Source: Methylobacterium sp. CB376 (lineage in GTDB: Bacteria; Pseudomonadota; Alphaproteobacteria; Rhizobiales; Beijerinckiaceae). Taken from it: a stretch of DNA of 64,000 nt. Made by a program: the position numbers and the translations under genes. Below the pieces are notes generated by a model. It was not told the origin of the DNA. It did not search any database and saw only the letters and a list, made by a program, of their open reading frames with translations. Positions 1 through 64,000 of this stretch are shown here, piece after piece. Location: the NCBI RefSeq assembly GCF_029714205.1, contig NZ_CP121648.1, positions 1,922,001-1,986,000 on the forward strand, read 5' to 3'. Within the stretch, counting starts at the first letter, position 1; every line of letters starts with the position of its first letter.

Positions 1-1
1 G

Positions 2-397
<396 letters not shown>

Positions 398-417
398 CGG
401 ATCCTGGAGGAGCGCCG

Positions 418-1329
418 ATGAGCGTCGAGGTGATGGAGACCCCCGCCGCCGCGGCGCCGAGCGGCGCGCCGCCGCATCCCCTGCGGGAATTCTGGACCGC
501 GTTCCGGGCCAATACCGGGGCGGTGATCGGGCTCGCGGTGATCGTGGCGGTGCTGCTGCTCGCCGCGCTCGCCGACGTGGTGGCGCCGCATTCGCCGACG
601 CTCACCGACAACGCGATGTTCCTCAAGCCCCCCTTCTGGCAGCAGGGGGGCTCGCTCGCCTACCCGCTCGGCACGGACGCGATCGGGCGGGACATTCTCT
701 CGCGGCTCATCCACGGGGCGCGGCTGTCGCTGGCCATCGGCATCGCGGTGGTGGGGCTCTCGATCCTGGTCGGCACCGCGCTCGGCCTCGCGGCGGGCTA
801 TTTCCGCGGCATCGTCGACATCGCGATCATGCGGGTGATGGACATCATCCTGACCCTGCCGAGCCTGCTGCTCGCCATCGTCATCGTGGCGATCCTGGGC
901 CCCGGCCTGATGAACGCGATGCTGGCGGTCGCCGTGGTGGTCCTGCCGCACTACGTGCGCATCGCCCGCGCGGCGGTGCTGGCGGAGGCCTCGCGCGACT
1001 ACGTCACCGCCGCGAAGGTCAGCGGGGCCGGCACGCTGCGGGTGATGCTCCGCGAGATCCTGCCGAACTGCGCCGCGCCGCTCATCGTGCAGGCCTCGCT
1101 CGGCATCTCGACCGCGATCCTCGACGCGGCGGCGCTCGGCTTCCTCGGCCTCGGCGCCCAGCCCCCGTCGCCCGAATGGGGCACGATGCTGGCCGATGCC
1201 CGCGAATTCGTCCTGCGCGCGTGGTGGGTCGTCACCTTCCCGGGGCTGATGATCCTGATCACCGTGCTGGCCTTCAACCTCCTGGGGGACGGGCTGCGCG
1301 ACGCCCTCGACCCCAAGCTGAAACGGTAG
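418..1329 (+). CDS. Peptide ABC transporter permease, DppC/OppC type
   Basis: Second permease of the peptide-type importer, 303 residues. A cytoplasmic N-terminus is followed by a first membrane segment near residues 35-55, an extracytoplasmic loop, and the permease core with the EAA-type loop ([16 protein letters not shown]) near residues 205-220. An in-frame ATG at 394 overlaps the preceding stop, but GGAGG at 406-410 sits 7 bases before ATG 418, so 418 is chosen. It is followed after 4 bases by the first ATPase. Nothing appears truncated. Confidence 0.92.
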
Positions 1330-1333
1330 GCCC

Positions 1334-2356
1334 GTGTCCCTGCTCGAGATCGACAACCTCACCGTCGAGTTCCCCAGCGCGGGCGGCGTGATGCGCGCCG
1401 TCGAGGGCGTCTCGCTGCGCCTCGACCAGGGCGAGGTGCTGGGCGTCGTCGGCGAGTCGGGCTCCGGCAAGAGCGTGACCATGCTGGCGCTGATGGGCCT
1501 CGTCGGCTATCCGGGCCGGGTCCGCGCCGACGCCCTGCGCTTCGAGGGCCGCGACCTCCTCGGCCTCTCGTCCCGCGAGCGCCGGAAGCTCACCGGCAAG
1601 GACGTCGCGATGATCTTCCAGGAGCCGACGACGAGCCTGAACCCCTGCTTCACGATCGGGTTCCAGCTCGCCGAGACCCTGCGCCTGCACGAGGGGCTGG
1701 GCCGGCGCGCCGCCCGCGACCGGGCGGCGGAGCTGCTGGGACAGGTCGGCATCCCGGCCCCGGGCAGCCGGCTCGACGCCTATCCCCACCAGCTCTCGGG
1801 GGGCATGAACCAGCGGGTGATGATCGCCATGGCGATCGCCTGCAACCCGAAGCTCCTGATCGCCGACGAGCCGACCACCGCCCTCGACGTCACCATCCAG
1901 GCCCAGATCCTCGACCTGCTGCTCACCCTGCAGAGGGAGCGCGGCATGGCGCTCGTCCTCATCACCCACAACATGGGCGTCGTCGCCGAGACGGCGCAGC
2001 GCGTGATGGTGATGTATGCCGGGCAGGTGATGGAGGAGCAGCGGGCCGAGACGCTGTTCTCCGCCCCCCAGCACCCCTACACGGCGGCCCTGCTGGCGGC
2101 GCTGCCCGAGCGCAGCGAGGGCGGGCGGCTCGCCACGATCCCGGGCGTGGTGCCGGGGCTGCACGACCGGCCCGCCGGCTGCCTGTTCTCCCCCCGCTGC
2201 GCCTTCGCGACCGAGCATTCGCGGCGGGTCCGCCCCGATCTGCGCGACGTCGGTGCGGGGCGGGTGCGCTGCCACTACCCCCTGGGCGATCCCGGGCGCG
2301 CGGACCGCATCGCCGCGGACGGGCCGGTCGGCGCCACCGCGGGGGCCGCCTCGTGA
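1334..2356 (+). CDS. Peptide ABC transporter ATP-binding protein, DppD/OppD type
   Basis: 340-residue ATPase with Walker A GESGSGKS, signature LSGGMNQR and Walker [13 protein letters not shown], followed by the cysteine-containing C-terminal extension typical of OppD/DppD (CLFSPRC...VRCHY). It hydrolyses ATP on the cytoplasmic face to drive uptake. Start is GTG, 4 bases after the permease stop. Its end overlaps the next gene by 4 bases (GTGA), which points to translational coupling of the two ATPases. Confidence 0.92.
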
Positions 2357-3357
2357 GCGCCCCCGTCGTCGAGGCGAGGGACCTCACCCAGATCTACGAG
2401 ATCCGCCGCGGCCTGTTCCGGGCGCCCGCCCGGCTCCAGGCGGTGGGCGGCATCTCCTTCACGGTCGAGCCCGGGCGCACGCTCGCGGTGGTGGGCGAAT
2501 CGGGCTGCGGCAAGTCCACCCTCGCCCGGATGGTGACGCTGATCGAGCCGCCCACCGCCGGCGCCCTCACCCTCGACGGGATCGACGCCGTCGCGCCGCC
2601 GCCGGAGGCGCGGTCGCGCCTGCGCCGCAGCGTCCAGCTCGTCTTCCAGAACCCCTACGGCTCGCTCAACCCGCGCCGCAAGGTCGGCACCATCCTGGAG
2701 GAGCCGCTCGCCATCAACACCGACCTGCCGCGGGCGGAGCGCACCGCCCGGGCCCGCGCCATGCTGACCAAGGTCGGCCTGCGCCCGGAGCATTACGGGC
2801 GCTACCCGCACATGTTCTCGGGCGGCCAGCGCCAGCGCATCGCCATCGCGCGCGCCCTGATGCTAAACCCCAGGCTCGTCGTGGCGGACGAGCCGGTCTC
2901 CGCCCTCGACGTGTCGATCCAGGCCCAGGTGCTGAACCTGCTCGCCGACCTGCAGCGGGAGCTCGGCCTCGCCTACCTGTTCATCTCGCACGACCTCGGC
3001 GTGGTGCGCCACATCGCCCACGACGTGATGGTGATGTATCTCGGCCTCGTCATGGAGCAGGGCGAGAAGGAGCGGATCTACGCCGCGCCGCTCCACCCCT
3101 ACACGCAGGCCCTGCTCGGGGCGACGCCGGGCCTCGCGGGGGCACCCGGCGCCGCCGGCGCGGCGCGCCGGCGCGTCCTGCTGCGGGGCGAGCTGCCCTC
3201 GCCCCTCGACCCGCCGCGGGGCTGCGTGTTCTCCACCCGCTGCCCGCACGCCACCGACCTGTGCCGGGCGGAGCGCCCGCCCCTGCGTCCGGTCGGCGGC
3301 CGGCGCGTCGCCTGCCACTACGCCGAGACGTTCCTGGCCGAGGCCCCGGCCGCCTGA
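2353..3357 (+). CDS. Peptide ABC transporter ATP-binding protein, DppF/OppF type
   Basis: 334-residue second ATPase of the importer: Walker A GESGCGKS, signature FSGGQRQR, Walker [12 protein letters not shown], and a C-terminal OppF-like extension with CVFSTRC. It pairs with the upstream DppD-type subunit as a heterodimeric motor. GTG start overlaps the previous stop. It is the last gene of the operon; a strong hairpin and palindromic element follow at 3361-3477. Confidence 0.92.
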
Positions 3358-3360
3358 GCC

Positions 3361-3477
3361 GCGCGGCGCCTCATCCGACATCCGGTTGATGGCTTTCGCC
3401 ATGCGGATGTCGTCCTCGCTCAGGCGCCGCGCAGGCGCGTGATCCGGGATCCGCTTGATCAAAGCGGATCCCGGATC
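3361..3477. repeat. Palindromic intergenic element, copy 1, with terminator-like hairpin
   Basis: Nested inverted repeat: outer arms 3361-3371 and 3422-3432 (GCGCGGCGCCT and its complement), inner arms 3377-3384 and 3404-3411 (GACATCCG/CGGATGTC). It is followed by a second hairpin with perfect 16-base arms, 3441-3456 and 3462-3477, and a 5-base loop. The second hairpin reaches the stop codon of the convergent LysR gene. It lies between two converging genes, so bidirectional termination is a reasonable role, though there is no T-run. A closely similar sequence is at 27971-28050 in inverse orientation and a partial one at 30001-30077. Confidence 0.75.
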
Positions 3478-4360
3478 AGCCCATCTCGGGCAGGGCGCGG
3501 CTCCAGCGCTGCGCCCCGTCGAGGAAGGCGCGGACGAGGGGCTGGTTGCGCCGCTCGGCCGGCGCGATCGCGTACTCGTCGATGGCGAGGCGGGCGTCGG
3601 TGATCGGCACGTAGGCGAGGCGCGAATCGTGCCCGAATTCCCGGTCGGCGACCACCCCGCAGCCCAGCCCGCCCGCCACCGCCTCGCGGACCCCGTCCCG
3701 GGTCGAGATCTCCAGGATCGGCCCGGGGACGACGCCGTGCTCGGCGAGGTTGGCCTCGAGCACCGCGCGGGTGCGGGATCCGCGCTCGCGCAGGACGAGG
3801 GCGAGGCCGGCGAGGTCGCGCATCGCCACGCGCCGCCCGGCGAGCCGGTGGCCGCGCGCCACGCAGAGGCCGACCCGCATCGACATCAGGTAGGTGGCGT
3901 GGATCTGGTCGGTGTCGGGCCGGCTCGCGGTGACGCCGACATCGGCCCGGAAGTTCTGCACCTGCTCGATCACGCGGTCGGAATTGTCGATCACCAGCGA
4001 GAAGGTCAGCCGCGGGCGTTGCTGCTGCAGCGTCCGCAGGATGCCGAGCGGCAGGACCGGCCCGTCCCCGGCCACCCGCAGGTGGCCGGCCTCGCCGTCC
4101 GGCGGCGCCCGGCGCAGGAAGCGCTGCGCCTCGGCCTCCGCCTCGAACAGGCGCGTCGTGATGGCGAAGAGCCCGCGCCCCTTCTCGCTGAGCTCGGCCC
4201 CCCGCGGCTTGCGGTCGAAGAGGTGGACCCCCGAGGCGGCCTCGAGGTCGCGGACCTGCCCGGACAGGCTGGACTGGCTGACGGAGGCCTGCCGCGCCGC
4301 CTGGGTGAAGCCCCCCGCCATGGCGACCAGGTGGAAGGCTCGCAACTTGCTGATCGACAT
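3476..4360 (-). CDS. LysR-family transcriptional regulator
   Basis: 294 residues. N-terminal winged HTH (residues about 1-60: LRAFHLVAMAGGFTQAARQ, then SVSQSSLSGQVRDLEAASG) and a C-terminal periplasmic-binding-like effector domain. The open frame extends upstream to 4558, but that extension is Arg/Pro-rich and unlike the family; ATG at 4360 gives the standard N-terminus. It converges on the peptide transporter operon and is transcribed away from the large RTX gene, so its target is not evident from position. Confidence 0.9.
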   Translation of the reverse strand: MSISKLRAFHLVAMAGGFTQAARQASVSQSSLSGQVRDLEAASGVHLFDRKPRGAELSEKGRGLFAITTRLFEAEAEAQRFLRRAPPDGEAGHLRVAGDGPVLPLGILRTLQQQRPRLTFSLVIDNSDRVIEQVQNFRADVGVTASRPDTDQIHATYLMSMRVGLCVARGHRLAGRRVAMRDLAGLALVLRERGSRTRAVLEANLAEHGVVPGPILEISTRDGVREAVAGGLGCGVVADREFGHDSRLAYVPITDARLAIDEYAIAPAERRNQPLVRAFLDGAQRWSRALPEMG

Positions 4361-4708
4361 GGCTGCCGCCCGTTCCGTCGCGTGACGCCGGATCCGCGCC
4401 GACGCCGCCGGGCGCTGCCGCGCAGCCGCGGCCCTGCCGCCGGCCGGGCTCCCGCGGCGCCCGACCCGCGGCCGCCCCCCGGGACGGAGCCGGATCCTCG
4501 CGCGCCGTGCTAGGATGTGAACTGCAACACGCTGATGACGCAAGCTGATCCGCGCCATCCATCATCCCGGGCGATGGCCCGCATCGAGAACCGGGATGGA
4601 ACGACGTTCGATTTCTTGCGGGATTGTCACAGGCCGGTTCGGCTTCGCTTGCTAGCCGCTGCGTCAGGCGGGGCCTGAGCCCCGATGACCTTGCGGCGAG
4701 GCGCGACC
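4361..4708. other. Intergenic region between divergent LysR and RTX genes
   Basis: About 350 bases separating two divergently transcribed genes, so promoters for both should be here. I see an 11-base palindrome GAACGACGTTC at about 4599-4609 and a small GC hairpin (GGGGCCTGAGCCCC) just before 4685. No convincing -35/-10 pair was found. Confidence 0.4.
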
Positions 4709-7700
4709 ATGGCGACGACCAATCCTGCGAACGACGCGGACCAGACCACCGACTGGATGCTCCGCATCCCGAAGGCCGACCGGGACCAGGGCCTCCTGGT
4801 GACGCCGGGCGGCAGCGGCAAGGCGACGGCCTACTCGCTCGTCTACGACGTCTACGTCCCGGCCGCGACCGCCGGCGGCTGGCTCCCGTTCCTCCAGACC
4901 GACCCCGACAATGCCGGCGACGCGGACCTGTTCGGCAAGATCGCCGACGGCAGCTACGGCGTCGGCATTGCCAGCGATTACAAGGGAGAGGCCAAGCTCG
5001 ACGCCTGGAACCGCGTCGCCTTCACGGTCGAGATCGTGGACGGGAAGGTCACCCTCAACAAGTACGTCAACGGCGAGTGGGTCGGCAGCCAGAAGTCGGA
5101 CGAGGCGGACCGCTACACGATCGACAAGGCCAAGGGATTCCTGATCTTCTCGGACGAGGACGGCGAGACCTCGCCGGCCTACCTGTCGAATTTCGCCTAT
5201 GCGGAGAAGGCGCTGACCCCGGCCGAGATCGCCGGGCTCGGCGGGGCCAACCGCGAGGGCGTCTTCTCCGGCGCGCTGCGGACCGCGGTCCGGGCCGCGA
5301 ACGGCAGCGAGTTCCGCTTCGCCGAGAATTCCCTGGCGCCGGAATTCGGGGACGTGACCCTGACGTCCCGCAACCTGTCGGCGCCGGTCGTGACCGCCGA
5401 CCAGGCCGGCATCCCGCCCGCCCCGCCGCCGGATTGGATCATGACGGTCCCGGCCGGCGCGCGGAGCCAGAAGCTGCACCTGAAGCCGGGCGGCAGCGGG
5501 ACCGCCACTTCCTACAGCATCGCCTTCGACGTCTACGTGGCGGCCGCCGACGCGACCAGCGGCTGGATCCCCTTCCTTCAGACCGATCCGGCCAACGGCA
5601 ACGACGCGGACCTGTTCGGCAAGGTCTCGGGTGATCATTACGGCATCGGCATCGGCGGCGACTACGCGGGTTCGGCCAAGCTCGACGCCTGGAACCGGAT
5701 CGCCTTCACGGTCGAGACCCGCAACAACGAGGTGGTGATCAGCAAGTACATCAACGGCGAACAGGTCGGCGTCCAGACCGTGTCGGACGCGGCCCGCTAC
5801 GCGTTCGACAAGGCGGCGGGCGTGCTGATCTTCTCCGACGAGGACGGCGAGTCCTCGCGGGTCCATGTCAGCAACGTGGCCTTCATCGAGGCGCCCCTGA
5901 GCGACGCGCAGGTCAAGGCGCTCGGCGGCCCGAGCGCGGCCGGTATCGTGCCGCCGTCCCTCGAGCAGACCTTCACGGGCGCCAACGGCAGCGAGTTCCG
6001 CTTCGCCGCGCAGTCGCCCCTGGCCGCGACCCTCGGCAAGGGGGTGATCGAGGCCGAGAACGCCGACCTCGTGGTCGAGACCACCGGCGCCGCGGGCCTC
6101 CCGGCCGTCGCGCCGGCCCCGACCGGCCCGACCGCGCCGAAGCCCGTCCAGCTCCGCGCGATCAAGGACATGATGGTCACGCCGGATGCCGGCACCCTGA
6201 CCGTCGATCTCGACCAGTACTTCACCGCCTCCGGCCTCCGCGACTTCAAGGCGACGAGTTCGGACGGCAAGGTGCTGGCCAGCCGCCTCGACGGCCGCAA
6301 GCTCCTGCTCGACGTCGGGGCGCTCGGCTTCTCCGACGTGCACGTGCAGGCGGCCGATGCCGAGGGGAAGGTCTACACGGATGATTTCCGCGTCCGGGTC
6401 GCCGGCCCGCGCGCCTACACGATCGTGGCGGTCCCGGACACCCAGGACTACGCCTATCCGGGCGAGCGCCGGAAGACTTTCGACGGGATGACGCAGTGGG
6501 TGGCGGACAACGCCAAGGCGCTGAACATCCGCTTCGTGACGCAGACCGGCGACATCACCAACGACAACAGGGCGGATCAGTGGACGGTCGCCAAGGAGGC
6601 GATGGCGCGGCTCAACGGCGTCGTCCCGTACTCGACGCAGCCCGGCAACCACGACCTGACCGGTAACGCGAAGGACTACAAGTCGCTGCAGTCGCAGTAT
6701 TTCTCGATCGATTACATGCGTCAGAACTCGACGCTGGGCGGCGTCTACGATCAGGAGCCCGGCGAAACCCAGAACGCGTGGTACACGTTCGAGGGCGCCG
6801 ACGGCACCAAGTGGATCGCGCTGTCGCTCGAATTCGGCCCGCGCGACGACGTCCTGCGCTGGGCCGGCGAGGTGCTGGACGCGCACCCGGATTACCGGGC
6901 GATCCTGACGACCCATCACTACACGAACATGGGAACCCGCGCCGACAACCTGTCCGGCCCGCTCTTCGGCGAGGGCACCGGCAAGGATTACGGTACCGGC
7001 AAGAGTCCCGAGAACCCCAACAACGGCGAGGACATGTGGCAGAAGCTGGTGTCCAAGCACACCAACATCAGCTTCGTGTTCTCGGGCCACGTGTTCGGCG
7101 ACGGCGCCGAGACCATCGTCAGCTACAATGACGCCGGGCAGCCCGTCTACCAGATGCTCGTGAACTATCAGGACGGCGTCTCGACGGAGATCACCGGGAA
7201 CGGCAACCCGGCCCGGGGCGGCAACGGCGGCAATGGCGCGTTCCGCCTGATCACCATCGATCCGGACAACAACCGGGTCGACACCGAGACCTACCTGTCG
7301 GCCTTCGACGAGTATCTCACCGGCTCGCGGGGTGATCCCGAGCCCTCGCGCAACGGCAAGGGCGGCGCACCCGCCCCGGGCGGCGGCGCGATCCAGCCCG
7401 TGACCTTCGGCCGGGACATTGTCGGGGACGGGCCGAGCGGCGTCATCGCCGTGCCGCGCTTCAATCCCCTCAACGGCCTCAAGGTCACGCCGGGCTTCGC
7501 GCCCTCCGACGGCGGCAGCACCTTCGGCGCCTACACGCTGATCTACGATCTCAAGCTGCCGGCCGAGGGCCACCTGTCCTCACTGTTCCAGGGCGATCTC
7601 GACAACCTCACGGACGGGGACCTCTGGCTCAACTTCCGCGACGGGTACGCGCTGATCGGCACGGGCGGCCATGACGAGGGCCGCGTGCCCCTCGACAAGT

Positions 7701-10700
7701 GGACCCGCCTCGCGATCACGGTGGAGCGGGCGGGCGCCGGCTACACGATGGGCAAATACGTCGACGGCGTGCTGCAGGCCACCCAGACCGTCGGCTCGCC
7801 CTACGACATCGGCGCCTCCGGCTTCCTGATCTTCGCCGACGACAGCAGCGAGACGATCGCGGCCTCGCTCTCCTCCTTCGCCTTCATCGAGAAGGCGCTG
7901 AGCGGCGACGAGGTGGCGGCGCTCGGCGGCCCGAGCGCCGCGGGCCCGCTGCGCGCGCCGCTCGCCGGCGTGAACGCGGTGCAGTTCGACTTCACGGACG
8001 GCACCTTCGCGCCGACGATCGGTCACGGCAGCATGTCGCAGACGATCGGCAGCAATGCGGGCGGCCCGCAGCTCACGGGAGCGTTCCGCGAGCAGCAGGA
8101 GACCCTCGCGAATACCGATCTGAGCGCGCCGAAGGTGCAGTTCGTCGCCCATGCGGGGGCCGACCAGACCGTCTCGGCCGGCCCGGCGACGCGGGCGAGC
8201 GTCCGCCTCGACGGGAGCGGGTCGACCGATCCGCAGCACCAGATCGCGCGCAGCGACTGGCTGAACGCGGATGGCGAGGTGATCGCCGCCGGGGCGGTGG
8301 CGAATGTCGAGCTCGGCGCCGGCGTGCACCGCCTGACCCTGCGCGCCACCGGGGCGAACGGCACGACCAGCCTGGACCAGGCGACCGTCGCGGTCGTCGA
8401 CGCCCGGACCCTGCTGCAGGAGGATTTCAACGACGGGAAAGCCGAGGGCTGGGCGGCGCCGAGCGAGCGCTGGCAGGTTGCCGGCTCGGTCGCCTCGCGC
8501 CGCCAATCCGTCCCCGGCATCGCTCCTCCCGAGGGCGCGCTGCGGGCCTCCAAAGACGCCTCCGGGATCATGACCTGGACCGGGGAGGGCAGCCAGGATT
8601 GGTCGGGCTACACGGTCTCGGCCACCCTGAAGGCCGAGGACGACAAGGCGCTCGGCCTCGTCGCCTACTACAAGGACCCCAACACCTACTACGCGGTGAC
8701 CTTCGACAACGCGAAGAACCAGCGCCTCCTGGTCAAGCGAAGCGCCGGGGCGGAGACGGTGCTCGCCCGCGAGAGCGGTCCGAGCCCCTACGACCGGCCC
8801 TTCCGGGTCGCACTGGCCGTCGAGGGCGGGAAGCTGCTCGCCACCCTGGACGGCGAGGCGCTGTTCGGCGGCGCGGTCGCGGATGCGAGCGCGCCGCTCG
8901 CCGGCGGCACCGTCGGCCTCTTCACGGAGGGGCAGCGCGGGGTGGTCTTCGACGACGTCTTCGTCGAGAAGGGCGTGCTCGTCGCGGATGCCGGCAAGGC
9001 CCAGCGCGTCATCGACCGGGACGGCGACGCCGTCGCCGCCGTCGACCTGTCGGGCCGCACCAGCTTCGGGGTCGCGGACGGCGCCCGCGCGCAGTGGAGC
9101 GAGAACGGCAAGGTCCTGGCGAGCGACCTCGACGCCCGCCTCGCCCTAGGGACCGGCGCGCATCTCCTGCGCCTCGACCTCGACGGCCCGTCCGGGCGGA
9201 CGAGCGACACGGTCCGGGTCGAGGTGGTCGCGGCCCGGGATCTCCTCCTCGACGAGGATTTCTCCGCCGGCGCGCGGAACTTCCGCTTCGTGGACGAGGG
9301 CGAGATCGGCAAGGCGGCGGCGTGGTCGGTCTCCGACGGCGTCCTCCGGCAGGCGTCCGACCGCTACAGCCGCGAACTCGGCGGCAGCGGCGACACGGCG
9401 CCGAGCGCGCAGTGGAAGCTCAACTGGAGTCCGCTCGGCGACGGGGTGCACGCCCTGCGCAAGGGCACCTACGCCGTCTACGACGGCCCGGGCGCCTCGG
9501 AGTGGAAGGATTACAGCGTCGAGACCGATTTCACCGCTGCGCGCGGCGGGGTCGGCCTGCTCCTGCACTACCAGGACGACAAGAACTACTACAAGATCGA
9601 ACTCGACGACACGACCGGTCTGGCGCAGCTGTTCAGCCTGAAGAACGGCATCGAGCAGACCCTGTGGCAGGGACCGATCCGCTACGACGCGGCCGGCCCG
9701 AACCACCTGCGCGCCGACATCGTCGACGGCAAGCTGCAGGTCTGGCTCGACGGCACCGCCCTCTTCACGCAGCCGGTGGCGATCCACGACACCGAGAAGG
9801 GCACCTTCGCGCTCTACAACTGGCACGGCGGGGGCGGCGTCACCTACGACAACGTCCGCGCGGTCGCCCTGGGCACCGGCGAGGCTCCGGTCGGCAAGAC
9901 CCTGGTCGGCGGCGCCGGCGACGACGCGCTCACGGGCGGCGCCGGGGCGGACTCGATCATGGGCGGCGGCGGCAATGACACCCTGAGCGGGCTGGCGGGC
10001 AACGACGTGCTGGCGGGCGAGCAGGGCGACGACCAGCTCATCGGCGGCGACGGGGACGATTCCCTCGACGGCGGCGACGGCGCCGACCTCCTGTGCGGCA
10101 ATGACGGCGCGGACGGTCTCTGGGGCGGGGCCGGGAAGGACCAGCTCTACGGCGGGGCCGGCGCCGACACGCTCGACGGCGGCGACGGGGCCGACACCCT
10201 GTTCGGCAACGAGGGCGCGGACTGGATGGCCGGTCAGGCCGGGGACGACGCGCTGGTCGGCGGCGACGGGAGCGACTCGCTGTTCGGCGGGGCCGGGAAT
10301 GACTGGCTGGTCGGCGAGGCCGGGGACGACGCGCTCGTGGCCGGGGAGGGGAGCGACTCGCTGTTCGGCGGCGACGGGGCCGACTGGCTCGCCGGCGAGG
10401 CCGGGGACGACGCGCTGGTCGGCGGCGAGGGCACCGACTCGCTGTTCGGCGGCGACGGGAATGACTGGCTGGTCGGCGAGGGTGGCGACGACCTGCTGAT
10501 CGGTGGCGAGGGGAACGACTCGCTGTTCGGCGGCGCCGGCGCGGATTGGCTCGAGGGCCAGGCCGGGGACGACGCGCTGGTCGGCGGCGAGGGCGACGAC
10601 GTGCTGCGCGGCGGCGAGGGCAATGACTGGCTCGACGGCGAGGCCGGGAACGACGTGCTGGTGGGCGGCGCGGGCAATGACGGGCTGCGCGGCGGCGACG

Positions 10701-11026
10701 GGGCCGACTGGCTCGTGGGCGAGGCGGGATCCGACACGCTGAGCGGCGGGGCGGGCGACGACGTGCTGTTCGGCGGGGCCGGTTCGGACACGATCCAGTA
10801 CGCGAGCGGCGACGGGCGGGACGTGGTGCGCGACTTCGTGACGGGCGGGGCGGAGCGGGACGTGGTCGCGTTCGGCCCCGGCCTGTTCGGCTCCTTCGCG
10901 GCCGTGCAGGCGGCGACGCAGCAGGTGGGGGCGGACGTGGTGATCACCGCCTCGGCCGGCAACACGCTGACGCTCCAGAACGTGCAGGCCTCGAGCCTCT
11001 CGGCCGAGAACTTCACCTTCGCCTGA
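4709..11026 (+). CDS. Giant RTX protein with calcineurin-like phosphoesterase domain
   Basis: About 2105 residues, probably exported by type I secretion. Order: two similar concanavalin/LamG-like beta domains (about 17-175 and 245-405); a metallophosphoesterase (about 568-830) with PDTQ, TGDITND, PGNHD, THHYTN and SGHVFGDG metal-ligand motifs; a third LamG-like domain (about 925-1075); PKD-like segments near 1150-1230 and 1425-1510 alternating with carbohydrate-binding-type beta domains; RTX nonapeptides GGxGxDxLxGG from about 1730 to 2030; and a C-terminal segment ending ENFTFA shared with the two other RTX proteins here. No N-terminal signal peptide, as expected for type I substrates. ATG 4709 (MATTNP) is preferred to ATG 4685; the choice is uncertain. 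Substrate unknown; a phosphodiester or phosphomonoester is inferred. Confidence 0.88.
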   Translation: MATTNPANDADQTTDWMLRIPKADRDQGLLVTPGGSGKATAYSLVYDVYVPAATAGGWLPFLQTDPDNAGDADLFGKIADGSYGVGIASDYKGEAKLDAWNRVAFTVEIVDGKVTLNKYVNGEWVGSQKSDEADRYTIDKAKGFLIFSDEDGETSPAYLSNFAYAEKALTPAEIAGLGGANREGVFSGALRTAVRAANGSEFRFAENSLAPEFGDVTLTSRNLSAPVVTADQAGIPPAPPPDWIMTVPAGARSQKLHLKPGGSGTATSYSIAFDVYVAAADATSGWIPFLQTDPANGNDADLFGKVSGDHYGIGIGGDYAGSAKLDAWNRIAFTVETRNNEVVISKYINGEQVGVQTVSDAARYAFDKAAGVLIFSDEDGESSRVHVSNVAFIEAPLSDAQVKALGGPSAAGIVPPSLEQTFTGANGSEFRFAAQSPLAATLGKGVIEAENADLVVETTGAAGLPAVAPAPTGPTAPKPVQLRAIKDMMVTPDAGTLTVDLDQYFTASGLRDFKATSSDGKVLASRLDGRKLLLDVGALGFSDVHVQAADAEGKVYTDDFRVRVAGPRAYTIVAVPDTQDYAYPGERRKTFDGMTQWVADNAKALNIRFVTQTGDITNDNRADQWTVAKEAMARLNGVVPYSTQPGNHDLTGNAKDYKSLQSQYFSIDYMRQNSTLGGVYDQEPGETQNAWYTFEGADGTKWIALSLEFGPRDDVLRWAGEVLDAHPDYRAILTTHHYTNMGTRADNLSGPLFGEGTGKDYGTGKSPENPNNGEDMWQKLVSKHTNISFVFSGHVFGDGAETIVSYNDAGQPVYQMLVNYQDGVSTEITGNGNPARGGNGGNGAFRLITIDPDNNRVDTETYLSAFDEYLTGSRGDPEPSRNGKGGAPAPGGGAIQPVTFGRDIVGDGPSGVIAVPRFNPLNGLKVTPGFAPSDGGSTFGAYTLIYDLKLPAEGHLSSLFQGDLDNLTDGDLWLNFRDGYALIGTGGHDEGRVPLDKWTRLAITVERAGAGYTMGKYVDGVLQATQTVGSPYDIGASGFLIFADDSSETIAASLSSFAFIEKALSGDEVAALGGPSAAGPLRAPLAGVNAVQFDFTDGTFAPTIGHGSMSQTIGSNAGGPQLTGAFREQQETLANTDLSAPKVQFVAHAGADQTVSAGPATRASVRLDGSGSTDPQHQIARSDWLNADGEVIAAGAVANVELGAGVHRLTLRATGANGTTSLDQATVAVVDARTLLQEDFNDGKAEGWAAPSERWQVAGSVASRRQSVPGIAPPEGALRASKDASGIMTWTGEGSQDWSGYTVSATLKAEDDKALGLVAYYKDPNTYYAVTFDNAKNQRLLVKRSAGAETVLARESGPSPYDRPFRVALAVEGGKLLATLDGEALFGGAVADASAPLAGGTVGLFTEGQRGVVFDDVFVEKGVLVADAGKAQRVIDRDGDAVAAVDLSGRTSFGVADGARAQWSENGKVLASDLDARLALGTGAHLLRLDLDGPSGRTSDTVRVEVVAARDLLLDEDFSAGARNFRFVDEGEIGKAAAWSVSDGVLRQASDRYSRELGGSGDTAPSAQWKLNWSPLGDGVHALRKGTYAVYDGPGASEWKDYSVETDFTAARGGVGLLLHYQDDKNYYKIELDDTTGLAQLFSLKNGIEQTLWQGPIRYDAAGPNHLRADIVDGKLQVWLDGTALFTQPVAIHDTEKGTFALYNWHGGGGVTYDNVRAVALGTGEAPVGKTLVGGAGDDALTGGAGADSIMGGGGNDTLSGLAGNDVLAGEQGDDQLIGGDGDDSLDGGDGADLLCGNDGADGLWGGAGKDQLYGGAGADTLDGGDGADTLFGNEGADWMAGQAGDDALVGGDGSDSLFGGAGNDWLVGEAGDDALVAGEGSDSLFGGDGADWLAGEAGDDALVGGEGTDSLFGGDGNDWLVGEGGDDLLIGGEGNDSLFGGAGADWLEGQAGDDALVGGEGDDVLRGGEGNDWLDGEAGNDVLVGGAGNDGLRGGDGADWLVGEAGSDTLSGGAGDDVLFGGAGSDTIQYASGDGRDVVRDFVTGGAERDVVAFGPGLFGSFAAVQAATQQVGADVVITASAGNTLTLQNVQASSLSAENFTFA

Positions 11027-11030
11027 TCCC

Positions 11031-11062
11031 GACGGCCCGGGACGCCGACGCCCCGGGCCGTC
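11031..11062 (+). terminator. GC-rich hairpin after the phosphoesterase RTX gene
   Basis: Perfect 11-base arms 11031-11041 (GACGGCCCGGG) and 11052-11062 with a 10-base loop, starting 4 bases after the stop codon. No T-run follows, so intrinsic termination is only probable. Confidence 0.5.
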
Positions 11063-11544
11063 GACCCTCTCGCATCGTCGGCGCGAGCCGATGGCTCGGC
11101 GAAATTGCGAGAACGCACCCAACGGTCATGACACCCGACCGTTGGGACGAGGCGGCGCCCGCTGCGCCGCGCAAGGTCCGGCAATCGGCCCCGGGGCCGA
11201 TTGCCGGACCGCGTCGGTCTCGGGCGTGCCCTCGTCGGCGGTCCGATGTCGCGCCGCGCCCGGCGCAATCGCCGCGCGAAACGTTTCCCCGTCGGAGGAT
11301 GGGGGCAATGACCGGAAGAATTCGGCTTCGATCTCCGCAGATGTGCCGCACCGGCGTTGGCGGATCTGCTTTCCGGTGACCGGCGGGTTGTGGATCGCCG
11401 AGATCGGTTTGGACCGCGGGGGACGCGTTCTTCATCGCGCTGTCGCAGAGCGACGCTATCGCTCCCGCCGCGGCGGCCCGGCAACGACACGCCCGCGCGA
11501 CAGCGGGGGCCGGCCCGTTCGCGCCACGCCTCCCGGAGCGACTG
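11063..11544. other. Intergenic region between two RTX genes, rich in inverted repeats
   Basis: No coding region with family similarity was recognised in these roughly 480 bases. It contains an imperfect-loop hairpin with 10-base arms CCCAACGGTC at 11118-11127 and its complement at 11137-11146, then a loopless 36-base palindrome at 11175-11210 (listed separately). The promoter for the downstream nuclease gene should lie between 11210 and 11530, but I see no clear -35/-10 pair. Confidence 0.4.
11175..11210. repeat. Perfect 36-base palindrome
   Basis: The left half 11175-11192 (GGTCCGGCAATCGGCCCC) is the exact reverse complement of 11193-11210, with no spacer. It can form a cruciform or a tight hairpin in RNA, or bind a dimeric protein. 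It sits about 335 bases upstream of the nuclease RTX gene. Confidence 0.8.
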
Positions 11545-14500
11545 ATGACCGCGGTCCCGCACGTGCTCGCCAACGGCGACTTCGCACAGACCTGGAACGA
11601 TCCCGGCCTGATCACCGCCGACGACGACTGGTCCGGGGTGCCGAGCATCGTGGGCTATCGCGGCGACGACATCACGAGCGTGGTCGGGGCCGACCCGCAG
11701 GCGCTCACGGGCGACGGCGCCGTCACGGCCGACGTCAACGCCAACCGGACCAACCCGAACGGCCTCACCGCCGGCGGCGTCGCCGAATTCGCCCTCGCCG
11801 ACCCGGCGGTCGCGCTGCAGGGCTCGGGCGCCGCGGACGCCCCGAGCCTCGTCCTGTTCCTCGACGCGACCGGCCGCCGCGACGTGACCGTGTCCTACCG
11901 CCTGCGGGACCTGGAGGACGGGGCGGACAACGCCGTCCAGGCGGTGGCGCTGCAGTACCGGATCGGACCGGCGGGCGCCTGGACCAACGTGCCGGCCGCC
12001 TTCGTGGCGGATGCCACCGCGGGGCCGGGCAGTTCCGGCCCGGATATCCGCGTGCGGGCGGTGCTGCCGGCGGCCGCCGACGGCCAGGCCGGGCTCCAGG
12101 TCCGCATCATCACGGCGAACGCCGCCGGCAGCGACGAGTGGGTCGGGGTCGACGATATCGCGGTGACGAGCCAAGCCGCGGGCCCGGTGCCGGCGGCGCC
12201 GACGCTCCTGGACCCGGCTCCCTCGCTGGCGGGCGCCGCCGACGCCCCGGTCGGGACCGGCAGCCTGGTCGTGACCCGGCTCGGCGCGATCGAGGCCTCC
12301 GGCACCAACGGCGCCGAGGGCGGCGCGGAGGTCGTCTCCTTCGATCCCGCGACCGCGCAGCTCTTCACGCTCAACGCCCGCGACGGGCGGATCGACGTGA
12401 CGCGGATCGGCGCGGACGGGGCGCTCACACGCACCGGCAGCATCGCGCTCGGCGACCTGCCCGGCTTCGGCACGGCCAACACCGTCGCGGTGAGGAACGG
12501 CGTCGTGGCGGTCGGCTACCAGAACGCCGATCCGCGCCAGAACGGCGCCGTCGCGTTCTTCGACGCGCGCAGCCTCGCCGCCCTGCGCGCGCCGCTCACG
12601 GTCGGCAACCAGCCCGACCAGCTCAGCTTCAATCAGGACGGCACGAAGATCGTGGTCGCCAATGAGGGCGAGCGGGCGACGGTCGCCGGCACGGCGGTCA
12701 ATCCGAGCGGCTCGGTCTCGCTCGTCGACCTCTCGGCCGGCCTCGCCGGCGCCTCCGTGGCGACCTACGATTTCGCCAGCCTCGCCGGCCAGGAGGCGGC
12801 CCTGCGCGCCGCGGGAATGCGCCTGCCCCCGGGCGCGGGCGCCGTCGCGGATATCGAGCCCGAATACACGGCGATCAGCGGCACCACCGCCTACGTCACC
12901 CTTCAGGAGGCCAACACCGTCGCGGTCTTCGACATCGCCGGCGCCGCGCCGGTGCTGAAGGCCCTGAAGCCGCTCGGCGCCATCGACCGGTCCCTGCCCG
13001 GCAACGAACTCGACGCCTCCGACGACGGCGCGCCGACCCCGGCCGCGATCCGCATCCGCAGCGAGCCCGTGTTCGGCCTGCCGATGCCGGACGCGATCGC
13101 GACCTTCACGGCGCCGGACGGCCGGGTCTACGTCGTCACCGCCAACGAGGGCGACGCGCGCAGCGACGACAGCGACGTGGCGCGCCTCGCGACGCGCAGC
13201 CTCGACCCGACCGCCTTTCCCGATACCGCGACCCTGAAGCAGAAGTCCGAACTCGGCCGCCTCAACGTCTCGACCATCGACGGCGATACCGACGGGGACG
13301 GCGACCTCGACCGGATCTACACGTTCGGCGGGCGCGGCCTCTCGATCTTCCGCCAGGAGGCGGACGGCACCATCACCAAGGTCCGCGAGACCGGCGGCGA
13401 ATTCGAGAAGATCATCGCGCGGGACTTCCCCGCCCTCTTCAACCAGAACCAGGGCAACGGGCAGGTCGACGACCGCTCGGACGACAAGGGTCCGGAGCCC
13501 GAGGGCGTGACGATCGGCACGGTCGCGGGCCGCACCTACGCCTTCGTGGGGCTGGAGCGGGTCGGGGGCGTGATGGTCTACGACGTCACGGTGCCGGCCG
13601 AGGCGGCCTTCGTGGCCTACCAGCCGCCCGCCGCGGGCCGCACGGACGCGGGGCCCGAAGTGCTGACCTTCATCGCGGCCGCCGACAGCCCGACCGGCCA
13701 GGCCCTGCTCGTGACCGCCAACGAGGTCGGCAACACCACGACCGTCTACCAGCTCGCCCCGCCGCAGACCGCGATCTCCCGGATCCAGGCCAGCGGCGAC
13801 GCCTCGCCGCTGGCCGGCCGGACGGTCACCACCTCGGGCATCGTCACCGCGGTCGCCGGCAACGGCTTCTACCTGCAGGATCCGACCGGCGACGGCGACG
13901 CCGCCACCTCGGACGGGATCTTCGTCTTCACGGGCGGCCAGCCGCCTGCGGCGGTCGGCGACGCCGTCGAGGTCAGCGGCGAGGTCCGGGAATTCGTCCC
14001 CGCGCGGGCGGCGCGCGGCGCGCTCCCGGTCACCGAGATCGCCGGCTCGGTCACGGTGACGGTCCGCTCCAGCGGCAACGCCCTGCCGGAGGCCGTGCGG
14101 ATCGGCGGCCCGGGCGGGCTCGCGCCGCCGACCGAGGACCTCGCGGCGGGCAGCGCCTTCTGGGAGAGCCTGGAGGGCATGCGCGCCACCGTGGCGGCCC
14201 CCCTCGCCACCGGCCCGACCAACGCCTTCGGCGAGATCTTCGCGGTGGCGGACGGGCGCGCGGGCGCCACCGGCCTCAACCCGGACGGCAACCTGCTGAT
14301 CCGCGGCGGCGAGTCGGTCCTCGGCGCGGCCAACAGCCGGGGCGGCGACTTCAACCCCGAGCGGATCCGCCTCGATCCCGGTCTCGGCGTCACCCTGCCG
14401 AAGGTGAATACGGGGGCGCGGCTCGGCGACGTCACCGGCATCGTGACTTACAGCTTCGGCAGTTACGAGGTCGTGGCGACGAGCCCCGTCACCGTGACGG

Positions 14501-16932
14501 CGCCGAGCCCGCGGGTGAAGACCGGCGGCAGGCTGGCGGGCGACGCGGATCACCTGCTGGTGGCGAGCTACAATGCCGAGAATCTCGACCCGACGGACGG
14601 GGCGGCCCGCTTCGCCGCCATCGCCTCCGAGGTGCTGGGCAGGCTCAACACGCCCGACGTGATCGCCCTGCAGGAGGTGCAGGACGATGACGGGCCGGGC
14701 AACACCGCCTCGACCGTCACCTCGGCGGGGCGCACGTTCCGGCTCGTCGTCGAGGCGATCCGGGCGGCGGGCGGGCCGGACTACGCCTTCATCGACAACC
14801 CGTATATCGGCGACGACACCAACGGCGGCGAGCCGGGCGGCAACATCCGCACGGCCTTCCTGTACCGGACCGACCGGGTGAGCCTCGCACCGAACGCGGT
14901 GCGCAGCATCGCGCCCGATGGCAGCCCGATCACCGCGGGCCCTTCCGCCGACCAGCAGACCAACCCCGACAATCCCTTCTACGCGTCGCGGCCGCCGCTC
15001 GCCGCGGATTTCGTCTTCAACGACGAGACCGTCACGGTGGTGAGCAACCACTTCACCTCGAAGGGCGGCAGCGGCGCGCTGTTCGGCTCCGAGCAGCCGC
15101 CCTTCGACGCGGGTCAGCTGGCGCGGGCCGCCCAGGCCCAGGCGGTCAACAGCTTCGTGGACGGGATCCTGGCCGCCAGCCCGCGGGCGCGGGTCCTGGT
15201 GGCGGGCGACCTCAACGATTTCGGCTTCGAGGAGCCGCTCAGCGTGTTGAAGGGCGAGGCGACGCTCGCCGGCTACACGCGGGCCGGAACCGGCGTCACC
15301 TTCACCCGCGGCGGCACCGCCGTGCTCTCCGACCTGCAGGACACGCTGCCGGAGGGCCAGCGCTACGACTACGTCTTCGAGGGCAATTCCGAGACCCTCG
15401 ACCACGTGCTGGTGACGGACGCGCTCGCGGCCGGTGTGCAGTTCGAGCCCGTGCACATCAACGCGGACTTCTTCGACCAGACCAGCGATCACGACCCGCT
15501 GCTGGCGCGCTTGGCCATCCCGGTCGTGGGACGCCTGCTCACCGGCACCGCGGCGGGTGACACGCTGACCGGCGGGGCGGGCGAGGACACGATCCTGGGC
15601 GGGGCAGGCAACGACTTCGCGTCGGGTCGGTCCGGGAACGACAGCGTGAGCGGCGAGGCCGGCGACGACCTCGTCTTCGGCGACGAGGGCGACGACGTCG
15701 TCGACGGCGGCGAGGACAACGACCGCGTCTCCGGCGGCGCCGGCGCCGACCGGGTCTTCGGCTCGGCCGGCAGCGACCTCGTCTTCGGCGAGCAGGGCGA
15801 CGACGTCGTGGGCGCCGGCGAGGGCAACGACTTCGCGTCGGGCGGCGCCGGGAATGACAGCGTGAGCGGCGAGGCCGGCGACGATTACGTGTTCGGCGAT
15901 GAGGGCGACGACCAGCTCTCCGGCGGCGAGGGCCGCGACAGCCTCTACGGCGGGCTGGGCAACGACGTCCTCACCGGGGATGCGGGCCACGACGTGCTGC
16001 TCGGCGAGCAGGACGACGACCAGCTCATCGGCGGCGACGGGGACGATTCCCTCGACGGCGGCGACGGCGCCGACCTCCTGTGCGGCAATGACGGCGCGGA
16101 CGGTCTCTGGGGCGGGGCCGGGAAGGACCAGCTCTACGGCGGGGCCGGCGCCGACACGCTCGACGGCGGCGACGGGGCCGACACCCTGTTCGGCAACGAG
16201 GGCGCGGACTGGATGGCCGGTCAGGCCGGGGACGACGCGCTGGTCGGCGGCGACGGGAGCGACTCGCTGTTCGGCGGCGACGGGAATGACTGGCTGGTCG
16301 GCGAGGCCGGGGACGACGCGCTGGTCGGCGGCCAGGGGAGCGACTCGCTGTTCGGCGGCGTCGGGAACGACTGGCTCGCCGGCGAGGGTGGCGACGACCT
16401 GCTGATCGGTGGCGAGGGGAACGACTCGCTGTTCGGCGGCGCCGGCGCGGATTGGCTCGAGGGCCAGGCCGGGGACGACGCGCTGGTCGGCGGCGAGGGC
16501 GACGACGTGCTGCGCGGCGGCGAGGGCAATGACTGGCTCGACGGCGAGGCCGGGAACGACGTGCTGGTGGGCGGCGCGGGCAATGACGGGCTGCGCGGCG
16601 GCGACGGGGCCGACTGGCTCGTGGGCGAGGCGGGATCCGACACGCTGAGCGGCGGGGCGGGCGACGACGTGCTGTTCGGCGGGGCCGGTTCGGACACGGT
16701 CCAGTACGCGAGCGGCGACGGGCGGGACGTGGTGCGCGACTTCGTGACGGGCGGGGCGGAGCGGGACGTGATCGCGTTCGGCCCCGGCCTGTTCGGCTCC
16801 TTCGCGGCCGTGCAGGCGGCGACGCAGCAGGTGGGGGCGGACGCGGTGATCACCGCCGGGGTGGGCGAGTCGCTGACCCTGCAGAACATCCAGGCCTCGA
16901 GCCTCTCCGCCCGGAACTTCACCTTCGCCTGA
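11545..16932 (+). CDS. Giant RTX protein: choice-of-anchor I domain plus ExeM/NucH-like nuclease
   Basis: 1795 residues. After an N-terminal beta domain (about 1-215) comes a choice-of-anchor I/beta-propeller-like region (about 240-740), an OB-fold-like segment of the type found in ExeM/NucH extracellular nucleases (about 745-985), and an endonuclease/exonuclease/phosphatase domain (about 1000-1320) with its motifs ALQEVQDDD, VVSNHFTSKGG, VAGDLNDFG and SDHDPLLAR. RTX repeats run from about 1332 to 1715, then a C-terminal segment like those of the other two RTX proteins. Probable role: type I-secreted extracellular DNase. ATG 11545 follows a CGGAG ribosome-binding site. The first half of its RTX block matches the gene at 23417 and the second half is almost base-identical to the gene at 4709. 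Confidence 0.88.
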   Translation: MTAVPHVLANGDFAQTWNDPGLITADDDWSGVPSIVGYRGDDITSVVGADPQALTGDGAVTADVNANRTNPNGLTAGGVAEFALADPAVALQGSGAADAPSLVLFLDATGRRDVTVSYRLRDLEDGADNAVQAVALQYRIGPAGAWTNVPAAFVADATAGPGSSGPDIRVRAVLPAAADGQAGLQVRIITANAAGSDEWVGVDDIAVTSQAAGPVPAAPTLLDPAPSLAGAADAPVGTGSLVVTRLGAIEASGTNGAEGGAEVVSFDPATAQLFTLNARDGRIDVTRIGADGALTRTGSIALGDLPGFGTANTVAVRNGVVAVGYQNADPRQNGAVAFFDARSLAALRAPLTVGNQPDQLSFNQDGTKIVVANEGERATVAGTAVNPSGSVSLVDLSAGLAGASVATYDFASLAGQEAALRAAGMRLPPGAGAVADIEPEYTAISGTTAYVTLQEANTVAVFDIAGAAPVLKALKPLGAIDRSLPGNELDASDDGAPTPAAIRIRSEPVFGLPMPDAIATFTAPDGRVYVVTANEGDARSDDSDVARLATRSLDPTAFPDTATLKQKSELGRLNVSTIDGDTDGDGDLDRIYTFGGRGLSIFRQEADGTITKVRETGGEFEKIIARDFPALFNQNQGNGQVDDRSDDKGPEPEGVTIGTVAGRTYAFVGLERVGGVMVYDVTVPAEAAFVAYQPPAAGRTDAGPEVLTFIAAADSPTGQALLVTANEVGNTTTVYQLAPPQTAISRIQASGDASPLAGRTVTTSGIVTAVAGNGFYLQDPTGDGDAATSDGIFVFTGGQPPAAVGDAVEVSGEVREFVPARAARGALPVTEIAGSVTVTVRSSGNALPEAVRIGGPGGLAPPTEDLAAGSAFWESLEGMRATVAAPLATGPTNAFGEIFAVADGRAGATGLNPDGNLLIRGGESVLGAANSRGGDFNPERIRLDPGLGVTLPKVNTGARLGDVTGIVTYSFGSYEVVATSPVTVTAPSPRVKTGGRLAGDADHLLVASYNAENLDPTDGAARFAAIASEVLGRLNTPDVIALQEVQDDDGPGNTASTVTSAGRTFRLVVEAIRAAGGPDYAFIDNPYIGDDTNGGEPGGNIRTAFLYRTDRVSLAPNAVRSIAPDGSPITAGPSADQQTNPDNPFYASRPPLAADFVFNDETVTVVSNHFTSKGGSGALFGSEQPPFDAGQLARAAQAQAVNSFVDGILAASPRARVLVAGDLNDFGFEEPLSVLKGEATLAGYTRAGTGVTFTRGGTAVLSDLQDTLPEGQRYDYVFEGNSETLDHVLVTDALAAGVQFEPVHINADFFDQTSDHDPLLARLAIPVVGRLLTGTAAGDTLTGGAGEDTILGGAGNDFASGRSGNDSVSGEAGDDLVFGDEGDDVVDGGEDNDRVSGGAGADRVFGSAGSDLVFGEQGDDVVGAGEGNDFASGGAGNDSVSGEAGDDYVFGDEGDDQLSGGEGRDSLYGGLGNDVLTGDAGHDVLLGEQDDDQLIGGDGDDSLDGGDGADLLCGNDGADGLWGGAGKDQLYGGAGADTLDGGDGADTLFGNEGADWMAGQAGDDALVGGDGSDSLFGGDGNDWLVGEAGDDALVGGQGSDSLFGGVGNDWLAGEGGDDLLIGGEGNDSLFGGAGADWLEGQAGDDALVGGEGDDVLRGGEGNDWLDGEAGNDVLVGGAGNDGLRGGDGADWLVGEAGSDTLSGGAGDDVLFGGAGSDTVQYASGDGRDVVRDFVTGGAERDVIAFGPGLFGSFAAVQAATQQVGADAVITAGVGESLTLQNIQASSLSARNFTFA

Positions 16933-17068
16933 CCGCCCGATCACCTGGCCACTTGGGCGCGCCCGGGGGCGGGCAGCGTCGGTTGCCGCTCCGAAGGCGG
17001 CCCCGACCGGGGCCCCGCCCCTCCGAGGGCGAGGGCCGCGCGGGGCGCGCCGCGCGGACCGGCGCCGC

Positions 17069-17869
17069 TCACGGGAGCCGCGTCCGTCGGAGTTCGGACG
17101 GCGTGACGCCGAACAGTCGCTTGAACCTGTGCGTGAACCGTGACTGCGAGAGATACCCGCAACGCTCCGCGATGCGTCCGATCGGCTCCATGGTCGTTTG
17201 CACCAGGTGCAGGCCGTGGCCCAGTCTCGTCCTCTCCACCACGGACCTGATGCCCGTGTCCTCCGCCCTGATCCGCCTGCGCAGCGTCGTCGGGCCGACG
17301 GCGAGCCGCGCGGCGAGGCGCTCGACAGTCCACTGACCCGCCACGTCTTCGGACACGATGTCGTGGATTCGATGGCTCAGACTCCGACGGGCGGCAAGGC
17401 CGCCCACCTGGCGGTGACCAGAGAGATAAAGCAGCTGGAGGATTTCCTGCCTGCGAAAATGCCACAGTTCGGGCTGCGCGAAAGCGGACCATTCGATGTA
17501 TTGTTGGAGTGTCTTGGCCAGGGTGCAGCCGATCTCCCCTTGAACCAGGGTCGGCTCTTGCGGCGGGCTCTCCTTGAACTGAGCGAAATCGGCGTATTCA
17601 AACTCGATGAGCAGGGCGAGGTACTCCTCGCTCGGAATGTTTCTCATGTCTATTTTGGTGGTGTTGGGCAGAAACAGAAAATTCTGCGCTGGACACACGA
17701 TGTCGTCCGCTTTTCCAAGTTTCTTGACGCCCGCCATGACGCAGATCAGGAGCGGCTTGCTGATCGGGGCATTCAGGATGCGCTGCTCCTTGAGGGATGT
17801 GTAGACCGAGAATGGCCGCGGCGTTGCGGCCGTCGCATTCCGCTTGATGGAGAGGATGAGGTCCCGCAG
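17069..17869 (-). CDS. AraC-family transcriptional regulator with unusual start
   Basis: C-terminal AraC DNA-binding domain with two HTH motifs (WTVERLAARLAVGPTTLRRR and IGRIAERCGYLSQSRFTHRF) behind an N-terminal sensing domain. The first in-frame ATG (17737) would cut into that domain: the frame stays open upstream and reads RPFSVYTSLKEQRILNAPIS, typical AraC N-terminal sequence, back to a stop at 17873-17875. The only upstream start-like codon is CTG at 17867-17869. A GTG at 17876 lies in another frame, so an N-terminal frameshift is also possible. The gene is less GC-rich than its neighbours and lies downstream of the multidomain ligase/acyltransferase on the same strand, making it the candidate local regulator. 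Confidence 0.8.
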   Translation of the reverse strand: MRDLILSIKRNATAATPRPFSVYTSLKEQRILNAPISKPLLICVMAGVKKLGKADDIVCPAQNFLFLPNTTKIDMRNIPSEEYLALLIEFEYADFAQFKESPPQEPTLVQGEIGCTLAKTLQQYIEWSAFAQPELWHFRRQEILQLLYLSGHRQVGGLAARRSLSHRIHDIVSEDVAGQWTVERLAARLAVGPTTLRRRIRAEDTGIRSVVERTRLGHGLHLVQTTMEPIGRIAERCGYLSQSRFTHRFKRLFGVTPSELRRTRLP

Positions 17870-17937
17870 GGCTCACAGGCGGTCACGGCGGACCTCGAAC
17901 GTCACGTCATCCTACCGGCTATTCTCACGACGTCGAG

Positions 17938-17967
17938 ACGCCCTCCCGCCCGGCGGCGGGAGGGCGT
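17938..17967 (-). terminator. Strong hairpin downstream of the multidomain ligase/acyltransferase gene
   Basis: Perfect 13-base arms 17938-17950 (ACGCCCTCCCGCC) and 17955-17967 with a 4-base loop, 24 bases after the stop codon of the 1433-residue gene. It separates that gene from the AraC gene. No T-run on the minus strand. Confidence 0.55.
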
Positions 17968-17991
17968 GTCACGGCACGCCGCGGTTCGACC

Positions 17992-20900
17992 TCAGGCCGC
18001 GCGCAGTGCCGGCATCGTCGGGCGCGGCGTCTCGCTCCTCGCCGCATCGACGATCATCGCGATCTCGCGGATGGTCTGCGCCGCGATGAGATCCGATGGC
18101 GATAGCGTCAGCTTCTGCTTGGCTGTCGAGAACTCGGCCTCGAGCGTCGCGGTGAACTGGACGACGCTCAGCGACGCGAGGCCACATTCCTGGAGGCTCC
18201 ACTCCGGCTTGGCCGCCAAGCCCGACGTCCGGCTCACCATGTCGAGGATCGTCGCGAGCGTGTCCCTCTCCGGCCGCCCGGCCGCGCTCTCACCCGTCAG
18301 AAGCCGCAGAGACGCGCCGAATCCCCGTCGGATCACGCTCTCGAGAGGTTGGACCAGCTTGCCGAAGATCACCACCAGGCCGACAACATAGAAGTATTCA
18401 AACCATTGAACAGGGACCGGCTGTGGACTGAACCAGTAAAACTCCTTCCGATAGCTCCACCAGTTCCACCACTCTCCGTGCCGCGTGAGAGCAAAATACC
18501 ACTGGCCGACCATTTGATGGAACAGGAAGCAGGCGTAGGCCGTCGGAGCGAGGGTCTGGGAGAGGGGATCGGATCGCAGGATCCGCGCGGTGAGTCCCCG
18601 TCCCGTGCTCAGGGCAAAGAGCCAGAGCAAGGTCACGGGAGCCCACACTCTGGAGTTGATCTCGTCCCAGGTCCGATTGACGATGCCGGGATCCATGAAG
18701 CTGTCCGCCGCGTCGGGGCGCAGAAAGAAGGTTTCGAGGGACGCGCGCGACAGTTCGGGCCCGTGCGGGATATAGCCCTGCATCACGTGCGCTGCGCTGT
18801 ACAGGATGATGAGCGCCGTGATCGCGTCAGCGACGTAGCCCCATATTACGGAGTGTCGCTGCTCGTGGGGGCGAACGGCGTCGTACAAGAAAGCGACGCA
18901 GATCTCTCCCACAAAGTAGAGCATCCAGAATGGGGCAAACAGATAGAATCCTAGCATGATGAGATTATCTGTCCCAGCCATTTGGATCTGGGATGCGTCC
19001 GGGCTGATCTTTGTGCCGGTCGATTGATCGAAGAACGGATAGCCGATGGCGTCGGTCGCGTATCCGTACCAGAAGGCGAGCAGAATGAACAGATTGATCC
19101 CAACCACGACGCCTGCAATCAGCAGCAAATGTCGTGTCATTCCCCGTCTGACGTAAAATAGATTGTAAATGAAGGGGAATATGATAAGACATTGAAAATA
19201 CATCGATATGAACCATAAGTAGAAACCCAGGAACCACGACGCGGTCCACAGGGGTGTCGCCGAGAGCCCCAGGCCGTAGATCAGCAGAGTGGAGGAGAAG
19301 TTGGCGATCCAGGAACTCTGCAGCAGCGGCGTGCCTTCGCAGAAGGTCCGGCTGACATCCCCGGATAGGGCGTTCCAGTGGAACACGCTCGAGAAGGTTC
19401 CCGGCTGGCAGCTCGGCAGCAGATTGACGACCGCAAGCAGGAGAGCGAGCGCGTAGAGGGGATACATCGCCAATATTCGGGCGCGGACGAACGCGGCCTT
19501 CCGCTGGATGGGGGCTGGCATGGACCCCGCCAGCGAGAAGCCCGCGACGACGAAGAAGGCGTGCACATGCCAGGGAAACTGGCGAAGGTTGGCGAAAGCC
19601 CCCCACGATTGGTCGGAGCCGATGTGCATGAACATGACGTAGCATGCCAGCAGGAAGCGCAGGCCGGACAGCGTCGACCAATCGACCTTGGGTGCGGCGC
19701 CGGTGCGGCTGCTCCCGTCCGATCGTCGGACGCCGCCACCTGCCTCGCTCGTCAAAGGCCGGGCCGGCTCGCTATCCGACACGCCCAACGCATCTGCGAG
19801 GCCGTTTCGGATGTATTTCTGGGTTGTCGTTCTCGGAAGTTGATGCTCCTCGACGAGCTTCCATCGGGTGGGATATTTGAACACGGCCAGCGCGTTGCTT
19901 CTGAGAAATTCCCGCAATTCCCGGATCGCTTCGGCCTGGGTGATGTTGCCGGGCGCCGAGGAGGCCAGGACCACGGCGCAGCCGACTTCTTCTCCGTAGA
20001 GGTCCGATGGAACCGGAAAGCAGACCGCGGTGCCGACCCATGGATGCCGGGACAGGACCGCCTCGACATCGAACGGCGATACTTGCTCTCCGCCCCGCTT
20101 GATGAGTTCCTTGATTCGACCTCTCAGAGCGAGCGTTCCGTCCGGGTCCATCTCGCCGAGATCGCCTGTCAGGAGCCAGCTGCGGAGAACGTGATCCTCG
20201 TGCGAGCGCAGCAGGAAGCGGGACTGCCGGTTGGCCGGAGGGTTGTCCGAGTAGCCGGCGAACACCGTCGGGCCCGAGATCGCCACCTCTCCGGTGACGC
20301 CGAACGGGACGGGACGCAGCGTGGCGGGATCCACCACCGCCATCGAGGCGACGATCGGGACCCCGACGGAGTCGGGCTTCTGCTGCCATCCCTGGCCGGT
20401 TCTCGGCGGCTGGCAGATCGGCATCTGCTCGGACATGCTGTAGGTCGCGACCACCTCACAGCCGAACGTCGCTTCCAGCGCGGCGCGATCGGGCTCCTTC
20501 AGAGCCGCCGCCCCCGATCGGATGAAGCGAAGATGATGATCCCGCAGCTTGCCGTCCCGGTCGAGGTAAATGGCACGGTTGTCGAGCAGGTACTGGGTCG
20601 TCGCGTTGTGGATCATCGGAACGGCGGAGTACCAAGTCGGCTTGGGGTTGGAATGGAGGAGCGCTTCCACCATGCCCCGCGGCGTGTATGCCCCATCGCA
20701 GGTGATCGAGGCGCCCACCGCGATGCTGCACAGGACGGAGGCGCTGAGCCCGCCGATGTGATCGAGCGGCATGACGCTGTAAGTCACGTCGCTGGCGGTG
20801 ATCCCGAGCCCATCGGCCAGAAGGGCCGCATTGAGCACGAGATCCCTCCGGCGGAGAGGAACCAGTTTCGGAACGGACGTGCTGCCCGACGTGCGAAGCA

Positions 20901-22293
20901 GGATGCACACGGCCTCCGGCGGGTTGGCCAGAACCGGCAGGTGTTCGAATTCGCCGCGAGTCTCGGCGTACCGAAACAGGCCGGGAGATGCGGTCGATGC
21001 AACGGCGCGGTGCAGGGTGGCCTTGCCGGCGCGGACGAAGCCGTCGATCGCGGCGGATACGCCCGGCGACGAGACGCCGTCGAAGGTCACGACGTGCGCG
21101 ACGCCGCACGAGTCGAGAGCTTGGGTCGCATCCGCCTCGCTCATGCTCGGCGTGAGGGGCACGGCACAGGTTTGGGACGCGATCGACAGGAACGCAGCGG
21201 CGGCCGTGGCGCTCCCTCCCGGGGGGGCCAAGTAGGCGACGACGTCGCCAGCCCGCACGCCGATGCGGCGAAGGTCGCCGTCCCCTCCGGGCCGGCAGAA
21301 ATCGAGGAACTGGCCGTACGTCGTGTGCACGGAAGGATCGCTCCCGCGCGCCCAACGCAGGAGAGGGGCCTCGGCAGGACGCGCCGCGAGCGTGCCGGCG
21401 ATCGTGTCCGGCAAGCCATCCGTGTCGCTCCGCACGGCGGCCACTTGCACGTCGGTCGCGACCGACCGGAAACTGCGTGCGCTCGACATCCTCCAGGCGA
21501 TCGCCTCGGATCCGTCCGGCTCCCCGGATCCCGTCTCTTCACCCGCGAGGCATCGCCGCACGTTGCCGCAGATCTCGGTGTCGTCGCGCTCGGCGCGACC
21601 GATCTCGTGACCGCCCCTCAGATAGAACACGCTCGTGCGCCGCGGATCGGTGGTGAGCGCGAGCGATTCCGACCATGACTTGAGGTCGTCGTTGCGGCCG
21701 ATGAGGTGAACGCATCGCGTTCCCGAAACGACGGACGGGCCGGCGCCCAACCCGGCACGCATGCGCAGGTCGGGGAACGGGATCGAGGCGCCCGCGCACG
21801 CCGCCACCATTCCACGAGCCGGCATTCGCCCCTGAAGCCCGTGCGAGGGGTCTCGACCCGTGCGATCCCGCAAGGCGGAGATCAGCGCATCGTCGTGGGC
21901 CAAGCCATTCACCAAACTCGCGATGACCCCGCCTTGGCTGAAACCGTAGATTCCGTCGAACGGCCCATACTCCTCGATCTGCAGAAGGACCGTTTGGACG
22001 GCATCGCAGATCGCGCCGAGCAGGACGCGGCCATCGACCGCTCCAGGATGATCCGACGGGAGCCAGGAGTACCAAGGTCCACTGACCAGATCTCCGAGAT
22101 CCGCGATCCCTGGACCGGCTTCCTCGACCGCAATGGGTCCATTGACGTACAAGATATCGAAATCTGAACTCGTTACTCTTAAATTTTCCAATTGCATTCT
22201 GGTGACAGTGCTGTTGCTGCCGTAGCCATGAAGCGCCAGAACGCGCGGTCTGGAGATCGTTTTGCTATTGGAATTTCCCATCTCTGTATTCAT
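17992..22293 (-). CDS. Four-module protein: FSH-type serine hydrolase, AMP-forming ligase, acyltransferase-3, acyl carrier domain
   Basis: 1433 residues in one unbroken frame. Residues about 1-235: FSH1-type serine hydrolase with LALHGYGSN, nucleophile elbow GFSQGG (about 116), Asp in GRNDDLK and His in GGHEIG. About 290-835: AMP-forming ligase with TSGSTSVPK, ATYSMSEQ, LLTGDLGEMDPDG, KRGGEQVSP and the terminal catalytic-Lys region TTTQKYIRN. About 870-1320: multi-pass acyltransferase-3 with MFMHIGSD and FFVVAGFSLAG. About 1345-1433: carrier domain whose CGLASLSVV matches the carrier attachment motif, with Ala replacing Asp before the Ser. The logic resembles D-alanylation (activating enzyme, carrier, membrane transferase) in one chain, the hydrolase perhaps acting as a thioesterase; this is inference. 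ATG overlaps the upstream 45-codon frame. Lower GC suggests transfer. Confidence 0.85.
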   Translation of the reverse strand: MNTEMGNSNSKTISRPRVLALHGYGSNSTVTRMQLENLRVTSSDFDILYVNGPIAVEEAGPGIADLGDLVSGPWYSWLPSDHPGAVDGRVLLGAICDAVQTVLLQIEEYGPFDGIYGFSQGGVIASLVNGLAHDDALISALRDRTGRDPSHGLQGRMPARGMVAACAGASIPFPDLRMRAGLGAGPSVVSGTRCVHLIGRNDDLKSWSESLALTTDPRRTSVFYLRGGHEIGRAERDDTEICGNVRRCLAGEETGSGEPDGSEAIAWRMSSARSFRSVATDVQVAAVRSDTDGLPDTIAGTLAARPAEAPLLRWARGSDPSVHTTYGQFLDFCRPGGDGDLRRIGVRAGDVVAYLAPPGGSATAAAAFLSIASQTCAVPLTPSMSEADATQALDSCGVAHVVTFDGVSSPGVSAAIDGFVRAGKATLHRAVASTASPGLFRYAETRGEFEHLPVLANPPEAVCILLRTSGSTSVPKLVPLRRRDLVLNAALLADGLGITASDVTYSVMPLDHIGGLSASVLCSIAVGASITCDGAYTPRGMVEALLHSNPKPTWYSAVPMIHNATTQYLLDNRAIYLDRDGKLRDHHLRFIRSGAAALKEPDRAALEATFGCEVVATYSMSEQMPICQPPRTGQGWQQKPDSVGVPIVASMAVVDPATLRPVPFGVTGEVAISGPTVFAGYSDNPPANRQSRFLLRSHEDHVLRSWLLTGDLGEMDPDGTLALRGRIKELIKRGGEQVSPFDVEAVLSRHPWVGTAVCFPVPSDLYGEEVGCAVVLASSAPGNITQAEAIRELREFLRSNALAVFKYPTRWKLVEEHQLPRTTTQKYIRNGLADALGVSDSEPARPLTSEAGGGVRRSDGSSRTGAAPKVDWSTLSGLRFLLACYVMFMHIGSDQSWGAFANLRQFPWHVHAFFVVAGFSLAGSMPAPIQRKAAFVRARILAMYPLYALALLLAVVNLLPSCQPGTFSSVFHWNALSGDVSRTFCEGTPLLQSSWIANFSSTLLIYGLGLSATPLWTASWFLGFYLWFISMYFQCLIIFPFIYNLFYVRRGMTRHLLLIAGVVVGINLFILLAFWYGYATDAIGYPFFDQSTGTKISPDASQIQMAGTDNLIMLGFYLFAPFWMLYFVGEICVAFLYDAVRPHEQRHSVIWGYVADAITALIILYSAAHVMQGYIPHGPELSRASLETFFLRPDAADSFMDPGIVNRTWDEINSRVWAPVTLLWLFALSTGRGLTARILRSDPLSQTLAPTAYACFLFHQMVGQWYFALTRHGEWWNWWSYRKEFYWFSPQPVPVQWFEYFYVVGLVVIFGKLVQPLESVIRRGFGASLRLLTGESAAGRPERDTLATILDMVSRTSGLAAKPEWSLQECGLASLSVVQFTATLEAEFSTAKQKLTLSPSDLIAAQTIREIAMIVDAARSETPRPTMPALRAA

Positions 22294-22427
22294 TCCATTT
22301 CATGGCCCAAGAAGACGGTGGCTCGATGTCCTGGCTCGACGAGAATAAATTTCGTCCAGAAGCCGGACACGCCGGATCCGATTTTGGATCGGCCGTTCCG
22401 TGCCGTCTTGAGCCGGTGGAAGTTCAT
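22290..22427 (-). CDS. 45-residue peptide coupled to the four-module gene
   Basis: Small frame starting MNFHRLKTARNGR and ending TVFLGHEME. Its stop overlaps the start of the 1433-residue gene by four bases (ATGA), and its own ATG overlaps the stop of a 9-codon frame in the same way. GAGGTG just upstream of its ATG could serve as ribosome-binding site. The N-terminal half is basic, the C-terminal half hydrophobic to acidic. No family recognised. It could be a coupling leader, a small partner protein or a modified peptide; the sequence alone cannot decide. Confidence 0.5.
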   Translation of the reverse strand: MNFHRLKTARNGRSKIGSGVSGFWTKFILVEPGHRATVFLGHEME

Positions 22428-22453
22428 TCCACCTCGGTGAGATCGATCGACAT
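22424..22453 (-). CDS. 9-residue leader peptide MSIDLTEVE
   Basis: Short frame with an excellent ribosome-binding site, AAGGGAGGAG at 22459-22468, five bases before the ATG, the best such site in this block. Its stop overlaps the start of the 45-codon frame by four bases. Very short, so it may be a regulatory leader or simply the upstream half of a coupled initiation region. Confidence 0.45.
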   Translation of the reverse strand: MSIDLTEVE

Positions 22454-22458
22454 GGTGT

Positions 22459-22468
22459 CTCCTCCCTT
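22459..22468 (-). promoter_or_regulatory. Strong Shine-Dalgarno site for the leader frame
   Basis: AAGGGAGGAG on the minus strand is nearly fully complementary to the 16S rRNA tail and lies five bases before ATG 22453. It places translation entry for the chained frames here rather than at the start of the 1433-residue gene, whose own upstream sequence lacks a comparable site. Confidence 0.7.
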
Positions 22469-22566
22469 GGGGCACGGGGCGTCCCGTTGCATCGGCACGG
22501 CCGGCGATTGAGCAGCGGGACGCAATGCAGGGGCGGCAGTCACCGCCCACGGCGACGAGGCGAGCG

Positions 22567-23124
22567 TCAGTCCCGCTTGTAGAGGGCCTCGATCGTGCTC
22601 GATCCGAGCGCGTGGGCCCGCACCATGTAGCCGGTCAGGGCGCCCGACGCGCCGGCGGGCAGATCCAGCTTCTTGGAGAGCGCGTAGACGGTGAACTGAT
22701 AGCGGTGAACGCCGTGTCCCCGCGGCGGACAGGCCCCGCCGAACCCGGCAATGCCGTAATCGTTCGTGACGCTGATGCTTCCGGCCGGCGTGAGCCCCTT
22801 GCCGGTCTCCCCGATCCCCGCGGCCAAGCTCGTGACCTCCTTGGGGATGTTGACGAGTTGCCAGTGCCACCAGCCGCTGCCCGTCGGAGCGTCGGGATCG
22901 TACGCGAAGACGGCGAACGCTTCCGTCTTGGCCGGTGCTCCGCTCCACGACAGATGCGGCGAGCGGTTGCCGCCCGTGCATCCGAAGCCTTGAAACTCCT
23001 GAGCGGCGCTCATGAATGTCCCGTCCGAGATGTCGGAGCTGGTCAACTTGAACGACTCCGCCATGGCGGAATTGGAAAACAGTATACACAAGGAGAGAAT
23101 GAATGCGGCCGGACGATGCGTCAT
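22567..23124 (-). CDS. YbhB/YbcL (PEBP) family protein, exported
   Basis: 185 residues with a Sec signal peptide (hydrophobic AAFILSLCILF, then a likely cleavage after SAMA) and a phosphatidylethanolamine-binding-protein fold. Family motifs are visible: FAYDPDAPTGSGWWHW and the later CPPRGHGVHRYQFTVYAL. Members bind small ligands; bacterial functions are poorly defined. It lies upstream of the leader frames and the ligase/acyltransferase gene on the same strand, 113 bases away, with a weak hairpin (22531-22536/22543-22548) between, so it may be in the same transcript. A lipid- or phosphate-ligand role would suit the neighbour but is inference. Confidence 0.88.
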   Translation of the reverse strand: MTHRPAAFILSLCILFSNSAMAESFKLTSSDISDGTFMSAAQEFQGFGCTGGNRSPHLSWSGAPAKTEAFAVFAYDPDAPTGSGWWHWQLVNIPKEVTSLAAGIGETGKGLTPAGSISVTNDYGIAGFGGACPPRGHGVHRYQFTVYALSKKLDLPAGASGALTGYMVRAHALGSSTIEALYKRD

Positions 23125-23416
23125 GAGAATCCCCTTCTCTCGACGGCGAGAGCGCCCGCGACGTTAGGGAGTTCCGCCCGGCGGCATGAGTCGGAAAGCG
23201 CTCAAACTTTGTGCCGAAACGATCATTGTGCGGCCGGCCCTCCGCCCTCGGCCTCGGCCTCGGCCCCCGCGCGGGCATCCGCCCGCGTCCGGGAACGCCC
23301 ACGCTTCATCCCGCCGTCATGCGCTGCCGTTACGCAGCGGAAACAATCGATCGGCGGCAACCCGGCACGGGCGCATCGGCCATCCGGGCAGGCCGGCAAC
23401 GACAACGGGGGTTCGC

Positions 23417-26359
23417 ATGGCCAATTACACGCTCCAGCTCCTGCACATGTCGGACGGCGAGGGCTCGACCCTCTCGACCCAGACCGCCCCGGTGATGGGC
23501 GCGCTGATCGACCGCTTCGACGGCCAGTACGCCAACACGCTGGTGCTCGCCGGGGGCGACAATTACATCCCCGGCCCGTTCCTCACCGCGGGCGCCGACC
23601 CCGCGCTGAACCGCGTCGTCGGCGCCACGGCCCTCGGCCGGCCCGACGTCGCGATCTACAACGCCTACGGGGTCAAGGCCTCGGCCATCGGCAACCACGA
23701 ATTCGATCTCGGCTCGCAGACCGTCGCGGACGCGATCACGCCCTCGGGCGCCTGGGGCGGCGCGCGCTTCCCCTATCTCTCGGCCAATCTCGACTTCTCG
23801 GGCGACGCGGCCCTGCGCGGCCGGGCGACCGCGGGCGGGCAACCCTCCTCGGCGATCGCCGGCCGCATCGCGCCCTCGACCATCGTCACCGTCAACGGCG
23901 AGCGCATCGGCGTCGTCGGCGCCACGACCCAGCTCCTGGAGCGGATCTCCTCGCCGACCGGCACGGAGGTGAACGGATTCCCCAAGGCGGGCGAGCCCGG
24001 CGACAACCTCGTCGAGCGCGACGACATGGCGCTGCTGGCGAGCCAGCTCCAGCCGGCCATCGACGCGCTCGTCGCCCAGGGCGTCAACAAGATCGTCCTC
24101 CAGAGCCACCTCCAGCTCCTCTCGAACGAGCAGGCCCTGGCGCCGCTCCTGCGCGGGGTCGACATCATCCTGGCGGCGGGCTCGCATACCCGCCTCGGCG
24201 ACGCGACCGACGTGCAGGCCGCCTTCCCGGGCCACGACGCCACCTCCGCCGGTCCCTACCCGATCGTCACCGCGGGGGCGGACGGCGCCCCGACCATGAT
24301 CGTCGCCACCGACAGCGAATCGACCTATCTCGGCCGCCTCGTGGTCGATTTCGACGAGAACGGCCGCATCGTCCCGGGCAGCCTCAACCCGGCGGTGAGC
24401 GGCACCTACGCGGCGACCCAGGCGACCCTGCAGGCCGCCTACGGCGCCGACATCGCCCGGGCCTTCGCGCCCGGCTCGATCGGCGCCCGGGTGAGGGAGG
24501 TCACCGACGCGGTCGGCCAGGTGATCAGCACCAAGGAGCGCAACGTCTACGGCTTCACGGGCGTCTACCTGGAGGGCGACCGGGCCTTCGGGCGCGCCCA
24601 GGAGACCAATCTCGGCGACCTCTCGGCGGATGCCAACGCCGCCGCGGCGGCCCGCGCCGTCGCCAGCCAGCCCTACCTCGTCTCCCTGAAGAACGGCGGC
24701 GGCATCCTCGCCTCGATCGGCGCGGTGAGCGGGGGCAGCGGCAACGACCCGAATGCCGGCGCCAAGCTGCCGCCCCTGGCCAATGCCGAGGCCGGCAAGC
24801 CCGCCGGCGGCGTCTCGCAGCTCGACGTCGAGAACGCCCTGCGCTTCGACAACAAGCTGATGGTGTTCGACACCACCGCCCAGGGCCTCAAGAACATCCT
24901 CGAATACGGGGCCGGACTCGCGCCGGGCAACGGCGGCTATCCGCAGATCGGCGGCGTCAAGTTCTCCTACGACCCGTCGCAGCCGGCCGGGTCGAAGGTG
25001 CGCAGCATCGCGCTGACCGACGAGGCCGGCACGGTGATCGCCAAGGTGGTGGAGAACGGCGCCGTTTTACCGAACGCCCCCGCCCGCATCAGCGTCGTCT
25101 CACTGAACTTCACGGCAAATGGTGGCGACGGCTATCCGACCAAGCAGAACGGCGACAATTTCCGCTACCTGCTCGGCGACGGCCGCCTGTCGGCGCCGGT
25201 CGACAAGTCCCTCGACTTCACGGCGCCGGCCAACGTGCCGGCGAACGTGGTCGGCGAGCAGGCCGCCTTCGCGCAGTACATGCAGGCGCGCTACGGCACG
25301 GCGGACAAGCCCTACGGCGCGGTCGACACCGCGTCCTCGGAGGATCTGCGCATCCAGAACCTGAGCGTCCGCGCCGACACGGTGTTCAATTCCGGCCGTT
25401 TCGGCACCGGCGGCGGCGACAGCCTCGCGGGCACGGCCGGCACCGACGAGATCTTCGGCTATGCCGGCAATGACACCCTGGCCGGCGGTCAGGGGAACGA
25501 TTCCATGCTGGGCGGGGACGGGAGCGACCTCGTCTCGGGCCAGGACGGGGACGATGCGGTCCTGGGCGGGGCGGGCAACGACTTCGTGTCGGGCGGTGCC
25601 GGAAATGACAGCGTCAATGGCGAGGCCGGCGACGACCTCGTCTTCGGCGACGAGGGCGACGACATCGTCGACGGCGGCGCGGGCAACGACCGCGTCTACG
25701 GCGGCACCGGCGCCGACCGGGTTTTCGGCTCGGCCGGCAGCGACCTCGTGTTCGGCGAGCAGGGCAACGACTTCGTCGGGGCCGGCGAGGGCAACGACTT
25801 CGCGTCGGGCGGGGCCGGCAACGACGAGGTCCACGGCGAATCCGGCGACGATTACGTATTCGGCGACGAGGGCGACGACCAGCTCTTCGGCGGCGAGGGC
25901 CGCGACAGCCTCTATGGCGGGCTGGGCAGCGACGTCCTCGACGGGGATGCGGGCGACGACCTCCTGGCGGGCGAGCAGGGCGACGACGTGCTCATGGGCG
26001 GGGCGGGGAACGACTACCTGTCGGGCGGCCTGGGCAGCGACCAGCTCTTCGGCGGGGACGGGGCCGACCTTCTGTTCGGCAACGCGGGCAACGACTCGCT
26101 GTCGGGCGGGCGGGGCTCGGACATCTTCGCGTACGGGCGCGGGGACGGCCAGGACGTGATCCGGGACTTCACGGTGGGCGGGTCGGAGCGGGACGTGATC
26201 GCCTTCAACGGCGGGGTGTTCACGTCCTTCGCGGCCGTGCAGGCGGCGACCCAGCAGCTGGGGGCGGACGCGGTGATCACGGTGGGGGCGGGTGACAGCC
26301 TGACCCTGCAGAACGTCCAGGTCGCCAGCCTCTCCGCCCAGACCTTCACCTTCGCCTGA
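23417..26359 (+). CDS. RTX protein with 5'-nucleotidase (UshA-like) domains
   Basis: 980 residues. N-terminal metallophosphatase domain (about 5-345) with LLHMSDGEG, AGGDNY, GNHEFD, LQSHLQLL and AAGSHTR metal ligands; C-terminal 5'-nucleotidase substrate domain (about 358-655) beginning near ETNLGDLSADA; RTX nonapeptides (about 665-900) and the shared C-terminal segment ending QTFTFA. Predicted calcium-binding, type I-secreted ecto-nucleotidase. The open frame extends upstream to 23186, but ATG 23417 begins exactly where the family begins (MANYTLQLLHMSD). Upstream 23125-23416 shows no gene. It is likely functionally linked to the phosphoesterase and nuclease RTX genes. Confidence 0.9.
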   Translation: MANYTLQLLHMSDGEGSTLSTQTAPVMGALIDRFDGQYANTLVLAGGDNYIPGPFLTAGADPALNRVVGATALGRPDVAIYNAYGVKASAIGNHEFDLGSQTVADAITPSGAWGGARFPYLSANLDFSGDAALRGRATAGGQPSSAIAGRIAPSTIVTVNGERIGVVGATTQLLERISSPTGTEVNGFPKAGEPGDNLVERDDMALLASQLQPAIDALVAQGVNKIVLQSHLQLLSNEQALAPLLRGVDIILAAGSHTRLGDATDVQAAFPGHDATSAGPYPIVTAGADGAPTMIVATDSESTYLGRLVVDFDENGRIVPGSLNPAVSGTYAATQATLQAAYGADIARAFAPGSIGARVREVTDAVGQVISTKERNVYGFTGVYLEGDRAFGRAQETNLGDLSADANAAAAARAVASQPYLVSLKNGGGILASIGAVSGGSGNDPNAGAKLPPLANAEAGKPAGGVSQLDVENALRFDNKLMVFDTTAQGLKNILEYGAGLAPGNGGYPQIGGVKFSYDPSQPAGSKVRSIALTDEAGTVIAKVVENGAVLPNAPARISVVSLNFTANGGDGYPTKQNGDNFRYLLGDGRLSAPVDKSLDFTAPANVPANVVGEQAAFAQYMQARYGTADKPYGAVDTASSEDLRIQNLSVRADTVFNSGRFGTGGGDSLAGTAGTDEIFGYAGNDTLAGGQGNDSMLGGDGSDLVSGQDGDDAVLGGAGNDFVSGGAGNDSVNGEAGDDLVFGDEGDDIVDGGAGNDRVYGGTGADRVFGSAGSDLVFGEQGNDFVGAGEGNDFASGGAGNDEVHGESGDDYVFGDEGDDQLFGGEGRDSLYGGLGSDVLDGDAGDDLLAGEQGDDVLMGGAGNDYLSGGLGSDQLFGGDGADLLFGNAGNDSLSGGRGSDIFAYGRGDGQDVIRDFTVGGSERDVIAFNGGVFTSFAAVQAATQQLGADAVITVGAGDSLTLQNVQVASLSAQTFTFA

Positions 26360-26417
26360 GGCCGCCGCCGGTTCCTCATCCGAGGAACCGGCGGCGCGCC
26401 CGGGCGGTTGGGGCGGG

Positions 26418-27230
26418 ATGCCGGATCCCCATCCCCCGCTCCCGCAGATCGTCGCGAAGGCGGAGCCGAGCCTCGCCGATCCGCGGGCTGAGGCGTTCTA
26501 CGCCGAGGCGCTGGGTCAGCTCGCCGCCTCGGGGCTCCCCTTCCTGCTCGCGGGCACCTACGCGGTCAGCGCCCATACGGGCATCGCGCGGCGGACCAAG
26601 GATCTCGACGTCTTCTGCATGCCGGGCGACGCGCCGCGGATCCTCGCCCGTTGCCAGGATCTCGGCTACCGCGTCGCCATCGAGGACGAGCGCTGGCTCG
26701 GCAAGGTCTTCGAGGGCGACCTCTTCTTCGACGTCATCCACGCCTCGCCGAGCGGGGCGACGCCGGTCACGCGGGCGTGGTTCGACCACGCGAGCACGAT
26801 CGACCTCTTCGGCCAGCGCCTCGCCATCATCGGCCCGACCGAGCTCGTCTGGTCGAAGAGCTTCATCCAGCTCCGCCACCGCTTCGACGGGGCCGACGTG
26901 GCCCACACCATCCTGCGGGCGCACGACGCCATCGATTGGCACCGCCTGCTCGGCTACATGGAGATGCACTGGGAGCTGCTCCTCACCCACCTGCTGATGT
27001 TCCGCTGGATCTACCCGACGGAGCGCGACGCGGTCCCGGCCTGGCTCCTCGACGAGCTGCTCGACCGCCTCGACAAGCAGCGCCGCCTGCCGCCGCCGCA
27101 GATGAAGATCTGCCGCGGGCGGATGCTGTCGCGGGTCGATTACGCGATCGACGTGGGCGAGTGGGGCTTCGCCGATCTCGGCGGCGAGGGGGCGTGGCGG
27201 GACGGCATCACGGAGGAGACGCATGGCTGA
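26418..27230 (+). CDS. Nucleotidyltransferase-fold protein (AbiEii/MNT-like)
   Basis: 270 residues. Near residues 45-72 the sequence AGTYAVSAHTG, then RRTKDLDVF matches the helix-turn and paired-aspartate (DLD) metal site of the polymerase-beta nucleotidyltransferase fold as in AbiEii-like and hypothetical NTases. Target of nucleotidyl transfer unknown. It overlaps the following metallophosphoesterase by 8 bases, so the two are translated together. 58 bases follow the RTX nucleotidase stop with no obvious terminator between. Confidence 0.7.
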   Translation: MPDPHPPLPQIVAKAEPSLADPRAEAFYAEALGQLAASGLPFLLAGTYAVSAHTGIARRTKDLDVFCMPGDAPRILARCQDLGYRVAIEDERWLGKVFEGDLFFDVIHASPSGATPVTRAWFDHASTIDLFGQRLAIIGPTELVWSKSFIQLRHRFDGADVAHTILRAHDAIDWHRLLGYMEMHWELLLTHLLMFRWIYPTERDAVPAWLLDELLDRLDKQRRLPPPQMKICRGRMLSRVDYAIDVGEWGFADLGGEGAWRDGITEETHG

Positions 27231-27945
27231 CCGCGCGGGGCCGCTGCGGGTCGCGGCGATCGGCGACCTGCACGTGAAGGAGGGGGCGGCGGCCCCCTAC
27301 CGGGATCTCTTCGCCGAGATCTCCCGGGCCGCCGACGTGCTGGTGCTGGCGGGCGACCTCACCGATCTCGGCCTCGCCGCCGAGGCCGAGATCCTGGCCG
27401 AGGACCTGCGCGCCTGCGCGATCCCGGTGGTCGGGGTGCTCGGCAATCACGACCACGAAGCGGGCGCGCCCGAGGAGGTCTGCCGCATCCTGCGCCAGAC
27501 CGGGATGCGGCTCCTCGACGGCCAGTCGGTCGAGATCGAGGGCGTGGGCTTCGTCGGGGTCAAGGGCTTCGTGGGCGGCTTCGGGCGCTTCACGCTCGGG
27601 GCCTTCGGCGAGGCCTCGATCAAGGGCCTCGTCGCCGAGAGCCAGCGGGAGGCGATGCGCCTGGAGAACGCCATGCGGCAGGTGGCGAGCCGCCGCGCCA
27701 TGGTGGTGCTGCACTACGCGCCGGTCGCCGCCACCGTGCAGGGCGAGCCGCCCGAGATCTTCCCGTTCCTCGGCTCGTCGCGGCTCGCCGAGACGATCGA
27801 CCGCTTCCCGGTCGGCGCCGTGGTGCACGGCCACGCCCATCGGGGCACCCATGAGGGCCGCACGCCGGGCGGGGTGCCGGTCTACAACGTGGCGATGCAG
27901 ATCCCGAAGCCGAACGGGCGGCCCTACGCGCTGCTCGACCTCTGA
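27223..27945 (+). CDS. Cytoplasmic calcineurin-like metallophosphoesterase
   Basis: 240 residues with the full five-motif set: GDLHVKEG, AGDLTDLG, GNHDHEAG, VLHYAP and HGHAHRG, giving a dinuclear metal phosphoesterase. No signal peptide. It overlaps the upstream nucleotidyltransferase-fold gene by 8 bases. A writer/eraser relation, one adding and the other removing a nucleotidyl or phosphate group, is possible but inferred. The gene ends facing a convergent SDR gene. Confidence 0.85.
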   Translation: MADRAGPLRVAAIGDLHVKEGAAAPYRDLFAEISRAADVLVLAGDLTDLGLAAEAEILAEDLRACAIPVVGVLGNHDHEAGAPEEVCRILRQTGMRLLDGQSVEIEGVGFVGVKGFVGGFGRFTLGAFGEASIKGLVAESQREAMRLENAMRQVASRRAMVVLHYAPVAATVQGEPPEIFPFLGSSRLAETIDRFPVGAVVHGHAHRGTHEGRTPGGVPVYNVAMQIPKPNGRPYALLDL

Positions 27946-27970
27946 TACGCGTTCCGGACGCTCACATCCG

Positions 27971-28050
27971 GACAGCGGATGACGAGCCCGCGCGGCGCCT
28001 GAGCGACGCCGACATCCGCATGGCGACGCAATCCGTCGGATGTCGGACGA
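27971..28050. repeat. Palindromic intergenic element, copy 2
   Basis: Reverse complement matches the element at 3361-3477 over about 75 bases. Shared blocks are CGACATCCG (28010-28018) with its complement (28037-28045), CGCCATGCGGATGTC and CGCTCAGGCGCCGCGC (read on the minus strand). It fills the gap between convergent genes and ends at the stop codon of the SDR gene. Confidence 0.75.
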
Positions 28051-29034
28051 TCAGCGCCCCCGCGCCGGCCGGGTCGAGGCGAGGAGCATCAGCCCGGCCG
28101 CGCCCATCACCGCCCCGACCGTGCTGAGCGCCCGCGCCGAGGGCAGGCCCTTGCGGGCGCGCCAGCCGCCGCTGGTCCGCGGCTGCTCGGGCCGCGGCGC
28201 GCGGATCGCCCCGTGCGTGACGGGCGCCGGGCGCGCCCGGTCGAGGGCGGCGTGGATCGCCATGCCCATCAGGTGCTCGGTCGGCCCGGGGGCGAGGGCG
28301 TAGGCGGCCTGGGCGAGGCGGGCGGGCCAGCCGACCGCGACCTCGTCGTGCGGGTGGCGCGCGAGGTGCACGAAGGTCTCGGCGACGTCCTCGGGCGCGT
28401 AGACCAGCGGCCCGGTATCGATGCGCCGCCCCGAGACGTTGGCCCCGTGCTCCAGGCCGGGCGTGTCGACCATGGCGGGGAAGACCGAGCAGACGTGGAT
28501 CCCCGGGTGGCGGCGCAGCTCCTGGCGCAGGCTCGCCGTGAAGCCGCGCAGCCCGAACTTGCTCGCCGTGTAGGCCGCCGCGAAGGGCGCGGGGGCCCAG
28601 CCGCCGAGGGAGATGGTGGTGATGAGCGTGCCGCGGCCCTGGCGCAGGAAGTAGGGCAGGGCGGCGTAGGCGCCGTAGACTCCGCCGAGGAGGTTGATCT
28701 CGATCGTGCGGCGGTGGAGGTCGAGGGGCGCGTCCTGGAACGGGCCGAAAACGCCGGTGCCCGCGTTGTTGATCCAGACGTCGAGGCGCCCGAAGGACTC
28801 GTGCGCCGCGCGGGCGAGGCGCTCGACCGCCTCCGGGTCGGTGACGTCGGTGGGCACCGCCACGGCCTCGCCGCCGCGATCCCGGCACTCCCGTGCCAGC
28901 TCCTCCAGCGCCTCGCGGCGCCGGCTGGCGAGGGCGAGGCGGGCGCCGCGGCCCGCGAAGGCGAGGGAGGCCGCGCGCCCGATGCCGCTCGAGGCGCCGG
29001 TGATCACCACCGTGGCGTGGCGCAGGTCGGTCAT
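28051..29034 (-). CDS. Short-chain dehydrogenase/reductase with C-terminal membrane anchor
   Basis: 327 residues. Rossmann motif TGASSGIG near residue 12, NNAG, and catalytic YTASKFG place it in the classical SDR family. The long C-terminal extension ends with a hydrophobic stretch GAVMGAAGLMLLA, a likely single membrane anchor, as in SDRs acting on lipophilic substrates. Start 29034 (MTDLRHATVV) has a GGAGG site; the frame opens ten codons earlier. Substrate unknown. Confidence 0.85.
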   Translation of the reverse strand: MTDLRHATVVITGASSGIGRAASLAFAGRGARLALASRRREALEELARECRDRGGEAVAVPTDVTDPEAVERLARAAHESFGRLDVWINNAGTGVFGPFQDAPLDLHRRTIEINLLGGVYGAYAALPYFLRQGRGTLITTISLGGWAPAPFAAAYTASKFGLRGFTASLRQELRRHPGIHVCSVFPAMVDTPGLEHGANVSGRRIDTGPLVYAPEDVAETFVHLARHPHDEVAVGWPARLAQAAYALAPGPTEHLMGMAIHAALDRARPAPVTHGAIRAPRPEQPRTSGGWRARKGLPSARALSTVGAVMGAAGLMLLASTRPARGR

Positions 29035-29101
29035 GCGGGCCTCCGGGTCGGGGGGTGTCGCCACGCAACCCCCGGCCGGAGCCGATGTTCCGCCGGGCCG
29101 C

Positions 29102-29902
29102 TCAGGTCCGCGTGACGAGATCCGCCGGCAGGTCGCGGCCGTGGAACTTGCGGAAGAGCGCGGTCAGGCGCCCGCTCGCCATGTTGCTGCGCACCCAGTC
29201 GTTGAGCCAGTCCTTGAGCCGGTCCTCGCCCTGCGGCAGGGCGATGCCGAGGTTGAGCTCGCTCTGCACGAACTTGGTCTCGAAGGGCCGGTCGGCGCGC
29301 TTCTCGTTCATCACCGCCACCACCGCCTCCTGGGTCGAGACGAGGTCGACCTGGCCCGACACCGCCGCGGTGATCAGCGTGGCGTCGTCCTCGAAGCGGA
29401 CGATCTCGGCGCCCTTGGCGTTCTGGGTCACCAGCATGTCGTTCACGGTGGCCCGGGTCACGCCGATGCGCTTGCCGACGATGTCCGGGTAGCCCTTCAC
29501 GGCGAGGGCCGGCACGCCGGCCACCACGATGTTGAGGGTGGCGTAGGGCACCGTGAAGTCGATGACCTTCTTGCGCTCGGGCGTGACCGCGAGGCTCGCC
29601 ACCAGGATGTCGGCCTTGCGGGTCTGGATGGTCGGGACGCGCGCCGCGTTGGTGATCTGGATCAGGTCGAGGTCGGCGCCGAGGTCCTGGGCGATCAGCT
29701 TGGCGGTCTCGACGTCGGAGCCGGTGGGCTGGAGGTTCTGGTCGATGAAGGCGAAGCGCGGGATGCCGATCGCCACCGCGATGCGGATCCGCTTCGCCTT
29801 GCGGACGGCGTCGAGGCTGTCGGCGCGGACCAGCGAGGTCGAGGCGGAGAGGCAGGCGGCGGCGAGGGCGAGGGCCGCGCCGCGGCGGGTCAGGTCGGTC
29901 AT
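29102..29902 (-). CDS. Polar-amino-acid-type ABC transporter substrate-binding protein
   Basis: 266 residues: signal peptide (hydrophobic ALALAAACLSAS, cleavage near RADS), then an SBP family 3 periplasmic fold, including DFTVPYATLNIVV and GVTRATVNDMLV. It delivers solute to the two permeases at 30777-32129. Although this family usually binds amino acids, the gene sits in a run with KduI, KduD and GntR genes, so a uronate-derived or related acid is possible. Last gene of the minus-strand operon, 171 bases after the ATPase gene. Confidence 0.87.
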   Translation of the reverse strand: MTDLTRRGAALALAAACLSASTSLVRADSLDAVRKAKRIRIAVAIGIPRFAFIDQNLQPTGSDVETAKLIAQDLGADLDLIQITNAARVPTIQTRKADILVASLAVTPERKKVIDFTVPYATLNIVVAGVPALAVKGYPDIVGKRIGVTRATVNDMLVTQNAKGAEIVRFEDDATLITAAVSGQVDLVSTQEAVVAVMNEKRADRPFETKFVQSELNLGIALPQGEDRLKDWLNDWVRSNMASGRLTALFRKFHGRDLPADLVTRT

Positions 29903-30000
29903 GGGTGTTCCTCCTTGGTGGTTCGTTCGGGCCCGCCCCGGCGGGGCGGGACGCCCGTCCCGCTCGACGCGAGACGCGTCGGGGGCGTGCGGGTCGGGTG

Positions 30001-30073
30001 CGGATGTCGGCTTCGCGCACGCGCCGCGCAGGCTTGTGATGCGCTGTCGGGACGTGATCGCCCGGACAGCGCA

Positions 30074-30077
<4 letters not shown>
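30001..30077. repeat. Palindromic intergenic element, partial copy 3, with hairpin
   Basis: Begins CGGATGTCGG and continues GCGCCGCGCAGGC, as in the right half of the element at 3361-3432, then a hairpin with perfect 13-base arms GTGATGCGCTGTC (30036-30048) and complement (30065-30077). The same order (conserved tail, then a variable hairpin) is seen in copy 1. The hairpin covers the stop codon of the ATPase gene, and could reduce transcription into the binding-protein gene. Confidence 0.65.
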
Positions 30078-30776
<699 letters not shown>

Positions 30777-30802
<26 letters not shown>

Positions 30803-31442
30803 GGAGTTTCCTTTCGAGCCTGCGGCTCCAGCGCGACAGCGGGTAGCAGAGGGCGAAGTACAGGGCGCCCGCCAGCCCGAAGACAAGGAAAGGCTGGAAG
30901 ATCGAGTTGTTGATGAGCTGGCTCGCCCGGGTCAGCTCGACGAAGCCGACCACCGAGGCGAGCGAGGTGCTCTTGAGCACCTGCACGAAGAACCCGACGG
31001 TGGGCGGCACCGCGATGCGGGCGGCCTGGGGCAGGATCACGTCCACGAGCGCCTGCCAGCGCGACAGGGCGAGGCACTCGGCCGCCTCACCCTGCGTGCG
31101 CGGCACCGCCTCGACGCAGCCCCGCCAGATCTCGCCCAGGAAGGCGCTGCAATAGACCATCAGCGAGATCGCCGCGGCGACCAGGGGCGACAGCTCCACC
31201 CCGATCACGCCGAGCCCGAAATAGACGCAGAACAGCAGGATCAGCAGCGGCAGGCCCTGGATCACCTGCACGTACGCGAAGGCGAGGCGGCGCACCCAGC
31301 GGGCGCGGGCGATGCGCAGGAGCATCACCCCGAATCCCGCGAGGCTGCCCAGCAGGAAGGCGAGGGCCGTCAGCACGACCGTCCAGCCGACGCCCTCCAG
31401 CAGGAAGACGAGGTGGTTGAGGGAGAAGCCGCCCATCCGCAT
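30777..31442 (-). CDS. Polar-amino-acid-type ABC transporter permease
   Basis: 221 residues, His/Glu/Gln/Arg-type permease: several membrane helices, and the cytoplasmic EAA loop GEAAECLALSRWQALVDVIL near residues 118-137. It pairs with the next permease as a heterodimeric channel. Three bases separate it from the upstream permease gene; its 3' end overlaps the ATPase gene. Confidence 0.9.
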
Positions 31443-31445
31443 CCC

Positions 31446-32129
31446 CTACAGGGCCGTGCCGAGCCGGCGCCGGCGCGGGAACAGGATCTGGGCCAGCGCG
31501 TGGAAGGCGAGCTTCAGGAGCAGCGCCAGCAGCAGGTAGAGCACCGCCACCACCAAGTAGGTCTCGAAGCTGCGGAAGGTGATCGACGTGATGTTGTTGG
31601 CCACCGCGGTCAGTTCCTCGGCGGAGATCTGCGAGGTGACCGAGGAGGCGAGCATCATCAGCACGAACTGGCTGGTGAGCGCCGGGTAGACCCGCTCCAG
31701 GGCCGGGCGCAGGATGATGTCGCGGTAGATCTGGGCCCGGGTCAGCCCGAGCGCCTCGGCGGCCTCGACCTGGCCGGGCGGGATCGTGTCCATCCCCGCC
31801 CGGACGATCTCGCCCGTATAGGCCCCGACATTGACCACCAGGGTGAGGATCGCGGCGGTCAGGACCGGCAGGCGCAGGCCGGCGCTGGCGAGGCCGAAAT
31901 ACAGGAAGAAGACCTGGATCAGGTAGGGGGTGTTGCGGACCGTCTCCACGTAGCCGCCGCAGAGCCGCGACAGCCACGCCCGGGGGCTGCGCCGCCCGAC
32001 GGCGCAGAGGATGCCGATGAGCAGGCCGAGCACCGTCGCGACGGCCGTCATCTCAAGGGTGGTGAGCGCCCCCATCAGGAAGTCGGGCCAGTACTCGGCG
32101 AGGGCCTCGAAGTCGAAGCGGTAGCGCAT
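31446..32129 (-). CDS. Polar-amino-acid-type ABC transporter permease
   Basis: 227 residues, same family as the neighbour, with the EAA loop VEAAEALGLTRAQIYRDIIL and flanking membrane helices. The open frame runs further upstream through the KduD gene, but ATG 32129 (MRYRFDFEAL) gives the normal N-terminus and has GAGCAGGGG ahead of it. It starts 10 bases after the KduD stop, so transporter and uronate enzymes appear to be one transcript. Confidence 0.9.
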   Translation of the reverse strand: MRYRFDFEALAEYWPDFLMGALTTLEMTAVATVLGLLIGILCAVGRRSPRAWLSRLCGGYVETVRNTPYLIQVFFLYFGLASAGLRLPVLTAAILTLVVNVGAYTGEIVRAGMDTIPPGQVEAAEALGLTRAQIYRDIILRPALERVYPALTSQFVLMMLASSVTSQISAEELTAVANNITSITFRSFETYLVVAVLYLLLALLLKLAFHALAQILFPRRRRLGTAL

Positions 32130-32139
32130 CCCCTGCTCC

Positions 32140-32919
32140 TCAGCGCGCGAGCCAGCCGCCGTCGACCGGCAGCAGGATGCCGTGCACGTAATCCGCCGCC
32201 CGCGAGGCGAGGAAGACCGCCGCGCCGCCGAGATCCCGCGGCTCGCCCCAGCGCGCGGCCGGGATGCGGGCGAGGATCTGGCCGTTGCGCTCCGGGTCGG
32301 CCCGCAGCGGCGCCGTGTTGCTGGTGGCGAAGTAGCCGGGGGCGATCGCGTTGACGTTGATGCCGAGCGGCGCCCACTCATTCGCCATCAGGCGGGTGAG
32401 CCCGGCGAGCCCGCTCTTGGCCGCCGTGTAGGAGGCGATGCGGATGCCGCCCTGGAACGACATCATCGAGGCGACGTGGATGATCTTGCCGCCCTGGCCG
32501 TCGTCGCGCATGCGGCGGGCGAAGCCCTGCGACAGGAAGAACACCGCCTTCAGGTTCACGTCGAGGACCGCGTCCCACTCCTCCTGCGTGAAGTCGAGGG
32601 CGGCGGCGCGCCGGATCGTGCCGGCATTGTTGACCAGGATGTCGACCCGGCCCTCCTCGCTCGCCTCCGCGACGATGCGGGGGACGGGATCGAGGCTGGC
32701 GAGGTCGGCCCGGACGACCCCGACGCTTCGGCCCGTCGCCGCGATCGCCTCGCGCGTCTCGCCCATGTCCGAGCGGCCGACCGCCACGATGTCGGCGCCG
32801 GCCGCGGCGAGCGCGACCGCGATGCCCTGGCCGAGGCCGGTATTGGCGCCGGTCACCACGGCCCGGCGGCCGGTGAGGTCGAAGGGATGCGTCATGCGAT
32901 GCGTCATGCGATGCGTCAC
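32140..32919 (-). CDS. kduD: 2-deoxy-D-gluconate 3-dehydrogenase type SDR (KduD)
   Basis: 259 residues, SDR of the KduD subfamily: TGANTGLGQG, NNAGTIRR, SYTAAKSG, and GINVNAIAPGYFATSNT. KduD reduces the KduI product to 2-keto-3-deoxygluconate in pectin/uronate breakdown. The coding start is a 12-base tandem repeat (DTGACGCATCGC, D = G or A) giving MTHRMTHRMTHP, with GTG 32919, ATG 32907 and ATG 32895 as possible starts. GAGGGG about 7 bases before 32919 favours the longest form. It lies 11 bases after KduI. Confidence 0.88.
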   Translation of the reverse strand: MTHRMTHRMTHPFDLTGRRAVVTGANTGLGQGIAVALAAAGADIVAVGRSDMGETREAIAATGRSVGVVRADLASLDPVPRIVAEASEEGRVDILVNNAGTIRRAAALDFTQEEWDAVLDVNLKAVFFLSQGFARRMRDDGQGGKIIHVASMMSFQGGIRIASYTAAKSGLAGLTRLMANEWAPLGINVNAIAPGYFATSNTAPLRADPERNGQILARIPAARWGEPRDLGGAAVFLASRAADYVHGILLPVDGGWLAR

Positions 32920-32930
32920 GGCCCGTCCCC

Positions 32931-33794
32931 TCAGCGCAGGTCGTCCATCGCGACCATGTCCATGTCCGTGTAATCCTGGTTGTCGCCGCCCATCGCCCAG
33001 ATGAAGGCGTAGTGGCTGGTGCCGACCCCCGAATGGATCGACCAGCCCGGCGACAGGATCGCCTGCCCGTCCGCCACCACGAGGTGGCGGGTCTCGTGCG
33101 GCTCGCCCATCAGGTGGAAGACCCGCGCCTCGGCCGCGAGGTCGAAGTAGAGGTAGACCTCGGAGCGCCGGTCATGCGTGTGGCACGGCATGGTGTTCCA
33201 GGTGCTGCCGGGTTCGAGCTGGGTCAGGCCCATCACGAGCTGGCAGGACTCGCAGAGGCCCGGCAGGATGTACTGGCGGATCGTGCGCCGGTTGCTGGTC
33301 GCCTGGTCGCCGACCTGCATCGTGCGGGCGCGGTCCTGGGGGATGAGCGCGGTCGGATGCGGGGCGTGGGCCGGGGTGCTGACGAGGTAGAACTTCGCCG
33401 GACGCGCCGGGTCGAGGCTCTCGAACGCGACCTCGCCCGCGCCGCGTCCGACGTAGAGGGCGTCGCGCGGGCCGACCTCGTGGCCGCGGCCGCCGACGCG
33501 CACCAGGCCGGGGCCGCCGACATTGATCGTGCCGAGTTCGCGCCGGGCCAGGAACGACTCGGTGCCGAGCGCCCGCGGCGCCGGGAGGGGGAGGGGGCTC
33601 GCCCCGGGCATCGCGCCGCCGACCACGAGCCGGTCGATGTGGCTGTAGGTCAGCCGCACCTCGCCCACGGTGAAGAGCCGCTCGATCAGGAAGTGGCGGC
33701 GCAGGGTCTCGGTATCGAAGCCGCGCACCGCCTCCGGGTGGGCGACCTGGCGGATCTCGATCGCGGCGTCGGAGGGCGTCGTGGGGAGGGTCAT
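32931..33794 (-). CDS. kduI: 5-keto-4-deoxyuronate isomerase (KduI)
   Basis: 287 residues, near the normal family length of about 280. The zinc site is visible: MPCHTHDRRSEVYLYF supplies two His and a Glu, and GWSIHSGVG the third His, near residues 200-255. It isomerises 5-keto-4-deoxyuronate to 2,5-diketo-3-deoxygluconate, the step before KduD. The ATG overlaps the stop of the GntR gene (ATGA), so regulator and enzyme are co-translated. Confidence 0.93.
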   Translation of the reverse strand: MTLPTTPSDAAIEIRQVAHPEAVRGFDTETLRRHFLIERLFTVGEVRLTYSHIDRLVVGGAMPGASPLPLPAPRALGTESFLARRELGTINVGGPGLVRVGGRGHEVGPRDALYVGRGAGEVAFESLDPARPAKFYLVSTPAHAPHPTALIPQDRARTMQVGDQATSNRRTIRQYILPGLCESCQLVMGLTQLEPGSTWNTMPCHTHDRRSEVYLYFDLAAEARVFHLMGEPHETRHLVVADGQAILSPGWSIHSGVGTSHYAFIWAMGGDNQDYTDMDMVAMDDLR

Positions 33795-34567
33795 GCAGGC
33801 TCCGCGGAATCCGGGGGCGTCGCGCCGGCGGACATGTCGAAGAAGTCGGGGTTGAGCCCGGCGATGCCGCCGAGATCGGCGAGCAGGCCGTCGAGATGCG
33901 CGCTCATGGCGGCGCCGGCCCGGGCGGGATCGCGGTCCCGGATCGCGTCGCGCACGGCCGCGTGCTCGTCGAGGACGCGGGCGAGGCGCCCCGGCTGCGG
34001 CAGGGTGAGGCGGCGGAAGCGGTCGACCTGGATCTTCACCTGCTGCGTCAGCCGCCACAGGCCCGGATAGCCGGCGGCCTGGGCGATCGCGGCGTGGAAT
34101 TCCTCGTCGCGCTGGTGGAAGGTCTCGCGGTCCTCGGCCGCCGCCGCCTCGGTCATGGTGATCATCAGCCGGTCGAGGGCGGCGAGGTCGGGCGCGCGGG
34201 CCTGCTCGGCGGCGAGCCGCGCGCTCGCCTCCTCCAGCGCCCGGCGGATCACGATCACCTCGGGCAGGTCGCGATAGGGGATGCGGGCCACGTAGGTGCC
34301 CGCCTGCGGGAAGATCTCGACCAGGCCCTCGTCGGCGAGGCGCAGCACCGCCTCGTGGACCGGCGTGCGGCTCACGCCGTAGCGGGCGGCGATCGCCTTC
34401 TCGTTGATCGGCTGGCCCGGCAGCAGGGAGAGCGACGCGATGGCGGCACGCAGGTCCTGGCGGATCACCGCGGCGGCCGAGGGCGCGCGGGCCGGGCGCG
34501 GGGCGCTCGGCAAGCGGTTGCGCGCCTTGCGCAGCGGTGAGGTCGGATCGCGCGGCATCAGCTCCAT
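33791..34567 (-). CDS. GntR-family (FadR/FCD-type) regulator of the uronate operon
   Basis: 258 residues. Winged HTH around residues 30-95 (LPGQPINEKAIAARYGVSRT, then PVHEAVLRLADEGLV) followed by an all-helical FCD effector domain with acidic and His metal-ligand positions. First gene of the operon, overlapping KduI. By analogy with UxuR/ExuR/KdgR-like regulators it is inferred to repress the operon until a uronate derivative binds. Start at 34567 or three codons later is equally possible. Confidence 0.88.
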   Translation of the reverse strand: MELMPRDPTSPLRKARNRLPSAPRPARAPSAAAVIRQDLRAAIASLSLLPGQPINEKAIAARYGVSRTPVHEAVLRLADEGLVEIFPQAGTYVARIPYRDLPEVIVIRRALEEASARLAAEQARAPDLAALDRLMITMTEAAAAEDRETFHQRDEEFHAAIAQAAGYPGLWRLTQQVKIQVDRFRRLTLPQPGRLARVLDEHAAVRDAIRDRDPARAGAAMSAHLDGLLADLGGIAGLNPDFFDMSAGATPPDSAEPA

Positions 34568-34690
34568 CCCTCGCCCGCCGCCGCTTGCCGCGCCGGTCCC
34601 GGAGGGCTCCCTGGGACCGGACCTTAAACTGATATATTAGATTTGCAAGCCCGCCGGAGCGGCTCCGTTCCCCGGTTTCGCGTGCCCCGG
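34568..34690. promoter_or_regulatory. Upstream region of the uronate operon with an AT-rich island
   Basis: In otherwise GC-rich DNA, 34622-34646 is AT-rich and contains the near-palindrome CTGATATATTAG (34630-34641). It lies about 65 bases upstream of the GntR start, a fitting place for a promoter and an autoregulatory operator. The operator role is inferred from position only. Confidence 0.4.
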
Positions 34691-35413
34691 TCAGGACGCG
34701 GCGACGTCGTCCGGGGTGAAGGACAGGGCGGTGAGCAGCGTGACGGCGAGCCGCCCGCCCGCCACGCCCGGGTCGGCGGCCAGGAGGGACTCGGCCTCCT
34801 CCCGGCTGGCGACGTCGATGAGGCCGAAGCCGAGCACCTCGGCGCCGTCCAGGAGCGCGGTCACGTGGGTGAGCGGGCCGTCGCGCAGGAGCGTGGTCAT
34901 GGCGCGGGCGTGCTCCCATTGCAGCGGCGCCGTCGCGGGGTCGTCGTAGCGGGGGCCGCGGGTGATCAGGAAGGCGAGGCCCGGGGCCCGGCCCCGCAGC
35001 AGCCCCTGCAGGGCCGCGTCCGTGACCGGGCCCTCGCGGCGGGGCGCGACGGGGGAATGCAGCCCGAGGCGGTTGCCCTCCGGGTCGCGGAAGATCACCA
35101 CCTCGCCCGCCTCCCCGGACAGGACCGTTCTGGGGGTGAGGATCGTGCCGCCGAGCGGGGCGACCCGCCGCGCCGCGGCGTCGAGGCGGCCGCCGGCGTC
35201 GAGGTAGATCAGCGCCCCGTCCGACGATGGCGCGTAGCCCGCGCCCTGCACCAGGGCGCCGCGGTTGCGGCGGTCCCGGGTCGGGACCATCGCGCAGGTC
35301 AGGGGCCCGCAGGAGAATTCGACCAGGCGCGTCTCCAGCAGGCCCTCGTAGAAGGCGCGGGCGCGGGCCATGTCGGCGACGGGGATCTCGATCCAGTTCG
35401 AGAGGTGGTTCAT
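34691..35413 (-). CDS. VOC-superfamily protein with C-terminal YCII-like domain
   Basis: 240 residues. N-terminal half is a glyoxalase/bleomycin-resistance-type (VOC) domain: NWIEIPVADMARARAFYEGL, ending with VVIFRDPEGNRLGLHS near residue 120. C-terminal half resembles the small YCII/dimeric barrel family (ARAMTTLLRDGPLTHV, then AESLLAADPGVAGGRL). The enzymatic reaction is unknown. It follows an AraC-family gene by 47 bases on the same strand and may be its partner. Confidence 0.75.
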   Translation of the reverse strand: MNHLSNWIEIPVADMARARAFYEGLLETRLVEFSCGPLTCAMVPTRDRRNRGALVQGAGYAPSSDGALIYLDAGGRLDAAARRVAPLGGTILTPRTVLSGEAGEVVIFRDPEGNRLGLHSPVAPRREGPVTDAALQGLLRGRAPGLAFLITRGPRYDDPATAPLQWEHARAMTTLLRDGPLTHVTALLDGAEVLGFGLIDVASREEAESLLAADPGVAGGRLAVTLLTALSFTPDDVAAS

Positions 35414-35460
35414 CGCGGCGTCCTCGTGGGAAACGCCGGGATCATGCCGGGGCGCCGGCC

Positions 35461-36357
35461 TCAGGGATTGGACGTTTGGGAAGCGGGGCCGCCCTCGGGC
35501 GCCCGGTAGAAGATCTGCCCGAACTCGTTGCCGAGTTCGGCGAAGCGGCCCGGCGCGATCCCGGCGAAGCGCCGGAACTGCCGGATGAAGTGCGACTGGT
35601 CGCAGAAGCGGTCGAGGGCGTCGTCGCGCAGGCGCTCCGCCGAGCCGTGCCGGCTGAAGGCCCGGTAGAGCTGCTCGAAGGCGAGCACGCTGCCGAGGCG
35701 CTTGGGCGCGAGGCCGACATCGCGCCGGAACACCGCCGCGAGGTGGCGCCGCGAGTAGCCCGTCCGGGCCTCCAGGGTGGCGACGTCCATGCGGTAGCCG
35801 CTCGCCGCCATCAGGCGCAGCGCCTCGTCGGCGAGGCCCGGCCCGCGCCGGTCCGTGGCGAGGCAGCGCGCGACCAGGAAGGCGCGCAGGACGCGGGCGG
35901 CCTCCTCGGCGCTCGCCGCCTCGGCGAGCCGGCGCCTCAGCCGGTCGCCGCTCCGCCCGAGCACGTTGCCGACCGGCTCGATCGCCTGCGTGAGCTCGCC
36001 GAGCGGCAGGGTGAGGAAGCGGGACAGGCCGGCCGGCGTGAACTCGACGCCGATCGACACGGTGGGGACCGGCGCGGAGGAGATCACGGTCGGGGCGTCC
36101 CACTGGCCGATCAGGACCGCGTCGCCCTCCGCGTGGCAGCGGCGCCGCCCGCCGCCCTCGGCGGTCAGGCCGTTGCGCCAGGGCACGATCAGCTTGGCGC
36201 GCCCGTTCGGCACCACCACGCGCAGGTCCGAGGCCGGCAGCCCGCAGGGGCTCTCGAAGATCCACATCTGGTGGATCCACGGGCGGATCGGGGCGGGCAG
36301 GGCCAGGATCGTCAGGCGCAAGGCGGCCGGTCTCCCCGCCGCGGCGGGGCGCGGCAC
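35461..36357 (-). CDS. AraC-family transcriptional regulator
   Basis: About 298 residues with a C-terminal AraC domain (near 195-280): YSRRHLAAVFRRDVGLAPKR and CDQSHFIRQFRRFAGIAPGR. The N-terminal part (VVPNGRAKLIVPW) resembles the effector region common to environmental AraC regulators. The start is uncertain: ATG 36357 is the longest; a TTG near 36321 would drop a Pro/Ala-rich leader. Probably regulates the adjoining VOC gene. Confidence 0.82.
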   Translation of the reverse strand: MPRPAAAGRPAALRLTILALPAPIRPWIHQMWIFESPCGLPASDLRVVVPNGRAKLIVPWRNGLTAEGGGRRRCHAEGDAVLIGQWDAPTVISSAPVPTVSIGVEFTPAGLSRFLTLPLGELTQAIEPVGNVLGRSGDRLRRRLAEAASAEEAARVLRAFLVARCLATDRRGPGLADEALRLMAASGYRMDVATLEARTGYSRRHLAAVFRRDVGLAPKRLGSVLAFEQLYRAFSRHGSAERLRDDALDRFCDQSHFIRQFRRFAGIAPGRFAELGNEFGQIFYRAPEGGPASQTSNP

Positions 36358-36457
36358 CGCCGCAGCTTACCCCGGGTTCGCGACGGGCGCGTTGACGGCG
36401 GCCGGGCCGGGCGCCGGAGGCGCGAGGGCCGCGCGCGCTTGGCCGCGCGCGGTCCTC

Positions 36458-37215
36458 TCACGTCTTCAGCCGGTACCCCGTGCGGAACATCACGGTCACG
36501 AGGCCGAGGCAGATCCCCAGGAAGGCCAGCGCCATCGCGAGGCTCACCCCCAGGCTGACGTCGCCGTGGCCGTAGAAGCTCCAGCGGAAGCCGCTGATCA
36601 GGTACACGACCGGGTTGACGAGGCTGAGCGCCCGCCAGAACGGCGGCAGCATCTCGATCGAGTAGAAGCTGCCGCCCAGGAAGGTCAGCGGCGTGACGAT
36701 GAGGAGCGGCACCAGCTGCAGCTTCTCGAACCCGTCCGCCCACAGCCCGATCACGAAGCCGAACAGGCTGAAGGTGAAGGCGGTGAGGAGCAGGAACAGC
36801 ACCATGACGAGCGGGTGGTCGATGCGGATCGGCACGAACAGGGAGGCGGTCGCCAGGATGATGAGGCCGAGCAGGATCGACTTCGAGGCCGCCGCCCCGA
36901 CATAGCCGGCGACGATCTCGATCGGCGAGATCGGCGCCGAGAGGATCTCGTAGATGGTGCCGGAGAAGCGCGGGAAGTAGATGCCGAAGGAGGCGTTGGC
37001 GATGCTCTGCGTCAGCAGCGTGAGCATGATCAGCCCCGGCACGATGAAGGCGCCGTAGGGCACGCCCTCGATCACGGTCAGCCGCGAGCCGATCGCCGCG
37101 CCGAAGACCACGAAGTAGAGCGAGGTCGAGATCACCGGGGCGACGATGCTCTGCAGCAGCGTGCGGCGGGTGCGGGCCATCTCGAAACCGTAGATGGCGC
37201 GGATCGCGGGCCAGT

Positions 37216-37219
<4 letters not shown>
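36458..37219 (-). CDS. ABC-2 type transporter permease
   Basis: 253 residues with about six membrane helices and the ABC-2 membrane signature around [15 protein letters not shown] and [16 protein letters not shown]. Works with the ATPase gene upstream, which it overlaps by four bases (ATGA). Family members export drugs, polysaccharides or lipids; the substrate here is unknown. Confidence 0.9.
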
Positions 37220-38142
<923 letters not shown>

Positions 38143-38220
38143 CGCGCTCCGGCGGTTCTCCTGTGGCGGGCGCGATCTAGCACATCGCCTCGCGGCGGGC
38201 ATGGCCGGGCGGGAGGCGGA

Positions 38221-38577
38221 TCACAGGTGGATCACCCCGCGCCGCGCCGCGTGCGCCACCGCGTCCGTGCGGCCCGTCGCGTCGAGCTTGTCGAGGAGCG
38301 AGCCGACGTGGAACTTCGCCGTGTGGACCGAGATGCCGAGCCGCCGGGCGATGGCCTTGTTCGAGGCGCCCTCGGCGAGGAGGCCGAGCACCTCGATCTC
38401 CCGCGGCGTCAGCCCGGGATCGGGTGCCGGGCCGTTGCCGGGCGGCAGCGTCACCACCGCGTCCGCCGCCTCGCCCGGCCGCGCCAGGCGCAGGCCCGGC
38501 ACGTCCGCCAGCAGGGCGACCAGCCGGTCCGCGAGGTCCGGCTGCGCCACGGCGAGGGCGAGGACGACCTCGCTCAC
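38221..38577 (-). CDS. Small LuxR-type HTH regulator
   Basis: 118 residues. C-terminal LuxR HTH: LTPREIEVLGLLAEGASNKA followed by IARRLGISVHTAKFHVGSLL, residues about 55-115. The N-terminal half is short and lacks a complete receiver domain or obvious phosphoacceptor Asp. GTG 38577 overlaps the stop of the HtrA-like gene (GTGA), so it is translated with it. Suggests envelope-stress or output regulation linked to the HtrA pair, by inference. Confidence 0.8.
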   Translation of the reverse strand: MSEVVLALAVAQPDLADRLVALLADVPGLRLARPGEAADAVVTLPPGNGPAPDPGLTPREIEVLGLLAEGASNKAIARRLGISVHTAKFHVGSLLDKLDATGRTDAVAHAARRGVIHL

Positions 38578-39446
38578 GGCCTCTCGCCGATCGTGAGGGC
38601 GACGTCGAGCGGCGCGCCGCCGCGGCGCAGAGCCAGGGTCACGACGCTGCCGACGCTGCCCGGGCCGAGCGCCCCCTGCAGCGCCGAGAGGCCGCGCAAA
38701 GGCTCGCCGTTCCAGGCCGTGACGACGTCGCCCTGGCGCAGGTCCGCCCGCGCGCCCGGCCCGTCCGGCTCGACCTGCATCACCATCAGCCCGACGCTGC
38801 GGTCCTCCAGCCGCACCGGCTGCAGGCCGAGGCCGAGATAGCCGAGCGGGATGCGCCCGCGGGATTCGAGCAGCGGCGCGACCCGCCCGATCGTCGCGGC
38901 CGGGATGACCAGGGCGCGGCGGCGCGGGCCGAACACCACCATGCCGATCGCCCGGCCCGCGGGATCGAGGGCGAGCCCGCCCTCGCCCGAGCGGCGCAGC
39001 CCGAGATCGAGGTCGATCCGCACGTCGATCTCGCCCCCGCGCAGGCTGCGCCAGGCCGGCCCCACCCGCGAGACGAGGCCGAGCGCCACCGTGGGCGCGC
39101 CCTCCGCCGCCCCGACCGCCACGGCGAGCTGGCCCGTCACCACCGGCACCGGGTCGAGGGCCGCCGCCGGCAGGTCCGTGCGGGGGATGCGCAGGAGCGC
39201 GACGTCGGTCGAGGGATCGCGGCCGAGGAGCGTGGCGGCGAGCGGCGCGCCGTCGCCCGCCCGCACGGCGATCTCGCCCTCCTCGGCGAGCGCCTCGTCG
39301 GCCGTGACGACGAGGCCCGGCTTCCAGACGAAGCCGCTGGCGCGGTGGCGGTGGGACTGGACCGAGACGACGCTCGGCGCGGCGCGGGCGGCGAGCGCCG
39401 CGAGATCCTGCGAGAAGGCCTGGAGGGCGGTGGGCGTGTCGGTCAT
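38574..39446 (-). CDS. HtrA-like protein lacking catalytic His and Ser (pseudo-protease) with PDZ domain
   Basis: 290 residues: a trypsin-like beta-barrel (about 20-180) and one PDZ domain (about 190-285). Against the neighbouring active HtrA, VVTNNHVV is VVTADEAL here (His to Glu) and GNSGGAL is GEGGLAL (Ser to Gly), while the Asp region DPSTDVALL is kept. Proteolysis is therefore not expected; a substrate-binding or regulatory role is. No signal peptide is seen, unlike the neighbour. It lies 104 bases after the htrA gene and overlaps the LuxR-type gene. Confidence 0.85.
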   Translation of the reverse strand: MTDTPTALQAFSQDLAALAARAAPSVVSVQSHRHRASGFVWKPGLVVTADEALAEEGEIAVRAGDGAPLAATLLGRDPSTDVALLRIPRTDLPAAALDPVPVVTGQLAVAVGAAEGAPTVALGLVSRVGPAWRSLRGGEIDVRIDLDLGLRRSGEGGLALDPAGRAIGMVVFGPRRRALVIPAATIGRVAPLLESRGRIPLGYLGLGLQPVRLEDRSVGLMVMQVEPDGPGARADLRQGDVVTAWNGEPLRGLSALQGALGPGSVGSVVTLALRRGGAPLDVALTIGERP

Positions 39447-39550
39447 GGCGGGGCTCCCGTCGGGCCCCGAATGTGAGGGCGCGGCGCGCGCGCGGCACCT
39501 GCCCGGGTGGGCAGGCCCCGTCCCGGCGCGCCAGGGGCTCGGCGGCCGGC

Positions 39551-40966
39551 TCAGCCGCTGAACAGCGAGGTGAGCTGCTGGCCGCCGCGGTTGATCGTCA
39601 CCTCCCAGGCCGAGAGGCTGTTGCGGGTGATGCGGTCGAGGTCCCTGGTGCTGGCGACCGAGGCCCCGTTCACCGCCACGATCACGTCGCCCTTCTGCAG
39701 CCCGGCCCGGGCCGCGATGCTGCCGCCGTCGACCTCGGCGATCACCACCCCGTCCGCCGGGAGGTCGAGCTGCAGCTCCTCGGCGACGGCCGGCGAGAGG
39801 TTGACCGCCGTCGCCCCCAGGAAGGGCGAGCGGGTGCGGATCTTGAGCGTGTCGCGCGGGCGCGTCTCGGGCGCCGGGGCGAGGCGCACCGGCAGCGTGA
39901 TGCGGTTCGACCCGCGCAGCACCGCGAGCTTCGTCTCGCCGCTGATGCCCTTGAGGGCGAAGCGGTAGCCGAAGGCCTCCGGGTCGTCGACCGGCTGGCC
40001 GTCCACGCTCAGGATCACGTCGCCGCGCTTGAGGCCGGATTCCTCCGCCGGACTCTTGCCCAGCATGCCGGCCACCAGCACCCCGGTCGGGTGGTCGAGG
40101 CCGACGCTGTCGGCGATGTCGGGCGTCACGTTCTGCAGCCGCGCCCCGAGCCAGGGCCGGCGCACGATCCGCCCGCCGCCCCGCGCCGTCTCCACCACCG
40201 CCCGCACCATGCTGGCGGGGATGGCGAAGCCGATGCCGTGGCTGCCGCCCGATTGCGAGAAGATCGCCGTGTTGATGCCGACCAGCGCGCCCGACAGGTC
40301 GACCAGGGCGCCCCCCGAATTGCCCGGGTTGATGGCCGCGTCCGTCTGGATGAAGAACTGGTAATCGGCCGAGCCCACCTGCGTGCGGGCGAGGGCCGAG
40401 ACGATGCCCTGCGTCACCGTCTGGCCGACCCCGAAGGGGTTGCCGATGGCGATCACGAAGTCGCCGACCTGCAGCGCCTCGGAATCGCCGAACTCCATCG
40501 CGGCGATCCCGCCCGGCGCCTTGATGCGCAGGACCGCGAGGTCGGTGCGGGGGTCGCGCAGCACGATCTCGGCCGGGAATTCCCGCCGGTCGGTCAGCGC
40601 CACCTTCACCTCGTTCATGTTCTCGACGACGTGGTTGTTGGTGACGATCAGCCCGGAGGCGTCGACGATCACGCCCGAGCCCAGCGAGCGCTGCGCCCGC
40701 TCCTGCGTGCCGCCGGGGCCGGATTCCCCGAAGAAGCGGCGCAGGAACTCGTCCATGGCGTTGCGGTTGGCCGAGCGCTTCTCGACGTGGGCGCCGTAGA
40801 CGTTGACCACCGAGGGCGCCGCCTTGCGCACGATCGGCGCGAAGGAGAGCTGCACCTGCGCGCGGCTCTCGGGCAGGGCGCGGGTCGGCGGGGCGGGGTC
40901 GGCCAGGGCCGCGGCGGGGCCGAGGGCGAGCGCGGCGACCAGGGCAAGGCGCATCGGACAGCGCAT
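39551..40966 (-). CDS. DegP/HtrA-family periplasmic serine protease
   Basis: 471 residues. Signal peptide MRCPMRLALVAALALG, then a trypsin-like domain with the full triad (His in TNNHVV, Asp in DPRTDLAVL, Ser in GNSGGAL) and two PDZ domains (about 265-360 and 375-470). It degrades or refolds damaged envelope proteins in the periplasm. ATG 40966 is chosen for a GGAG at about 9 bases; the frame opens 28 codons earlier. A small GC hairpin (39498-39504/39509-39515) lies between it and the pseudo-protease. Confidence 0.92.
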   Translation of the reverse strand: MRCPMRLALVAALALGPAAALADPAPPTRALPESRAQVQLSFAPIVRKAAPSVVNVYGAHVEKRSANRNAMDEFLRRFFGESGPGGTQERAQRSLGSGVIVDASGLIVTNNHVVENMNEVKVALTDRREFPAEIVLRDPRTDLAVLRIKAPGGIAAMEFGDSEALQVGDFVIAIGNPFGVGQTVTQGIVSALARTQVGSADYQFFIQTDAAINPGNSGGALVDLSGALVGINTAIFSQSGGSHGIGFAIPASMVRAVVETARGGGRIVRRPWLGARLQNVTPDIADSVGLDHPTGVLVAGMLGKSPAEESGLKRGDVILSVDGQPVDDPEAFGYRFALKGISGETKLAVLRGSNRITLPVRLAPAPETRPRDTLKIRTRSPFLGATAVNLSPAVAEELQLDLPADGVVIAEVDGGSIAARAGLQKGDVIVAVNGASVASTRDLDRITRNSLSAWEVTINRGGQQLTSLFSG

Positions 40967-41039
40967 CGGGCAGGGCTCCGGGACAGGATCGAGGGCCGGC
41001 CGGGCCTGAAGGCCCCGGCGCGGCGCATCCCTATGTTCC

Positions 41040-42305
41040 CTAAACAGCACTGCGCTGAAAAGATGGCGCCCTGGCCGTCGCCGGGGCCGCGCGGCCGCGC
41101 GCGATCAGGGCGGCGTAGAGCCGCGCCGAGGCCGCCGCGTGGCTGGCGAGCGTGGTCGGCGCCGCCCAGTAGCGCGCATGCGCCGCACGGCCCATCCGCC
41201 GCACCAGGGTGTCGTCGGCGAGGTCGTGGAAGACCCGGGCGAGGAGGTCGACCTCCGGGCGGGTGACGAAGCCGGTCTCGCCCGGCACGATCCGCTCGGC
41301 GGCCCCGGCCCGGTTCGAGGCCACCGCCGGGATGCCGCAGGCCAGCGCCTCGTAGACCGTGAGCGGCCCGGTCTCCAGCCAGCGCGAGGGCGCCACCACC
41401 GCCCGGGCCCGGGCGCGCAGCAGCGCCTCGACCTCGCCCGGCGCGCGCCAGCCCAGCACCTCCGCGCCCGGCATCGCCGCGAGCTCCCCGGCGAGCGGCC
41501 CGTCGCCGATGAACAGGGCCGGCATCCCGGCCGCCCGGGCGGCGGCGGCCACCAGGTCCGCCCCCTTCTCGCGGGTGAGGCGCCCCACGAAGGCGACCGC
41601 GTCGCCCCGGGCCGGGTCGGCGGGGGGATGGGGGTCGACGCGGACCGGGTTGTCGATCCGGTGGTGGCGGAAGGGCCCCTCCGGCAGCATCGGGGCGAGG
41701 CGGGCCCGGCTCGCGTCGCAGACGTGGACGAGGTCGATCGGCCGGTCGCGCAGGCCGCGCAGCGCCAGCCGCGTCGCGGCCGCGCGCGCCGCCCGCACCG
41801 CCTTGTGCGCCCGCGATTGCGGGTCGCAGGCGGCGGCGAGGCAGCGGGCGCCCAGCGGGTCGAGGGAGCAGGGCTCGGCGCGGTCGAAGCGGTAATAGAC
41901 GCCGTTCGGGCAGACCAGGAAGTAATCGTGCAGGGTGACCGCCACCGGCACGCCGCTCGCTCCCAGCACCGGCAGCACCGCCGGCGAGAGGCTGCGGGTC
42001 CAGTTGTGGAGGTGGAGGCAGTCCGGCCGCAGCGCCGCGAGCGCGGCGGCGAGGCGCCGCGCGGCCGCCCGGTTCCAGATCCCGTCGCGGGCGCCGCGCC
42101 AGGCGGGCTGGTCCCAGACGTCGGCGAGCCCGAGGCCGACCCGGCGGATGCCCGGATGGTCGAGGAGCGGGTCGGCCGGGCCCTCGACCCCGTGCAGGAA
42201 GGTCACGCGGAGGCCCGCCTCGGCCAGCCCGCGGGCGGATTCGATCGCGACCTTCTCGCCCCCGCCCCGCGGCAGGCAGAAATTCGTCAGGATGGCGACG
42301 TGCAT
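41040..42305 (-). CDS. Glycosyltransferase family 4 protein
   Basis: 421 residues, GT-B fold: N-terminal FCLPRGGGEKVAIESARGLA, central LHDYFLVCPNGVYY, C-terminal nucleotide-sugar region VGRLTREKGADLV and PSRWLETGPLTVYEALACG with the family Glu. It probably adds a sugar to a cell-surface glycan from a nucleotide-sugar donor on the cytoplasmic side. Start 42305 has GGAG upstream. It is divergent from, and clearly related to, the glycosyltransferase at 42404; the 98 bases between hold both promoters. Confidence 0.88.
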   Translation of the reverse strand: MHVAILTNFCLPRGGGEKVAIESARGLAEAGLRVTFLHGVEGPADPLLDHPGIRRVGLGLADVWDQPAWRGARDGIWNRAAARRLAAALAALRPDCLHLHNWTRSLSPAVLPVLGASGVPVAVTLHDYFLVCPNGVYYRFDRAEPCSLDPLGARCLAAACDPQSRAHKAVRAARAAATRLALRGLRDRPIDLVHVCDASRARLAPMLPEGPFRHHRIDNPVRVDPHPPADPARGDAVAFVGRLTREKGADLVAAAARAAGMPALFIGDGPLAGELAAMPGAEVLGWRAPGEVEALLRARARAVVAPSRWLETGPLTVYEALACGIPAVASNRAGAAERIVPGETGFVTRPEVDLLARVFHDLADDTLVRRMGRAAHARYWAAPTTLASHAAASARLYAALIARGRAAPATARAPSFQRSAV

Positions 42306-42403
42306 CGGAGCGCTCCCGGGCCGGCCCCGGGGCGGCCCGGATTGCATTTTACCCTCGCTCAACTGCCGGGTCGTAAACGGGGCGATCGGCGGAGACGAGA
42401 GCC

Positions 42404-43672
42404 ATGGACGTCGTCCTCATCCTCGACCACGGCCACGTGAATGGCGGCCAGGCGAAGGTCGCGCTCGACTCCGCCCTCGGGCTCGCCGCGCGCGGCCACC
42501 GGGTCGATGTCTTCGCGGCGGTGGCCCCGGTCGATCCGCGCCTCTCCGCCGCCGGGATCCGGGTGACCTGCCTCGACCAGCCGGACATCGCCACGGCCTC
42601 CTCGAAGCTCGCCTTCGCCGGGCAGATGCTGTGGAACCGCCCCGCTGCGCGGGCCCTGGCGGGGCTGCTGGCGGGCCGCGACCCGGGCCGGACGATCGTC
42701 CACGTCCACGCCTTCGCCAAGGCGCTGTCGCCCTCGATCTTCGCGGCGATCCGGCGGGCGCGGCTGCCCGCCCTCTACACGATGCACGAGTTCTTCCTGG
42801 TCTGCCCGAACGGCGGCTTCTACGACTACCGCCGCCACGCGATCTGCCGCCGCGCGCCGCTCTCGGGCGCCTGCATCGCCACGAATTGCGACATGCGCAG
42901 CTATCCGCGCAAGGCGATGCGCCTCGCCCGGCAGGTGCTGCTGGAGAAGCTGGCGCGCTGGCCGGAGGTCGTCCGGGACGTGGTGACGATCAGCGCCCTG
43001 CAGGAGGCGGCCGTCGCGCCCCACCTGCCGCCCGGACTCACCCTCCACCGGGTCGACAACCCGATCGCGGTCCCGGACCCGGGCCCGAAGCCCGCCGGAC
43101 CGCCGGGGCCGCTCACCTATGTGGGCCGGCTCTCCACCGAGAAGGGCGTCCTGCTGTTCGCGGAGGCGGCGCGCCGCGCGGGGGTGCCGGCGGTCTTCGT
43201 CGGGGACGGGCCGGAGGCCGAGACCCTGCGCGGCCGCTACCCGGAGGCGCGGCTGCTGGGCTGGCGCGACGCCGCCGGGGTGGCCGAGGCCCTGCGGGCG
43301 GCCTCGGCCCTGGTCTTCCCGTCGATCTGGTACGAGGGCCAGCCGCTCACGGTCTACGAGGCGCTGGCGCGCGGCACCCCGGTCGTGGTGAGCGACGCCT
43401 GCGCGGGCCGCGAGGCGGTGGCGGACGGGGAGACCGGCTACTGGTTCCCCTCCGGCGACGCCGCGGCGCTCGCCGCGCGGCTGACCCGGCTGCAGGATCC
43501 GGCGGTCCTGGCGCGGCTCGGCGCCGAGGCCCATCGGCGCTACTGGGCCGCCCCCCTCACCCTGGAGCGCCACTGCGCCCGGCTGGAGGAGGTCTACGGC
43601 CTCGTCCTGCAGCGCCGCGCGGCCGGGCTCGCGGCCCCGGCGCCCGGCGCGCGCCTGCAGCCCGCGGCCTGA
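42404..43672 (+). CDS. Glycosyltransferase family 4 protein
   Basis: 422 residues, GT-B fold, paralogue of the divergent neighbour: DHGHVNGGQAKVALDSALGL, MHEFFLVCPNGGFYDY, VGRLSTEKGVLLF and PSIWYEGQPLTVYEALARGT. Donor and acceptor are unknown. ATG 42404 follows GGAGACGAGAG. Confidence 0.88.
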   Translation: MDVVLILDHGHVNGGQAKVALDSALGLAARGHRVDVFAAVAPVDPRLSAAGIRVTCLDQPDIATASSKLAFAGQMLWNRPAARALAGLLAGRDPGRTIVHVHAFAKALSPSIFAAIRRARLPALYTMHEFFLVCPNGGFYDYRRHAICRRAPLSGACIATNCDMRSYPRKAMRLARQVLLEKLARWPEVVRDVVTISALQEAAVAPHLPPGLTLHRVDNPIAVPDPGPKPAGPPGPLTYVGRLSTEKGVLLFAEAARRAGVPAVFVGDGPEAETLRGRYPEARLLGWRDAAGVAEALRAASALVFPSIWYEGQPLTVYEALARGTPVVVSDACAGREAVADGETGYWFPSGDAAALAARLTRLQDPAVLARLGAEAHRRYWAAPLTLERHCARLEEVYGLVLQRRAAGLAAPAPGARLQPAA

Positions 43673-43685
43673 TCCGGGGCGCCGG

Positions 43686-43888
43686 TCAGCGGCGCCCGAG
43701 GCCGAAGCCGAGATCCCGCTGGCCCCGCCCGCCCGGGATCGCCGCCAGCACGGCGGCGGGGCGCTCGCGCAGGACGAGGGCGAGGGGCACCAGGGCGACG
43801 AGGCCGAGGAGCCGGCCGGCCGCCGCGCGCAGGCGCGCGGCGAGGGGGCGGCGGGGCGGGCGAAGGAGCGGTGCGTCAGGGTGGTCAT
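43686..43888 (-). pseudogene. Possible frameshifted small membrane protein
   Basis: An ATG at 43886-43888 with GGAG upstream begins MTTLTHRSFARPAAP in a frame that then runs open through the glycosyltransferase. The frame one base away gives a sensible hydrophobic segment LLGLVALVPLALVLRERPAA and ends LGFGLGRR at a stop at 43686-43688. Joining them needs one base change in the C-rich stretch around 43840. It could be a sequencing indel, a decayed gene or chance. Confidence 0.3.
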
Positions 43889-44010
43889 CGGAGCGTCTCC
43901 GCGTCGGGGCGGGCCATCGCGTCGAGCGCGCCCCATGCCCCTGAGTGCCGCCGGGCGGGGATTCCGTGTGCGCTGGCGCACGCGGGGAGGGCGGGGGCGG
44001 CCGCGGGCGG

Positions 44011-44070
44011 CTTGCATCTGCCGGGCTTGCATCTCCTGAGCTTGCATCTCCTGAGCTTGCATCTCCTGGG
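44011..44070 (+). repeat. Four 15-base tandem repeats upstream of cas3
   Basis: Units CTTGCATCTGCCGGG, CTTGCATCTCCTGAG, CTTGCATCTCCTGAG and CTTGCATCTCCTGGG at 44011-44070, followed by a degenerate CTTGC. They end 60 bases before the cas3 start, in the presumed promoter/5' leader. The rest of the 43673-44130 gap shows nothing else beyond the small frameshifted frame. Spacing of 15 bases is not a multiple of the helical turn, so a simple same-face operator array is not obvious. Confidence 0.8.
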
Positions 44071-44130
44071 CTTGCGCGAATCCTGGGGTTGCACGACAGT
44101 CTCGTCCGGCAACTGCCGCAGAGAGAGCGC

Positions 44131-45281
44131 ATGAGTTCCGTGCTGTACGCCCACAGCAAGCCGGGCCGGCCCGAGGCGGAGTGGGAGCCGCTCGCCGTGC
44201 ATGCCCGATGGACCGGGCGGTTCGCCGCCCATTTCGGCCGCGCCTTCGGCTGCGCCGGCCTGGCGCGCGCGCAGGGGCTCCTGCACGATACCGGCAAGGC
44301 ATCCCAGGAATTCCAGGACTATCTTTGCGCGTTGCGCGCGCGGGGCGGCGATCACTCGACCTGGGGAGCCCAGCGGGCCGACGAACTCTACGGCCGCGTC
44401 GTCGGCCGCATGCTCGCCGCCTGCATCGCCGGCCACCATGGCGGCCTTCCCGACGGCGAGGCTTTGCGGCGCCGGCTCGCGCAGGCGCAGAACGACGCGA
44501 GCCGCTGGCGGGAGCTGATCATCCCGCTGGCCCCGGAGGTGATCGCGTCGAAGCGGTGCTTCGCGCCTCCCGCCCGCGAGCGGTTCGAGCAATGTCCCGA
44601 CGCCCTGGCGCGGCGGCGCGCCTTCACGAAGGCCTTCCTGATCCGAATGCTGTTCTCGTGCTTGGTCGATGCGGATTTCCGGGCCACCGAGCGGTTCATG
44701 GCGGACGGGCGGCCTCGCGCCCGGGTGAGGACCCGCCTGCGCGACCTCGACCGGCAGCTGACCGCGCACCTGCGCTGCAAGCAGGCCGACGCCAAGCCCA
44801 CGGCCATCAACGCGCTGCGGGCCGAGATCCTCGCGCACGCCGTCGCCAAGGCGACCTGCACGCCCGGCCTCTTCACCCTGACGGTGCCCACGGGCGGCGG
44901 CAAGACATTGACCTCGCTCGCCTTCGCGCTCGCCCATGCGGAGCGGTACGGCAAGCGGCGGGTGATCCACGTCGCTCCCTTCACGGCCATCGTCGAGCAG
45001 ACCGCCGACGCGATCCGGACGGCGGTGGGCAATCCGGGCGCCATCCTCGAACACCACGCCAACCTCGACGAGGAGGCGCTGGCGCGCAGGCTCGCGGAGG
45101 ATGGCGGCGACGAGCGCGACGGCCTCGGCCCCCTGCGGCGCGCCGCCGCGACCTGGGACGCGCCCATCGTGGTGACGACGGCCGTGCAGTTCTTCGAGAG
45201 CCTGTTCGCGAACCGGCCCTCGCGCTGCCGCAAGCTGCACAACCTCGCGAATTCCGTCATCATTCTGGACGAGGCGCAGAC
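44131..45281 (+). pseudogene. cas3: cas3 5' part (HD nuclease and helicase motifs I-II), interrupted by IS30
   Basis: Type I-C Cas3, N-terminal 383 residues. HD nuclease: His in HARWTGRF, HDTGKASQEF (about 52), HH in AGHHGG (about 105), Asp in CLVDADF. Helicase: Walker A VPTGGGKTL (about 250) and DEAQ at the end. Directly after DEAQ the frame runs into an IS30-family element and reads foreign sequence to a stop at 45588. Joining 44131-45281 to 46740-47901 restores a 770-residue frame, the usual length. Cas3 unwinds and shreds DNA recruited by Cascade; in this state interference should be lost. Confidence 0.93.
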
Positions 45282-46736
45282 GGTGGATTCAAGTGGTCGT
45301 CGCAACGGCTTGGCGGAGGGCGGTTGTGATGGCAGGTCGGCGGCGTTCGGATCGGGCACTTCGCGAGAAGCTGCGGTCACCGGGTCGTCCCGGGGTCGGT
45401 CTGCGCGAGACGCGGCGGGGGTTCTGGGCGTTCCTCGCGCAGGGTCTCTCCAGCGAGGTCGCAGCGATGAAGCTCGGGATCTCGCCACCGGTCGGCTCGC
45501 GGTGGTTCCGGACAGCAGGCGGAATGGCACCTTCCCACCTGTCACCATCATCCAAGTCGCCTTCTGCGCGCTACCTGTCGTTGGCTGAGCGGGAGGAGAT
45601 CGCGATCCTACAAGCGCAAGGTCACGGGGTCCGGGACGTCGCTCGGCGTCTGGGACGGGCGGCGTCGACCATCTCGCGGGAATTGCGCCGCAATGCGGCG
45701 ACCCGCAGTGGCGGCCTGGACTATCGCGCCACGACCGCGCAGTGGCACGCTGAACGCGCGGCACGCCGGCCCAAGCCAGCAAAACTGGCGGGGAACGCAG
45801 CGCTGCGGACGTACGTGCAGGAGCGGCTCGCCGGAACTGTCGCGACACCGGGCGGGAGCGCTCTGCCTGGCCCTAGCGTTGCCTGGAAGGGACGGCGGCA
45901 CGGGCGACGCCAGAGCCGGCGATGGGGTCGATCCTGGAGTCCGCAGCAGATCGCCGAGCGCCTACGGCTCGACTTTCCGGGCGATACGACGATGCGCATC
46001 AGTCACGAGGCGATCTATCAGGCGCTCTACATCCAGGGCCGGGGCGCGCTGAAGCGTGAGCTGACCGCGTGTCTTCGCACAGGACGGGCTTTGCGTGTGC
46101 CGCGGGCCCGCAGCCTGGGCCGAGGCAGGTCGTTCGTCACCCCCGAGGTGCTCATCAGCGAGCGTCCGCCCGAGGTGGAGGACCGCGCGGTGCCGGGGCA
46201 CTGGGAAGGAGATCTGATCCTGGGTCTGAAGAGTTCGGCGATCGGGACCCTGGTCGAGCGCACGACGCGCTTTACGATGCTGCTGCATCTTCCGCCGATG
46301 GACGGCCATGGGGTGACACCGCGTGCGAAGAACGGCCCGGCGCTGGCGGGGCACGGGGCCCAGGCGGTGCGCGAGGCGATCGCCGGCACGATCGCGCGCT
46401 TGCCCGAGCAGCTGCGGCGCTCGTTGACCTGGGACCAGGGTACCGAGATGGCCGAGCACGCGCGCTTGCGGATCGACGCGGGTCTGCAGGTCTACTTCTG
46501 CGATCCACGCTCACCCTGGCAGCGGGGGACGAACGAGAATACGAACGGGTTACTGCGACAGTACTTCCCGAAAGGAACGGATCTGAGCGCCCACAGCGCG
46601 AACGATCTTGCTGCTGTGGCCGCAGCCCTCAACAGCAGACCGCGCAAGACGCTGAACTGGAAGACGCCGGCAGAGGCGCTCGACGCTGTGCTGGCTGCCG
46701 TGCAAGATGGTGTTGCGACGACCGCTTGAACCCAAG
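45282..46736 (+). mobile_element. IS30-family insertion sequence inside cas3
   Basis: About 1455 bases. Terminal inverted repeats at 45282-45306 and 46712-46736 share TTCAAG and GGTCGTCGCAAC at the inner side, 21 of the 25 positions matching. Target duplication GAC at 45279-45281 and 46737-46739, within the 2-3 bases typical of the family; removing one copy and the element restores CAG ACT CTG (Gln-Thr-Leu) of Cas3. One intact transposase gene in the same orientation as cas3. The exact outer two bases of each end are uncertain. Confidence 0.9.
45329..46729 (+). CDS. IS30-family transposase
   Basis: 466 residues. HTH region LSLAEREEIAILQAQGHGVR and DVARRLGRAASTISRELRRN near residues 85-130; DDE catalytic core with the first Asp in GHWEGDLILG, second Asp in TWDQGTEMA, and Glu in RGTNENTNGLLRQYFPKG. 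Start 45329 (MAGRRRSD) has GGAGGG ahead; the frame opens 12 codons earlier. The gene fills nearly all of the element and appears intact, so the element may still be mobile. Confidence 0.93.
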   Translation: MAGRRRSDRALREKLRSPGRPGVGLRETRRGFWAFLAQGLSSEVAAMKLGISPPVGSRWFRTAGGMAPSHLSPSSKSPSARYLSLAEREEIAILQAQGHGVRDVARRLGRAASTISRELRRNAATRSGGLDYRATTAQWHAERAARRPKPAKLAGNAALRTYVQERLAGTVATPGGSALPGPSVAWKGRRHGRRQSRRWGRSWSPQQIAERLRLDFPGDTTMRISHEAIYQALYIQGRGALKRELTACLRTGRALRVPRARSLGRGRSFVTPEVLISERPPEVEDRAVPGHWEGDLILGLKSSAIGTLVERTTRFTMLLHLPPMDGHGVTPRAKNGPALAGHGAQAVREAIAGTIARLPEQLRRSLTWDQGTEMAEHARLRIDAGLQVYFCDPRSPWQRGTNENTNGLLRQYFPKGTDLSAHSANDLAAVAAALNSRPRKTLNWKTPAEALDAVLAAVQDGVATTA

Positions 46737-47901
46737 GACTCTGCCGACGCGCTTGCTGCTGCCGTGCCTCGCCGCCCTGGAGGAACTGACCGGGAATTAC
46801 GGCGCCACCGTCGTGCTGTGCACCGCGACGCAACCGGCCGTTCGCGTGCGGGACGGCGCCCTGCGCGAGCGCTTCCGCCCGGTCGATCACGGCCTGCCGA
46901 TCGGCGCCGACCGCGAACTCGCCCCGAGGCCGGAAAGGCTGGCCGACGAGGTCCGGCGCGTCACCGTCGAGGTGCTGCCGGAGCCGATCGGCGACGAGGT
47001 CGTCGCGGCCCGCTTCGAGGCGCAGAAGCAGATGCTGTGCATCGTCAACAGCCGCGCCCATGCCCGGGCGCTGTTCGCCCGCATCCGCGGCCTGCCGGGC
47101 GCGTTCTACCTCACCACCCTGATGTGCCCGGCCCATCGGCGCGCCGTGCTCGCCGAGATCAAGGCCCGGCTCGAGGACGGGAGGCCGGTGCGGCTCGTCG
47201 CCACCTCCCTGGTCGAGGCCGGAATCGATTTCTCGTTTCCGGAGGTCTGGCGCGCCGAGGCGGGCCTCGACCAGATCGCCCAGGCGGCGGGGCGCTGCAA
47301 CCGAAACGGAGAGCTGCATCCGGCGCTCGGCCGGGTCGTGGTCTTCACGCCCGCCGCGCATCGGCCGCCCCGCTCCCTCGCGGCCTTTCAGCAGGCCGCC
47401 CGGCCCGTGCTGCGGGACCACCCGGACCCGCTCGGTCCCGACGCCATCGCGGCCTATTTCCGTCTCCTCTACGCGGAGCGCGGGCTCGCGGAACTCGACG
47501 CGGCCGAGATCGACGGTCAGGCCGGGATCCTCGCGGCGTTCGGCCGCCACGGCCTGGAGCGCGGCTTCCCCTTCGAGAGCGTCGCCCGCGCCTTCCGGCT
47601 CATCGACGAGACGATGGTGCCGGTCGTCGTGCCCTGGGACGCCGAGGCGGTCCAGGCCCTCGCCGAGGTCGCCGGCATGGAGCGCCCCACCGGCGAGGCG
47701 CTGCGGCGGCTGCACCCCTACACGGTCGGCATTCCCCGGCAGGCGCATGCGGGCTGGTGCGCCACGCGCGAGATCGTGCCGGTGGGCCCGGCCTGCGGGG
47801 AGGTGCTCACGCGGTTCGCGACCATGGACCTCTACGACGCCACGATCGGCATCGATCTCTGGGCCACGGCCGCGCGGGACGGGGAGGCGGATGCGCCGTG
47901 A
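46737..47901 (+). pseudogene. cas3: cas3 3' part (helicase motifs III-VI and C-terminal domain)
   Basis: Continuation of Cas3 after the IS: TLPTRLLLPCLAALEELTGN, CTATQPAV, the RecA2 region LVATSLVEAGIDFSFPEVWR and QAAGRCNRNGE, then the C-terminal domain to a normal stop. The frame is open back into the IS, but there is no good start codon with a ribosome-binding site at the junction. A free C-terminal helicase half would lack the ATP-binding P-loop. Confidence 0.92.
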
Positions 47902-48408
47902 TGCGGCACCGGACGCGACGGGTGGGGAGCGAGGCCTTCGCTCGCGCGGCGCCCCCCGACGGCGGCGCCTCGCCGTGGGAGCGGCGGCGTCGTTCACGGA
48001 ACGTCGCGAGGAGGTCGTCGGGCCTCGAACAGATCCTGACAGCTCCTGACAGCGGGGCGGCCGGGCTTCCCGTGCGTCCGAGGGAGGAGTCTGTGCGCCG
48101 CCCGGCTCCCCGAAACACCGCCACTCCATGGCCGGACCGTGGAATCGCCACGGTTGTCGAGCCTGCAGCCACTCCACGGCTCTCGGTCGCAGCGTGTCAA
48201 CCGGTCTATCGTGTCATGAGGACAGAAAAAATATCGTTCGCAGTTCAGAAGCCATTCTTGAATTATGCTGGTGCAGATACGGCGGCCGTTTACATGACAA
48301 ATTTGTATCTTGCTATTGCTTAAGATCGCGCAGCAGAATATTTTTTGGACAGAACTCTTGCGGCGGAGACGCGAGTATGCTGAGGTAACTCGGGAGGAAG
48401 CGGGTGCG
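47902..48408. promoter_or_regulatory. 500-base gap between cas3 and cas5 with AT-rich segment
   Basis: No gene recognised. The first 300 bases are GC-rich, with a direct repeat of CTCCTGACAG near 48034-48055. The last part, about 48219-48360, is strikingly AT-rich for this genome and contains the palindrome ACAAATTTGT (48297-48306). In most I-C operons cas3 and cas5 are close, so this gap may hold a separate promoter for cas5-cas8c-cas7. I could not settle on a -35/-10 pair. Confidence 0.4.
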
Positions 48409-49089
48409 ATGACATACGGGGTCCGGTTGCACGTGTGGGGTGAGCGGGCGCTCTTCACGCGGCCCGAGACCAAGGTGGAGCGCGTCTCCTACGATGTCCC
48501 CACGCCCTCGGCAGCCCGGGGCATCCTTGAGGCGATCCACTGGAAGCCCGCCATCGTCTGGCGCATCGACCGCATCCACGTCCTGAAGCCGATCCGCTTC
48601 GCGAGCGTCCGGCGCAACGAGGTGGGCGCGAAGGCGAGCACGGCGCTGGCCCTGCGCGCGATGCGGAGCGGGACGCTCGCCGGGCTCGGCCTCTCGGCGG
48701 AGATCGAGCGCCAGCAGCGCGCCGCGACGATGCTGGTCGATGTCGGCTACGTCATCGAGGCCCATCTGGAGATGACCGCGCGGGCCGGGGACGACGCGCC
48801 GGTAAAGCACATCTGCATGTTCAACCGCCGCGCCGCGGCCGGCCAGTGCTTCCACCGCCCCTGTCTCGGGACGCGGGAATGCCCGGCCGAGTTCGCGCTG
48901 ATCCCCGACGGCGCGCCGCTGCCGGCCAGCTCCCTGCCCGCCGAGGAGCGCGAGCGCGAACTCGGCTGGATGCTCTACGACATCGATTTTCGTCCCGACC
49001 GCAACGAGGCCCGCTTCTTCCGCGCCCGGCTCTCGAAGGGGATCCTCGACGTGCGGGCCTGCCTGGCGGCGAACGAGGTCGTGTCGTGA
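48409..49089 (+). CDS. cas5c: Cas5c (Cas5d), type I-C crRNA processing/Cascade subunit
   Basis: 226 residues, normal for the family. N-terminal RAMP-type strand VRLHVWGERALFTRPE, then YDVPTPSAARGILEAIHWKP near residues 28-47, and a C-terminal YDIDF segment with HICMFNRRA. In type I-C, Cas5 cuts pre-crRNA within the repeat and holds the 5' handle. ATG 48409 has GGGAGGAAG upstream; the frame opens earlier in AT-rich DNA. Overlaps cas8c by four bases. Confidence 0.92.
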   Translation: MTYGVRLHVWGERALFTRPETKVERVSYDVPTPSAARGILEAIHWKPAIVWRIDRIHVLKPIRFASVRRNEVGAKASTALALRAMRSGTLAGLGLSAEIERQQRAATMLVDVGYVIEAHLEMTARAGDDAPVKHICMFNRRAAAGQCFHRPCLGTRECPAEFALIPDGAPLPASSLPAEERERELGWMLYDIDFRPDRNEARFFRARLSKGILDVRACLAANEVVS

Positions 49090-50880
49090 CGATGCTGCAG
49101 GCGCTCGATCGGTATTACGATCGGCTGGAACGCCGCGGCGAGGTCGTGATGCCCGGCTGGTCGACGGAACCGCTCGGCCTCGTCCTCGAACTCGCCGAGG
49201 ACGGGACGCCGCTCGGCCTCGCGGATCGCCTGACCGCCAGGGGCAAGCCCCAGCTCGACCGCGTGCCCAAGTGGTTCTCGCGGTCGGGCACCGGCTCGAC
49301 GCCGTTCTTCCTGTGGGACAACCTCGCCTACGCGCTCGGCCTCGGGACGAAGGACCCGGCCAAGACCGCGCGCGATCACGCCGCCTTCCGCGATCTGCAC
49401 CTGCGCGAACTCGCCGGGGAGCGCGACCCCGCTCTCGCGGCCCTGCGCCGCTTCGTCGAAGCCTGGGTGCCGGATCCGGAGGCGGCCCGGGCCCTCGGCC
49501 TCCAGAGCCGGCACATGGCGCTCAATCTCGGCTTCCGGCTGCGCGGCGAGACCGTGCCCCTCCATCACCGCCCGGCGGCGGCGGCGCATGTGGAGCGGCT
49601 CCGGGCCGCCCACGAGGGCGGCCCGGAGGGGTTCTGCCTCGTGCGCGGCGCGCGCCTGCCCCTGGTGCGGCTGCACCCGAAGGTGAAGGGCATCGACGGC
49701 GGCGCCGCGGCGGAGATCCCGCTCGTCTCCTTCAACCAGGATGCCTTCACGTCCTACGGGCACGACCAGGGCTTCAACGCCCCGACTTCCGCGGCGGCGG
49801 CCTTCCGGTACGGGGCGGCCCTGAACGCCCTGTTGCAGCGCGGCGGCCCGAACCGGCTGCGGATCGCCGACTCGACCGTCGCCTTCTGGGCCGATGCCCG
49901 CGCCTACGACGCGTCCGTGGCGGAGCCGATCGCGCTTGCCGCGGAGGACATCTTCGGCGACGCGCTGCGCGACGGGCCGGGCCCGGCGGGGACGACCGAC
50001 GCGCGGGAGACGCAGGCGCTGCGCGAGGCCCTCGTCACGGTGGCGGAGGCCAGGGCCGCGCCGGACCTTCGGCCGGACCTGATGGAGAACGTGCCCTTCT
50101 TCGTCCTCGGGCTCGCGCCCAACATGGCGCGGGTCGCGGTGCGCTACTGGCTCGCCGGCACGTTCGGGAGCTTCAGACGCGCCCTCGACGCGCACGCGGC
50201 GGCGCTCGCGATCGAGCCCAAGCCGCGCGGCTGGGGCGCGAAGCCGCCCTCGCCGGCGCGCCTCCTGCTGAAGACGACGGCCCTCGCGGAGGAATTCGAC
50301 AACATCCCGCACGGGCTCGCCGCCGAGGTGACCCGCGCCATCCTGGAAAACCGGCCCTATCCGCGGACCTGGCTCGCCGCGACGATCGCGCGGCTGCGGG
50401 CCGGCGACGACCCGGGCCGCGGCTGGCACGCCGCCGCCATCAAGGCCTGCCTGAACCGTCGCAGCGAGAGGGAGATGCTTCCCGTGGCGCTTGATCCCGC
50501 CCACACAGACCCCGCCTACCAGCTCGGGCGCCTCTTCGCCGTGCTGGAGGCGGCGCAGAGGACCGCCCTTCCCGGCGTCAACACCACGATCGGCGACCGC
50601 TGGTACGCGGCCGCCTCCTCCACGCCCGCCCGCGTCTTCGGCCCCCTGCTGCGGAGCCTGAAGACCCATGTCGCCGACGCGCGCAAGCGCGGCCTGGGCG
50701 GCTGGATCGAGCCCAAGGTGGCCGAGATCATGCAGAGGCTGCCGCCCGACCTGCCGCGCGTCCTCTCCCTGGAGGCGCAGGGGCGCTTCGCCGTCGGCTA
50801 CTACCACGAGCGCGGCACCCGCCCCGAGAAGAAGACGGATTCCCCGACGACGACCGGCACGGACCCGGAGGAGACCCCCC

Positions 50881-50888
<8 letters not shown>
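49086..50888 (+). CDS. cas8c: Cas8c (Csd1), type I-C large Cascade subunit
   Basis: 600 residues, usual length. Recognisable Csd1 features: QALDRYYDRLERRGEVVMPG at the N-terminus, FLWDNLAYALGL, VSFNQDAFTSYGHDQGFNAP around residue 220, and RMARVAV-like NMARVAVRYWLAGTFG in the middle. It recognises PAM and stabilises the R-loop. GTG 49086 overlaps the cas5 stop and is well spaced from GAGG; ATG 49092 is the alternative. It overlaps cas7 by eight bases. No sign of damage. Confidence 0.93.
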
Positions 50889-51960
<1,072 letters not shown>

Positions 51961-52011
51961 GCCCGCCCCATTCTGCCGAGTCTGAGGCAGTTTGGCCTCG
52001 GGCACGGCTGA

Positions 52012-52602
52012 TCGCGTGAGGGGGCGGTCGGCGTCGAGACCTTGTGCGGCCTCGAAGGGGAGGCCGCGCAGGTCTATGTCGGTGTGTTCGACACGCTGGT
52101 GAGGCGGGACGACCCGGCTTTTCGCGTCTCCGGCCGCTCGCGCCGGCCGCCGCTCGATCGGATGAACGCCCTCTTGTCCTTCCTCTATGCGCTGCTCGGG
52201 CACGATTGCCGTTCCGCGCTCGACGCGCACGGGCTCGACCCGCAGGTCGGGTTCCTGCATGCCGACCGCCCTGGTCGCGCGAGCCTCGCCCTCGATCTGA
52301 TGGAGGAGCTGCGGCCGGTCCTCGCCGACCGACTGGCCCTCAGCCTCGTCAATCGCCGCCAGCTCGGGGCGGAGGATTTCCGCATCGAGGAGGCCGGCGG
52401 GGTGCGCCTCACCGACGATGCGCGGCGGACCGTCCTGGGAGCGTGGCAGGAGCGCAAGCGCGAGGACCTGCGCCATCCCTTCCTCGACGAGACGATGCCG
52501 CTCGGCCTCGTGGCCCAGATGCAGCCCCATGTGCAGGCCCAGCTTCTCGCCCGGCATCTGCGCGGCGACCTCGACGGCTACCCGGCCTTCGTCTGGCGAT
52601 GA
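52012..52602 (+). pseudogene. cas1: cas1 remnant lacking the N-terminal domain
   Basis: About 196 residues matching only the C-terminal catalytic domain of type I-C Cas1, normally about 340. All three metal ligands are there: Glu in GLEGEAAQ, His in GFLHADRPGR, Asp in LALDLMEE. Upstream similarity ends at a stop at 52009-52011, only 50 bases after cas7, so the N-terminal beta domain and the whole of cas4, which normally lies between, are gone. A TTG at 52042 could start a short product, but Cas1 dimerises through the lost domain, so integrase activity is not expected. Confidence 0.9.
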
Positions 52603-52633
52603 GCCCGGGCGCGGGCCGAAGGGGGAATGACGC

Positions 52634-52924
52634 GTGCTGATGCTCGTCACCGACGACGTGAACACCCAGACGCCGGCCGGGCGCACCCGGCTGCGCCGCG
52701 TGGCCCGTGCCTGTCTCGACGTGGGGCAGCGTGTGCAGAACTCGGTCTTCGCGTGCGAGGTCGACCCGGCCCAGTGGACGGCCCTGCGCGACCGCCTCGT
52801 CGGACTGATCGACCCGCAGCGCGATTCCCTGCGCTTCGACCGCCTCGGTGCCGAGGGGCGACGGCGCATCGCGCATGTCGGCGCCAAGCCCATCCTGGAT
52901 CTCGACGGGCCGCTCGTCTTCTGA
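52634..52924 (+). CDS. cas2: Cas2
   Basis: 96 residues, complete: ferredoxin-like fold with LMLVTDDVNTQTPAGRTRLR, RVARACLDVGQRVQNSVFAC and the C-terminal strand ending DLDGPLVF. In intact systems Cas2 is the structural core between two Cas1 dimers. GTG start 31 bases after the cas1 remnant. Without functional Cas1 it cannot support adaptation. Confidence 0.93.
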   Translation: MLMLVTDDVNTQTPAGRTRLRRVARACLDVGQRVQNSVFACEVDPAQWTALRDRLVGLIDPQRDSLRFDRLGAEGRRRIAHVGAKPILDLDGPLVF

Positions 52925-53105
52925 GGCGCGCGAACCGCAAGCGCCCAGGCGTCTCCCGGACGGTTCGCGCAGGACGTAACGCGCTGACCAACCAAGCCAA
53001 TCAGGATCGTGCCCTCCACCCCGCGGGCCGCCGCACGCCGCTGTCCGGCCGGTTCGCGCGGACGGCCGGAATTGCGCTGATCCGGCCGTTGGTTAGAGTG
53101 GCGCC
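52925..53105 (+). promoter_or_regulatory. CRISPR leader region
   Basis: About 180 bases between cas2 and the first repeat, the expected leader position. It has GGTTCGCGC twice (near 52960 and 53050) and CCGGCCG motifs in both orientations. It is less AT-rich than many leaders. Orientation is supported by the degenerate repeat being at the far end of the array. Confidence 0.55.
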
Positions 53106-53529
53106 ATCGCCCCCTCGCGGGGGCGCGGATTGAATCCGGGTTTTTGCCCCCAACCACCCCGACCTGTCGAATCGCCCCCTCGCGGGGGCGCGGATTGAAA
53201 CGCCTGCTGCTACCCTCTCTGCGCCGAGGCCATCCATCGCCCCCTCGCGGGGGCGCGGATTGAAACATATGAACAACGGTTGGGCACTCAACAATGTCGA
53301 CATCGCCCCCTCGCGGGGGCGCGGATTGAAACAAGGCGACCGTGCCCGCGATCATCGAGGTGCGGTGATCGCCCCCTCGCGGGGGCGTGGATTGAAACGC
53401 CGTCGGCGCCTGGTCGCTGCCCGGCGACACGCATCGCCCCCTCGCGGGGGCGCGGATTGAAACAACGGGCGCGCCCCGCGTTACCGGGCGCACGCCCATT
53501 GCCCCCCTGGCGGGGGCGCCAATGGACAC
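53106..53529 (+). CRISPR. Type I-C CRISPR array, 7 repeats (last degenerate), 6 spacers
   Basis: 31-base repeats starting ATCGCCCCCTCGCGGGGGCG and ending CGGATTGAAAC at 53106, 53171, 53236, 53302, 53368 and 53433; stem CGCCCCC/GGGGGCG. Repeat 1 ends GAATC instead of GAAAC; repeat 5 has one C to T change. A strongly degenerate seventh repeat is at 53498-53529 (ATTGCCCCCCTGG...), marking the trailer. Spacers are 53137-53170, 53202-53235, 53267-53301, 53333-53367, 53399-53432 and 53464-53497, of 34 or 35 bases. The ATTGAAAC end and neighbouring genes fit type I-C. Spacer targets are unknown. Confidence 0.95.
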
Positions 53530-53589
53530 GCTGCGGGAGGGGGATCATCCGGGGCGCGCATCACCGTCGCCCCGCCGCAGCCTCCGCCC

Positions 53590-54480
53590 TCAGCCCGGGC
53601 GATCCCCGTCCGGCCCCATCGCCCGCGCGATCCAGGCGACGAGGCAGCGCAGGTCCGCCCGCGCCTGCAGGTGCTCGGCGATCCACAGCTCCAGCCGATG
53701 GGGGCCGGGCGTGAAGCCGAAGGGCGCCGCGAGGTGGCCGGCCCGGATCTCGCTCTCGACCAGGAGGCGGGGCGCCAGCGCCAGGCCCAGGCCGCAGGCC
53801 GCCGCCTGAATCACCAGGTAGAAGTGGCCGTAGCTCTCCTGCGGCACGATGCCGAGATCCGGCCGGCCGATCGCCCGCCCCCACTCGGCCCAGGCCTGCG
53901 GCCGCGTCGCCGTCGCCAGGATCCGCGCCCGCGCCAGGTCGTCGGGCCCCGCGAGCCCGAGCCGCGCCGCGTAATCCGGGTGGCAGACCGGGCCGATCTC
54001 CTCCGCGATCAGCGGCCGCGCCCGCGCGGTCGCCGGCGGGCGGTACATGCTGGTGCGGATCGCCACGCTGATCCCGTCGCGGACGAAGTCGACCTCGCCG
54101 TAGCTGATGTTGAGGCGCAGCTCCACCGCCGGATGGGCCTGCTTGAAGGTCTCCAGCCGCGGGATCAGCCAGTACATCATGATGGTCGCCGAGCACGACA
54201 GGGTCAGCGGCCCGGGCTGCACGCGCGAGACGGCGAGCTGAATCTGGTCGAAGGCGTCCGCGAGGCTCGCCGCAAGCTGCGCGCCCTCTTGCGTCAGGGC
54301 CACCGCCCGCGGCAGCCGCTCCAGCAGCGGCAGGCCGAGCTGCGCCTCCAGCGCCTTGATGTGGCGGCTCACCGCCCCGTGCGTGACCCCGAGCTCCCCC
54401 GCCGCCGCGCTCATGCTGCCGAGCCGCGCCGTCACGTCGAAGGCCCGCAGCGCGTTGAGCGGAAGACGGGACAGCGGCAT
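53590..54480 (-). CDS. LysR-family transcriptional regulator (GcvA-like)
   Basis: 296 residues: HTH at the N-terminus (LRAFDVTARLGSMSAAAGEL, then GVTHGAVSRHIKALEAQLG) and an effector domain with TLSCSATIMMYWLIPRLETF. It is divergent from the TRAP/RuBisCO-like operon that starts at 54759, which is the classic arrangement for a LysR activator and its target, so it is a candidate regulator of that pathway. The 278 bases between hold the promoters; no operator was recognised. It closes the CRISPR side of the region. Confidence 0.9.
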   Translation of the reverse strand: MPLSRLPLNALRAFDVTARLGSMSAAAGELGVTHGAVSRHIKALEAQLGLPLLERLPRAVALTQEGAQLAASLADAFDQIQLAVSRVQPGPLTLSCSATIMMYWLIPRLETFKQAHPAVELRLNISYGEVDFVRDGISVAIRTSMYRPPATARARPLIAEEIGPVCHPDYAARLGLAGPDDLARARILATATRPQAWAEWGRAIGRPDLGIVPQESYGHFYLVIQAAACGLGLALAPRLLVESEIRAGHLAAPFGFTPGPHRLELWIAEHLQARADLRCLVAWIARAMGPDGDRPG

Positions 54481-54758
54481 CGGCCCCTCCGGGTGGCCCG
54501 GCGCCGCGGGCGGCCGCGGCTGCTGTGAGATTTCTTCACGGATCGCGGCGCCGAAGTCGAGTGGCCGCGCGCGCTCCCGCGTGCCACCTTCCCTCTGAGA
54601 ACACGATCAGGGTGGAAACGGGCGAGGGCGGCGGGACGCGGCGCAGCCGCGGCAGCGCCGCCCCGCGGCCCCGCGCGAGCCAGGCGGCGCGGCCGCCGGG
54701 CGGGATCCGCGCCGCCCCGGCCGCGTCCCGCCCCGCCCCCGACCCGGAGGTGAGACCC

Positions 54759-55766
54759 ATGTCCCGCCTGACCCGCCGCACCCTCCTGCTCACCGGGGCG
54801 ACGGCGCTCGCCGCGCCGCACGTCGCCTGGGCGGCCGAGCCCGAGTTCCGGCTGAAATTCGGCAACATCGTCTCGGGCGATCACCCGCTCAACCTCGCCA
54901 TGGGCCGGGTGCGCGACCGGGTCGCGCAGGAATCCGACGGGCGGGTGCGGATCGAGCTCTTCCCCAAGAACCAGCTCGGCTCCGACGCCGACATGCTGAG
55001 CCAGCTGCGCTCGGGCGCCCTCGAACTCTTCGCCCAGACCGGGGTGCTGATGTCGACCCTGGTGCCGGTCGCCTCGATCAGCGGGATCGGCTTCGCCTTC
55101 CCGAGCTACGACAAGGTCTGGGAAGCCCTGGACGGCCCCCTCGGCCAGCACATCCGGGGCGCCTTCGCCAAGGCCAACCTCGTCTGCCTTGAAAAGTCCT
55201 ACAATCACGGCTTCCGGCAGACCACCTCCTCGACCCGGCCGATCCGCACCCCCGACGACTTCAACGGCTTCAAGATCCGGGTGCCGCCCTCGCCGCTCTG
55301 GACCTCGATGTTCAAGGCCTTCGGGGCCGCCCCGGTCTCGATCCCCTGGGCCGAGACCTACTCGGCGATGCAGACGCGGATCGCGGACGGGCTGGAGCAG
55401 CCGCTGATCGGGCTCCTCGTCGACAAGATGTACGAGGTGCAGCGATCCTGCTCGCTCACCAACCACATGTGGGACGGGTTCTGGGTCCTGGCCAACCGCC
55501 GCGCCTGGGAGCGGCTGCCGCCCGACCTGCGCGAGATGCTGGAGCGCGCCATCAACCAGGAGGCCCTGGTGCAGCGCCGCGAGGTCGAGCACATGAACGC
55601 GACCCTGCAGGACAGGCTGCAGAGCCTGGGGCTGCAATTCCACACCGTCGCCAACGCCGATTTCCGGCAGCGGCTGGTCTCCTCCGGCTTCTACCAGGAA
55701 TGGCAGAAGCGCTACGGCGACGAGGCGTGGTCGCTGCTCGAGGCGACGACCGGCAAGCTCGGGTGA
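54759..55766 (+). CDS. TRAP transporter substrate-binding protein, DctP type
   Basis: 335 residues. N-terminal export signal with a twin-arginine-like start (SRLTRRTLLLTGATALAAP), then a DctP fold: FPKNQLGSDADMLSQLRSGA, the binding-Arg region NGFKIRVPPSPLW and SLTNHMWDGFWVLANRR. It captures an organic or sugar acid in the periplasm. GGAGGTGAG before ATG 54759 is a strong ribosome-binding site. First gene of the operon; the membrane components DctQ and DctM are not in the window. Paralogous to the protein at 60178. Confidence 0.9.
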   Translation: MSRLTRRTLLLTGATALAAPHVAWAAEPEFRLKFGNIVSGDHPLNLAMGRVRDRVAQESDGRVRIELFPKNQLGSDADMLSQLRSGALELFAQTGVLMSTLVPVASISGIGFAFPSYDKVWEALDGPLGQHIRGAFAKANLVCLEKSYNHGFRQTTSSTRPIRTPDDFNGFKIRVPPSPLWTSMFKAFGAAPVSIPWAETYSAMQTRIADGLEQPLIGLLVDKMYEVQRSCSLTNHMWDGFWVLANRRAWERLPPDLREMLERAINQEALVQRREVEHMNATLQDRLQSLGLQFHTVANADFRQRLVSSGFYQEWQKRYGDEAWSLLEATTGKLG

Positions 55767-55824
55767 GGCGCGTCCCCGGGCCGGCCCGCGCCACCTCCCC
55801 ATCCCCCGCACTCGGACTGGGCAC

Positions 55825-56613
55825 ATGCGTCTGCAGGACAAAGTCGCGATCGTCTTCGGGGCCGGCTCGGCCGGCCCGGGCTGGGGCAACGGCAAGGCCG
55901 CGGCCGCCCTCTTCGCCCGCAACGGGGCCGAGGTGATCTGCGTCGACATCAACCGGGCAGCCGCCGAGGAGACGGCCGGGATCATCGCCGGCGAGGGCGG
56001 GCGGGCGCGCCCCGCCGCCTGCGACGTCACCGATTCCGCCGCCGTGAAGGCCGTGGTGGACGAGGTGGCCGCCCGCCACGGCCGCATCGACGTGCTGCAC
56101 AACAATGTCGGCCACGCCACCATGGGCGGGCCGGTCGAGCTCGACGAGGCGGACTGGCAGCGCGCCCTCGACCTCAACGTCACCGGCTGCTTCCTCACCT
56201 GCAAGCACGTGCTGCCGCACATGCTGGCCCGGCGCGCGGGCGCCATCGTCAACGTCTCGTCGATCGCGGCGATCCGCTACACCGGCTACCCCTACGCCGC
56301 CTACTACGCCGCCAAGGCGGCCGTGAACAACTTCACCATGGGGCTCGCCCTGCAATACGCGCGGGACGGCATCCGGGCGAACGCGATCATGCCCGGCCTG
56401 ATGAACACGCCGCTGATCTTCCAGCAGATCTCCGGCCAGTACCGGGACGCCGAGGAGATGGTGCGGGCGCGCGACGCCGCCTGCCCGATGGGCCGCATGG
56501 GCACGGCCTGGGACGTGGCCAAGGCCGCCCTGTTCCTCGCCTCCGACGACGCGGCCTACATCACGGGCGTCAGCCTGCCGGTCGATGGCGGCCTCTCCTG
56601 CCGGGCCGGATGA
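55825..56613 (+). CDS. Short-chain dehydrogenase/reductase
   Basis: 262 residues: nucleotide-binding GAGSAGPGWGNG, HNNVGHATMGG, catalytic YAAYYAAKAAV, and SDDAAYITGVSLPVDGG at the end. The glycine motif has an unusual insertion (GAGSAGPGWGNGKA rather than TGxxxGIG), seen in a subset of SDRs. It overlaps the RuBisCO-like gene by four bases. Likely oxidises a hydroxyl of a sugar acid to the oxo-acid used by the next enzymes. Confidence 0.87.
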   Translation: MRLQDKVAIVFGAGSAGPGWGNGKAAAALFARNGAEVICVDINRAAAEETAGIIAGEGGRARPAACDVTDSAAVKAVVDEVAARHGRIDVLHNNVGHATMGGPVELDEADWQRALDLNVTGCFLTCKHVLPHMLARRAGAIVNVSSIAAIRYTGYPYAAYYAAKAAVNNFTMGLALQYARDGIRANAIMPGLMNTPLIFQQISGQYRDAEEMVRARDAACPMGRMGTAWDVAKAALFLASDDAAYITGVSLPVDGGLSCRAG

Positions 56614-57890
56614 GCGCCGTGCAGCCCGTCCCCGCCCCGCCGGCCCGGATCGAGGCCGATTACCTGCTGGAGAGCGTCGTCGACCCGCGCCGGGCCGCCG
56701 AGATCATCGCGGGCGAGCAGTCGAGCGGCACCTTCGTGCCCGTCCCGGGCGAGACGCCCGAGCTGAAGGCGCGCGCCGCCGCCCGGATCGAGCGCCTCGA
56801 CCTCCTCGACGAGGCCGTCGCCGCGCCCGCTCTGCCCTCCGCCGGCATCCCGGCCGGGGCGGCGGCCCGGCGCGCCCGCCTCACCCTGTCCTGGCCCCTC
56901 GACAATCTCGGCCCCTCGCTGCCGAACCTCCTCGCCACGGTGGCCGGCAACCTGTTCGAGCTGAAGCCGGTCACGGGCCTGCGCCTCCTCGACATCCGCC
57001 TTCCGGAGGCCTTCGCGCGGGCCTATCCGGGGCCGCGCTTCGGCGTCGCCGGCACCCGCCGCCTCGCCGGAATCGAGGGCCGGCCGCTCATCGGCACCAT
57101 CATCAAGCCGAGCGTCGGCCTCGACCCGCAGCAGACCGCCGCCCTGGTCGCCAGCCTCTGCGCGGGGGGGATCGACTTCATCAAGGACGACGAATTGCAG
57201 GCCGACGGGCCGCACTGCCCCTTCGACGCGCGGGTGCGCGCCGTGATGCGGGAGGTGCGCGCCCACCGGGACCGCACGGGCCGGGCCGTGATGGTGGCCT
57301 TCAACCTCACCGGCGACCTCGACCAGATGCGCCGCCGGCACGACCTGCTCGTCGCGGAGGGCGCCACCTGCCTGATGGCGAGCCTCAACTCCGTCGGCCT
57401 CGTCGGCATGATCGAGCTCGGGCGCTTCAGCGCCCTGCCGATCCACGCCCACCGCAACGGCTGGGGCTACCTCTCGCGCCACCCGCTGCTCGGCTGGTCC
57501 TACGTGGCGTGGCAGAAGATCTGGCGCCTCGCCGGCGCCGACCACATGCACGTCAACGGCCTCGCCAACAAGTTCGCGGAGCCGGACGACAGCGTCGTCG
57601 CCTCGGCGCGCACCTGCCTGACGCCGCTCTTCCCCGACAAGCCCTGCCTCGCCATGCCGGTCTTCTCCTCCGGCCAGTCGGTGCGGCAGGCCCCCGGCAC
57701 CTACCGGGCGCTCGGCGGGACCGACCTCATCGTCACGGCGGGCGGGGGCATCATGGCGCATCCGGGCGGGCCGGCGGCGGGCGTCGAAGCCCTGCGCGAG
57801 GCCTGGGAGGCGGCGGTGGCGGGCATCCCCCTCGACGCCTACGCGCGCGAGCGCCCGGCCCTGCGCGACGCGCTCGGGGCCGCCGCGTGA
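56610..57890 (+). CDS. RuBisCO-like protein (form IV), OiaX/OiaT-like
   Basis: 426 residues of the RuBisCO large-subunit superfamily. Active-site landmarks: GTIIKPSVGL (proton-transfer Lys), GGIDFIKDDELQ (carbamylated Lys with Asp and Glu ligands, about 190-200), HAHRNGWG, HMHVNGLANKF, SSGQSVRQAP and the phosphate-binding TAGGGIMAHPGG. The KDDE ligands are complete, so a metal-dependent enolisation-type reaction is likely. Followed by a DUF1537 kinase, it fits the oxo-isoapionate-4-phosphate decarboxylase or transcarboxylase of D-apionate breakdown rather than CO2 fixation. No small-subunit or phosphoribulokinase gene is near. Confidence 0.88.
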   Translation: MSAVQPVPAPPARIEADYLLESVVDPRRAAEIIAGEQSSGTFVPVPGETPELKARAAARIERLDLLDEAVAAPALPSAGIPAGAAARRARLTLSWPLDNLGPSLPNLLATVAGNLFELKPVTGLRLLDIRLPEAFARAYPGPRFGVAGTRRLAGIEGRPLIGTIIKPSVGLDPQQTAALVASLCAGGIDFIKDDELQADGPHCPFDARVRAVMREVRAHRDRTGRAVMVAFNLTGDLDQMRRRHDLLVAEGATCLMASLNSVGLVGMIELGRFSALPIHAHRNGWGYLSRHPLLGWSYVAWQKIWRLAGADHMHVNGLANKFAEPDDSVVASARTCLTPLFPDKPCLAMPVFSSGQSVRQAPGTYRALGGTDLIVTAGGGIMAHPGGPAAGVEALREAWEAAVAGIPLDAYARERPALRDALGAAA

Positions 57891-59243
57891 GCGCGCCCCT
57901 GCCGGACGGGCCCCTCGTCGCCTTCTACGGCGACGACCTCACCGGCTCCTCGGCCGCCATGGAGGTTCTGGCCTTCGCGGGGCTGGAGACGGTGCTGTTC
58001 CTGGCCCCGCCCGCCCCGGAGCGCCTCGCCGCCGTCTCCTCCGCCCGGGCGGTGGGCATCGCCGGCATGGCCCGGGCGGCGGCGCCGGCCTGGATGGACG
58101 AGCACCTGCCGCCGGTCTTCCGGCTCCTGGCCTCGCTCGGCGCGCCGGTCCTGCACTACAAGGTCTGCTCCACCTTCGATTCCGCCCCGCATGTCGGCTC
58201 GATCGGCCGCGCGGCCGAGATCGGCGCGCGGCTCCTCGCCCCGGCCTGGATCCCGATGGTCGTGGCCGATCCCGGCATGGGCCGCTACCAGTGCTTCGGC
58301 AACCTCTTCGCCATGGCGGGCGAGGACGGGCACCGCCTCGACCGCCACCCGACCATGGCGCGCCACCCGGTCACGCCCATGGACGAGGCGGATCTCGGCC
58401 GCCACCTCGCCCGCCAGACCGCGCTGCCGGTCGGCCTCGTCGACTTCGCGGCGACGAAGCGGGGGAGGGGGCGCGGCCCTCGCCCGGGCGCGGGCGGCGG
58501 GCGCCCGCATCGTCTCCCTCGACGTGCTCGACCCCGAGACGCTCGCCGCGGCCGGGCGCCTGATCTGGGAGGAGGGCGGCCGGCCGGTCTTCGGCATCGG
58601 CTCGCAGGGCTTCGAGGCGGCCCTGGTCGCCCATTGGCGGCGGGCCGGGCTGCTGCCGCCCGCGGCGCCCGCGCCGCGCCCGGGCGCGGTCGCGCGGATC
58701 GCCGCCGTCTCGGGCTCGGTCTCGCCGGTCACCCAGGGGCAGATCGCCTTCGCCCGCGCGCAGGGTTTCCGCGTGATCCCCCTCGACGCGGCCCGGGCCG
58801 TCGATCCGGCGGCCTTCGCGCGCGAGGTCGGGCGGGCGGCCGAGGCGGCCCTCGCGGCCCTCGGGGAGGGGAGCGACCCGCTCGTCACCACGGCCGAGGG
58901 CCCGGACGATCCCGCGGTGGCGCGCCTGCGCGAGGCCGTGCGCGCGGCGGGCGCCGCCCAGGAGGCGGTCGACGCGCGCCTCGGCGCCGGGCTCGGGGCG
59001 ATCCTGAACCGGGTCCTGCGCGAGGGGCGGCTCGGCCGCGGGGTGATCGCCGGGGGCGACACGTCCGGGCGGGCCGCCGCGCAACTCGGCATCGACGCGC
59101 TCGCGGCGATCGCGCCGCTCGCGCCCGGCGCGCCGCTCTGCCGGGCCCTGGGCCCCGAGGGCGCGCCGGCGGGGCTCGAACTCGCCCTCAAGGGCGGCCA
59201 GGTCGGCCGCCCCGATTTCTTCGTGGCCGCCAAGGGTGGCTGA
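57887..59243 (+). pseudogene. DUF1537 four-carbon-acid sugar kinase, OiaK-like, frameshifted
   Basis: The N-terminal domain (YGDDLTGSSAAMEVLAFAGL, GMGRYQCFGNLFA) is in the frame of GTG 57887, and the C-terminal ATP-binding domain (ALKGGQVGRPDFF at its end) is one base out of frame. The switch is at the G tracts 58461-58471; one extra G explains it. Removing it gives about 451 residues, the usual length. The kinase would phosphorylate the oxo-acid used by the RuBisCO-like enzyme. Real mutation, sequencing error and slippage-based expression are all possible. GTG overlaps the upstream stop. Confidence 0.8.
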
Positions 59244-59288
59244 AACGCGCGGCTGAAACGCGCGGCTGAGACGCGCGCTGAGACGCGC
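59238..59288 (+). repeat. Four tandem copies of a 13-base repeat after the kinase gene
   Basis: GGCTGAAACGCGC twice, GGCTGAGACGCGC, then GCTGAGACGCGC (one base shorter). The first copy contains the kinase stop codon and every unit carries TGA, so the repeats supply stops in several frames. No function is evident. Confidence 0.75.
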
Positions 59289-59353
59289 GGCCGAGAGACC
59301 AGCGGACGATCCCGGCCGAGGGCAGGAGCGGCCGCGACACGGGGAGGGACGGG

Positions 59354-60181
59354 ATGACCGGGAGACTGGCGGACAAGGTCGCGCTCGTCACGGGCGGCGC
59401 GCGGGGCATCGGGCTCGCGGTGGCGCGGGCCTTCGCGCGGGAGGGCGCCGCCCTCGTGATCGCCGACGTGAACCGCGCGGGCGCCGAGGCCGCCGCGGCC
59501 GGCCTCGCCGAGGCGGGCGGGCGCGCCATGGCGGTCGCGGTCGACGTGGCCGATCCGGCCTCCATCGCCGCGATGGTGGAGGCGATCCTCGCCCGGCACG
59601 GGCGCCTCGACATCCTGGTCAACAATGCCGGGGTCGGGGGCAACACGCCCTTCCTGGAGACGCGGCTGGAGGATTGGAACCGCATCATCGGCATCAACCT
59701 GACGGGCGCCTTCCTGGTGGCGCAGGCCTGCGCCCGGGAGATGGTCCGCGGCGGCGGCGGCAAGATCGTCAACATCGCCTCGCTGTCCGGCCAGCGCGGC
59801 GGCGACGGCCGGGCGGCCTACGGGGCGGCCAAGGCCGGGCTCGAACTCCTCACCAAGGTGATGGCGGTCGAACTCTCCGAGCACGGCATCAACGTCAACA
59901 ACATCGCGCCCGGCGCGATCGAGACCGAGATGGCGCGGTTCGCCCACGACGCGGCGACCCGGGCGGCCTACGGCTACCTGATCCCGATGACCCGCTACGG
60001 CACGCCGGAGGAGATCGCCGACGCCGCGGTCTTCCTGTGCTCGGACGAGGCCCGCTACGTCCAGGGCCACACGCTCAACGTCGACGGCGGCTTCCGGGCG
60101 GCGGGCCTGATGTTCAAGCGCGCCGCGCCCCCCGCCGCCGGAGCGGCCCCGACGCTAACGACGAACGGAGGAACCCCATGA
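59354..60181 (+). CDS. Short-chain dehydrogenase/reductase
   Basis: 275 residues, classical SDR: TGGARGIG, NNAGVGG, catalytic Ser in NIASLSGQ and Tyr-Lys in AYGAAKAG, FLCSDEARYVQGHTLNVDGG. It has a 20-residue tail (AAPPAAGAAPTLTT) past the usual end. Overlaps the next gene's ATG. Second dehydrogenase in the operon, probably acting on a pathway intermediate or the original aldose/lactone. Confidence 0.88.
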   Translation: MTGRLADKVALVTGGARGIGLAVARAFAREGAALVIADVNRAGAEAAAAGLAEAGGRAMAVAVDVADPASIAAMVEAILARHGRLDILVNNAGVGGNTPFLETRLEDWNRIIGINLTGAFLVAQACAREMVRGGGGKIVNIASLSGQRGGDGRAAYGAAKAGLELLTKVMAVELSEHGINVNNIAPGAIETEMARFAHDAATRAAYGYLIPMTRYGTPEEIADAAVFLCSDEARYVQGHTLNVDGGFRAAGLMFKRAAPPAAGAAPTLTTNGGTP

Positions 60182-61197
60182 CCACGAACCCGTCGCGGCG
60201 GCGCTTCGCCGCCCTCTGCGCCACGGCGGCGATCGGCGCGGCGCTGCCCCTGCGCTTCGCCCGCGCGGCCGAGTTCACGTTCAAGCTCGGCACCAACGTC
60301 CCGGAGGCGCACCCGCTCAACGTCCACGCCCGCAAGGCCGCGGCGGCGCTGCTGGAGGCCACCGGCGGCCGGGTCGAGCTGCAGCTCTTCCCCAACAACC
60401 AGCTCGGCGGCGATTCCGACATGTTCTCGCAGCTGCGCTCCGGCGCGCTCGAGTGCTTCACCCTCTCGGGCGTCAACGTGCTCTCGACGCTGATCCCGGC
60501 GGCGGCGATCTCCGGCGTGGGCTTCGCCTTCAAGGATTACCCGACGCTCTGGCGCGCCCTCGACGGCCGGCTCGGCGCGCACCTGCGCGGCCAGATCGCC
60601 AAGTCCGGCCTCGTGGTCATGGACGCGATCTGGGACAACGGCTTCCGGCAGGTGACGACCAGCGTCCGGCCGATCGTGACCCCGGCCGACCTCAAGGGCA
60701 TCAAGATCCGGGTGCCGGTGAGCGCGCTCTGGACCTCGCTGTTCAAGTCGCTCGGCGCCTCGCCGACCGGCATCAACTTCGCGGAGGTGTATTCCGCGCT
60801 GCAGACCCGGATCGTGGACGGGCAGGAGAACCCGCCGGCGATCATCTCGGCGGCGAAGCTGTACGAGGTGCAGAAGTACTGCTCGCTCACCAACCACATG
60901 TGGGACGGCTGGTGGTTCCTGATGAACCGCCGGGCCTGGGCCCAGCTCAGCCCCGACCTGCAGGAGACCTTCGCGCGCGTGGTCAACGCGGCGGCGCTGG
61001 CGGAGCGCGAGGAGGTGGCGCGGCAGAACGAGGGTTTGAAGGCCGACCTCGCCGCCAAGGGGCTGATCTTCAACGAGGTCGACCCGGCGCCTTTCCGCGA
61101 GGCGCTGACCAAGTCCGGCTTCTACAAGGAGTGGAAGGCGAAGTTCGGGCCGGAGGCCTGGGCGATCCTGGAGGAGACGAGCGGGGAACTCGCCTGA
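60178..61197 (+). CDS. TRAP transporter substrate-binding protein, DctP type
   Basis: 339 residues. Twin-arginine-type signal (SRRRFAALCATAAIGAALPL, cleavage near ARA-AE) and a DctP fold with FPNNQLGGDSDMFSQLRSGA, LKGIKIRVPVSALW and SLTNHMWDGWWFLMNRR. Close paralogue of the binding protein at 54759 in the same operon. Two binding proteins for one pathway could widen substrate range. No DctQM membrane genes are seen here. Confidence 0.9.
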   Translation: MTTNPSRRRFAALCATAAIGAALPLRFARAAEFTFKLGTNVPEAHPLNVHARKAAAALLEATGGRVELQLFPNNQLGGDSDMFSQLRSGALECFTLSGVNVLSTLIPAAAISGVGFAFKDYPTLWRALDGRLGAHLRGQIAKSGLVVMDAIWDNGFRQVTTSVRPIVTPADLKGIKIRVPVSALWTSLFKSLGASPTGINFAEVYSALQTRIVDGQENPPAIISAAKLYEVQKYCSLTNHMWDGWWFLMNRRAWAQLSPDLQETFARVVNAAALAEREEVARQNEGLKADLAAKGLIFNEVDPAPFREALTKSGFYKEWKAKFGPEAWAILEETSGELA

Positions 61198-61213
61198 GCG
61201 CCCGCCGCCGCCC

Positions 61214-61250
61214 GACCGAGCAGAATGGCATGGGGCCATTCTGCTCGGTC
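61214..61250 (+). terminator. Strong hairpin ending the TRAP/RuBisCO-like operon
   Basis: Perfect 16-base arms 61214-61229 (GACCGAGCAGAATGGC) and 61235-61250 with a 5-base loop, 16 bases after the stop of the second TRAP gene. There is no T-run directly after it. It separates the operon from the hydrolase gene. Confidence 0.65.
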
Positions 61251-61363
61251 TCGCGGTGTCGCATCGTTTTTCGCCGACGCGGACCTTCGGTTCGCCGCCG
61301 AGCCGGTGACCCCTTCGGCACCGGCCGGTCCCGGCCGGCGGGAGGATGCTGAGGAGCCCGACC

Positions 61364-62218
61364 ATGACAGCCATCGCGCGCCGCTTCGCCGACCTCGACG
61401 GCGTGAGCCTGCACTACCTCGACGCCGGGGCGGGGGACGCGGTCGTCCTCGTGCACGGCATCCCGCAGACCTCCCACGAGTGGCGCCACGTCATCCCGCG
61501 CCTCGCCGGGCGCTACCGGGTGATCGCCCCGGACCTGCGCGGCCTCGGCGATTCCTCGCGGCCCGCCACCGGCTACGACAAGAAGACCCTGGCGGGGGAC
61601 CTCTGGCAGCTCGTGCGCGGCCATCTCGGCATCGAGCGCTTCTTCCTCGTCGGGCACGATTGGGGCGGGCCCGTCGCCTTCTCGCTCGCGGCCCAGCACC
61701 CGGAGGCGGTGCGCCGGCTCGCCATCCTCGACGTGGTCATCCCCGGCGACGGGGCGGATTTCTCGCAAGGGGGGCGGCGCTGGCACCACGCCTTCTTCCG
61801 CACCCTCGACCTGCCGGAGGCGCTCTGCGCCGGGCGCGAGCACCTCGTGCTGCGCTGGCTGTTCGACCATTACGGCCAACGCCCGACCAGCATCCCGGAG
61901 GCCGACCAGCAGGAATACCTGCGCACCTACACCCAATTCGGCGCCTTCCGGGCGATGCTGGCCTTCTACCGCGCCCTGCCGGTCGACGCGGAGGACAACC
62001 GGGAGATGCTCGCCCGCGCCGGCAAGCTGCGGATGCCGGTGCTGGCGCTCGGCGGCGAGGAGGGTTTCGGGCGCGGGAGCGAGTGCATCGCGTCCCTGCG
62101 GCGCGTCGCCGAGGACGTCCGCGGCGGCACCGTCCCGGCCTGCGGCCACTGGATCCCCGAGGAGCAGCCGGAGCGGCTCTGCGACGAACTCCTGCGCTTC
62201 TTCGGCGAGGAGCCCTGA
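61364..62218 (+). CDS. Alpha/beta hydrolase, epoxide hydrolase/dehalogenase type
   Basis: 284 residues. VLVHGIPQTSHEWRHVIPRL supplies the oxyanion HGxP motif, GHDWGGPVAF has Asp as nucleophile, and CGHWIPEEQPE the His. An Asp nucleophile points to soluble epoxide hydrolases and haloacid/fluoroacetate dehalogenases rather than esterases. ATG 61364 is chosen because GAGGAG precedes it at a normal distance. Convergent with the BKACE gene, 3 bases apart. Confidence 0.87.
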   Translation: MTAIARRFADLDGVSLHYLDAGAGDAVVLVHGIPQTSHEWRHVIPRLAGRYRVIAPDLRGLGDSSRPATGYDKKTLAGDLWQLVRGHLGIERFFLVGHDWGGPVAFSLAAQHPEAVRRLAILDVVIPGDGADFSQGGRRWHHAFFRTLDLPEALCAGREHLVLRWLFDHYGQRPTSIPEADQQEYLRTYTQFGAFRAMLAFYRALPVDAEDNREMLARAGKLRMPVLALGGEEGFGRGSECIASLRRVAEDVRGGTVPACGHWIPEEQPERLCDELLRFFGEEP

Positions 62219-62221
62219 GGC

Positions 62222-63097
62222 TCAGCGGCCCGCGCGCGCGCCCCGGACCTCCGCGGCCGTCGCGGGCCGCCCGCCCGCCCGGGCCACCAGCCCGGCCATC
62301 TCCTCGACCAGGGCCGGATTGCCGGTCTCGGTGCCGAAGGGCGCGTCCTCCAGCCCGACCCGGACGTGGCCGCCCCGCGCCACCGCCTCGGCCGCCAGCG
62401 GCCTGACGTCGACCCCGAGGCCCGCCACCATCCAGGGGCTGCCCGGCGCCGCGGAGGCGAGGAGGCGCAGGTAGGCGTCGAGGGCGTACTCCGCGGGCGG
62501 GAAGCCGAAGGTGAAGCGGTCCGAGAACATGAAGCGGTAGACGGGCGGCGGGCAGCCCGGCACCGCCCGCGCCAGGATCGCGCCGAGGCGCAGGAAGCCC
62601 GGCTCGTAGATCGCGTAGCTCGGGACGGCGCCGAACCGCGCCGCGAGCGCGAGGCCCCGCAGCACGTGCTCGCCCGGATTGAGATAGACCGAGCCCGGCT
62701 CCCCGCGCGCCGCCTCCTCGGCCGTGGCGAGGTGGGTCGAGCCCGGATCGACCACGCCCCATTCGAGCAGCCCGCGCCGGCCGAGCGCCTCGACGGCCGC
62801 GAAGCGCGCCTCCAGCGCCCCGGGGCGGAAGGCCTCCGCCGACTGGATGAAGGGCAGGGTCGGGTAGACGATCACGTCCTCGACCGCGCGGATGCCCTCG
62901 ATGATGGCGGCGTAGACCTCCGGATCGTCGTTCTGCCGCCCCGTCGCCGGGTCGTAGGCGTGGACGTGGATGATGGCGGCGCCCGCCCGCGCGCAGGCGA
63001 CGCCGTCCGCCACGCATTCCGCCACGGTGAGCGGCATCCGCGGCTGGCGGGCCCGCGTCCAGGGCCCGTTCAGGGCGGCCTCGATCCAGACCGGCAT
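62222..63097 (-). CDS. BKACE-family (DUF849) beta-keto acid cleavage enzyme
   Basis: 291 residues, TIM barrel. HVHAYDPATGRQNDD carries the zinc-binding His pair; LEWGVVDPGSTHL and GHVRVGLEDAPFGTETGNPA are typical of the 3-keto-5-aminohexanoate cleavage enzyme family. These enzymes transfer acetyl-CoA onto a beta-keto acid and split it. The real substrate is unknown. ATG 63097 has GGAGGAGA upstream. It may belong functionally to the neighbouring carboxylic-acid operon. Confidence 0.87.
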   Translation of the reverse strand: MPVWIEAALNGPWTRARQPRMPLTVAECVADGVACARAGAAIIHVHAYDPATGRQNDDPEVYAAIIEGIRAVEDVIVYPTLPFIQSAEAFRPGALEARFAAVEALGRRGLLEWGVVDPGSTHLATAEEAARGEPGSVYLNPGEHVLRGLALAARFGAVPSYAIYEPGFLRLGAILARAVPGCPPPVYRFMFSDRFTFGFPPAEYALDAYLRLLASAAPGSPWMVAGLGVDVRPLAAEAVARGGHVRVGLEDAPFGTETGNPALVEEMAGLVARAGGRPATAAEVRGARAGR

Positions 63098-63208
63098 GCG
63101 CGTCTCCTCCCGTGTCGCCGCACGCTCCTGTTGTGCGCCGGCGCGCGCCGCGGGGGAAGCGGCCTCGCCCGCTTGCCTGCGGCGGGGCGCCCGTGGGATG
63201 GCACCCGG

Positions 63209-63934
63209 ATGATCGACCTCGTGCTCCTGCCGGGCCTGCTCAACGACGCCGACCTCTGGCGCGACCAGGTCGAGGCCCTCTCCGACATCGCCCGCATCCG
63301 GGTCGGCGACATCACCCGCGGGGACACGATCGAGGCCGTGGCCGATCAGGTGCTGGCCGAGGCGCCGCAAGCCTTCGCGCTCGCGGGCTTCTCCCTGGGC
63401 GGCATCGTGGCGCAGGAGATCCTGCGGCGCGCCGCCGCGCGGGTGACGCGGCTCGCCCTGCTCGACACGACGATCGCGCCCGACGGGCCCGAGCGGGCCG
63501 CGAGCCGCCGGGCGCTCGACCGGGCCGCGCGGGTGCCCGGCCGCTTCCACGGCTTCGGCGACCGGCTGCTCGCCACCTACCTGCACCCCTCGCATCGCGG
63601 CGACGCGGAGATCGTCGGGCGGATCCGGGCCATGACGGAGCGCCTCGGCCCCGAGATCTTCCGGCGCCAGAACGGCCTCGAGCGCCGGGACGGGTCCGCG
63701 CTGCTGCGCGGCTGGCGCAAGCCCCTCCTGATCCTCTGCGGCGAGGCCGACGCCGTGACCCCGCTCGCCGACCACCGCGCCATGGCGGCCCTGGCGCCGG
63801 GAGCGCGGCTCGTGGTCGTGCCGGAGAGCGGCCACCTGACGCCGATCGAGCAGCCCGGGGCGGTCTCGCGGGCCCTGCGCGACTGGCTCGCCGAGGCGGG
63901 GGCGCCCCTTCCCGGCCCGCCCGCCATCGCGTAA
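63209..63934 (+). CDS. Alpha/beta hydrolase
   Basis: 241 residues. LVLLPGLLNDADLW near the N-terminus, nucleophile elbow AGFSLGG (Ser), Asp in CGEADAVTPL and His in ESGHLTPIEQP: a complete serine hydrolase triad. Differs from the hydrolase at 61364 in having a Ser nucleophile, so it is probably an esterase or C-C hydrolase. Divergent from the BKACE gene with about 110 bases between them. The long frame upstream is on the opposite strand of that gene and is not used. Confidence 0.87.
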   Translation: MIDLVLLPGLLNDADLWRDQVEALSDIARIRVGDITRGDTIEAVADQVLAEAPQAFALAGFSLGGIVAQEILRRAAARVTRLALLDTTIAPDGPERAASRRALDRAARVPGRFHGFGDRLLATYLHPSHRGDAEIVGRIRAMTERLGPEIFRRQNGLERRDGSALLRGWRKPLLILCGEADAVTPLADHRAMAALAPGARLVVVPESGHLTPIEQPGAVSRALRDWLAEAGAPLPGPPAIA

Positions 63935-63967
63935 GGGGCCGCAGCGCCTCCCGCCCCCTCCAGGTCC

Positions 63968-64000
63968 ATGATTCGCCTCGACAAGATCAGCAAGCAGAAC
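63968..64000 (+). CDS. Start of a probable ABC-F ATPase (partial)
   Basis: Only the first 11 codons, MIRLDKISKQN, lie in the window. This is the usual beginning of ABC-F proteins of Alphaproteobacteria, which act on ribosomes. With so little sequence the call is a recognition guess. Confidence 0.45.
   Translation, partial: MIRLDKISKQN

Follow-up and report, generated by a model that had tools for sequence, protein, structure and literature searches.

What kind of enzyme would join a serine hydrolase, an AMP-forming ligase, a membrane acyltransferase and a carrier domain in one polypeptide? The question is raised by a gene in the window analysed here, a stretch of 64,000 nucleotides from Methylobacterium sp. 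CB376. The first-pass annotation had described a single frame of 1433 codons at positions 17992-22293 and gave no strand; the frame was found to be intact on the minus strand, from 22293 to 17992, and frame 1 of the plus strand across the same interval is interrupted by stops.

Domain layout and relatives of the 1433-residue protein

All four motifs by which the domains had been recognized (GFSQGG, TSGSTSVPK, TTTQKYIRN, and CGLASLSVV) are present in the translation, and the order FSH hydrolase, AMP-ligase, acyltransferase-3 (AT3), carrier was borne out by Pfam matches above their cut-offs. These are FSH1 at residues 15-233 (69.2 bits), AMP-binding at 306-681 (144.5 bits) with its C-terminal domain at 743-826 (33.0 bits), Acyl_transf_3 (PF01757) at 875-1280 (51.3 bits against a cut-off of 31), and PP-binding at 1348-1412, the weakest match of the chain (23.6 bits against 20.8).

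17992..22293, minus strand: FSH-ligase-AT3-carrier protein, 1433 aa, single frame (open reading frame and Pfam)
21595..22251, minus strand: FSH1 serine hydrolase domain, residues 15-233 (Pfam, triad conservation)
19816..21378, minus strand: AMP-forming ligase domain, residues 306-826, catalytic K826 (Pfam, nearest structures, conservation)
18334..19671, minus strand: acyltransferase-3 (AT3) membrane domain, residues ~875-1320 (Pfam, helices, hydropathy, residue counts, controls)
18058..18252, minus strand: C-terminal phosphopantetheine carrier domain, residues 1348-1412, attachment serine S1374 (weak Pfam match, helices, conservation, PPTase neighbours)

The identical order was found again in Pseudomonas, Acinetobacter, Burkholderia, Serratia, and other bacteria, and in diverged relatives from (marine) algae; at about 30% identity and above, the relatives keep both the domain order and the active sites. 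Judged by these relatives, the architecture, previously seen in one chain, is that of a recurrent family and not a chance or one-off fusion. In all, 250 relatives were recognized among 7990 scored candidates, and 120 of them were listed. Conservation was read from two alignments: a set of 64, comprising the protein and 63 relatives hand-chosen from the 120 (fragments were omitted, as were P0042, whose second RXXR residue is Arg, and P0096, in which the FSH and carrier serines are missing at the aligned columns), and a wider, unchosen set of 86, comprising the protein and all 85 of the 120 with at least 1290 aa, FSH-less and NRPS rows included. The catalytic residues are nearly invariant in the former (S119, D202, K826, H890, and S1374 in 64/64, H229 in 63/64, R879 in 61/64) and largely kept in the latter (S119 81/86, D202 82/86, H229 83/86, K826 86/86, H890 85/86, R879 80/86, S1374 83/86). 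When 30 members were scanned singly with Pfam at E<=0.01, AMP-binding and FSH1 were matched in all 30, AMP-binding_C in 29, AT3 in 26, and PP-binding in 17; in the Ostreococcus protein (P0097) Pfam found no carrier, and the AT3 match was under the cut-off.

Counting the own genome each time, the family occurs in 2/61 genomes of the relatives search and 1/398 of the phylum draw, and thus looks rare and patchy. Plasmid-borne spread was considered and rejected: of the 2345 PLSDB records matched by tblastn, not one had a single place covering at least 80% of the query.

A proposed acyl relay and its conserved neighbours

The domains, the conserved active sites, the gene module, and the loss of an AT3 arginine are evident in the sequence, and from this we infer every reaction step, the topology, and the direction of an acyl relay. 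We consider it fairly probable that the protein is an inner-membrane enzyme working as a single-chain acyl relay, in which an acid passes through acyl-AMP and acyl-carrier to the AT3 domain and on to an acceptor. The ligase would use ATP to activate a small carboxylic acid and load it on the phosphopantetheine arm of the protein's own C-terminal carrier; from the cytosol, this arm would reach into the AT3 domain, replacing acyl-CoA; and AT3 (R879/H890) would transfer the acyl moiety to an acceptor at the inner membrane or beyond it. The N-terminal FSH domain would serve as a thioesterase in the cytosol, removing acyl groups that are wrong or have stalled, or releasing the product, whereas a co-inherited periplasmic PEBP may bind or convert the acceptor or product, and an AraC regulator would control the module. 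Activation, holding on a swinging arm, and membrane transfer, usually the job of several proteins, would thereby be joined in one chain, as the first-pass annotation had proposed. That proposal is supported indirectly, by the conserved active sites, the soluble ends predicted to be cytosolic, the lost AT3 arginine, and a phosphopantetheinyl transferase (PPTase) gene that adjoins the big gene in nine of the 19 loci, two of the nine matches being weak. The own genome has three PF01648 matches, all elsewhere. The carrier itself has its attachment serine, S1374, in a GxxS motif and four helices in the model.

Two neighbours of the big gene recur with it:

22567..23124, minus strand: PEBP / YbhB-YbcL-like protein, 185 aa, upstream of the big gene, putative signal peptide (by eye)
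17069..17737, minus strand: AraC-family regulator, 222 aa, downstream of the big gene

A YbhB/PEBP gene lies beside the big gene in 16/19 loci and an AraC regulator in 15/19, with one additional weak match; by this comparison, the big gene belongs to a conserved module with a PEBP partner predicted to be secreted, which the first-pass annotation had not named. According to a review (PMC8793217), YbhB/PEBP proteins are rarely found in conserved operons. Distances among the PEBPs agree with those among the big proteins (r 0.88 over 11 loci, with none of 5000 Mantel permutations as high), an agreement also expected from simple joint inheritance; the test used 11 of the 16 PEBP loci, leaving out near-duplicates (L012, L014, L018, and L064) and a split gene (L025). 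No PEBP has so far been seen with the algal relatives. In a test for an empty site, 4/59 genus genomes had the gene at 26418, namely the own genome, one of the same species, and two others; the 18-19 kb taken from the latter two contain matches to this gene and to the one at 27223, but to neither the module nor either RTX gene.

The FSH family, in which LovG-type hydrolases are counted, is marked in yeast FSH1 and human OVCA2 by a GFSQG elbow and a Ser-Asp-His triad. Both are present here (S119, codon 21937-21939, D202, and H229), in a domain that differs from these proteins by its fusion to ligase, AT3, and carrier. The elbow and triad are mapped for OVCA2 in PMC7077851, and yeast 1ycd was the only solved chain matched by the domain sequence, weakly (E 8.6e-4). 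LovG frees a carrier-bound product, as PMC4147253 describes, and it is possible, if somewhat unlikely, that the protein is a membrane-tethered synthase of a small molecule, in which a cytosol-facing AT3 forms an ester or amide on a small partner, the FSH domain releases the product in a LovG-like manner, and a porin provides the exit, with no transmembrane transfer. Such a synthase would fit a patchy module with its own regulator, the porin beside the gene in four of the 19 loci, and the YbhB homologues that PMC8793217 places in the tautomycin and tautomycetin gene sets. However, the known AT3 enzymes described in PMC9833829 and PMC9558356 present acyl groups outward. The same direction is suggested by the PEBP partner with its predicted secretion and by a cysteine pair (C962/C985), conserved in 64/64, that falls in a predicted outside loop.

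Donor and substrate of the proposed relay

The AT3 domain has in common with the AT3 / TmAT proteins OafA, OafB, and OatA the PF01757 match above cut-off, the R/K-X10-H motif of helix 1 (R879-X10-H890), and about ten membrane helices, but the second arginine of their RXXR motif is missing, helix 3 reading R939-I-L-A942. Neither Arg nor Lys occupies this position in 64/64 and 85/86 sequences (the exception is P0042; one further protein has His), nor in 13/13 rows without an FSH match, where the alignment is less sure. Among control AT3s the arginine is present in 21/21 with both motifs located (36 loci were tried; in 14 the motifs were not located and one match was in the wrong frame). R879 and R939 also belong to the CoA-binding motifs, and a carrier-bound phosphopantetheine arm has no 3'-phosphate. 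In simulations of OafB, the second RXXR arginine, R74, touches the 3'-phosphate of CoA, and it is reported as essential (PMC9833829); OafA R72A gave 0.07 +/- 0.02 in the O:5 signal assay, according to PMC7448272. By alignment, then, this AT3 is without an arginine needed by CoA-using AT3s, a loss that could also reflect a different geometry of CoA binding. We regard it as unlikely that AT3 still uses CoA, with the carrier serving the FSH/ligase half only, in thioester editing or storage, and the fusion merely co-locating activities. Known AT3 proteins take acyl-CoA, which a review judges to be the donor in the AT3 cases discussed and favours over ACP (PMC9558356), and R879 (61/64) and R939 (Arg or Lys in 64/64) are kept; the nearly uniform absence of the second arginine argues the other way.

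The commonly reported fusion partner of AT3 / TmAT proteins is an SGNH domain outside the cell, whereas here the fused ligase and carrier are predicted inside. Ten helices with both ends, FSH-ligase and carrier, in the cytosol are predicted from alternating positively charged loops; strictly counted hydropathy allows 11 helices, in which case the carrier would lie outside, and the structure model of residues 290-1433 has a pTM of 0.55, its domain placement being uncertain.

The ligase has the ANL fold, and its nearest relatives in both sequence and fold are the oxalyl-CoA synthetases 6qjz (Lathyrus), 5ie0 (AtAAE3), and 8aff (yeast Pcs60), so the acid is probably small; in the structural comparisons, the ligase took up the match lists. 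In contrast to these enzymes, it has a fused carrier, which suggests that the carrier, not CoA, is the thiol acceptor. That the chain is a true oxalyl-transfer enzyme, whose ligase activates oxalate and whose AT3 oxalylates the acceptor, is improbable for all this kinship: in the tree the ligase falls into a separate clade on a long branch, apart from the oxalate-type ligases, and their motifs HIHG, RSSSASL, and AYGMTEQMxSNP, which by inference line the substrate pocket, are replaced by HIGG, RSGAAAL, and TYSMSEQMPI. The substrate is thus probably an acid other than oxalate. The replacement motifs are almost invariant from bacteria to algae, and the clade should act on one definable substrate class. 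Proteins of ~850 aa (P0178, P0190, and others) are similar in that a related ligase shares its polypeptide with a carrier (PF00550) and a thioesterase (PF00975), but differ in having no AT3 in precomputed Pfam, a hydrolase of another family, and oxalate-type motifs. Some of them are named oxalate---CoA ligase in a source.

Finally, a chimeric assembly or decayed fusion can be set aside as very improbable: the gene is split into two frames in Aeromonas popoffii (L025, break near residues 735-747), but it is whole in 17/19 loci, only L023 being otherwise incomplete, at a contig edge, the active sites are conserved in both alignments, and the 99% identical copy in Methylobacterium sp. WSM2598 (L012) together with the whole loci speaks against an assembly error.

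Comparison with known systems

In the Dlt system, a ligase (DltA), a carrier (DltC), and a membrane transferase of the MBOAT type (DltB) are separate proteins. The logic is the same, since an AMP-ligase loads a carrier and the group then goes from the carrier to a multi-pass membrane enzyme, but here one chain would suffice, its ligase is nearest to the oxalyl-CoA synthetases, an FSH domain is added, and a PEBP is the partner. The 1433-aa chain has no MBOAT match in Pfam at E<=0.01 and matches Acyl_transf_3 instead; the parallel with Dlt drawn earlier therefore holds for logic, not for descent. Aas, the acyl-ACP synthetase / phospholipid acyltransferase, likewise has an AMP-ligase and an acyltransferase in one ACP-linked chain, but its acyltransferase is PlsC-like and it has no FSH domain; the protein P0054 matches NF006386 of NCBIfam under the cut-off.

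No description of the four-domain architecture was found in the open-licence literature, judged mainly by titles and the starts of abstracts, and within that scope the earlier remark that no described system with this domain order was known was not contradicted; FSH1 and AMP-binding are not mentioned in the available part of PMC10794256. Tentatively, this may be the first carrier-fed AT3, one that has given up the CoA donor for a carrier in the same chain and has a secreted YbhB/PEBP as dedicated extracytoplasmic partner.

By what route AT3 proteins bring acyl groups through membranes, and which donor they draw on, are questions of current interest, and here the donor carrier would be part of the same chain. 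PEBP/YbhB proteins are widespread and their function is unsettled; the module described here gives them a conserved neighbourhood. If the acyl relay is true, a carrier-fed AT3 system across bacteria and algae would give PEBP proteins a defined reaction.

The gene, its family and its rarity

The four-domain protein described in the first-pass annotation is encoded by a single unbroken frame of 1433 codons, running from 22293 to 17992 on the minus strand, and all the motifs quoted for it are present in the translation. The claimed order, FSH hydrolase, AMP-ligase, acyltransferase-3 (AT3) and carrier, was recovered by Pfam, the carrier being the weakest match. The same gene, with 99% identity, is found in Methylobacterium sp. 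WSM2598 (locus L012). In the host genome (7.69 Mb, 2 contigs), the gene has a G+C content of 63.9% versus 72.3% for the window, and a third-position G+C of 79.1% versus 94.8%, 95.8% and 89.1% in three other frames of the window (the last unconfirmed as a gene). These low values suggest that the gene was acquired.

The family is rare, being present in two of 61 genomes of the relatives search and one of 398 genomes from the phylum, own genome counted in both. Of the 7990 candidates scored in a whole-chain search, 250 were relatives at E<=0.001. Among the best 120 of these, full-length proteins come from Pseudomonas, Burkholderia, Duganella/Pseudoduganella, Marinibactrum, Sinobacterium, Neptuniibacter, Microbulbifer, Serratia and Acinetobacter; one diverged relative belongs to the alga Ostreococcus tauri, and further algal names occur among the weaker matches. 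In the Ostreococcus protein (P0097), Pfam found FSH1 and the ligase, with AT3 under its cut-off and no carrier match, the aligned carrier motif still reading GLVSVG. Proteins P0053-P0055 have an extra isochorismatase domain (N-terminal in P0054), and some other relatives carry long N-terminal extensions. In chains of ~850 aa (P0177, P0178, P0190 and others), an oxalate-type ligase is combined with a carrier and with a thioesterase of PF00975; some of these chains bear the name oxalate---CoA ligase.

When one genome was scanned for each species, at least 55 loci were detected. Of these, 17 (L009-L025, with L023 truncated) cover the chain completely or in large part, and 38 (L026-L063) match in the ligase region alone; as the scan relied on two exact peptide patterns, all these counts are minimum values. 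In Aeromonas popoffii (L025:9968-14339) the gene appears as two adjacent frames, broken near ligase residues 735-747.

The component parts are already known, and databases already contain such proteins, for instance under the name 'AMP-binding protein'. Our searches of open-licence papers found no description of the four-domain architecture, as judged mainly from titles and the beginnings of abstracts. The relay logic resembles that of Dlt, but the protein falls outside that system: its membrane transferase is an AT3, whereas that of Dlt is an MBOAT.

Conserved gene neighbourhood

Neighbourhoods were compared in 19 loci (the window locus L001, L009-L025 and L064), including two near-identical pairs, L001/L012 and L021/L064. 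A YbhB/PEBP gene adjoins the big gene in 16 of them (exceptions L017, L019 and contig-cut L023), upstream on the same strand in 14 and on the opposite strand in L021 and L064. By eye, a signal peptide can be read in most of the 15 N-termini displayed for the PEBP, none being apparent in L022. PEBP distances track those of the big protein across 11 loci (r 0.88), a correlation that joint inheritance would produce. An AraC regulator occurs in 15/19 loci plus one weak match (L021), a phosphopantetheinyl transferase in 9/19 (two weak, L022 and L023), a DJ-1-like protein in 7/19 (the L013 copy is ElbB glyoxalase by NCBIfam name), a porin in 4/19, and a second PEBP of another type near the big gene in 4/19 (L016, L021, L024, L064). 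The AraC frame of the window (17069-17737, minus strand) encodes 222 aa. The L012 protein has 272 aa, the first 50 of them without an equivalent in the window's frame.

The module is flanked by two large RTX-repeat genes; a choice-of-anchor I domain occurs in one and a 5'-nucleotidase C-terminal domain in the other:
11545-16932, plus strand, RTX-repeat gene
23186-26359, plus strand, RTX-repeat gene
Neither was matched in the stretches taken from two genus members that have the next genes. In one genus genome (G019; L108, L109), the 26418-27230 gene has a relative that is split across two frames.

Active sites and membrane topology

Conservation was assessed in 64 sequences (the window protein and 63 chosen relatives) and in a wider set of 86, comprising the window protein and all 85 listed proteins of at least 1290 aa from the best 120 of 250, with two NRPS-like rows and FSH-less rows included. 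The FSH triad S119 (64/64; 81/86), D202 (64/64; 82/86) and H229 (63/64; 83/86) corresponds to the mapped Ser117-Asp179-His206 of human OVCA2, with a GFSQG elbow in both (PMC7077851). Also retained are ligase K826 (64/64; 86/86), AT3 R879 (61/64; 80/86) and H890 (64/64; 85/86), cysteines C962 (64/64; 84/86) and C985 (64/64; 83/86), and carrier S1374 (64/64; 83/86). Among the exceptions in the wider set, P0096 lacks both the FSH and carrier serines, P0042 and P0098 have a gap at the latter, and P0068 lacks the FSH histidine; Q replaces R879 in P0024, P0042, P0045 and P0046.

Hydropathy averaged across 23 alignment rows and the helices of a structural model (pLDDT 84.4, pTM 0.55) fit ten membrane helices, provided that 997-1008 is a re-entrant piece; there could be eleven instead. 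With ten, positive loops alternate correctly, both soluble ends would be cytosolic and the C962/C985 loop would lie outside. A cytosol-facing small-molecule synthase is an unlikely but serious alternative function for this chain.

Acyl donor and proposed relay

Known AT3 proteins share the R-X10-H and RXXR motifs. In an OafA study (PMC7448272), R72A reduced the O:5 signal to 0.07 +/- 0.02, several other variants giving about 75-121. Here the second RXXR arginine, which in OafB simulations contacts the CoA 3'-phosphate, is replaced by A942. Arg or Lys occupies this position in 0/64 aligned sequences, 1/73 in a looser listing and 1/86 in the wider set (P0042 in both; one further row of the wider set has His), and in 0/13 rows without an FSH match, where the alignment is less sure. 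P0042, a single case possibly cut by its contig, also has no alignable carrier serine. For comparison, 36 AT3 loci of the own genome and of its order served as controls. The two motifs could be placed in 21 of them, and the arginine is present in 21/21; the others comprise 14 loci without located motifs and one wrong-frame match.

The phosphopantetheine arm of a carrier has no 3'-phosphate, so replacement of CoA by the carrier would be expected to go with just such a loss of this arginine. The pattern fits such a takeover as a correlation, not as proof. That the AT3 is instead fed by CoA, with a carrier unrelated to its step, we regard as improbable; nevertheless, R879 (the OafB R14 equivalent) and R939 are mostly retained, and thus not all CoA-binding residues are lost, and a review (PMC9558356) judges acyl-CoA, not ACP, to be the donor in the AT3 cases it discusses. 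True oxalylation seems equally doubtful, and an artefact is scarcely credible.

Our preferred reading, which we hold to be somewhat probable, is a whole acyl relay in one chain. The ligase domain would convert an acid to acyl-AMP and load the acyl group onto the carrier, from which the AT3 domain would hand it over to an acceptor that lies at the membrane or beyond it; the FSH domain may act as a thioesterase, and the PEBP as a partner on the outside.
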